A stretch of 30,284 bases of DNA from IMG/VR virus record IMGVR_UViG_3300010368_000062, positions 1 through 30,284 of that record; one strand, given 5' to 3'. The stretch comes from a virus. Under the pieces are notes generated by a model. It did not search any database, was not told the origin of the DNA, and saw nothing but the letters and a program-made list of their open reading frames with translations. The stretch's first letter is position 1; each line of letters starts with the position of its first letter. Positions 1-30,284 of this stretch are shown here, piece by piece. Made by a program: the position numbers and the translations under genes.

Positions 1-1
1 C

Positions 2-121
2 TGCCGCATCGCCCGTGACCTCGGCTACGCCACTGGCCATGCGGACACCTACGACGACCTTCTTCAGCATGTGCGAGAGCAGCGCAACGAGGACACGAAG
101 AGAAGGCCGAGGCTGTGTTGA
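2..121 (+). CDS. C-terminal end of a small hypothetical protein (partial, 5' cut)
   Basis: An open frame enters from the left edge and ends at TGA 119-121, giving 39 residues from CRIARDLGYATGHADTYDD to the end. No domain is recognised. The next gene starts at GTG 115 inside this frame, a 7-base overlap typical of the coupled small phage genes that follow. The reading is supported mainly by this overlap and by continuity with the downstream operon. The start lies outside the window. Function unknown. Confidence 0.45.
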   Translation, partial: CRIARDLGYATGHADTYDDLLQHVREQRNEDTKRRPRLC

Positions 122-432
122 AGTCCGACTACTGGAAGGAGCGGGCCGAAGCCGCCGAGCGCCTGCTGAAGCGGGAGACGGAGCAGCACGACTGGGACCG
201 CATCTTCACGCCCGAGCAGCGGGAGACTCTGCGCCGTGCCCGCAACCCCGACAGCGCCTCCGAAGAGCAAGACGAGGGACGCACGCCCGATCAGTCATGG
301 ATCGTGGCTTTGCACAACCTCCGCATCTGCGCGGACGAACTGAACCGCATCGGACATGGCGGTGAAGCGCGAATGATCGAAGATGCAGTGAACCGGATTG
401 TCGCTTTCCGGCAGCACATCGCCGCCCGATGA
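115..432 (+). CDS. Hypothetical protein, 105 aa
   Basis: The frame starts at GTG 115 and encodes a charged, probably alpha-helical soluble protein. The N-terminal half is rich in Glu, Arg and Lys (SDYWKERAEAAERLLKRE), and the C-terminal half has a predicted helix around LHNLRICADELNRIGHGGEA. There is no signal peptide or membrane segment. It overlaps the preceding frame by 7 bases and the next small ORF by an ATGA, so it belongs to the same plus-strand operon as xis and int. Small helical proteins of this sort are common upstream of phage integrases, but I do not recognise the family and assign no function. Confidence 0.6.
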   Translation: MLKSDYWKERAEAAERLLKRETEQHDWDRIFTPEQRETLRRARNPDSASEEQDEGRTPDQSWIVALHNLRICADELNRIGHGGEARMIEDAVNRIVAFRQHIAAR

Positions 433-488
433 AGGCACGCGAAGAGATCCTTGCCCGCCCCACTACCGAAGGAGGTGAGACGACGTGA
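429..488 (+). CDS. Possible 19-aa micro-ORF linking two genes
   Basis: ATG 429 overlaps the preceding stop as ATGA, and the ORF's own TGA at 486-488 overlaps the next GTG start as GTGA. The peptide would be MKAREEILARPTTEGGETT. The strong Shine-Dalgarno AAGGAGGTGA of the next gene lies inside this ORF near its end. It is either a real micro-protein or a coupling peptide that brings ribosomes to the next start. Such a short ORF can arise by chance, so support rests only on the double overlap. Confidence 0.35.
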   Translation: MKAREEILARPTTEGGETT

Positions 489-646
489 GCCACGACGACA
501 TCTGCCAACTGATCGAGAAGACCTGTAAGCAGGTGCATCACAGCCGGGGGGCGTCGTGGGTGAGCGTCGGGCTGGCTGATTTCCTGACGCTCTGCCGTAT
601 GGCGCTCGACTCGCTGCCCCCCGCCTCCGATACCGACGAGGAGTAG
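485..646 (+). CDS. Small hypothetical protein, 53 aa
   Basis: The frame begins at GTG 485, a few bases downstream of an almost perfect anti-16S match (AAGGAGGTGA, about 469-478), the best ribosome binding site on the left side of the window. The product starts MSHDDICQLIEKTCKQVHH, is mostly helical and ends in an acidic tail (SDTDEE). It contains three cysteines but no recognisable metal-binding pattern. It sits just ahead of xis. Function unknown; the strong RBS and tight packing argue that it is a real gene. Confidence 0.6.
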   Translation: MSHDDICQLIEKTCKQVHHSRGASWVSVGLADFLTLCRMALDSLPPASDTDEE

Positions 647-657
647 AAGCGCACGTC

Positions 658-849
658 GTGGAAGCCACCGTCCCCAGGATCTACATTTCGGTTGCTGAAG
701 CCGCCGAGGCGTCTGGCCTGGGCATCGCCACAATCAAGCGCCGCCTGAGTGCAGGAGACATCCGCTCCTACAAGATCGGGCGCAGGCGGGTCATTCGGCC
801 CGCAGAACTGGAGGCCGACCTTGAGGCGCTACACGACCAAGAGCGGTAG
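658..849 (+). CDS. xis: Excisionase-like helix-turn-helix protein
   Basis: The 63-residue product is a single MerR/excisionase-type DNA-binding domain: YISVAEAAEASGLGIATIKRR gives the helix-turn-helix (residues about 9-29), followed by the wing RSYKIGRRRVIRPAELE (about 36-52). Proteins of this type bend attachment-site DNA and direct the tyrosine integrase towards excision, or act as small regulators. Its 3' end overlaps the preferred integrase start by 29 bases, the usual xis-int arrangement. The start is GTG 658 with only a weak purine run upstream. The family assignment is good; the excisionase role is inferred from size and from the adjacent integrase. Confidence 0.75.
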   Translation: MEATVPRIYISVAEAAEASGLGIATIKRRLSAGDIRSYKIGRRRVIRPAELEADLEALHDQER

Positions 850-1945
850 GCCCGTCGAGGGCGTCTACTGGAAGGACACCGCCTCTGGCCAGCAGATGTG
901 GATTGTCTTTGAAGGCCCGAAGGTGGAGGGCAAGAAGCGCAACCAGAAGTGGCGCCGGGTGCCCTCCGACAGGCTTGAAGACGCCAAGCGCCTACGCGCC
1001 GAGCTCCAGAAGCAGGCCCGCCAGGGAGGACCGACGACCGAGGCCACCGTCGTCGAGGTGCTGGATGACTACCTCGACACGCTCTCCCCTCGCCTGACGC
1101 CGCGCACCCGAGAGCAGTACGCCGTCCAGGCCGCGCACATCCGCAGGCACTTCCGGGGGCAGTTCGCCGAGGTCACGCCGTTCGATCTGGAAGCGTTCAG
1201 GAACGCCCTCCAAGCGGAGTTCTCCCCCGCCTACGTGCACAGCGTCATGTCCTGCCTGAAGCGCGTCTGCCGGCGGGCTGTGGCCCGCGACGTGATCTTC
1301 GCCAACCCCTTCGACAAGGTGCCCATCCCCGATCGGCAGAAGACGACGAGGAAGGGCAAGCCTCTCACGCCGGACGAGGTCGAGCGGTACCTGAGCGCCT
1401 GTCGGAAGATGGGGTCGCTCTGGTACGCCTTCTTCCTCTGCGTGATCGACGGCGGGCTGAGACAGGGCGAGGCGTGCGGCATGACCTGGGAGAACCTCGA
1501 CGACGAGGGCTACGAGGTCACGCACCAGATGGTCCGCAACGGCTCCCTCGAGGCCCCGAAGGACGACTCCTACGGCTACGTCGTCCTCTCCCCGCGCACC
1601 CTTGAGGCCGTGGAGACGTACCACGTCACCTGGAAGCAGGAGAATTGGGTGCCCAACCACCCGAAGAAGGGGCTGATCTGGCTGCACGAAGGCGACAGGC
1701 CGGTGATGCACTGGGTGGCCCTCCAGCGGCACAACAAGGCCCTGAAGGCGGCGAAGCTGGCCCCGCGCCGGTTCCACGACCTGCGACACACCACCGCCTC
1801 ACTCATGGCCAACGACGGCGCGACGAGCCTGCAAGTCTCCCGGCAGCTGCGGCACTCCGACCCGTCCATCACGCAGAAGGTCTACTCGCACCTGTTCGAG
1901 GAGCAGAGGCGTGGGGGGCTGCGATTGGATAACAGGATCGGATAA
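821..1945 (+). CDS. int: Tyrosine-family site-specific integrase
   Basis: This phage integrase has an N-terminal arm-binding region, a core-binding domain (about residues 75-165) and a C-terminal catalytic domain. The catalytic set is visible: Arg214 in GGLRQGE, His319 and Arg322 in HDLRH, His345 in LRHSD, and the nucleophile Tyr355 in KVYSHL. I chose TTG 821 because GGAGG lies six bases upstream. The frame is open back to GTG 749, but that extension would read through xis in another phase and gives unconvincing protein. At about 374 aa it has normal length. The gene is followed directly by GATAAC repeats, as expected for attP beside int. Role: integration into, and with Xis excision from, the host chromosome. 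Confidence 0.93.
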   Translation: MRRYTTKSGRPVEGVYWKDTASGQQMWIVFEGPKVEGKKRNQKWRRVPSDRLEDAKRLRAELQKQARQGGPTTEATVVEVLDDYLDTLSPRLTPRTREQYAVQAAHIRRHFRGQFAEVTPFDLEAFRNALQAEFSPAYVHSVMSCLKRVCRRAVARDVIFANPFDKVPIPDRQKTTRKGKPLTPDEVERYLSACRKMGSLWYAFFLCVIDGGLRQGEACGMTWENLDDEGYEVTHQMVRNGSLEAPKDDSYGYVVLSPRTLEAVETYHVTWKQENWVPNHPKKGLIWLHEGDRPVMHWVALQRHNKALKAAKLAPRRFHDLRHTTASLMANDGATSLQVSRQLRHSDPSITQKVYSHLFEEQRRGGLRLDNRIG

Positions 1946-2135
1946 CGGTTGGATAACAACGAGCCCAGAGCGTGCAGTCAGAGCCGAGAGAATCCCGCTC
2001 CTACAGAGCCCCTGTGATCCGAGGTGAGCCTTGCCGTCCTACATCATGCAGATTTGCAGGTGTGCACCTATACCCCCATAGGGCCGCAACGACTTACAGC
2101 GGCGATACCTGCACAGTAGATAACGATTAGATAAC
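1926..2135 (+). other. Probable attP region with GATAAC arm-type repeats
   Basis: Three GGATAAC copies lie at 1927, 1940 and 1951, over and just past the integrase stop. Two AGATAAC copies lie at 2118 and 2129. Spacings are 13, 11 and 11 bp, about one helical turn. Between them are a segment at 1987-2004 resembling a tRNA T-arm and acceptor 3' strand (GAATCCCGC then TCCTACA), the inverted repeat AGGTG-TG-CACCT (2058-2069) and CCTAT-6-ATAGG (2067-2082). Repeats flanking a core next to int match the usual attP architecture. The tRNA-like core is an inference and could be chance. Confidence 0.5.
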
Positions 2136-2140
2136 AGCGG

Positions 2141-2338
2141 ATGACCGACACCGACCAGCACTACCTCGCCGCCGACATGCGCCGGTGCCTCAAAGAGGCT
2201 CGCCAGAGACAGGGAACCGTACCGGCTCGGGACGTGCGGAGGTGGCTGAAGGTGCTGGCCGACCCTCCGATTGCTCACCGTCCTGAGCAGAATTACTCAG
2301 TCCCTCGTAGCCACCTCGCCCCGATCCACCGCGCATAG
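2141..2338 (+). CDS. Small hypothetical protein, 65 aa
   Basis: ATG 2141 opens a 65-residue basic protein (MTDTDQHYLAADMRRCLKEA, then RQRQGTVPARDVRRWLKVLAD), helical in its first 45 residues with a proline- and histidine-rich tail. It lies directly after the presumed attP repeats and converges with the late genes. Its last 42 bases overlap the 3' end of the minus-strand gene at 2297-2560, which is unusual for two real genes, so the tail may be incidental. The RBS is weak (CAGCGG). Function unknown. Confidence 0.4.
   Translation: MTDTDQHYLAADMRRCLKEARQRQGTVPARDVRRWLKVLADPPIAHRPEQNYSVPRSHLAPIHRA
2272..2289. terminator. Stem-loop between convergent genes
   Basis: TGCTCA and TGAGCA form a six-base-pair stem around CCGTCC, eight bases past the stop of the minus-strand gene ending at 2297. 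There is no U-tract on either strand, so it is at best a weak terminator or an mRNA 3'-end stabiliser for the late transcript. Confidence 0.3.
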
Positions 2339-2560
2339 ACCGCCGTCGATGGGCACAGACAGCACCGCCAGGTCGCCGCACTGGTTCAGGAAGTTCAGGA
2401 TGCCCTCGCGGGTCTGAAGGCGCTCCACGGTCGCCTGCGCGCGTTTCTCGCCATACATGCGCGTCAGGGCGACGGCGATCTCGCCCCACGTCAGCGGTAG
2501 CGGCTTGGATGCCTGCACGCCGTTCATGGAAGATTCGCCATCTGATGTCGAGTTTTTCAT
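2297..2560 (-). CDS. Hypothetical protein, 87 aa, last gene of the late strand
   Basis: The frame is open further upstream, but ATG at 2560 overlaps the stop of the previous gene as ATGA, so I take that as the start. The product has a short polar N-terminus, then PLTWGEIAVALTRMYGEKRA followed by TVERLQTREGILNFLNQC, which reads as a small helical domain, and ends in a beta-like tail (LAVLSVPIDGGLCAVDRG). It is coupled to the two genes upstream (2557-2817 and the phosphoesterase) as a three-gene set behind a terminator. Family not recognised. Confidence 0.55.
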   Translation of the reverse strand: MKNSTSDGESSMNGVQASKPLPLTWGEIAVALTRMYGEKRAQATVERLQTREGILNFLNQCGDLAVLSVPIDGGLCAVDRGEVATRD

Positions 2561-2817
2561 GCTGGCCCCGCGTCCTTCACGTAGCGCACAGTCCGCACCA
2601 TCCCGGCCGGTATCCGCATCAGCCCTCCCAGCCCATCTGCAACGACCGCAGAGGACAGCACAATCGCCTCCTCCGTCTCCTGCACCACCCATCCCACCGA
2701 ATAGGCGATGACGGGCTTCTGAGCGTCCTCATGCCCTTCAAGAACATCGTGCCAGGAAGCGTCGGCCCATGCGTCCTCCCACTCCACCACGACCAGCCGG
2801 TCTTGATGAGGGATCAA
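2557..2817 (-). CDS. Small conserved-type phage protein, beta-rich, 86 aa
   Basis: TTG at 2817 overlaps the TGA of the phosphoesterase gene as TTGA, and the ORF ends in an ATGA overlap with the next gene. The pattern VVVEWEDAWAD, then VIAYSVGWVVQETEEAIVLS, then a loop and MRIPAGMVRTVRYV, matches a type of small beta-rich protein seen in many phage genomes and usually annotated hypothetical. That likeness is from memory of the pattern, not a search. No catalytic motif is visible. Co-expression with the HTH-phosphoesterase is likely. Confidence 0.65.
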   Translation of the reverse strand: MIPHQDRLVVVEWEDAWADASWHDVLEGHEDAQKPVIAYSVGWVVQETEEAIVLSSAVVADGLGGLMRIPAGMVRTVRYVKDAGPA

Positions 2818-3893
2818 TTGGACCGCAGCCAGGTGAGATAGTCCGCGCCCTTCTCCGGCGAGAAGAACGTCGTCACCAGATCCGGGTCGTCATCGGCCTT
2901 GGTCGGGTCGATGACCGTCATAAAGGCCGGAGAGATGTTCTGGTTGGGTAGCCCCTTCTCGCTGGCGTAGTCGTCGTAAATCTTGTAGCCAGCTACCCGC
3001 ATGGCGTGCGAGATCAGCCCGGTCGAAGGGCACTTGGTGAAGGTGTAGCCCGAGATGTGCAGATGTCCACACGTCAGGATGTGGTCCCGCCATCCCATCT
3101 GCGCTGCCTTGCTCACACCATGCACCGGGTTCCACTGCGAGTGCCCCTTGAAGTCGTGCCTTGCGTTGATGCGGACTTCCTTGCCGTTGGGGAACTGTAG
3201 ACCGATCCGCGCTCCATTGGGCTCATAGAGCCCGCCTCGGCCCTGCTGGATCATCCATTCCAGCGGATCACCGGGCGACTTCTGTGAGTTGTTGGTGTGC
3301 CAAAAGTCATGATTTCCGCCGACCAGGTAGATCCACTGCACCGACTCCACCAGCCACTCGACCAGCACCCATGCCTGCGCGGCGGTGGTTTCCTGCTTGC
3401 CATACAGCCCCGACAGACGCCCGATCCAGTTGTTCTGCATGTCGCCCACGTTGGCCCCATACAGCCCCTCGGTGTCGTGGATCAGCTGCACATGCCGCTC
3501 AAGGGCTTCGATGTCCGTCCCCGAGTCGTCTACGTGCGGGTCGCCCATATGCAAGATCCCGATGGGGCCAAGGATGTTGACCTTCACCGGGATCAGTTTG
3601 CGGGCTTCCTTGGCGACCGACTTGCGCTTGAACTCCTTCTTGCGACGTTCGATCAGTTCCGATGCACTCGGCAGGTCGTCGGGCAGGAGCGGATGCTCAA
3701 TCTCAAGCGTCTTCCGCTCGTTGTTGGCATTGCCCGGAGAACGTCCCTCCAAGGCTCCTTCGTCGCGCAGGATGCTCAACCATCGACCTACCGTCGCAGG
3801 AGCAAGGCCCGTCTCCCGTGCGACCCAGTTCCTGCCAGGGATCTTCTCGGGATGGTTCAGGCACGCCTGTAGAACGATGTCTTTGTTGTCCAT
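2814..3893 (-). CDS. Metallophosphoesterase with N-terminal helix-turn-helix
   Basis: The 359-aa protein has two parts. Residues about 5-55 form a winged-helix-like HTH (VARETGLAPATVGRWLSILRDEG). Residues about 105-335 form a calcineurin-like metallophosphoesterase with the whole metal set: D118 and H120 (GDPHVDD), D151 (GDM), N194-H195-D196 (GGNHD), His246/His251, and G276-H-L-H (CGHLH). Such enzymes use two metal ions to cut phosphodiesters or phosphomonoesters, including DNA ends and nucleotides; the substrate here is unknown. The gene follows a rho-independent terminator and has its own upstream repeats and palindrome, so it may be transcribed separately from the late genes. It is coupled to two small genes downstream. 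The domain call is firm, the biological role open. Confidence 0.85.
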   Translation of the reverse strand: MDNKDIVLQACLNHPEKIPGRNWVARETGLAPATVGRWLSILRDEGALEGRSPGNANNERKTLEIEHPLLPDDLPSASELIERRKKEFKRKSVAKEARKLIPVKVNILGPIGILHMGDPHVDDSGTDIEALERHVQLIHDTEGLYGANVGDMQNNWIGRLSGLYGKQETTAAQAWVLVEWLVESVQWIYLVGGNHDFWHTNNSQKSPGDPLEWMIQQGRGGLYEPNGARIGLQFPNGKEVRINARHDFKGHSQWNPVHGVSKAAQMGWRDHILTCGHLHISGYTFTKCPSTGLISHAMRVAGYKIYDDYASEKGLPNQNISPAFMTVIDPTKADDDPDLVTTFFSPEKGADYLTWLRSN

Positions 3894-3901
3894 GCCACCT
3901 C

Positions 3902-3915
3902 GTTACGTGCGTAAC
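3902..3915. promoter_or_regulatory. 14-bp palindrome GTTACG-TG-CGTAAC, candidate operator
   Basis: This two-arm inverted repeat lies 8 bases upstream of the phosphoesterase start codon and abuts the T-tract of the preceding terminator. Identical arms with the same two-base centre recur at 25080 and 29898, with a one-mismatch copy at 28705. Bound protein here could block both ribosome access and transcription of the phosphoesterase gene. Confidence 0.55.
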
Positions 3916-3948
3916 AAAAAAGGGACGGCAAGTCGTCTCACCGTCCCT
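3916..3948 (-). terminator. Rho-independent terminator
   Basis: On the minus strand the RNA would form AGGGACGG / CCGTCCCT, an eight-base-pair stem with a 12-base loop, followed by six U residues (3921-3916). It lies 35 bases after the lipoprotein gene's stop, ends the long late transcription unit and isolates the phosphoesterase gene. If a promoter lies at about 3950-3980, the same structure could act as an attenuator. Confidence 0.8.
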
Positions 3949-3970
3949 ATGTCGTGCATATGTCGTATAT
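3949..3970. repeat. Tandem 11-bp direct repeat upstream of the phosphoesterase gene
   Basis: ATGTCGTGCAT (3949-3959) is followed directly by ATGTCGTATAT (3960-3970), nine of eleven bases identical at one helical-turn spacing. It lies between the lipoprotein stop and the terminator, where a protein-binding site for a phosphoesterase promoter could sit. Short, so chance is possible. Confidence 0.35.
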
Positions 3971-3983
3971 AACGCCGAATGGG

Positions 3984-4436
3984 CTATCGGTCACGGGGTT
4001 CAACTTGGTAGAAGATCACCGCCCCTGAGGAAGACCGCAGGCCAACCGAATCCCGGCTCCGTATGACGGCGTAGGGACGAGAAAAGGCCGCGAGAGCGGC
4101 CCAGGTATCACTGCGGCTGTCAGCCAGTACAGCGCCCTCGCTGCGGGCGAACCAGACGCTTTCGGCGTCGTCCCATCCGCTGCCGATCCACCACGTCCCA
4201 CGCTCCCATGACACCAGCCCGAAGGGCGGCGTATGCTGCTCAAAGCGGTAGGTGGAGTCGGACAGCGCCCATGTAACGGCACTGCCGTTGATGAGCGAGG
4301 AGAGCGTATCACCGGGCTTCAGAGGCGCTGGTGCGGGCCCTGTGGGCGAGGAACAGCAGGACAGCAGCAGGCCCAGCCCCAAGAGCATCCCTGCGATGAT
4401 CCCAGAGAGGATCTTGTCCTGCTCGGTGCGGGTCAC
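3984..4436 (-). CDS. Putative lipoprotein, possible outer-membrane spanin
   Basis: The 150-aa product has a charged N-terminus (MTRTEQDK), a hydrophobic stretch (IIAGMLLGLGLLLS) and a lipobox-like LLSCC near residues 24-28, followed by a proline-rich linker (SSPTGPAPAPLKPG). This is how a lipidated envelope protein begins. The remainder is Trp-rich and beta-like (VTWALSDS, WERGTWWIGSGW). It overlaps the upstream coiled-coil membrane protein as ATGA. A TM coiled-coil protein followed by a small lipoprotein is the layout of two-component spanins, which fuse inner and outer membranes during lysis. The globular Trp-rich part is larger than usual for an o-spanin, so the role is inference; a host-interaction lipoprotein is the alternative. 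Confidence 0.6.
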   Translation of the reverse strand: MTRTEQDKILSGIIAGMLLGLGLLLSCCSSPTGPAPAPLKPGDTLSSLINGSAVTWALSDSTYRFEQHTPPFGLVSWERGTWWIGSGWDDAESVWFARSEGAVLADSRSDTWAALAAFSRPYAVIRSRDSVGLRSSSGAVIFYQVEPRDR

Positions 4437-4726
4437 TCCATCACCGCTTTCAGGATCATGTCCGTTCTTCGGTCAAGACTTTCCAACAGCACACCCTTGC
4501 GGGCCTGCCATGTAGCGGTCGAGTCTGCCATCCGCTCCAAACGGTGCAATCGACCGATGATGGCCGTGTTCACCGCGACATGACTTAGTTCATGCTGTTC
4601 GACAGCCTGTACGGCCCTCTGAGCGGCTTCCGCGTCTCCTGCCTGTATCCAGAAGACCACAGCGAGAATCCCCGCCACGACGGCGATAGACGCCCCTGCG
4701 AGCTCGATGGTAGACCGGGCTGACAT
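4433..4726 (-). CDS. Small inner-membrane coiled-coil protein, possible i-spanin
   Basis: I start at ATG 4726, one base after the upstream stop, giving 97 aa; the longer open frame would run into the previous gene. Residues about 7-27 (TIELAGASIAVVAGILAVVFW) form one transmembrane helix. Beyond it the protein is a helical heptad-like domain (AEAAQRAVQAVEQHE, then AIIGRLHRLERMADSTATW). An N-terminal membrane anchor with a periplasmic coiled coil is typical of Rz-like i-spanins, and the downstream gene encodes a lipoprotein. The assignment rests on topology and gene order only; no sequence family is recognised. Confidence 0.55.
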   Translation of the reverse strand: MSARSTIELAGASIAVVAGILAVVFWIQAGDAEAAQRAVQAVEQHELSHVAVNTAIIGRLHRLERMADSTATWQARKGVLLESLDRRTDMILKAVME

Positions 4727-4727
4727 A

Positions 4728-4910
4728 TCAGCTGAAGGCCCGGTGCGCGAGGCCGGTGAGCGCGCCCTGTAGTGCGACCAGCATCTCAACGTCCTCGCGG
4801 AAGTCGAAGGTAGACGCAATCAACAGCGATACGAACGTGATGATCGCCGTGTAGCTTTCCCGGCGGTTCGTACGGGCCTTCTTTGCCGTTGTAATCTGCT
4901 CTTGTGTCAC
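4728..4910 (-). CDS. 60-aa single-pass membrane protein, holin-like by size
   Basis: GTG at 4910 overlaps the TGA of the upstream gene as GTGA, which fixes the start; the longer ORF would overlap that gene heavily. The product has a basic N-terminus (TTAKKARTNRRE), one transmembrane helix (YTAIITFVSLLIASTF, about residues 21-36) and a short C-terminal helix. Its size, topology and position among membrane proteins at the end of the late genes fit a holin or a holin-cassette accessory protein, but no family signature is visible. Confidence 0.55.
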   Translation of the reverse strand: MTQEQITTAKKARTNRRESYTAIITFVSLLIASTFDFREDVEMLVALQGALTGLAHRAFS

Positions 4911-5230
4911 GTTGCCCGCCGGATGAGTTGCATATACCACGTTTCGTTGATCGCTTCCTTCAGCGTCAGCCCCTTGGGGATCTTGCTCAAGGGCCAGATC
5001 GTGCCCCATACAGCTGCACAGGCCGCCCACCATTCCCACGACAGGCCCCAGGCGCACAGACCGGCATACAGCACCGCCAGCCATTGGACCCCGCTACAGG
5101 CGTGGTATACGTCGCTGATTGGCAATCCAGCGATCAGAGGCTGCCTCGCCCACTCTTCGTGCCGCAGGGAGTGCGACAAGGACTTGCCCACTTCGTGCAG
5201 GGCAAGGATGAGGAAGGCGGCCCATTCCAT
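4907..5230 (-). CDS. Small multi-pass membrane protein, 107 aa
   Basis: The ATG at 5230 shares one base with the preceding stop (TGATG). The hydrophobicity pattern suggests a short N-terminal segment (AAFLILALHEVG), one or two central Trp-rich helices (WLAVLYAGLCAWGLSWEWWAAC, running on to WGTIWPL), and a charged C-terminal helix. Two or three membrane passes at about 100 residues would suit a holin, but no family is recognised. It overlaps the 60-aa membrane protein gene, so both are made together. Confidence 0.6.
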   Translation of the reverse strand: MEWAAFLILALHEVGKSLSHSLRHEEWARQPLIAGLPISDVYHACSGVQWLAVLYAGLCAWGLSWEWWAACAAVWGTIWPLSKIPKGLTLKEAINETWYMQLIRRAT

Positions 5231-6699
5231 CAGAACTGCTCAATGAAGGTCACGCCGGTCGCCATATCGACGCTGGCGGTAGCGATAGCAACCCCGGAGA
5301 ACGTCACCTGTTCACCCGGATTGAGGAAGATTTCCTCTTCGACCAGCGGGAAGGACAGCACGCCCGACTGCGGGAACGTCACCGAGCCAATCGTCGTGCC
5401 GCCTGTGATGGCCGTGGCGGTTGTGTCGGTCTGTAGGACGGAGGTTGTGGTAGCCACGTCCGAGAAACTGGCCCCGGTCAGCGTGGCATCGGCCTTGCCG
5501 AAATACTCCACGGTCTTGTTGCCGTCCGCAGAGGCGTTGACCTGAACCAGACGCACGGAAACCCGGTTCTCTTTGCCCTGATAGTGCGTCCGGTTGCGAA
5601 CCGTCAGGATGGGCTTCTCTGTCGTGCTGATGCCCGTCTCGGACCCCACCATGGCCGTACGACCACCTTGCAGTTCTGCATCCTTGCCCTCTGTAAACGC
5701 CGCAATGGAGGCCGTCTTCAGAACGATGGCTGTGTTGTTGGTGGTGTTCTTGGCCTCTGCATGGACTGGGAGCGTCGGTTGGCCCAAGGAGGGGACCGTG
5801 TTCTTGTTGGCATACAGGATCGTATGCACCATCACGAACTCGCCCGTGGCTCCGTCTTCGATGCTGAACTCAATCTTGCCGAAGCCGAGATACTGATAGC
5901 GGACCTGATAGACGTTACCCTTGGTAGCATCCAAGGTGTCTTCCAGCGCAAAGCCGTTCCATGCGTTCTGTGCAACGAACGTCTCGGTCGGCGCCACGCC
6001 CACCACATCTTCGTTGAACGAACCCGCCGTGCTTTGTCCTGCGATGGAGAACGTCCCCGAATGCGCCTTGGCGTCCCATGAGACGAACTCGACCTTCGTA
6101 CCAACCTGGTATGCGTCCCACCCCGTTCCTACGTCGGAGTAGTCGCCCGCTGCGATCTTCCGGGCCACGGTGTCCGTGGAATCCCCGTCAGCCACGGCAA
6201 TCGCCTTGGTGTCACCGTCCAGCGTCACCGTGACGTTCCCAGCGCCGGTAGCACCCGTCGTCACCGTGAGGGTCTGGATCTCCCTCTGGCCTCCATTGCG
6301 GTGCATGATACCGAACTGCGCCCCGGAATAGCCGAAGAAGAAGCCGTCGTCCACCGATCCCACGCCCATCCACTGCGTACCACCGCTGACGCCCGCGGTG
6401 AAGACCGCCGTGAACCGGGCCATCGTGCCCTGTCCAGCGTTGTAGTGAACGTGCTTGCGGGACTCCATCAAACCCGAAGAGTTGGTCGCGGCGCCCGAGG
6501 ACACCACAGCCATGCTGTTGGCCTGCGTCACAGACCCCGACTGATTCGCCTGCGATACGACCTCCCGAGGATTGATGCTATACGGGAAGGTCAGCTGCAC
6601 CGAGGGCGTCAGTTCCGCTACCTCAAACTCCCCGAACGCCGTCTGGTCCAGCGGGGACATGCGGAAGTAGGGCGTGTTCTGTGAGTTATTGAACGGCAT
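5230..6699 (-). CDS. Probable virion surface or receptor-interaction protein, 489 aa
   Basis: The protein is rich in Thr, Val, Gly and Asn and almost entirely beta-type, with no signal peptide. An N-terminal section (MPFNNSQNTPYFRMSPLDQ) is followed by a middle segment with the pattern TLTVTTGATGAGNVTVTLDG, then VARKIAAGDYSDVGTGWDAYQVG and KVEFVSWDAKAHSGTFSIAG (about residues 145-225). To my memory that motif occurs in virion surface proteins of marine phages and large viruses. A C-terminal beta domain follows (VTFPQSGVLSFPL). It lies downstream of the tail-fibre gene and before the membrane-protein cassette. A second fibre, a spike or an appendage is the best guess; depolymerase motifs are not visible. 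Confidence 0.6.
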   Translation of the reverse strand: MPFNNSQNTPYFRMSPLDQTAFGEFEVAELTPSVQLTFPYSINPREVVSQANQSGSVTQANSMAVVSSGAATNSSGLMESRKHVHYNAGQGTMARFTAVFTAGVSGGTQWMGVGSVDDGFFFGYSGAQFGIMHRNGGQREIQTLTVTTGATGAGNVTVTLDGDTKAIAVADGDSTDTVARKIAAGDYSDVGTGWDAYQVGTKVEFVSWDAKAHSGTFSIAGQSTAGSFNEDVVGVAPTETFVAQNAWNGFALEDTLDATKGNVYQVRYQYLGFGKIEFSIEDGATGEFVMVHTILYANKNTVPSLGQPTLPVHAEAKNTTNNTAIVLKTASIAAFTEGKDAELQGGRTAMVGSETGISTTEKPILTVRNRTHYQGKENRVSVRLVQVNASADGNKTVEYFGKADATLTGASFSDVATTTSVLQTDTTATAITGGTTIGSVTFPQSGVLSFPLVEEEIFLNPGEQVTFSGVAIATASVDMATGVTFIEQF

Positions 6700-6919
6700 C
6701 GCTTCCCAACTCCACCAGGATCTCTGCCAGCGGCTGTGCGATCTCCTCCGGTAGGCCGAAGTGGGACAGCAGTGCGATGAACAGGGCCGTCATAGACGCT
6801 GTAAGGCGCGCAGAACGGAGCGTAACGGGCTTTCCGTCCTTCGTGCGGCTCAGAACACCCGTAGCCCGCCCAATGCCCTTCAGCACTGGCACAGCGGACT
6901 TAATCAGTCTCAGGTTCAT
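6686..6919 (-). CDS. Small protein with one membrane helix, 77 aa
   Basis: It starts at ATG 6919 behind a good RBS (AAGGAGCAGGAACAGG) and overlaps both neighbours (20 bases upstream, 14 downstream). The first 40 residues are basic and amphipathic (LIKSAVPVLKGIGRATG). Residues about 42-57 (TASMTALFIALLSHFG) form one hydrophobic helix, followed by an acidic helix (LPEEIAQPLAEILVELG). The shape resembles small membrane proteins found near phage lysis genes, but it sits between tail genes, so a structural or holin-accessory role is equally possible. Confidence 0.55.
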   Translation of the reverse strand: MNLRLIKSAVPVLKGIGRATGVLSRTKDGKPVTLRSARLTASMTALFIALLSHFGLPEEIAQPLAEILVELGSDAVQ

Positions 6920-7037
6920 CCTGTTCCTGCTCCTTCAGGGCATCCAGACGGCCCATGAGGCGGTTGTATACCGGGTCTTGCGCGGCCAACTGGTTCAGTC
7001 GCTTCTGCATCTGCTGCTCAATCTCTGCAATCGTCAT
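6900..7037 (-). CDS. Very small coiled-coil protein, 45 aa
   Basis: ATG 7037 overlaps the previous stop as TGATG and the ORF runs to TAA at 6900-6902. The peptide is one charged helix (MTIAEIEQQMQKRLNQLAAQ, then RLMGRLDALKEQEQDEPETD) able to form a coiled coil. The overlaps on both sides support expression. Function unknown. Confidence 0.5.
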   Translation of the reverse strand: MTIAEIEQQMQKRLNQLAAQDPVYNRLMGRLDALKEQEQDEPETD

Positions 7038-7303
7038 CAGGCATCGTCCAGTTCAGTGGGAGAGGCAAGGGCCTGCTGGGCCACTCGGGTTTCCTGCTGT
7101 TTCACGAAGCCCGCCAACTGCCGACCCAGCCACGCGCTGACATCATCAGCCGTGACATCGTTGGCGGTGGCGAACTCATCGGGATACATCGCCGCAAAGG
7201 CGGCCTGCACGCGCCCCTTGGCCCCGGCTCCGATGGTGCGATCCGGGCCGATGTTACTGCAGGAACAGGTCAGAGCCGCCTGAATGTTGGCCCACGTTGC
7301 CAT
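7037..7303 (-). CDS. Hypothetical protein, 88 aa
   Basis: ATG 7303 follows the tail-fibre stop by one base (TAA-C-ATG). The product (MATWANIQAALTCSCSNIGP to the acidic ASPTELDDA end) is soluble and mixed helical, with a segment VTADDVSAWLGRQLAGFVKQQE that may be a helical interaction surface. Its position directly after the fibre gene suggests a virion accessory or fibre chaperone role, but nothing in the sequence shows this. Confidence 0.6.
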   Translation of the reverse strand: MATWANIQAALTCSCSNIGPDRTIGAGAKGRVQAAFAAMYPDEFATANDVTADDVSAWLGRQLAGFVKQQETRVAQQALASPTELDDA

Positions 7304-7304
7304 G

Positions 7305-9242
7305 TTAGTTACGTCCCTTCTGTTCGATAAGGTTCAGTCGTGCTTCCAGTGCCATGCGCTGCGACCGCTCGGCGTCGAGGGCTTCGCGCAGTTCCATCAC
7401 TTCGACATGCGTCTGCCAGATCGCCCCGGTCGTTAGGCGCTGAAGCTGTGCGCCATTCACCAGCCCCCTGTGCCCCCGCGCTTCGTCCTCGGGGGAGCAG
7501 TAACCCACAATGCCCGCGTCCACCAGCGACTGCTTGTTGTAGCGAACCATCTGGTCCCACTTGCTGCGGATGATCGTCTTTGGGTCTGCTGTCGTCAGGT
7601 CGAAGGCCCGCACAAGTTCAGCGTCCTTCACCTGCCCGCCGATGGCTTCGTTGAAGTCGTAAGCTGATCCGCTGCCATTATAGAAGTAGTCACCCTCACG
7701 ATCTACAATGAACTGCGTGCCTCCAGAGTAGACAGCGAATAGGTTGGCATTTGCGCTGTGGGCCACTGAAGTCGTCCCGCTCGCTAGTTGTGCCTGCACA
7801 AACACATTGCCACCGCCACCGGTCGTTTTTGTAGAATCTTCAGTCGTTGCATAGGCGTTTAACTGCAATCCTTGTGGTCCTTCACTCGCCCCATTAAGCG
7901 CAAGTCCGCCAGACGCCGCCGTGACTTTCCGTATCATCCCAAATGTGTCTGTTTCACCAAAAGCACTCGTCATTCCATGCGCCACGTCACTCGACTTCAG
8001 GGCAAGAATCTCGTTGTCGTTCGCCCCCTGATTGATCGTCAGGCCGACGGTCATGTTGGCGTTGGCGGTTTCGTTGATGCTAAGAATACCACCGTCGTGT
8101 ATACGCATTCGATTAGTACCGCCAACGTGGAAGTTCATCCACTCGGCACCGGAGTTGTAGAAGGATTCGATGTAACTGTGACCAGCGTCCGATGGAGTGC
8201 CAAACTGGTACCGGCCCGAATATCCATCTGGCGTCAATACCGTCACGCCGCCAGCAGCGGAGTTTTCTACAACCAAGTCGTCTGCCACTGTCTCGGCAGT
8301 TACCGTGCCTGCGCTCGCCGTATGGACATGCAGGGTGCCGTCTGTGCGAGCGATACCAACACCCGCGTTCCCCACCACATTCAGGGTCGTCCCATCAAAC
8401 GTCAGGTTCGCCTCGCCATTCAGCCCACCGGAACCGTCTGCCGTGGTGACGCGGTTGTTGGCGTCGTTGGCAAGGCTGGCGCCGAACGACTGCGCAGTGA
8501 GGCTCCCGGCGACCATGCGGACCAACTGCCACTCCGTGTCCTCCGAGCCCGCCGCATCGTCGTTCACGACCAACTGAAGGCGGCCCATGATCGTCTGCGT
8601 ATCAGCGTCGTCAGGAAGCGTGAAGGCGATGGCCAGCCCCGAGGACGTATCGGTCATGTTCCCGTCGTCTGCCGGGTCCCACTCGACCGTAAAGGCGTCC
8701 TTCACCGAGGCGGCGGCGTTGTCGTCGATCTCGACCTTCATCGCCCCACCAGAGACATGCACAATCCCCGAACCGACCACCGCCGGGTCGATGACGAGGT
8801 TCGTACCGTCGTAGTAGATGTCTGCATCCTGACCCGTACCAAAGGTCAGGTTGGTGTTGTCAGGCAGTTCCAGAGAGTCGGTGCCAGTGTCCCACTTGAC
8901 GAACTTTCCAGACGTATCGCCGAATACCTGTACGTCGTATCCGGTGTCGTCAACGCCAACCGTCAGTCCGCCTTGTAGACTCAGAACGCCCGAACCAACA
9001 ACATCCGGGTCGATGACCAGGTTCGTGCCGTCGTAGTCAATCGTCGCATCAGACCCTGTACCAAAGGTCAGATTGACGCTGTCCTGCAGGATGATCGCCG
9101 CCGAATGCGTCTTAACGCCCGACACCGTCTGCTCGGTGGACTTGGATACGTGGTTCGTATAGACGTTGCTGAACTCAGCGTTGAGGTCAGTCGGGGTAAG
9201 CGTTTCGTTGCCCCACGTCTTAACAGCACTGATGTCTGCCAT
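7305..9242 (-). CDS. Tail fibre protein with C-terminal coiled coil
   Basis: The 645-aa protein has fibre features. A short N-terminus (MADISAVKTWGNETLTPTDL) may be the virion-attachment part. Two copies of an NLTFGTG-DA-I-YDGTNLVIDP module (residues about 55-86 and 130-160) are followed by long Gly, Thr, Asn and Val-rich beta segments. The end carries DAELVRAFDLTTADPKTIIR, then GAIWQTHVEVMELREAL and ALEARLNLIEQK, a trimerising coiled coil of a kind found at phage fibre C-termini. No Ser/Lys peptidase S74 signature is seen. It follows the tail-hub gene without a gap (TAG-ATG). Probable role: host recognition. Confidence 0.82.
   Translation of the reverse strand: MADISAVKTWGNETLTPTDLNAEFSNVYTNHVSKSTEQTVSGVKTHSAAIILQDSVNLTFGTGSDATIDYDGTNLVIDPDVVGSGVLSLQGGLTVGVDDTGYDVQVFGDTSGKFVKWDTGTDSLELPDNTNLTFGTGQDADIYYDGTNLVIDPAVVGSGIVHVSGGAMKVEIDDNAAASVKDAFTVEWDPADDGNMTDTSSGLAIAFTLPDDADTQTIMGRLQLVVNDDAAGSEDTEWQLVRMVAGSLTAQSFGASLANDANNRVTTADGSGGLNGEANLTFDGTTLNVVGNAGVGIARTDGTLHVHTASAGTVTAETVADDLVVENSAAGGVTVLTPDGYSGRYQFGTPSDAGHSYIESFYNSGAEWMNFHVGGTNRMRIHDGGILSINETANANMTVGLTINQGANDNEILALKSSDVAHGMTSAFGETDTFGMIRKVTAASGGLALNGASEGPQGLQLNAYATTEDSTKTTGGGGNVFVQAQLASGTTSVAHSANANLFAVYSGGTQFIVDREGDYFYNGSGSAYDFNEAIGGQVKDAELVRAFDLTTADPKTIIRSKWDQMVRYNKQSLVDAGIVGYCSPEDEARGHRGLVNGAQLQRLTTGAIWQTHVEVMELREALDAERSQRMALEARLNLIEQKGRN
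8765..9080 (-). repeat. Duplicated module in the tail-fibre gene
   Basis: Segments 8765-8858 and 8987-9080 are direct repeats 222 bp apart, visibly similar along roughly 94 bp. They encode the two NLTFGTG / YDGTNLVIDP modules. This is an internal duplication in a fibre shaft and a possible site for recombination-driven length change. Confidence 0.7.
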
Positions 9243-10757
9243 CTATTCGTCTACCGGCTTCGGTTTCAAGAAGCGTCCCAGCGGCTTGAATCGCGCCAGA
9301 ATCCTTCTGTGCGATATGGTTTCTCCTACCCCGTTGACGCTCAGGGACAGGCTTGTCTGCGGTGCGAATCCAACCAGCGGAAGATCCTGCGACCGCTGCG
9401 AGAGGTCCGCGATGAGGGCCGGGATGTCGCCGGGAAGGATCAGCCCCGAACCCGCCATGCTCATCGTGCGGAACTCGCCCCGGATGTCCGCGCCCTTCTG
9501 CGTCACGCTCAACGTGTAGTCGCCCAGCGCGTCGTAATAGTGCCTGGCGTTGAGCCAGCGGACCTTCACATCCGGCCCATACGGCGACGGAGCGCCCGTC
9601 TCAAACGACATCGGGATGCTGACTCCGTTGTCCGAATACGCCGTGGAATCCATGTCCCATACGTTCGTATCCAGATCCCCCGCATGAGGCTTCTCGTCCA
9701 CCGGGGCCGCGACAGACAGCGTGTTGCCGGTATACGGGCCATACCACACGCCGACGCGCTCTCCGTTGATCTCCGTCGCCTTGCGGTAGTTGTAGACCAT
9801 GATCTGGTTCATGTCCGTCTGGCTTACGCCGTTCGGCAGGAAGAACCAGACCTCGTTCTCACGCGGGAATCGCAGGCTGAACGAATCCTTCAGCGCGTCT
9901 ACGTTCAGATCGGGCCAGTAGCCCTCGTCAAGAGCGTAGGACACCTTGTTCAACACGCTTCCACCGGACCACTGATAGACGCCGTCCTCCAACACCATCA
10001 ATTGCGTGTCGTCAGGAAGCGCCTCAATGCACCGACCGCCGATGGACGCCTTGGCTGTGCGCTTGTTGGGACGGTACGGCGTGTCTGCCGATCCCGTGGC
10101 GATCAGCGTATAGATTCCGTCAGACGTGTGAACCGTCAATGCGTTCTGGCTCACCGACAGACCCGTCACCACGCCACCGAAGTTGAAGAACGAGGTCGCG
10201 CCCCAGGTTTCGATGTCTGCCGTATCGGAGTACCACAGTTGGTTCGTAGCGCCGTTGACGTTGCCGATCCACAGGCGGTTGTCGAACCACGCGATGTGCT
10301 TTCCCTTGGAGAACCGGGCGTTGTCGTCCAGCGTTGTCGCGTTGCCCGCGCCAGACCACTTGATCGCGTCCGTATCCACGCCATTCGTAAAGACCAGCGT
10401 CCCGTTGGCGTCGGCCCACTCAAACACGTTACCTGCCGTAACGGTCGTGGAGCCCGTAATGGTGTTCCATGCGCCCGAGGAATACTCCTCTACCGCCGTT
10501 CCCACCACGCGGACCACATGGGACGTGCCCGGGGCCGACTCAAACTCGGCCAGAAGGGTCACTGTAGCGCCTGAAGTGGCGACGGTGACATCCTTGTAGG
10601 AGGCAAGCCCTCGGCGGCCCTCGACCTGTCCAGCGATGCCTACACGGGTGTTCTCCATGTTGGACAGTTCGTCTGCCGACACTTCCTCCACGGGCACGTC
10701 ATAGCGGACGCCGCCGTTGAACGGGCCGAAGGCGAGGGTTTCAGCGCGAAGCGCCAC
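9243..10757 (-). CDS. Podovirus tail hub / DNA-stabilisation-type structural protein
   Basis: I start at GTG 10757, with GGGAG six bases upstream and a 17-base overlap with the previous gene; the longer frame reads through that gene. The 504-aa product begins MALRAETLAFGPFNGGVRYD and contains repeated beta-strand units with Trp and Gly turns (HIAWFDNRLWIGNVN, NQLWYSDTADIETWG, LTVHTSDGIYTLIATG, LMVLEDGVYQWSGG), resembling a beta-propeller. Propeller-like proteins of this size close the tail channel in short-tailed phages, for example the P22 gp10 / T7 gp12 functional class. Its place between ejection proteins and fibre agrees. The precise homology is unproven. Confidence 0.7.
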   Translation of the reverse strand: MALRAETLAFGPFNGGVRYDVPVEEVSADELSNMENTRVGIAGQVEGRRGLASYKDVTVATSGATVTLLAEFESAPGTSHVVRVVGTAVEEYSSGAWNTITGSTTVTAGNVFEWADANGTLVFTNGVDTDAIKWSGAGNATTLDDNARFSKGKHIAWFDNRLWIGNVNGATNQLWYSDTADIETWGATSFFNFGGVVTGLSVSQNALTVHTSDGIYTLIATGSADTPYRPNKRTAKASIGGRCIEALPDDTQLMVLEDGVYQWSGGSVLNKVSYALDEGYWPDLNVDALKDSFSLRFPRENEVWFFLPNGVSQTDMNQIMVYNYRKATEINGERVGVWYGPYTGNTLSVAAPVDEKPHAGDLDTNVWDMDSTAYSDNGVSIPMSFETGAPSPYGPDVKVRWLNARHYYDALGDYTLSVTQKGADIRGEFRTMSMAGSGLILPGDIPALIADLSQRSQDLPLVGFAPQTSLSLSVNGVGETISHRRILARFKPLGRFLKPKPVDE

Positions 10758-12540
10758 CGATGGCTCCCAAGATGGACGTGGGGGAATCGTCCTCCGCCCG
10801 GACTCCAGTGCGCTCAAGCAACTCCCCTACCGTGATGCCTTGTCGAAGAAGGCCCGACTGACGAGCGCGGTCACTTGCAAGGGATGTGGCCCGAATCAGA
10901 TCGTTGGCCTGACGGGCTGTGGCCCCCAACTCAATCGCGGCTTTCCCAACTGCCTTGGGTGAGAAGAAGGTCAGCGTAGCTATGGATGCGGCCATGGCAG
11001 CAGGGATGCCCATGCCCGTAGCAATGGCGCCCGCGCCAGCACCGCTGGCAGCAAGGCCACCCACAATACTCGCAGCCTGCGAGCGTCCTACAATGTTTGT
11101 CGGAGCAACGCCGCTCATACCCTGAGCCGCCAAGCGTGACTGCAAGAGGAGGCCGGGGAACCGCTGGTCAAGAGACTTGACCACGTTCATCACATCTTCC
11201 CCGCCTTCCTCGAAGGCCCTCTGGAGACGGTTGCCGACACGCACGGCGTTTACATCTTTCAGACCCTGCTGGCGCAGCCTGCCACCAGACAGATCGGCTT
11301 CGGCTTCATCGACGAATGTCAGCAGTTCGTCAAGTTCGCCCACCGCATCATCGTAACCCGGAACATCCCCGAGTCTGCGCCGGATGGGCCGACGCATCTC
11401 CGTAAGGATTGAACCGGCTGTCGGGTCAGCCGTTTTGATCTTGTCGAGGCGCCGCTTGAAGTCATCCAACTCACGGGCTGTGATTTCGTCGGGCGAGCCA
11501 AGGAAGCGAGTGACGAACTTGTTGATGCGAGAAGCGTCGGCATCCACAATCGTCTCGGGTTCGATCAACTCAAACCCCGACTGCGCCCGTGGATTCTGCT
11601 GCACCTCGTAAAAGTTTTCACGGAGAGCATTCAACAGATCGCTCTTCGCCTGAGCGATGTTGATGACCTGCCCCTCGGCCTGCTGGAGAACGCGCCCCTT
11701 GTTCTCAATCAGTTCACGCGCCCGTTCCTGAATGGCCTCCGATGTTGCCTGCCCGATACTCTTAGCCGTCTGATCGTCGCCGAGTTGCCGTCGTGCGGCA
11801 GACGCAGCCTCTGCCGACTCAAACCCGGATGCGACATTCTGCCTCACGCGGTCGCCGCCGCGCCCCGTAGTAAATCCGGGGACTTCGGCGGCCAACTGCA
11901 CCCCGAAGTCAGCAGCCTGCCGCCCCGCGCCTCGGAGAGCTTGGGCGGGCCGCTCAAGTGCAGCGCTCGCAGCCCTCGCCACAGGGCGAGCCACAGCCCC
12001 GACGGCTGTTCCTGCCGGGTCTGCTGCGGCAGTCAGTACTTTCCCCAATGCCCCACCCTTGGGCATAAAGGGGAGAACAACACTTGCCGCATTAACGATG
12101 GGGGCCAACGGGTCCTCAGCGACTCGCCGGGGATCGGACATAGAGTCGATGAACTCACGCCCAAACTGCCGAGCCATCTTTGAGTTTTCTGTCGGCTCCG
12201 CGCCAAAGGACTCTGCCGCGACATCCAATCCGCCCAACCCCAGCCGCCCTATCGCGCCGAGAGTGCCGATGGGATCTCGGACGACAGATTCCAATTCTCG
12301 CCCCCTGTTGGCGAGTGAATGTGGGATGTTGGAAAACGCCGTGGACATGAAGTCATCGCTGCCGAACTCCAAATCCTCTCGCGCTGCCACTGCGGGGGAC
12401 GGCGCAAACTGATCCATGAACAAGGAATCATCCTCGCCGTCACTATCAATCCCAGGCAAGGCGTACTGTGCCCGTTGCGTCGATGGCAACTGAGCGAGCA
12501 GTTCCTTCCGGCGCTGAATCAGATCAGCGAGTGTTGCCAT
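10741..12540 (-). CDS. Internal virion / DNA-ejection-type protein, 599 aa
   Basis: This is a long Ala, Gly, Arg and Glu-rich protein. Residues about 1-80 are polar. Several Gly/Ala-rich hydrophobic stretches follow (APIVNAASVVLPFMPKGG; later SIVGGLAASGAGAGAIATG with GMGIPAAMAASIATLTFF), with helical charged segments between them (RRQLGDDQTAKSIGQATSEA). Soluble helical proteins with membrane-inserting stretches that leave the capsid with the DNA are typical of short-tailed phages. It overlaps the upstream gene by 17 bases and is the third of three such genes between adaptor and tail hub. No lytic transglycosylase motif is visible. The role is inferred from composition and order. Confidence 0.6.
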   Translation of the reverse strand: MATLADLIQRRKELLAQLPSTQRAQYALPGIDSDGEDDSLFMDQFAPSPAVAAREDLEFGSDDFMSTAFSNIPHSLANRGRELESVVRDPIGTLGAIGRLGLGGLDVAAESFGAEPTENSKMARQFGREFIDSMSDPRRVAEDPLAPIVNAASVVLPFMPKGGALGKVLTAAADPAGTAVGAVARPVARAASAALERPAQALRGAGRQAADFGVQLAAEVPGFTTGRGGDRVRQNVASGFESAEAASAARRQLGDDQTAKSIGQATSEAIQERARELIENKGRVLQQAEGQVINIAQAKSDLLNALRENFYEVQQNPRAQSGFELIEPETIVDADASRINKFVTRFLGSPDEITARELDDFKRRLDKIKTADPTAGSILTEMRRPIRRRLGDVPGYDDAVGELDELLTFVDEAEADLSGGRLRQQGLKDVNAVRVGNRLQRAFEEGGEDVMNVVKSLDQRFPGLLLQSRLAAQGMSGVAPTNIVGRSQAASIVGGLAASGAGAGAIATGMGIPAAMAASIATLTFFSPKAVGKAAIELGATARQANDLIRATSLASDRARQSGLLRQGITVGELLERTGVRAEDDSPTSILGAIGGASR

Positions 12541-13870
12541 TCTGGCGTTCCATGATTTCGAGTATCATCCGGTTTGTCTCAAGGAGTTGCTGTTCAATGC
12601 CGCCATCTTCTCCTGTCGCACCGAATTTCCCCACCTTCGTCCCAACCGAGCGAAGGTTGTCAAGGAACCGTCGATTCCTCTCTCGCGTGAGATTCACTGC
12701 ATCCAAGAGGTTGGAGAACTCCGTTACCTGATCGTATGCCGTTGGATTAGGGAGACGGTCGATCACGCGCTGGGCATCACCTTCGCTCATCACACCCGAC
12801 TGTTCGGACTTGAAGAGTGCGGGGCCAATCTCTGCGAGGATCTTGTTGATGCGCCCGATCTTCCGGGCGTGATCCCCTCCGGGCATGTTCATGCGGGCAG
12901 AGATGGGGCCTAAGTCGTCTCCCCCAACGATCTCCCCGCTCTCCCCATTGACAAATCCCCCCACATCCCGATAGAGTGACACCAACTCCGCAAACAGTTC
13001 CTCGGTGTTCTGCGCTGACGCCAACTGGCCCTGTTGTGCAGGTGACATTTGCCGCCCGGCAATACTGGAGATGGTCTGCTCGTCGCCCAACTGAGACAAC
13101 CCCAGCATGGCCCCCGTTACGTCGAAACCGGGGCTCTCTGCGACAGCGGGGTTCGTCTGCACCATTCTGGCAAGGCGCAAGTGTTCCATCTGCTCTTGGA
13201 GGAACTTGGCCTGAGATGCCCGTATAGCCGCCTGATTGCCACCTTCCTGAATGTCCTGTGCCCTGTTAGCTCGGCGCTGAGACGCCGCCCCCGACAGGTA
13301 ACCGAGCGGCAATTCCTCATCGGGGGCCTTAGCCGTGACTGTCGTCTCCGGCATCTGAATTGCGTCTGTGCGGGGTGTGCCCTCCGTCGTCACAGCCGAA
13401 AGGCGGTCAAACTCCGCATCGTCGGCTCCGCGAATTGCGGAGATCTTGGCATCGCCGATGGTCTTGTCGCGGTTGTATTGATCCATCTGTCGCTGTGCCG
13501 CCTGCGCCATCTGGAAGGCGTCGATGCCCTGCCCAGCTCCGGTTGCCACCGTCTCCAACATGCCTGCCTTGGGCGTCTTGGCCTGGTTGGGCTGATAGTT
13601 GGCCCGTGGCGACAGGGTGTTGATGAGGTTGGCCATGGCGTTGTTCCGGTTCTGCTCCTTCTGCATCTTGCGGAGACGTTCCTGCTGCTCGTTGCCGGCG
13701 AAGCCCTTGGCTCCTGCACCGAGAGCAGCAAGGAGTTTCGTGCCGCCCAACGCACTTGCAATCCCTCCACCGCCGGGAATGAGGGCGTTGGCTCCTACCG
13801 TCATGGCGAAGGGCAAGGCGGCAGAAGTGAAGTCCTGCGCCACGTTGCCGAGTTTGCTGAGAAATCCCAT
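12524..13870 (-). CDS. Internal virion / DNA-ejection-type protein, 448 aa
   Basis: The N-terminal 60 residues are Gly/Ala-rich and hydrophobic (MGFLSKLGNVAQDFTSAALP, then ALIPGGGGIASALGGTKLLA), a pattern common in phage ejection proteins. The rest is helical and Gln-rich (KMQKEQNRNNAMANL, AFQMAQAAQRQMDQYNRDK). Its start ATG 13870 directly follows the TAG of the 728-aa protein. Residues about 160-185 hold a Thr/Glu-rich linker. Likely packaged in the capsid and expelled with the DNA; no enzymatic motif is visible. Confidence 0.6.
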   Translation of the reverse strand: MGFLSKLGNVAQDFTSAALPFAMTVGANALIPGGGGIASALGGTKLLAALGAGAKGFAGNEQQERLRKMQKEQNRNNAMANLINTLSPRANYQPNQAKTPKAGMLETVATGAGQGIDAFQMAQAAQRQMDQYNRDKTIGDAKISAIRGADDAEFDRLSAVTTEGTPRTDAIQMPETTVTAKAPDEELPLGYLSGAASQRRANRAQDIQEGGNQAAIRASQAKFLQEQMEHLRLARMVQTNPAVAESPGFDVTGAMLGLSQLGDEQTISSIAGRQMSPAQQGQLASAQNTEELFAELVSLYRDVGGFVNGESGEIVGGDDLGPISARMNMPGGDHARKIGRINKILAEIGPALFKSEQSGVMSEGDAQRVIDRLPNPTAYDQVTEFSNLLDAVNLTRERNRRFLDNLRSVGTKVGKFGATGEDGGIEQQLLETNRMILEIMERQNGNTR

Positions 13871-16057
13871 CTATGCCTTCTTCCACACCTTTGCGTCGTT
13901 GTCCCACCGGGCGAGGGTTTGGCCCGCCGCGTTCGTAATCACATCATCCCCAACCATCGCGTTGACCCAACCGTTCTTGTTGACGATGTCAGTGGCTCCG
14001 ATGGCCTTGTCTCCGGTCACAGATTCACCATAGACAGCGACATCGGCGTCCCCCGTTTCGCCGTTTTCACCGCCCCCCTCCCTGCGCGTGGTGCCGCTCC
14101 TCACGGGAAGGCCGAGAAGACGGGCCAGTTCTGCCTCCGCATCGATGCCCGTGGTTATATTGCTATACCCGGCCTCACGGGCGGCAAGGATGCGGGCGAT
14201 GCGATCGCCTTCCGCCTGCTGCTGCTGCTGCTCCTCCAGCAAGTCAATCTGCCGTTCGCTGAGTCCGAGTTGCGCGAGGAACTGACGGTCGCTCTGCTGC
14301 AACTCCTGCTGGAACATGGAGCCGCGCTGATTGCGGTCGCGGTCGGCGTTCTCGTCCTGAATGTTCAGAGAGCGGTTGCGGAATCCGAGATCCTGAAGGA
14401 ACTGGCTGTTCTGTAGATCCACCTGATCGCGGGCCAACGTGTCCTGCCCGTTATAGCGGCCCAACAGATTGCCCTCGGCAAGCGCGTTGCTAGCGTCGAA
14501 CTGACGCGACATTTCGTCCAGTTTCCGTTCGTCCAGCCCCAGCCCCGCAAGGAATTGGCGGTCCTGTTGCGACAACTGCCGGTCGAACTGTGAGCCCTGC
14601 TGATCCAGCCTGCGCTCGTCGAGTCCAAGGCTTGCGAGAAACTGTCGGTCCTGCTGCCCCAACTGCTGTGCGCCGAGAGTCTGTCGCCCGTCCTCCGTTA
14701 CGCCGAGTAACGACGCCAGTTGCATGTCCATGCCACGGTCTGCCCGCTCGTTGCCGAGGTTCGCCTGTCGCACCGACTCCTGAAAGACCTGATCTCCCGT
14801 AGGACCAGTAAGGGGCATCCGGCGGGCGAGTGCCTGGTTGGCGATGTCCTGCTCCATCCGCAGACGATCCATGTTGTAGCCCGCCTCAAACTCACGATTC
14901 CGGGTCTGCTGATTCCCTTGGAACTGTGAGAGAGACTGCGCCTGCGGCAGGATGGAGTTGAGCAGATTGCGCTGGCCCTCGGCTTGTAGCGCCCCGCGCC
15001 CGCGAAGGACATCTGCGTCGAATCCGCCCAGCACATCCGCCGTGAATCCGGCGCTAACCCCGTCTCCCAACACTCCATATCGCTGTAGATCTTCGATCTG
15101 CTGACGGCGGGCGTCCCCCGCGCTGGCGTCGAAGTCCGCGATATTGGCGCGAGTCATCGGGTCGTCGCCCGTGAACCCTGCTCCCATCTGTTGCATGAGG
15201 AAGGATTCAAGCGCCCCTTCCAGCGCCCCTTTCTGGAACTCGGGCAGCTGTAGGTTTTCCGTCGCCTGACGGCCCATCTCTTCCGATTCGCCAAGGATCG
15301 TGCGGAGCAGTTCTCTGGACCGTTCGCGCACTTCCTGATCGTCGAAGCCGAACTCAGACGCCGCTACCGACTTCTCGATGGTTTCCTCTCCAAGGCCCGC
15401 CACTCCTTCCGCTGTCGCTACAGGCTTGCCCACCGCAGGCGACGTAAGTCCCAGGTAAGACCGGATCTGCTGCTGGTCCGCAGGCGACAGCGTTGCGAAG
15501 TGCGGGTCGTTCAAGACCCCCATGTCGGACGTTTTGGCTTGGTTGATAAGCCTGTCACGAATGGAGATTTGCTCGGGCGTCAAAACAGGCTCAGGGGCCG
15601 GGGCCGGGGCCGGAGCCGGGGCCGGGGCCGGGGCCGGGGCCGGGGCCGGGGCAGGGGCCGGGGCCGGGGCCGGGGCGGGCTCAGGAACCGGAGGCGGGGG
15701 AGGAGGCGGTGTATCTCCTCCTGTCGCCGTCTTGCTCACCTGGTCGGTGAACTTGAAGAAGTCGTCCAGAGGCATCTGGCCCGAATTGACCTGATCCGTC
15801 GCCTTGAAAAAGTCGTTGAGCGACATCTCGCCTTCGTTGGCGATAGAGCCCTTCGACATGGCGATGTTCGTCGATGCCGTGTATGGATTCGCCTGCGAGT
15901 TGAAGGTCGAAGTCTTCGACATCCCCGCGTAAGGGTTGGCTTGGGAGTCGAATGAAGGCTTCGGCGCGACGTATCCCGCAGAATAGCCGCCCTGCGTAAT
16001 GGTCGGCTGGACTTTCTTCTTTTTTGAGGGGATATACCCCGCCGAGTAGGTAGGCAT
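13871..16057 (-). CDS. Large repeat-rich internal virion protein, 728 aa
   Basis: The start ATG 16057 overlaps the adaptor stop as TAATG. The N-terminus has three pairs of duplicated short peptides: YSAGY (4-8, 25-29), SQANPY (38-43, 54-59) and M-L-DFFK-TDQV (78-90, 95-107). A linker of seven prolines and a long Pro-Ala run follows (117-159). A helical Gln-rich region then carries four copies of a DRQFLA-LGL-ER--D motif (472-487, 501-516, a degenerate 552-567, 592-607) and QQQQQ. The C-terminus is a small beta domain (VYGESVTGD, TLARWDNDAKVWKK). It is the first and largest of three ejection-type genes. The design suggests N-terminal docking peptides, a stiff linker and a repetitive helical rod. 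Function is inferred from position. Confidence 0.62.
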   Translation of the reverse strand: MPTYSAGYIPSKKKKVQPTITQGGYSAGYVAPKPSFDSQANPYAGMSKTSTFNSQANPYTASTNIAMSKGSIANEGEMSLNDFFKATDQVNSGQMPLDDFFKFTDQVSKTATGGDTPPPPPPPVPEPAPAPAPAPAPAPAPAPAPAPAPAPAPAPEPVLTPEQISIRDRLINQAKTSDMGVLNDPHFATLSPADQQQIRSYLGLTSPAVGKPVATAEGVAGLGEETIEKSVAASEFGFDDQEVRERSRELLRTILGESEEMGRQATENLQLPEFQKGALEGALESFLMQQMGAGFTGDDPMTRANIADFDASAGDARRQQIEDLQRYGVLGDGVSAGFTADVLGGFDADVLRGRGALQAEGQRNLLNSILPQAQSLSQFQGNQQTRNREFEAGYNMDRLRMEQDIANQALARRMPLTGPTGDQVFQESVRQANLGNERADRGMDMQLASLLGVTEDGRQTLGAQQLGQQDRQFLASLGLDERRLDQQGSQFDRQLSQQDRQFLAGLGLDERKLDEMSRQFDASNALAEGNLLGRYNGQDTLARDQVDLQNSQFLQDLGFRNRSLNIQDENADRDRNQRGSMFQQELQQSDRQFLAQLGLSERQIDLLEEQQQQQAEGDRIARILAAREAGYSNITTGIDAEAELARLLGLPVRSGTTRREGGGENGETGDADVAVYGESVTGDKAIGATDIVNKNGWVNAMVGDDVITNAAGQTLARWDNDAKVWKKA
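14237..14644 (-). repeat. Four degenerate 16-residue repeats within the ejection-type gene
   Basis: The encoded motif DRQFLA-LGL-ER--D occurs at residues 472, 501 and 592, with a weaker copy at 552 (NSQFLQDLGFRNRSLN). Spacing is 29, 51 and 40 residues. The DNA copies have diverged, so the duplication is old and kept at protein level. This suggests a repeated helical binding surface. Confidence 0.65.
15581..15709 (-). repeat. GGGGCC-type hexanucleotide tract encoding a Pro-Ala linker
   Basis: The plus strand reads near-perfect GGGGCC hexamers through about 15594-15677, with GGCGGG and GGAGGC units to either side. The minus strand encodes PPPPPPP followed by about sixteen Pro-Ala dipeptides. 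Pro-Ala runs make stiff, extended linkers. Every hexamer is two codons, so slippage changes linker length without a frameshift. A few interruptions (GGAGCC, GGCAGG) would slow slippage. Confidence 0.9.
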
Positions 16058-16764
16058 TAGGACGGTACCGCCAGTGTCGAGTCAACATTGATGAGGGTCG
16101 GGTTGTCCTCCAGCACGCCCACGGGACGATTCTTCTTGTTCCCCTGCATGGCGAGGTTCTGCTCCTTCGCGGCACGCAGCGCCCGCTGGAAGTTTGACGA
16201 CTCCACCCCGGACGACCCGTCGTCGCCCTCGTCCTCCATGTAGAGCGAGGTCGCGCCATACAGAAGCACGCTCTCCATGACCCTCGGGATGCCCAAGGCG
16301 CTCAGGGATGTCGCGTCGTTGGAACTGGTCCACTCTGCAATCTCTGCCCGATACCGGACGCGGATCGTATTGGCCGCGTCCGGCAACGGAAACAGGTCAA
16401 TCTCAGGGTAGCCCGTGCTGGTATTCACGCCGGATACATACACCGCCCTCGGATTACCCGTCTCGCTTCGGTCCGGGTCGAAACTGTCGTAGGAATCAGG
16501 ACCGATGATGTCGAGCGTCCGGTTGTTCGTCTCGTCCACGAAAGACCACCAGTTCGTCACGTTGCCCGAAACAGGCGAATACGTGCGCGTGCTGGCCACC
16601 GTCGCAAACGTTGTAGTACGGTCCAGCCACCACCACGGAACCATCGGCATGACCTCTGCCAGGATCTGGTTGATATACTCCCGCGCAATGCCCTGATACT
16701 CCGTGTCCGAAGTGCTAAGGCCCGTGCGCCGGAGAACCCGTGTGATAAGCTGGGTCAGTGTCAC
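16057..16764 (-). CDS. Head-to-tail adaptor protein
   Basis: GTG 16764 overlaps the upstream TGA as GTGA. The 235-aa product begins MTLTQLITRVLRRTGLSTSD, followed by a helix (YQGIAREYINQILAEVMPMV) and an aromatic beta segment (PWWWLDRTTTFATV, TRTYSPVSGNVTNWWSF). The end is helical (NFQRALRAAKEQN). An N-terminal helix with a WWW/TTTF-type beta region is the pattern of podovirus adaptors (the P22 gp4 / T7 gp11 functional class) that dock under the portal. Order portal, capsid, adaptor, ejection proteins agrees. Exact family membership was not tested. Confidence 0.72.
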   Translation of the reverse strand: MTLTQLITRVLRRTGLSTSDTEYQGIAREYINQILAEVMPMVPWWWLDRTTTFATVASTRTYSPVSGNVTNWWSFVDETNNRTLDIIGPDSYDSFDPDRSETGNPRAVYVSGVNTSTGYPEIDLFPLPDAANTIRVRYRAEIAEWTSSNDATSLSALGIPRVMESVLLYGATSLYMEDEGDDGSSGVESSNFQRALRAAKEQNLAMQGNKKNRPVGVLEDNPTLINVDSTLAVPS

Positions 16765-17396
16765 TGAGGAATCCCCACGGATTCAAGGTCAGGCTGGTCA
16801 TACACCGCGCCCTCGGGGATGCCCTTTCCAGCGGCGATGTCAGACATGACATTGCCGTCCAAGCGGTCCCCGCGCAGGCGCACGAACATCCATAGTTTGT
16901 ACTCCTCGGTCTTCATCGGCTTGCCGTTCTCGTCCTTCTTCGCTCCGTGAGCAATCAGTTTCTGGACGAACTTGTGGCTGCCGTCGTCCTCGACGATGGG
17001 CTGACCGTGGTCGTCATACTTGTAGACCCGCTGATACACAGGCTCGGCGTGGTCCGTCGTCCCGCCGTCCGTCGCCACATAGCGAGGGATCGTGCTGGGA
17101 GGCAGCGGCTCAAAGCCTGCCGGATGCTGGACTTCCAGCCCACCGTGGACCTTCAGCGCCTCTTCTGCCTTATAGTTCCTCTTCCATGTCCCGTCCGGGG
17201 TCGCACGCTTCGGCAGCGTGCCCAGACGGGCTTCCAGTTCGCTGATCCGGTTGAGCAGTTCCGCGTTCACGTCCTGCGATGCACTCGCCACAGCAGGCTC
17301 GTTGGGCACTTCCGGCTCGTCCTCGGGAATGTCCCGCAGAGTGCCATCAGCAGCGTAGTCTTCCTTCTTGGGCCGTCCTGGACCTCTCTTGGCCAT
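16761..17396 (-). CDS. Hypothetical protein with AT-hook-like N-terminus, 211 aa
   Basis: ATG 17396 follows a good RBS (GGAAGAGG). The first dozen residues (MAKRGPGRPKKEDY) contain GRPKK, close to the AT-hook core that binds the minor groove. Residues about 45-60 form a short coiled coil (AELLNRISELEARLG). The remainder is a mixed domain (VYQRVYKYDDHGQPIVEDDG; EEYKLWMFVRLRG). It is coupled to the adaptor gene (GTGA), so a capsid-internal or head-completion role is possible. The AT-hook call is motif-based and could simply be a basic tail. Confidence 0.6.
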   Translation of the reverse strand: MAKRGPGRPKKEDYAADGTLRDIPEDEPEVPNEPAVASASQDVNAELLNRISELEARLGTLPKRATPDGTWKRNYKAEEALKVHGGLEVQHPAGFEPLPPSTIPRYVATDGGTTDHAEPVYQRVYKYDDHGQPIVEDDGSHKFVQKLIAHGAKKDENGKPMKTEEYKLWMFVRLRGDRLDGNVMSDIAAGKGIPEGAVYDQPDLESVGIPQ

Positions 17397-17409
17397 GATT
17401 CCTCTTCCT

Positions 17410-18327
17410 TTAGGGATTGACGACTTCCAGCACGTCGTCGGTGATCTTGAACTCGTCCTTGCGCGAATACGACAAATACTTGTTCGCCATTGCAGCAGCG
17501 TTGTGGTGCCGCTCGGCCCACTTCCGCCCCCAAGGCTGGGGCTGATACGTCAGCAGAGCATCGACAATGTCGTCCTCTGTCCACGGAAGGTTGCGGGCTC
17601 TGCCCGAGCAGTTGTACTGCACGAACTCTCGGACGTTGTCCTCCGTAAGCCATCCGTCCGCTCTCGGAGATTCGCCTCTTGCGTCGAATACCAGAACCGC
17701 TTTCCCACAGGCCAGAGCCTCGTAGGCTCCCCTGCCGTAGGTGACAACGATGTCCGCATCGCGCATCTGCGGCGACACGTCATAGGTGGGATTGTCGTTC
17801 CAATGGACCGAATTGAACTCATACCCAGCCCTCTCACATGCCCGCTTCACCATGTCCCGCCCCATCACGTTCTTGCACAAGGACAGAACCACAGGCTTTG
17901 AATTGCTCGTCTTCTTTGGTGTGAACCGGCGAAGATCTACACCGTTGCGAACCAGATCGGCCTGAATCCCTCGCATGGCGAGAGTGGCAACGACCTCCTC
18001 CGACACGCCGACATACACGTCCCCGCCAGGCATCGCCTGCTCCATGTGGTGTGTCGGGCCGTGCTGTGTAAACACCTTGCGGCAATCCAACTTCCCAAGA
18101 AGACCCTGACAGGTCCGATGGTTGATGAAAGCCACGTCATACGCCCCGGTCGGTTCCGAGATCACCGGGACATCCAAGGCTTCGATCTGCTCAGAAAACG
18201 GGCCGTGAAGGAACGTATAGACCGTCACGTCCCGTCCTTGGTCCTTCAACGCCTTCGCCATCTCGTAGGTCCACGTCTCCGTGCCACCGATGCGAACCAA
18301 GGCGTGATTTGCCAGAAGGACTCTCAC
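17410..18327 (-). CDS. GT-B fold glycosyltransferase (GT4-like)
   Basis: The 305-aa protein starts at GTG 18327, overlapping the previous gene's TGA as GTGA. It has a GT-B N-terminal Rossmann-like beginning (MRVLLANHALVRIGGTETWT; the GG-E loop is typical) and a C-terminal donor-binding signature GRGAYEALACGKAVLVFDAR, matching the E-A-x-A-x-G-x-P-V pattern of GT4 enzymes. Such enzymes transfer a sugar from a nucleotide donor; donor and acceptor cannot be read here. With the second glycosyltransferase upstream, it lies between capsid and adaptor genes. Acceptors could be virion proteins, as reported for some actinobacteriophages, or host surface glycans. Confidence 0.8.
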   Translation of the reverse strand: MRVLLANHALVRIGGTETWTYEMAKALKDQGRDVTVYTFLHGPFSEQIEALDVPVISEPTGAYDVAFINHRTCQGLLGKLDCRKVFTQHGPTHHMEQAMPGGDVYVGVSEEVVATLAMRGIQADLVRNGVDLRRFTPKKTSNSKPVVLSLCKNVMGRDMVKRACERAGYEFNSVHWNDNPTYDVSPQMRDADIVVTYGRGAYEALACGKAVLVFDARGESPRADGWLTEDNVREFVQYNCSGRARNLPWTEDDIVDALLTYQPQPWGRKWAERHHNAAAMANKYLSYSRKDEFKITDDVLEVVNP

Positions 18328-19067
18328 GCAGCTCTCCGCTTGTGGAACTCGTCCAACATCTTCTGCACGTCCTCGTCCGAAGGCATCTCCACCTCGTCGG
18401 GCTTAAGGAACCGCCGCTGACGCTTGCGCTGCTCAATCTTCGCGTAGGCTTCCCGCAGAATGTCCAAATCCTCCGGGTCGTGATCGCCGTGCGCGATCTT
18501 GTATCCGAAGTGGACGTGCCGCTTGATGCCCAAATCCTCACAGTACTGGTTGAAATACGAGTCCGTGGGAACCGGACCTGACTGATTGAACGGGAACTTG
18601 CCCGCCGCGTAGAGCCGGTCGAACACCGAAGTCTTTACCAGCGTAAATGCCCACGTCAGAATGTCCGTCTCCTGCACTTCAGGACCGTCCCCGCGCTCAT
18701 GGGGAATGAGGTTCCTGTGGCGATCCAAGGCGCTCAGAGACGGATCTTGCTTCTTCATCGCCAACGACCGGAAGGGAGGCGACTTCCGATAGGTCTGGAA
18801 GCCAACCACGTCGAGGTCCAGGTCGAGCAGTTCGTCCAGACCGTCAACAGGAAATCCCCAATGGTCGTCCTCTACGAATAGGATGTGTGACGCTTTGAGT
18901 CCCTGCGCGGCAAGGACCGCCTCGGCCTGGACCTCATACAGCGGTCGATAGATCCTGTGGTGTAGACGTAGATCGTGCTTCGCCTTGTTCGCCGCGTAGA
19001 ACTCCATGATGTGCGGCGGGAACTTGGTGTGAAGCCGAACCTGCGGGATGCAAAGGACGATTGACAT
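18324..19067 (-). CDS. Putative GT-A fold glycosyltransferase
   Basis: The 247-aa product opens with a beta strand (MSIVLCIPQVRLHTKF) and has ASHILFVEDDHWGFP, a GT-A-like strand ending in the acidic DD metal-binding motif (about residues 60-75). A second half follows with DILTWAFTLVKTSVFDRL and PTDSYFNQYCEDLGI, consistent with the acceptor side, and a basic C-terminal helix. The ATG at 19067 has no clear Shine-Dalgarno sequence, and a terminator stem lies about 16 bases upstream, so expression is probably lower than that of the capsid genes. It forms a coupled pair with the GT-B gene. Confidence 0.7.
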   Translation of the reverse strand: MSIVLCIPQVRLHTKFPPHIMEFYAANKAKHDLRLHHRIYRPLYEVQAEAVLAAQGLKASHILFVEDDHWGFPVDGLDELLDLDLDVVGFQTYRKSPPFRSLAMKKQDPSLSALDRHRNLIPHERGDGPEVQETDILTWAFTLVKTSVFDRLYAAGKFPFNQSGPVPTDSYFNQYCEDLGIKRHVHFGYKIAHGDHDPEDLDILREAYAKIEQRKRQRRFLKPDEVEMPSDEDVQKMLDEFHKRRAA

Positions 19068-19076
19068 ATATCAGTC

Positions 19077-19108
19077 AGGAAAGGAGCCGAGCCCGAAGGC
19101 CCGGCTCC
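19077..19108 (-). terminator. Terminator between capsid and glycosyltransferase genes
   Basis: Minus-strand RNA folds GGAGCCG-(mismatch)-GCC around a TTCG tetraloop, pairing with GGC-CGGCTCC (19083-19108), followed by TTTCCT. The stem is strong and the loop a stable tetraloop; the U-run is short, so termination may be partial, which would step expression down after the capsid-associated gene. Confidence 0.7.
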
Positions 19109-19119
19109 CGATCCCATCG

Positions 19120-19938
19120 TTACGGGGCGATCTGCAAGTAGGTGGCCACATACTCCGTATCAACCGCTGCCGTCATAAAGAACCCGACAATCGGCTGATT
19201 GGTGTAGAGGTGGTCATCCTCAGAGTTGGTGGCACCACCACCGAAGGGCTGGACCGCACCGTTCACACCATCCGAGCCCTGCGCGATAGCACCGGCCTGA
19301 ATCGTGCCAGCGTTCTCGTCCGCGAGGGCCGTCGCCGGGCCCCACGTCTGCACCCAGCCATACGACGTAGCACCGATGTCAACCAGCGGCACGCCAACGA
19401 CCACGTCATCCGTGCCGTTGTTGTAGATCGCCAGGTTGTTGAACATCGAACCGGAAATGGACACCGAATCCTCGGAGTCCAGCGCCGTCTGCGTGGGATC
19501 GTAGAGATCCAGCCGCATGACGTTGGTGGCCGTGTCCGATCCAACACCGTTGCCACGGAGGCGGTAGGTGTAGCCCTCGCCGCCCTCGTCGGTGATGTGC
19601 AGATACCCACCAGCAAACACATCCGCCGCGTCAGCGGAGGTGATGTCGGAGGTCTTCACATACAGCGTGGTCGCGCCGGACGTGTAGTCCGTGGCCGTGC
19701 CCGCGCTGTTGGTGAACGCAGCGTCAAACGAGGTCTGCACTGCGACCGACTGATCCAGTGCGGCAAGCTGGCCCGCGCCGACCGCCGTTACGCAGTAAGC
19801 GTACCGGAACACGCGGCCATCGGGCATCTCCCGCTTCGCTCCCAGCGGACCCTTTGCGGTCGTGGAAGTCTCATACAGGCCCTGTGCAACGCCGTCGCTC
19901 GGCGAGTTCACATGACCGTTGGAAACATGATCAACCAT
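19120..19938 (-). CDS. Putative capsid-associated (decoration or head fibre) protein
   Basis: The 272-aa beta-rich protein (MVDHVSNGHVNSPSDGVAQG; later YLHITDEGGEGYTYRL; SISGSMFNNLAIYNNGTDDVVV; ending VDTEYVATYLQIAP) lies 52 bases downstream of the major capsid gene and is followed by a terminator. High Thr, Gly, Asp and Ala content and a lack of helices fit a capsid surface protein. Its position immediately after the MCP is typical of decoration proteins. No family motif is recognised; it could also be a head-closure protein. Confidence 0.6.
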   Translation of the reverse strand: MVDHVSNGHVNSPSDGVAQGLYETSTTAKGPLGAKREMPDGRVFRYAYCVTAVGAGQLAALDQSVAVQTSFDAAFTNSAGTATDYTSGATTLYVKTSDITSADAADVFAGGYLHITDEGGEGYTYRLRGNGVGSDTATNVMRLDLYDPTQTALDSEDSVSISGSMFNNLAIYNNGTDDVVVGVPLVDIGATSYGWVQTWGPATALADENAGTIQAGAIAQGSDGVNGAVQPFGGGATNSEDDHLYTNQPIVGFFMTAAVDTEYVATYLQIAP

Positions 19939-19964
19939 CTTCTTCCCTTCTTTGCTTGGTCTAC

Positions 19965-19984
19965 GGGCTCATTGGCTTGAGCCC
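19965..19984 (-). promoter_or_regulatory. Intergenic stem-loop downstream of the capsid gene
   Basis: GGGCTC and GAGCCC pair around an 8-base loop in the gap between capsid and capsid-associated genes. There is no U-tract, so an RNA-stability or processing hairpin fits better than a terminator. Confidence 0.4.
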
Positions 19985-19990
19985 CGAAGA

Positions 19991-20971
19991 TTAGCTACCG
20001 GTGATTGCGGTGCCGACGCCGAGGCGACGACGGTTGTTGGTGGTCAACTGCACCGAGGCGACCACGTAGCACAGCTGAGCCAGCTGACCGTTGCTCTGAA
20101 GGCTCACGAACGGAGTCTTCTTGAACGACGCCTGGCGCAGCGTAGCCAACTTGATGTGGCGCTGGTCGATGAAGTAGGTGTGGAGAGCCGTGCAGTCGTT
20201 GTCGGGGATGATCTTCACGCCGTAGAAGTCCGGGGCGTGCTTCCCGCCAACACCGCTGGCGTTGCTCAGTTCGGTACGCGCGTAACCCTGAGACGCGAGA
20301 GCCGTCCGATACGCCTTGGCAATGCTCCACGTCGTGAAGCCGTGCGACGGACGAGCGCCCTGAATACGCATCGTATCCAGAATGCTGTCCCAACGGGTGA
20401 ACCCGTCAAAGACGTTGGTGGTGGTCTGCGTCAGGAACGTCGTCGCCGTCGTATCACGCTGGTTGTCCCACCAAGAGTTGGACGAAGCGTCGATACCACC
20501 GACCGTGTTGGCCGAGGTGGCGATGATGTCAGGGAACCCAAGCATGTTCTTGCCAGCCTGGGCCGTGTACATGTCCTCGTTGATCGCCTTGACCAGCGAG
20601 TCCATCGCGTTGTCGCCAAGCGACTTGAACAGGTCAAAGACCCGCTCCGGTCCCATGTTCTCCCAATTCTCGGTGTCCGAGAGGATCACCGGGACGGCGT
20701 AGTAACGCCGACGGAAGAACGCAGCCTCAAACGGATCAATCGGGTTCTTGTTCAGGCTGTCGTAGCGATCAAACGACTCTGCGGTGCCGCCGCTGGACTG
20801 AAGCGTGACCTGGATCTCACGCGACCCACGGTCCTCTTCCTTCAGGGCGGACTTGCGGAACTCACCAACCGTCGGGTAGTCCTCGAAAAAGTTATCGACG
20901 ACGCCCGGACGGACGGTCTTACGCACGGACGACCAAATGCTGTCCGCGACTTCGCTCTTTGTCTGTGCCAT
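19991..20971 (-). CDS. Major capsid protein (HK97-like fold expected)
   Basis: The 326-aa protein follows the scaffold gene and has capsid-type features: a helical N-terminus (MAQTKSEVADSIWSSVRKTV, then FFEDYPTVGEFRKSA), a spine-helix-like segment (PERVFDLFKSLGDNAMDSLV) with KAINEDMYTA following, a surface-loop and A-domain region (NSWWDNQRDTT, ARPSHGFTTWSIAKAYRTAL), and a C-terminal beta section (DFYGVKIIPDN, FVSLQSNGQLAQLCYVVASV). There is no cleavage motif obvious enough to call and no fused protease. Translation may be controlled by the hairpin at 20973-20999. The call rests on order, length and pattern. Confidence 0.85.
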   Translation of the reverse strand: MAQTKSEVADSIWSSVRKTVRPGVVDNFFEDYPTVGEFRKSALKEEDRGSREIQVTLQSSGGTAESFDRYDSLNKNPIDPFEAAFFRRRYYAVPVILSDTENWENMGPERVFDLFKSLGDNAMDSLVKAINEDMYTAQAGKNMLGFPDIIATSANTVGGIDASSNSWWDNQRDTTATTFLTQTTTNVFDGFTRWDSILDTMRIQGARPSHGFTTWSIAKAYRTALASQGYARTELSNASGVGGKHAPDFYGVKIIPDNDCTALHTYFIDQRHIKLATLRQASFKKTPFVSLQSNGQLAQLCYVVASVQLTTNNRRRLGVGTAITGS

Positions 20972-20972
20972 T

Positions 20973-20999
20973 GTCCTGTTAAGCTCCCGCCTACAGGAC
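20973..20999 (-). promoter_or_regulatory. Hairpin sequestering the capsid gene RBS
   Basis: The minus-strand RNA reads GTCCTGT, a 13-base loop, ACAGGAC, then A-ATG. The 3' arm ACAGGAC contains the only close Shine-Dalgarno (AGGA), directly before the capsid start. A seven-base-pair stem would therefore hide the ribosome binding site; the loop carries a second, more distant GGGAG. Confidence 0.5.
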
Positions 21000-21003
21000 T
21001 ACG

Positions 21004-21879
21004 TCACCCCAATACGGCAGAAATCTCCGCAAGGCTGTCTTCCAACGAATTGGTTTCCTTCCACGTCGAGGGATGGGAACCATTCGGCTTGACTTGAGCC
21101 TTGGCCTGTCGAGAAGCACTCCGAGACGTTTCGCGGGCCTTCTGAGCCTCCTGCGCGGGCTTGCCCGTCACCATGCCGACCAACTGCGCGACAGTAAACG
21201 GTTCGCCGGTCTGAGGATTGATCTGTCCCATATTGGCTTGGATGAAGGCGATGTTGTCCCTCACCGCGTCCTCGCCAAAGAGACGAACCGCCTCCTGACC
21301 CTGCGCCCTCATTTCCTTTGACTGCGCCTCCTGCTGGGCCCTCGTCAAGCCCTGCAATTGCTGCGTCGTCTGCTGGAACTGAGGCTCCAACTCCTCACGA
21401 AACTGCTGGAACTCACGAATCTGATTCGCCAGTTCCCCCTGCGCCTGACGGATCTGAAGCAGTGTTTGAACACCGGCCCGATCCTGCGGCGACAGAGACG
21501 GGTCGTTCATCAACTGATAAAGCCCGTCCATCTCCTGAGTGTGCTGCGCCTGCTGCGGCTGATTCTGAAGCTGCTCCCGATACTGCGACATCTCCTTCAG
21601 GAACTGCTCCCGCTCGGCCTGAAACGCCCTACGCTCCTCGGCAAGATCCTGCGTCTTGCGTGTATAGTCCTGCTGGCGCATGTATCCGCGATTTGTCTCA
21701 TCGCTGGATACGTCGGTTTCGGATGATTGTGCGTCCGCCTCCGTGTGCCCTTCAGGCGCTTTCGGGGCCGCGTCAGAGTTGTCCGGTCCTACTTCGTCCT
21801 CAATCACGCCAAAGGACGTTTCAACCGGGCTCTCCGTGGCTTGTCCTTCCTGCACCACAGGATCGGATTCGTCTGCCAC
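21004..21879 (-). CDS. Capsid scaffolding protein
   Basis: The start is GTG 21879, directly after the previous stop (TAA-GTG). The 291-aa product has an acidic N-terminus (about residues 1-65: many Asp, Glu and Ser), a long Gln-rich coiled coil (LAEERRAFQAEREQFLKEMS; later IREFQQFREELEPQFQQTT; about 80-205) and a basic C-terminus (SRSASRQAKAQVKPNGSHPS). A helical protein with a basic capsid-binding end directly before the MCP gene is the usual scaffold layout. No protease motif is seen, so it probably leaves the procapsid without cleavage. Confidence 0.82.
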   Translation of the reverse strand: MADESDPVVQEGQATESPVETSFGVIEDEVGPDNSDAAPKAPEGHTEADAQSSETDVSSDETNRGYMRQQDYTRKTQDLAEERRAFQAEREQFLKEMSQYREQLQNQPQQAQHTQEMDGLYQLMNDPSLSPQDRAGVQTLLQIRQAQGELANQIREFQQFREELEPQFQQTTQQLQGLTRAQQEAQSKEMRAQGQEAVRLFGEDAVRDNIAFIQANMGQINPQTGEPFTVAQLVGMVTGKPAQEAQKARETSRSASRQAKAQVKPNGSHPSTWKETNSLEDSLAEISAVLG

Positions 21880-22359
21880 TTACAATTCTCTCCATGAGTC
21901 GATCAGGCCCGTCTCTGGATTCTGTCCATCCCGGCCCATAATGGAGCCGGTGTGACGGCGATCTACTCTATCGGTGTCGATCCTTTGTGTGATGTCTTCC
22001 AGGGAGTCCGCGATCAACACGTTCGGATCTCGCTGGCGGCTCTGCTCCATCCTTGCGGCAACATCGTCCTCGATGTCCTCGATGCGCTCTATATCGCCCT
22101 CTACGAGGCCGCGCTCTTTCAGGATGCGCTTCTTGTCCTCATACGACTCATATACTTCGCCGGTCTGCGGGTCTGGCCTGCCGGTATACAGGCTCGACAG
22201 GGTGCGGTGGATCTTGTTGCCCCGATGGCGAATCCAACCGACCCGCTCTCCGCAGTCATCGCACTTGATCGTCTTGGGGATCTTTGCCGAGGTAATCGGC
22301 CAATCCCGGTGGCTCTTGCCACACTCGCACGTATCAAAGTCCCACAGACGCAGCGGCAT
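21880..22359 (-). CDS. Zinc-ribbon protein, FmdB-like, 159 aa
   Basis: The N-terminus holds two cysteine pairs: CECGKSH (residues about 12-18) and KCDDCGER (about 33-40), a zinc ribbon of the FmdB/rubredoxin-like kind. The C-terminal two thirds are acidic and helical (SYEDKKRILKERGLVEGDIE; EDIEDDVAARMEQSRQRD). It sits between portal and scaffold genes, where small zinc-ribbon proteins often occur in phage head modules. Possible roles are assembly chaperone or transcription-related binding; neither is shown. Confidence 0.65.
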   Translation of the reverse strand: MPLRLWDFDTCECGKSHRDWPITSAKIPKTIKCDDCGERVGWIRHRGNKIHRTLSSLYTGRPDPQTGEVYESYEDKKRILKERGLVEGDIERIEDIEDDVAARMEQSRQRDPNVLIADSLEDITQRIDTDRVDRRHTGSIMGRDGQNPETGLIDSWREL

Positions 22360-22399
22360 ACCTATTTCATACCCCCGTCACAGGCGGTCGTCAAAGGGT

Positions 22400-24496
22400 T
22401 CATGTGACCTCCTGCGCCTCGCCCTCAACCACATTGGCGATGTTCTGCGCGTTTCCACGAACCGTGGATACCAGACCTTCTGGGGCAGGACCGGGGCTGC
22501 GAGGCCCACCGGCCATCTCCTGCTCCTGCGCCATCAACTGCTGGTGCTGCTGCATGTGCTGATCTCGCAGGCGGATGATCTGCTGAAGGCGCTGCATCAC
22601 CTGCGGGTAGATCGGCTGGCCCGTCATAGACACCTGTTGCGCCTGCTGCACCAACTGCTGGAAGGACGGGTCTTCCTCCATCTTCGCGTGAGCCTCCATA
22701 TGGCTCCGATGGTCCTGCCCTTCGATGGCGCCGGGGTCTTGCATCTGCGAGATGATGCGCTGGTTCTCCAACTGAGCCGCCCGAGTGGCCTCGGGGTTGG
22801 AGTCCGTCTTCATCACCTTCTCGACATCCACCATGTCCACGGAGGACGCCAGCATACGATCCAGTTCGCGCTGGTCGTAGTTGGAACGGTTCGCCGCTCG
22901 GTCGTAGAAGTTGAGGAACTTGTCCTGCTCAATCTGCTCGAACATCGGAGCCATCGAACCGGCCTGCACCGAGATGCGGTAGTTCCACAGGAAGTCCGAG
23001 TTCGTCAGCGCACGGGTCAGCGTGGCCGCGCCGTTCGGCGCCACGTTCACCCGGAAGTCCTCCGGCGTATACCGAGGATCGCCCATCACCTGGAAGCAGT
23101 TACGGACGATGTTCACAAACACCTCCGACACCTTGGACTGCATCCATTCGCGGTTCACAGACACCGAGGAAGCCAGCAGAGAGGCTTCTGTGGCCGTCCG
23201 AGGCGTGCCGGACGACTCAATGTCCGTCAGGCGCGTGATCTCCTCCTCATAGCCCCGTAGACGGTCCTCAAAGCGAAGCTGGTCGGCAGGCACATCGCCG
23301 TAGCGCAGTTCCTTGAAGTTGTTGGGGTCTTGAACCTCATGCCACTGCCCGTCCACACCCTTGCGGAGGTCTTCGACAAGGTTCGGGTTCTCCAACGCCT
23401 CTTCCTTGGCGACCACGCCCTGACGGGCCGTGCGCTTCAGAAGAGCCGCCTGGCGGCTCATGCTCTCGACAATGCCGTTCTGGATGTCCTCGACATACTT
23501 CAGGTGAGGCTGGGGATAGAACGAGGAAGCGTGATGGTCGAACTTCACCGGCACGAAGGGAAAGCCGCTCTCAACCAGCCAACCGGGCATTTCCACGCCC
23601 TGAGACAGGTCCAGAAGAGGGCTCCCGTCCTCGTTTATCATCGCATTCCCAAAGATGTCCACCATTTCAGGGAACGACATCTTCAAGAAGGGATGGGGCA
23701 TATCCTGAATCGCCTCGTCCACGCCGTCAGCGAACATCACCAGACGACGGCCTACGCGGTCGTGGATGCGGTCTACGAGGACGAACTCGCCGTTCTCGAC
23801 CGACTCGCGCACCGCCTTGGCTTCAAACGACTCCGTCTCGCGCCCCATGACCTCGCCAAAGCCGATGTCCTCCTGCTTGGCGACGTTCGTGGCCGCGATC
23901 TGGTTGCGGTTCTTGATCGACTTGTCGTCACGCAGCGCCTTGAGAGGAACCCACATCTTCTCTCGGATATACCGCGCATGGCCCAACTTGTGCGGCGGGC
24001 ACATCGGATCGACATGCACGAACCCCGGAGGAACGCGGCTCACAGAGGTCAGATCCTCATGCATCGCGTCGTTCGTCACATACGGGGGAATCATGTCATC
24101 CCCCGGCGGGTTGTAGTCGATGCGTAGCCAGCCAACAGAACACGTCAGAGCGTCGAAAATCGACTGATGAACGTGCGGCTTGGCGTCCATGAGGTTCAGC
24201 AGCGAGGCAGCTGCGCGTTCAAGGACGACCGTCAGTTCGGTGCCCTCGTCCTCCTCAATGGCGAAGAACAATTTGGGGTAGTTGAACGCGATGGACGCGA
24301 TGATCTGACGCACCAACGGGTAAAACCGGCTGATGCGGACCAGTTCGTCCTGGTTCAGGTCGCGGATCTGACTTGTGAAGCGCAGATCGTAGAGGTCGAT
24401 GAGTTTCTGCCACTCCTTCATCCGCTCCTTATACAAGCGGTCGAGGAGTTCCATCTCTCCACGCCAGAACTTCGTCTCTTTTCGACTAAGTGCCAT
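22400..24496 (-). CDS. Portal protein, 698 aa
   Basis: The large portal of a short-tailed phage. The N-terminal region (TKFWRGEMELLDRLYKERMK, QIRDLNQDELVRISRFYPLV) is followed by the wing/stem core (VLERAAASLLNLMDAKPHVH, SIFDALTCSVGWLRIDYNPP, then PGFVHVDPMCPPHKLGHARY) and a long stem helix (DRLRGYEEEITRLTDIESSG, with NREWMQSKVSEVFVNIVRNC). A Gln-rich helical tail covers about residues 600-680 (QQLVQQAQQVSMTGQ; QHMQQHQQLMAQEQEMAG), resembling the extended barrel of P22-type portals. ATG 24496 is used; an AAAGGAG lies about 22 bases upstream, longer than normal. It follows terL by two small genes, and forms the dodecameric DNA channel at the capsid vertex. Confidence 0.9.
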   Translation of the reverse strand: MALSRKETKFWRGEMELLDRLYKERMKEWQKLIDLYDLRFTSQIRDLNQDELVRISRFYPLVRQIIASIAFNYPKLFFAIEEDEGTELTVVLERAAASLLNLMDAKPHVHQSIFDALTCSVGWLRIDYNPPGDDMIPPYVTNDAMHEDLTSVSRVPPGFVHVDPMCPPHKLGHARYIREKMWVPLKALRDDKSIKNRNQIAATNVAKQEDIGFGEVMGRETESFEAKAVRESVENGEFVLVDRIHDRVGRRLVMFADGVDEAIQDMPHPFLKMSFPEMVDIFGNAMINEDGSPLLDLSQGVEMPGWLVESGFPFVPVKFDHHASSFYPQPHLKYVEDIQNGIVESMSRQAALLKRTARQGVVAKEEALENPNLVEDLRKGVDGQWHEVQDPNNFKELRYGDVPADQLRFEDRLRGYEEEITRLTDIESSGTPRTATEASLLASSVSVNREWMQSKVSEVFVNIVRNCFQVMGDPRYTPEDFRVNVAPNGAATLTRALTNSDFLWNYRISVQAGSMAPMFEQIEQDKFLNFYDRAANRSNYDQRELDRMLASSVDMVDVEKVMKTDSNPEATRAAQLENQRIISQMQDPGAIEGQDHRSHMEAHAKMEEDPSFQQLVQQAQQVSMTGQPIYPQVMQRLQQIIRLRDQHMQQHQQLMAQEQEMAGGPRSPGPAPEGLVSTVRGNAQNIANVVEGEAQEVT

Positions 24497-24554
24497 TCAC
24501 ATGCCCGATTGCGGTTTACTCCTTTCTACAATTTCGCACCGTATGTGTGGACCG

Positions 24555-24917
24555 TCAAAGGGTTGAGAATGTCGTTGTCGGGCCTCGGATGGTCTTATAC
24601 GCTACATGGAAGTCCAACCTCTTGAAACGCTCTGGATCGACCCCTGCCAGCGTATGCCACGGTGAATCGTTGAACAGGAACTCGCCGGGGTCCCGTTGTA
24701 TGCCCATCACCGCTTCCACATGCGCCCTCTTACTGCCGTGAATCCCCCTTGTGGAGAGCAGGCGCTCTATGTTGAGCGGTTTGTCCCGCAATCGGTTCCG
24801 TCGAATCAGACTTCGATACTCGTCGCGGATCTTCTTGGCCTGATCGGAGTGATAGATGGCGTAATCGCGCACCGCCGAGGCAATCACCGCGCAGGCGAGT
24901 CTCTTGTAGGGGTCCAA
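24555..24917 (-). CDS. Small phage protein between terL and portal, 120 aa
   Basis: The preferred start is TTG 24917, six bases after GGAGGA; TTG 24923 overlaps the upstream TGA as TTGA but abuts the same SD. The longer open frame reads through the upstream gene. The product begins MDPYKRLACAVIASAVRDYA, with a helical region rich in Arg and Lys, and ends near GEFLFNDSPWHTLAGVDPERF. That FLF-S-W--LAGVDPER pattern recalls small proteins of unknown function near phage terminase genes. No function is assigned. Confidence 0.65.
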   Translation of the reverse strand: MDPYKRLACAVIASAVRDYAIYHSDQAKKIRDEYRSLIRRNRLRDKPLNIERLLSTRGIHGSKRAHVEAVMGIQRDPGEFLFNDSPWHTLAGVDPERFKRLDFHVAYKTIRGPTTTFSTL

Positions 24918-24919
24918 TC

Positions 24920-25132
24920 TCAATCCTCCGGCAAAATGAGCGGCGACTGAGGCTCCCGGCGGGCCACCTCCTCCAAATCGAACCCTGCATGGATCGCAAG
25001 ACGGTGGGCGGCCTCGTTGAAAGCGACCTCCTCGTCTCCGGACAGGTTCATCCCCAACCAGGGGTTGGCGGATACCGCCGTTACGAGCGTAACGTCCCGA
25101 AACCACTGATCGGCCTTATCCGTATCGTCCAA
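24920..25132 (-). CDS. Hypothetical protein, 70 aa
   Basis: TTG 25132 lies inside the end of terL (17-base overlap), seven bases after a GGAG. The acidic product (MDDTDKADQWFRDVTLVTAV; GDEEVAFNEAAHRLAIHAGF; ends ILPED) is probably helical and soluble. Its stop overlaps the alternative start of the next gene (TTGA), giving a coupled terL-small-small-portal string. The palindrome at 25080-25093 is inside this gene. No family recognised. Confidence 0.6.
   Translation of the reverse strand: MDDTDKADQWFRDVTLVTAVSANPWLGMNLSGDEEVAFNEAAHRLAIHAGFDLEEVARREPQSPLILPED
25080..25093. promoter_or_regulatory. 14-bp palindrome GTTACG-AG-CGTAAC inside a late gene
   Basis: The same arms and spacing as the sites at 3902 and 29898, but here within codons near the 5' end of the 70-aa gene, about 40 bases from its start. 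It may be an intragenic operator or a coincidence; coding constraint does not explain the full match by itself. Confidence 0.35.
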
Positions 25133-27554
25133 CTTTCGTCTCCGTCATAAGGGAACTGATGATGTTGGCACCTTCCGCCGTCTCGTCCTGCTGCTTCTTA
25201 TACCCCGGCCCGAAGACATGCACGCCCATATACCGCAAGGCGTCGGCCAAGTGGTCGTTGGAGTCCGTATCCACGTCCTCGGGGCGGCGTTTGTCTCTGG
25301 GAAGCTGGGGCATCTGCTCAATCAGGTTCGGACACCACTCCTTCCAGACCTTCAGCTTGCCCTTCGCCATCGCATCGCGCAGGATGCGCCATCCGTTCAC
25401 GCGGTTGTTGTTGCCGGGCTTCAGATACACGCCATGTTCGCGGAAGATCCCCGACGCGGACTGCACACGCGCCTCTGCCGGGACTCCTGAGCCCTTGGAG
25501 AGGCGACGACGGGTGAACATCGACGGGTCAGCGAGGTTCATGTAGGGACGGCGGTTCGTGAAGGGAAAGTCCTTCATCATCGCCGCGATCTCCTCGGCGT
25601 GTTCCGAGGCCGCACGGTCGCCTACGTAGTATTCGTTGATCAACCAGAGGTTCTTGTCGTAGTCCATCGCCCCCATAACCCATGCGGTCGGGGACGCCTC
25701 GCCGTAGTCCAACCCCGAGAACAGCGGCCAGGAGTCGGGAATCTCAAACGAATCGGCCAGTTCGACCTTGGACCACGCCCCCGCGAAGAACGCACCGACC
25801 AGAGCCGTCCAATCGCCCTCCAACCACGCCTTCACAAGCTCGTCGTCGCCCACGCCATGCAGGCGGTTCACGTAGTTGGGGTCGGAATCCAGCAGGATCT
25901 TGTTGTCCTGCACGCGGGAGGGAATGAACATCCGCCGCATGGCGGTCTTCGGGTCCAGAAGCGGCTTCGCGTCACGATACGTGGTCTGATGCGAGGGGAT
26001 GGTGAAGTAGTCCTGCACCCATCCGTGACCCACGCCGCCGGGGTTGCCCGTGGAACGGACCCGCTTGCGCTTGGCCGGGCCGCGCAGACGGCTCAACATG
26101 CGCTGATAACACGCCGCATCGGGCCACTCCGGCAGTTCGTCCCACCCGATCCATGAAAAACTGTGGCCGATGTACTTCGTGAAGTCGAACACGCTCTCAA
26201 AGTGCCGCAATCGAAGGCAGGCACCGTTCGGCCAGCGCCATTCCTTCTTGCCTTCCAGCCACTTCGCCCCCGTGCGGGGGTAAAACTCGTGAGAGCGGTG
26301 GACAAGGTCGTCCAGGGCAGGGAACGTCTGGCGAAACAACACCCCCTGCCATGAACTGCCTTGGTCCACGTCCATCAGGAAGTCGCCCAGGAGGAAGTCG
26401 CTGTTGTGCGTGACGATGAAGTCGTTGGTGATGTAGAGCCCGGACGGATGGGAGACGGTGATACACCGCCCCTCGATCTCCCCCACCTCCTCTACCGCCA
26501 CGACTCTTCGATACAGATTGCCGCTATCGTCACAACGAGATCTCTTCCGCTCCAACCGGAAAGCGTCCCGGTCGTTGGGAAGCTTGACATACGCCGTAAA
26601 CGCCCTCTGGCCTCCCTTTCCGTCGCATGTCGGGATTCGGTCGGTGACCGTCGCAGTACCACCCAGCGATTGAACGAGGTGGACAACGCCCTCCATTAGA
26701 CGATGTGAGATCGACGTGAAATACAACTGACCACGGCTGTCCGACGTGCCGTCCGTGTCCATCAAGCCCTGCAACAAGGCCAACCGGTCCTCCGGCGAGG
26801 CCCAGAGATACTGGTGGGGGACGAACTTGTCGTGCGCCTTGGTTCCCATGAGGCCCGCTCGTTCCAACTGGACCTCCCAGTGCTTCCTGTCATCCCCTAT
26901 CAGCCCGAACGCGTACCCATCCCAATCCCGCATCTCCGGCCAATGCCGGAGGATGTGCTCTGTGTCTTCCGAGGTAAGACGCACGCCGGACGGCCCGGCA
27001 TGGCCATCGCCCAACCACAGCCCCAACTGATACGGGTCCAAGAGAATCGGATGTCTGGACTGAACATTGAAGGGCTGCGGCTCACAGACAGGTATACATG
27101 GCCAGTTCGGACGATGCCCCCGCGCCTGCTGGTCCTGAGCAGTCTTGAGCCACTGAGCAAGTTCCCGCGTCTCAACCACTTCCGCCGCATCAGAGCCAAA
27201 GTCCGAGCTGCCCCGAGGGCGCTTCTTGCGCTTTCTTGAACGCCAAGCCAACCACAGATGGTCCCAAGCCACCGTCGTTGACGTTCCGTCATGGAACGTC
27301 ACTTTTACCCCGGTTATTCTCTGCCACGGATGCAACTGAATGATCCGGCACGTTGTCCCGTCGGGAGCACTGATCCGAGATCCAACATCCAACTCCTCGC
27401 AGGTCCGCCATCCAAACGGCGTGAGAACAGGCGCTCCGCGCTGAAGGATTTTCCCTCCACCAGCGGCACCGCCGTAGAACAACTCCTCCACAAACGATGC
27501 CCGTATTGCCGCCTCCTGCGGCCCCTGCTGGGGACTCCACGCGACCTCCGTCAA
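25116..27554 (-). CDS. terL: Large terminase subunit precursor with intein
   Basis: The start TTG 27554 overlaps terS as TTGA. Residues 1-35 and 385-812 are the terminase, about 463 aa once the 349-aa intein is removed. The Walker A loop GGAAGGGK|SD is split by the intein between Lys35 and Ser385. Walker B is FSWIGWDE (about residues 466-473), the coupling motif is RSTGNPGG, and the C-terminal nuclease carries the first Asp in SGLDYGEASPTAW, then ADPSMF and DSNDHLADALRYM. The protein drives ATP-powered DNA packaging and cuts concatemers. Without splicing the ATPase could not bind ATP. The ORF is intact throughout. Confidence 0.95.
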   Translation of the reverse strand: MTEVAWSPQQGPQEAAIRASFVEELFYGGAAGGGKILQRGAPVLTPFGWRTCEELDVGSRISAPDGTTCRIIQLHPWQRITGVKVTFHDGTSTTVAWDHLWLAWRSRKRKKRPRGSSDFGSDAAEVVETRELAQWLKTAQDQQARGHRPNWPCIPVCEPQPFNVQSRHPILLDPYQLGLWLGDGHAGPSGVRLTSEDTEHILRHWPEMRDWDGYAFGLIGDDRKHWEVQLERAGLMGTKAHDKFVPHQYLWASPEDRLALLQGLMDTDGTSDSRGQLYFTSISHRLMEGVVHLVQSLGGTATVTDRIPTCDGKGGQRAFTAYVKLPNDRDAFRLERKRSRCDDSGNLYRRVVAVEEVGEIEGRCITVSHPSGLYITNDFIVTHNSDFLLGDFLMDVDQGSSWQGVLFRQTFPALDDLVHRSHEFYPRTGAKWLEGKKEWRWPNGACLRLRHFESVFDFTKYIGHSFSWIGWDELPEWPDAACYQRMLSRLRGPAKRKRVRSTGNPGGVGHGWVQDYFTIPSHQTTYRDAKPLLDPKTAMRRMFIPSRVQDNKILLDSDPNYVNRLHGVGDDELVKAWLEGDWTALVGAFFAGAWSKVELADSFEIPDSWPLFSGLDYGEASPTAWVMGAMDYDKNLWLINEYYVGDRAASEHAEEIAAMMKDFPFTNRRPYMNLADPSMFTRRRLSKGSGVPAEARVQSASGIFREHGVYLKPGNNNRVNGWRILRDAMAKGKLKVWKEWCPNLIEQMPQLPRDKRRPEDVDTDSNDHLADALRYMGVHVFGPGYKKQQDETAEGANIISSLMTETKVGRYG
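26403..27449 (-). mobile_element. Intein with LAGLIDADG homing endonuclease, class 3 type
   Basis: The intein covers precursor residues 36-384. It begins ILQRGAPVLTPFG (block A, with Ile where class 1 inteins have Cys or Ser) and ends FIVTHN|S, with catalytic His-Asn and Ser at +1. Block B shows DHLW with Trp101, block F GRCITV with Cys364, and block G Thr382, matching the Trp-Cys-Thr set of class 3 inteins, in which a block F cysteine replaces the first nucleophile. The middle carries two LAGLIDADG-like motifs, LGLWLGDGH (about 177-185) and LLQGLMDTDG (260-269), both with the acidic residue. So it probably self-splices and its DNA homes into uninterrupted terL genes. Confidence 0.9.
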
Positions 27555-27928
27555 GCGGCGGCCTCATTCTGGTCCATCCACTCCTCCTCCGACTCCGCAC
27601 GCGCCGGAGCCACCACCTGAGCGAAACTCCCGTCAGTAGAGATCTCCTGCTTCGTGCCCCACCCCCGATCCCGCGCAAAGCGGTCCAGCCACGCCTGAAG
27701 CGCCCGTAGATCCTTCTTCCGCAGCGCCTCGGAGTAGAACGTGCTTTCCGCGTCGTCCTTCATCACCTCCAAGACATCCGCCTTGAACCGCTTCAAGACC
27801 TCCGACTTGGAGATCCGCTTCGCCAAAGTGTCACGCCGGATGCCCAGCATCTGAGCCGCCGCCGTGACGTTCCCCTGCGCGTCCTGTATCGCCTTCTTCA
27901 CTTCTTCGTCTGTGTTGCCGATCTGCAT
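27551..27928 (-). CDS. terS: Small terminase subunit
   Basis: I use ATG 27928 (125 aa), 31 bases inside the end of the preceding gene; the longer frame from about 28000 is less likely. The N-terminal third is a helix-turn-helix (GNVTAAAQMLGIRRDTLAKR) of the kind that binds packaging-start DNA. The middle is a helical oligomerisation region (FKADVLEVMKDDAESTFYSE, ALRKKDLRALQAWLDRFARD). The acidic C-terminus (ESEEEWMDQNEAAA) would contact the large subunit. The gene is coupled to terL. Family-level identification is by pattern and location. Confidence 0.8.
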   Translation of the reverse strand: MQIGNTDEEVKKAIQDAQGNVTAAAQMLGIRRDTLAKRISKSEVLKRFKADVLEVMKDDAESTFYSEALRKKDLRALQAWLDRFARDRGWGTKQEISTDGSFAQVVAPARAESEEEWMDQNEAAA

Positions 27929-28257
27929 TCCGTACACCCTCTGATCACGTTTGCTACGACCGCATCGCCCCCGTCCTTGGGCGATACCCGATACCACCAC
28001 CGGCTCTCACCGCCGCACTCGCACGCCGCCAGGCCCAGCAAGTCGTCCGCCGTGAGCCGGTTGTAACTCCCATACCTCTTCGCCATCGTGTTCAACACTC
28101 CCGCCCGATTCGCCGCATACCCCCGCTCCGTCCTCTGATACGCCCGAATCTTCTCCAACCGCTCCCTCGACGGCTTCTTCCGCCTTACACGCGCCCGCCA
28201 GGCGATCTTCCGCCGGTTCTTCCGGTAGTAGAGCCGCTGATACTCCGTCCATGCCAT
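27898..28257 (-). CDS. Small zinc-ribbon protein, HNH-endonuclease-like, possibly inactive
   Basis: The 119-aa product has a very basic N-terminal half (YYRKNRRKIAWRARVRRKKP), then a helix (SYNRLTADDLLGLAA) leading into CECGG and, 29 residues later, CTEC. Layout (basic helical leader, LL-L--C-CGG, beta segment, N-V-RGC--C) matches short phage HNH nucleases usually encoded beside terS. Where those carry a D-H pair, this one reads ESRWWYRVSPKDGGDAVVAN, with no catalytic His. It may be a DNA-binding derivative. It is the first late gene; ATG 28257 has a weak RBS. Confidence 0.6.
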   Translation of the reverse strand: MAWTEYQRLYYRKNRRKIAWRARVRRKKPSRERLEKIRAYQRTERGYAANRAGVLNTMAKRYGSYNRLTADDLLGLAACECGGESRWWYRVSPKDGGDAVVANVIRGCTECRSATQTKK

Positions 28258-28418
28258 GTTTCAGCCCAATTTTGTCCGGGTGGGCAGGGGGCCCCTTCGC
28301 CCCTTCGCCGTTTCGGGGTCGGTTCGCCCTGGCCGCCGGGCCGCCTGCCCGCGCCGCCCCGAGCCAGAGCACGCCCCGGCTCAGAGGCTGACCTGCTCAT
28401 CTGTGCACTGCCATACTA

Positions 28419-28447
28419 ACCATAATAGGTATTATCGATACTATCAA
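28419..28447 (-). promoter_or_regulatory. Candidate sigma-70-type promoter for the late genes
   Basis: On the minus strand TTGATA (28447-28442) and TATGGT (28424-28419) are separated by 17 bases: five of six matches to the -35 and four of six to the -10 box. The spacer contains an imperfect dyad (about ATAGTAT ... ATACCTAT) suitable for a repressor. Transcription would give a leader of roughly 150 bases before the first late gene. No experimental support. Confidence 0.4.
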
Positions 28448-28570
28448 AGGGCCGATCCGCCCCCAACTTGCCCCGGCCAGTGGTAGAAGGCTCGCCCCGT
28501 CGTCCTATGGGCGCCGCCCCTAGTGGGCCCACAGCGCCGGGCGGGATTGGGCTTACGTGCGAGTGGGGGC

Positions 28571-28627
28571 CTGCCAGCCCGTGCCAGCCGGTGCCAGCCC
28601 GTGCCCCCCCCGTGCCCCCGTGCCCCG
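28571..28627. repeat. Tandem 10-bp iteron-like repeats
   Basis: In-phase decamers CTGCCAGCCC, GTGCCAGCCG, GTGCCAGCCC and GTGCCCCCCC start at 28571, 28581, 28591 and 28601 and then decay into GTGCCCCC and GTGCCCCG. A ten-base period puts each copy on the same DNA face, as in iterons or multi-site binding regions. Slippage in a C-rich tract is an alternative origin. Confidence 0.6.
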
Positions 28628-28704
28628 GTCCGCCCCTACACCCCTATGACCCTACCGCCCTTCCTGTCTCGTCTCTCTATCCATACACGTCAGAGGTGCG
28701 ATGC

Positions 28705-28718
28705 GTTACGCGCGGAAC
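28705..28718. promoter_or_regulatory. One-mismatch copy of the GTTACG/CGTAAC palindrome
   Basis: GTTACG-CG-CGGAAC in the divergent control region. With its flanks it matches the site upstream of ardA over 17 bases with one difference (TGCGTTACGCGCG, then G or T, then AAC), closer than arms alone require. Confidence 0.45.
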
Positions 28719-28762
28719 GCTCACCGTCAATATAGCCAATCGGCATATTTTCTTCCCATTCT

Positions 28763-28792
28763 TTATCTGTTTACGGTGTTTCTTATCTGTTT
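28763..28792. repeat. Two TTATCTGTTT direct repeats, 20 bp apart
   Basis: TTATCTGTTT occurs at 28763-28772 and 28783-28792, exactly two helical turns apart in the AT-rich tract ahead of the early genes. Probable protein-binding sites near an early promoter. The complement contains AGATAA, which overlaps the GATAAC repeats beside int. Confidence 0.45.
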
Positions 28793-28810
28793 GTAGGCAA
28801 TAAAAACAAA

Positions 28811-28827
28811 TGTGCACCTATCGGTGC
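28811..28827. promoter_or_regulatory. Inverted repeat GCACC-4-GGTGC upstream of early genes
   Basis: GCACC (28814-28818) and GGTGC (28823-28827) flank TATC. Its left part lies in TGTGCACCTAT (28811-28821), which is also present at 2061-2071 in the attP region. A candidate operator or the start of a leader hairpin. Confidence 0.35.
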
Positions 28828-28899
28828 GGGTTATACCGTGCGACTTTATATAGTGTCGGGCGGGCAATAGAGCTCGCCGTAAAACAGGAGTCTAACCCT

Positions 28900-29187
28900 A
28901 TGAAACGCGCAAAGTTCCTTTGCCGATACCAGTCGGCTACATACTACCGTGTCACCGATTCAAACGGGAATACTGCTGAGGTGTGCGTTCTTGACTCTGA
29001 TGGAACACACCGCCGGGGGCCTTCGGTCGATTTTCCCGAAGCAAGCCCCGAAGATGTTGCGGCTGTTTCTGCGTTCCAGAGAGAGGAAGGCCGCCGGAAT
29101 ATGCAGTATTTCGCCAATAATCCAGACCTTGCCATCGCAGCTTTCGACATGGGATTGCTGCCCAATTCGCATACAGTTACCTGCTAA
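28900..29187 (+). CDS. Early small protein, 95 aa, unknown function
   Basis: ATG 28900 lies nine bases after CAGGAG and is preferred over the upstream open frame from 28810. The product starts MKRAKFLCRYQSATYYRVTD, has a beta-type first half (YYRVTDSNGNTAEVCVLDSD) and a helical end (SPEDVAAVSAFQREEGRRNM). It is the first plus-strand gene after the control region. Its leader, ACAGGAGTC-AACCCTATGAA, is repeated before the next gene. Early position and the downstream ardA suggest a host-takeover or counter-defence role, but no motif shows one. Confidence 0.65.
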   Translation: MKRAKFLCRYQSATYYRVTDSNGNTAEVCVLDSDGTHRRGPSVDFPEASPEDVAAVSAFQREEGRRNMQYFANNPDLAIAAFDMGLLPNSHTVTC

Positions 29188-29202
29188 CAGGAGTCCAACC
29201 CT

Positions 29203-29436
29203 ATGAACTTTTCCGTTACATACGAGACTGTTGAGAGTCGAATCCGTAGCGAGATTGAGGATGGCATCCTGAAAGACGCCTTAATCCTCATGGCGAGGAT
29301 CGCTGCGGGAGTCAACGCGATGCAGAACCGGAAGCGCCTGACCAACACGTTGCGGATCATGACTGCCGGTGCCCAGACCAAGCTGGCCAATACGGCTTGT
29401 CGGTATGGTCTGGATCGCGTTATCGGTCCGGTGTAG
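29203..29436 (+). CDS. Early small protein, 77 aa, unknown function
   Basis: ATG 29203 is preceded by a near-identical copy of the previous gene's leader (AACAGGAGTCCAACCCTATG), fixing the start. The product is helical (TYETVESRIRSEIEDGILKD, then ALILMARIAAGVNAMQNRKR) and ends with IMTAGAQTKLANTACRYGL and DRVIGPV. A 15-base gap separates it from the gene before, and its stop TAG is followed directly by the next TTG. No family recognised. Confidence 0.6.
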   Translation: MNFSVTYETVESRIRSEIEDGILKDALILMARIAAGVNAMQNRKRLTNTLRIMTAGAQTKLANTACRYGLDRVIGPV

Positions 29437-29622
29437 TTGGATTCTGTGAACTTTACCGCCTCTATATCCGACGTGGCCGCCGAACTGAGCCTATCCCGCC
29501 CTTATGTATGGCGGACCGTCAAACAGCTGGAATTGGGCCGCGAGGAACGTGGCCAGATCCGTCTAAGCCCCGAAGATGTTGAGATACTCACCGCGCACTT
29601 GGAAGCACGACGCCGCAAGTAA
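29437..29622 (+). CDS. Small helix-turn-helix protein, 61 aa
   Basis: TTG 29437 follows the preceding stop without a gap; GTG 29446 is an alternative start, and neither has a strong RBS. The protein is one DNA-binding unit: SISDVAAELSLSRPYVWRTV (helix-turn-helix, residues about 9-28), then KQLELGREERGQIRLSPEDV and a helical tail (TAHLEARRRK). The second helix RPYVWRTVKQL is the recognition-helix candidate. It resembles excisionase/MerR-type small regulators, and may regulate this early operon or bind the nearby palindromes; this is inference. Confidence 0.65.
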   Translation: MDSVNFTASISDVAAELSLSRPYVWRTVKQLELGREERGQIRLSPEDVEILTAHLEARRRK

Positions 29623-29647
29623 CCCCCAACTAACGGAAAAAACTCCG

Positions 29648-29881
29648 ATGGCCACGTTCCGACGCAACAGCGACCGCGACCTCAAAATCCTCGAATCCCT
29701 TCACTTGCCTGTATACCTGCGGGATCGGGTGGATGCGGCCGTCAAGATGGGAATCATCCCCGGCAGTTGGCGCGGGGTGAAGATGGAGATCGGGTGCGGC
29801 GACCAATGGTTGCCGCACGCCATCGTGCGATTCCGTCGTCTCGGGTACGATATCCCCAAACACTCGGAGGTGCTGTCGTGA
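29648..29881 (+). CDS. Early small protein, 77 aa, unknown function
   Basis: ATG 29648 is used (upstream open frame rejected because it overlaps the HTH gene). The product (MATFRRNSDRDLKILESLHL to the tail GYDIPKHSEVLS) has a basic helical beginning and a mixed second half around GDQWLPHAIVRFRRLGYDI. The purine-rich leader CGGAAAAAACTCCG gives a weak RBS. It is the last gene before ardA. A restriction- or host-directed role is conceivable from location only. Confidence 0.5.
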   Translation: MATFRRNSDRDLKILESLHLPVYLRDRVDAAVKMGIIPGSWRGVKMEIGCGDQWLPHAIVRFRRLGYDIPKHSEVLS

Positions 29882-29897
29882 ATATCCCCGCCGTTGC

Positions 29898-29911
29898 GTT
29901 ACGCGCGTAAC
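29898..29911. promoter_or_regulatory. 14-bp palindrome GTTACG-CG-CGTAAC upstream of ardA
   Basis: A perfect inverted repeat in the 80-base gap between the 77-aa gene and ardA, 50 bases before the ardA start. It is the third exact-arm copy in the window and the best placed to be a promoter-proximal operator for ardA. Confidence 0.6.
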
Positions 29912-29961
29912 AACCCACCAGGCTACCCGTTTAATAACCCCGGATTAGGAAGGAAACTATC

Positions 29962-30284
29962 ATGCCACGCATCTATGTTGCCTGTCTCGCCAGCTATAAC
30001 GCCGGAACGCTGCACGGTCGCTGGATCGACGCCACCCTTGGCGTGGACCATATCGACGAGGAAACGCTCGATATGATTGCACATAGCCCGACGCCACTCG
30101 CTGAGGAGTGGGCCATTCACGATTACGAGGGATTCGGCGCCGTCAAACTCAGCGAGTCAACATCTTTCGACGACGTGGCCGAACTGGCGCACGCTATCGA
30201 AGAACTCGGCGAGGCATTCGGCGTGTTCTACAACAATCAACCCGACGACGTGGCCGCCGTCGTTGAACGCTTTGAGGAAGCGTA
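29962..30284 (+). CDS. ardA: Antirestriction protein ArdA (3' cut by window edge)
   Basis: ATG 29962 follows a clear Shine-Dalgarno (AGGAAGGAAA). The 107 visible residues show ArdA hallmarks: MPRIYVACLASYNAGTLHG then RWIDA, and EEWAIHDYEGFGAVKLSE, with an acidic composition (SFDDVAELAHAIEELGEAFG). ArdA dimers mimic bent B-form DNA and occupy type I restriction-modification enzymes, protecting incoming phage DNA. Full-length proteins are about 165-170 aa, so roughly 60 residues lie beyond the window. The palindrome in the gap upstream suggests separate control. No frameshift is seen. Confidence 0.92.
   Translation, partial: MPRIYVACLASYNAGTLHGRWIDATLGVDHIDEETLDMIAHSPTPLAEEWAIHDYEGFGAVKLSESTSFDDVAELAHAIEELGEAFGVFYNNQPDDVAAVVERFEEA

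Follow-up and report, generated by a model that had tools for sequence, protein, structure and literature searches.

Evidence for a mobile class 3 intein carrying a LAGLIDADG homing endonuclease at the Walker A Lys-Ser junction of a phage terminase large subunit

We identified an intein that splits the gene for the terminase large subunit (TerL) in a viral DNA stretch of 30,284 nucleotides (the window, meaning the whole stretch analysed). It is very probably a mobile class 3 intein that carries a LAGLIDADG homing endonuclease and lies at the Lys/Ser junction of the TerL Walker A motif. The intein is real and well preserved, and its kind and insertion site are already known in other phages. Its features are listed below, with residues numbered on the TerL precursor.

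25116..27554, minus strand: TerL precursor gene, 812 aa, TTG start (PHROGs, Pfam)
27450..27554, minus strand: N-extein, 35 aa, with Walker A GGAAGGGK at its end (flanks match intein-free TerLs)
27450-27473, minus strand: Walker A GGAAGGGK, the last residues of the N-extein, Lys35 being final
26403..27449, minus strand: class 3 intein with LAGLIDADG homing endonuclease, 349 aa, TerL residues 36-384
27447..27449, minus strand: intein residue 1 (A:1), Ile36, non-nucleophilic
27258..27260, minus strand: block B His99 (B:10), His position of the catalytic triad (alignment)
27252..27254, minus strand: block B Trp101 (B:12), W of the WCT triplet (alignment to 6bs8/6rix)
26751..27008, minus strand: endonuclease core, Asp183, Lys243 and Asp266/Asp268 (Pfam, alignment, profile)
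26463..26465, minus strand: block F Cys364 (F:4), predicted initiating nucleophile, C of WCT (alignment)
26403..26411, minus strand: block G THN, Thr382-His383-Asn384, T of WCT (G:5) and terminal Asn
26400..26402, minus strand: +1 nucleophile Ser385, the Walker A Ser after splicing
25116..26402, minus strand: C-extein, 428 aa, remainder of the TerL ATPase and nuclease

The open reading frame at 25116-27554 was read through 812 codons without a stop or frameshift, and its TTG start overlapped the stop codon of ORF 27551-28000, which lies upstream. The C-extein matched the terminase large subunit in PHROGs (E 4e-22) and Terminase_6C in Pfam, and tblastn searches with it returned many phage TerLs. 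A tyrosine integrase gene was also present in the window (749-1945, plus strand; Pfam Phage_integrase, 1.6e-18), suggesting that the phage is probably temperate. In addition, a glycosyltransferase family 4-like N-terminal match was observed among the structural genes (17410-18327, minus strand).

The intein junctions could be fixed because intein-free TerLs read through the site. In those nearest to the window TerL (63-66% identity), the site GGGK/S was uninterrupted (the slash marks the insertion point). For example, in the intein-free TerL of L032, which belongs to the same lineage, both flanks were near-matching (FYGGAAGGGK/SDFLLGDFLMD), with VAWKPQEGPQEAAIRASCFDELFYGGAAGGGK/SDFLLGDFLMD in L032 versus VAWSPQQGPQEAAIRASFVEELFYGGAAGGGK[349 aa]SDFLLGDFLMD in the window. 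We further inspected the upstream flanks of 79 TerL relatives in IMG/VR and found an insert at this site in none; in nearly all of them the P-loop Gly-Lys ran directly into Ser or Thr, and in three (L036, L037 and L092) the flank was unreadable in that frame. The preliminary description had placed the intein at 26403-27449, between the Walker A Lys and Ser. These coordinates proved exact, corresponding to residues 36-384 of the unbroken 812-aa ORF, and the empty-site comparison bore out an insertion between Lys35 and Ser385 (GGAAGGGK/S).

Alignment placed Trp101, Cys364 and Thr382 in register with the WCT residues of two class 3 inteins of known structure, M. smegmatis DnaB intein 1 (6bs8) and M. 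chimaera DnaB1 (6rix), and the THN of the window intein aligned with the THN of both. The F:4 Cys is Cys329 in intein numbering and Cys364 in TerL. Positions B:12, F:4 and G:5 are those of the published class 3 triplet (PMC5050341; PMC7891396). His99, the penultimate His383, the terminal Asn384 and the +1 Ser385 were present as well, completing the class 3 residues. When 34 inteins, taken from viral contigs and deposited phages, were aligned, Cys never occurred at residue 1, and six positions were invariant, namely His and Trp in block B, Cys in block F and Thr-His-Asn in block G; many relatives had been fetched with patterns that included YITNDFIV or WDHLWLAW, which inflates the conservation of blocks B and G in parts, yet the equally invariant F:4 Cys lies outside every fetching pattern. 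At block B position 7 the window intein has Ala, whereas the DxxH motif of M. smegmatis DnaBi1 has Asp there; this difference is not disqualifying because the position varies widely across the family. The earlier view that the intein lacks an N-terminal Cys/Ser but keeps the Trp, Cys and Thr set agreed with the alignment: residue 1, at the boundary set by the intein-free TerLs, is Ile, and Cys364 and Trp101 occupy the class 3 positions. In two relatives located in helicase-like P-loops (L020, 2980-4035; L119, Pseudomonas phage PS119XW, ~1498-2532), residue 1 was Ser together with the full W, C and T, so that residue 1 alone would misclassify these inteins.

The two LAGLIDADG motifs noted earlier were both found with intact acidic residues: LGLWLGDG (residues 177-184), carrying Asp183, and LQGLMDTDG (residues 261-269), carrying Asp266/Asp268. 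The block D Lys is Lys243, and in intein numbering the conserved endonuclease residues are Asp148, Asp231, Asp233 and Lys208. Pfam matches within residues 36-384 were LAGLIDADG_3 (3.8e-9) and Hom_end (1.1e-7). One relative of only 224 aa (L030, 2986-3657) had no LAGLIDADG acidic residues in the alignment, suggesting a probable loss of the endonuclease.

An AlphaFold2 model computed from the family alignment was confident (mean pLDDT 90.5, pTM 0.89), and in this model the splicing part is predicted to adopt the Hint fold. In VIA-align, the full-length model superposed on PI-SceI (1ef0; Z 26.9, rmsd 3.4, 324 aligned), while its splicing part superposed on 6bs8 (chain 6bs8_C; Z 19.1, rmsd 1.4, 123 aligned) as well as on 6rix (Z 18.7), with Foldseek in agreement. 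The family profile detected PI-SceI (3e-19) and a gp41-1 intein variant engineered to carry WCT (7e-20) in the PDB. The intein identity is not due to chance, given the LAGLIDADG_3 match, the PDB profile match at 7e-20 and the 29 related loci detected in viral contigs.

The intein was acquired by horizontal transfer, since the closest full-length intein found, in L002, was 60% identical but resided in a TerL only 28% identical to that of the window. In the intein tree the window and L002 were paired (support 100/99), whereas in the TerL tree the window grouped with the intein-free L031-L033 (support 100/99), far from L002. Two relatives without the intein, L031 and L032, have counterparts of the neighbouring ORF 22400-24496 at 62% identity, and no match to this ORF was found in the L003 record. 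Third-position GC content (GC3) was 71% in the intein versus 82% in the C-extein, a weak sign of foreign origin. Against L002, the intein showed a dN of 0.38 and a dS of ~1.9, suggesting maintenance as a protein under purifying selection, although this dS is near saturation and the estimate is rough. A scan of bacterial genomes with the intein family yielded only five distant relatives (26-35%) and no bacterial source. The same intein family (L002-L030) was observed in the P-loops of several unrelated ATPases, nearly always at Lys/Ser or Lys/Thr; judged by eye, the hosts were different TerL lineages and SNF2-like and DnaB-like helicases. In L014 and L015 (~3001-3999), the insertion was just before the P-loop SGKT, three residues upstream of the usual Lys/Ser or Lys/Thr.

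On the model of class 3 inteins that have been characterised (PMC5222942; PMC7664689), Cys364 (F:4), helped by His99 and Thr382, would attack the Lys35-Ile36 bond to give a branched thioester at block F. The N-extein would then pass on to Ser385, cyclisation of Asn384 would release the intein, and an ester-to-peptide shift would rebuild GGAAGGGKS and, with it, a functional packaging ATPase. The endonuclease is expected to cut the intein-free P-loop DNA of co-infecting phages, into which the intein gene would be copied. Two mycobacteriophage TerL inteins cleaved empty partner genes in vitro (PMC5050341).

It had also been proposed that splicing serves as a timing switch, i.e., that delayed or conditional splicing times the activation of the terminase and hence packaging. 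With the intein in the ATP-binding loop, we infer on sound grounds that TerL activity depends on splicing and that the unspliced precursor would be inactive, without ATPase activity, and the class 3 intein in the DnaB P-loop of M. smegmatis is redox-sensitive (PMC6195587). However, the switch found no support in our analysis. In a published reporter assay, splicing was fast for five TerL or TerL-like inteins from mycobacteriophages (PMC5050341), and the redox-partner Cys is absent: the M. smegmatis intein pairs Cys48 with the F:4 Cys (PMC6195587), but Cys48 of 6bs8 aligns with Gly82 of TerL (intein Gly47), and a search across the intein family for conserved cysteines besides the F:4 Cys found none. 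The nearest TerLs do without the intein, which argues against a conserved timing role. We therefore regard a regulatory switch as very unlikely. The intein, being mobile, with its endonuclease intact and absent from the nearest TerLs, follows the pattern of an ordinary homing element. A broader speculation, which we consider distinctly unlikely, is that the endonuclease of this intein clade tolerates P-loop DNA generally, which would let the clade move from one unrelated phage ATPase to another (several TerL lineages as well as helicase-like proteins), and that the copy in TerL splices in step with the infection cycle.

Intein pseudogenes exist, as exemplified by Arth_1007 of Arthrobacter (PMC3196547), and a decayed, non-splicing intein would leave TerL dead in a pseudogene or defective prophage. 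Such decay is highly improbable here, and we rejected it: all catalytic and endonuclease residues were kept, neither a stop nor a frameshift interrupts the gene, dN was well below dS, and the AlphaFold2 fold was full-length and confident. Mis-assignment of a class 1 or class 2 intein was also considered, as THN and a block B His are also features of certain class 1 inteins, gp41-1 among them (PMC7664689). With neither Cys nor Ser at residue 1, class 1 is ruled out, and the F:4 Cys and B:12 Trp are in register with the class 3 structures and do not vary across the family; a class 1 or class 2 reading was rejected on these three positions and is extremely improbable. A class 3 homing intein thus remains our explanation.

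The mycobacteriophage TerL inteins (PMC5050341) have TerL, the Walker A loop and a LAGLIDADG endonuclease in common with the window intein, and those at the P-loop have been described since at least 2016 (Kelley et al. 2016, PMC5050341). Their TerL1-a site is the P-loop K/T, from which TerL1-b is displaced by a single residue (Kelley et al. 2016, PMC5050341). Baka belongs to TerL1-b (PMC5050341), and we placed Goku at a TerL1-a-type K/T site from its sequence. The Goku and Baka inteins contain W, H, C, T, H and N and have no Cys1, as in the window. However, they were only 37% and 33% identical to the window intein, respectively (TerLs, 22-23%), and formed a separate, well-supported part of the intein tree (100/100); the +1 residue is Ser in the window versus Thr in Goku. 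The TerL intein of Thiohalocapsa phage LS06-2018-MD04 also resembled the window intein (GGAAGGGK/S site, WCT set and full-length endonuclease), with 37% identity between the inteins and 27% between the TerLs. L003 (IMGVR_UViG_3300043184_000041, the same as L002) had the same GGAAGGGK/S site. The M. smegmatis DnaB intein likewise lies at a P-loop (PMC6195587), and 6bs8 and 6rix share the splicing fold, WCT and +1 Ser with the window intein. Unlike the latter, both are mini-inteins without an endonuclease, and the window intein has neither the B:7 Asp nor the redox Cys48 that 6bs8 contains.

The class 3 set at the TerL P-loop Lys/Ser or Lys/Thr was present in several deposited phages, including Thiohalocapsa MD04, Gordonia phage Sampson, mycobacteriophage Goku, coliphage kvi, Clavibacter phage CMP1, RaK2, RcKickapoo and Vibrio 489E54. 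A 2020 catalogue listed 1701 class 3 inteins, 82.5% of which had LAGLIDADG motifs (PMC7891396). We rejected the idea that a class 3 intein in the TerL Walker A motif is a novel combination, as deposited phages already show it. The Thiohalocapsa MD04 record names its intein-bearing TerL gene DarB-like, and intein-bearing terminase or helicase genes in NC_054727.1, NC_070882.1 and OP947166.1 were annotated as 'DarB-like antirestriction', a label that was apparently carried over via the intein.

The window intein offers a clean example of how class 3 inteins spread from one phage terminase P-loop to another, with exact empty sites and a clear conflict between trees. Together with the empty sites of L031-L033, it forms a usable pair for testing endonuclease tolerance. 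It also provides a further class 3 scaffold, and no current view of these inteins is changed by it.
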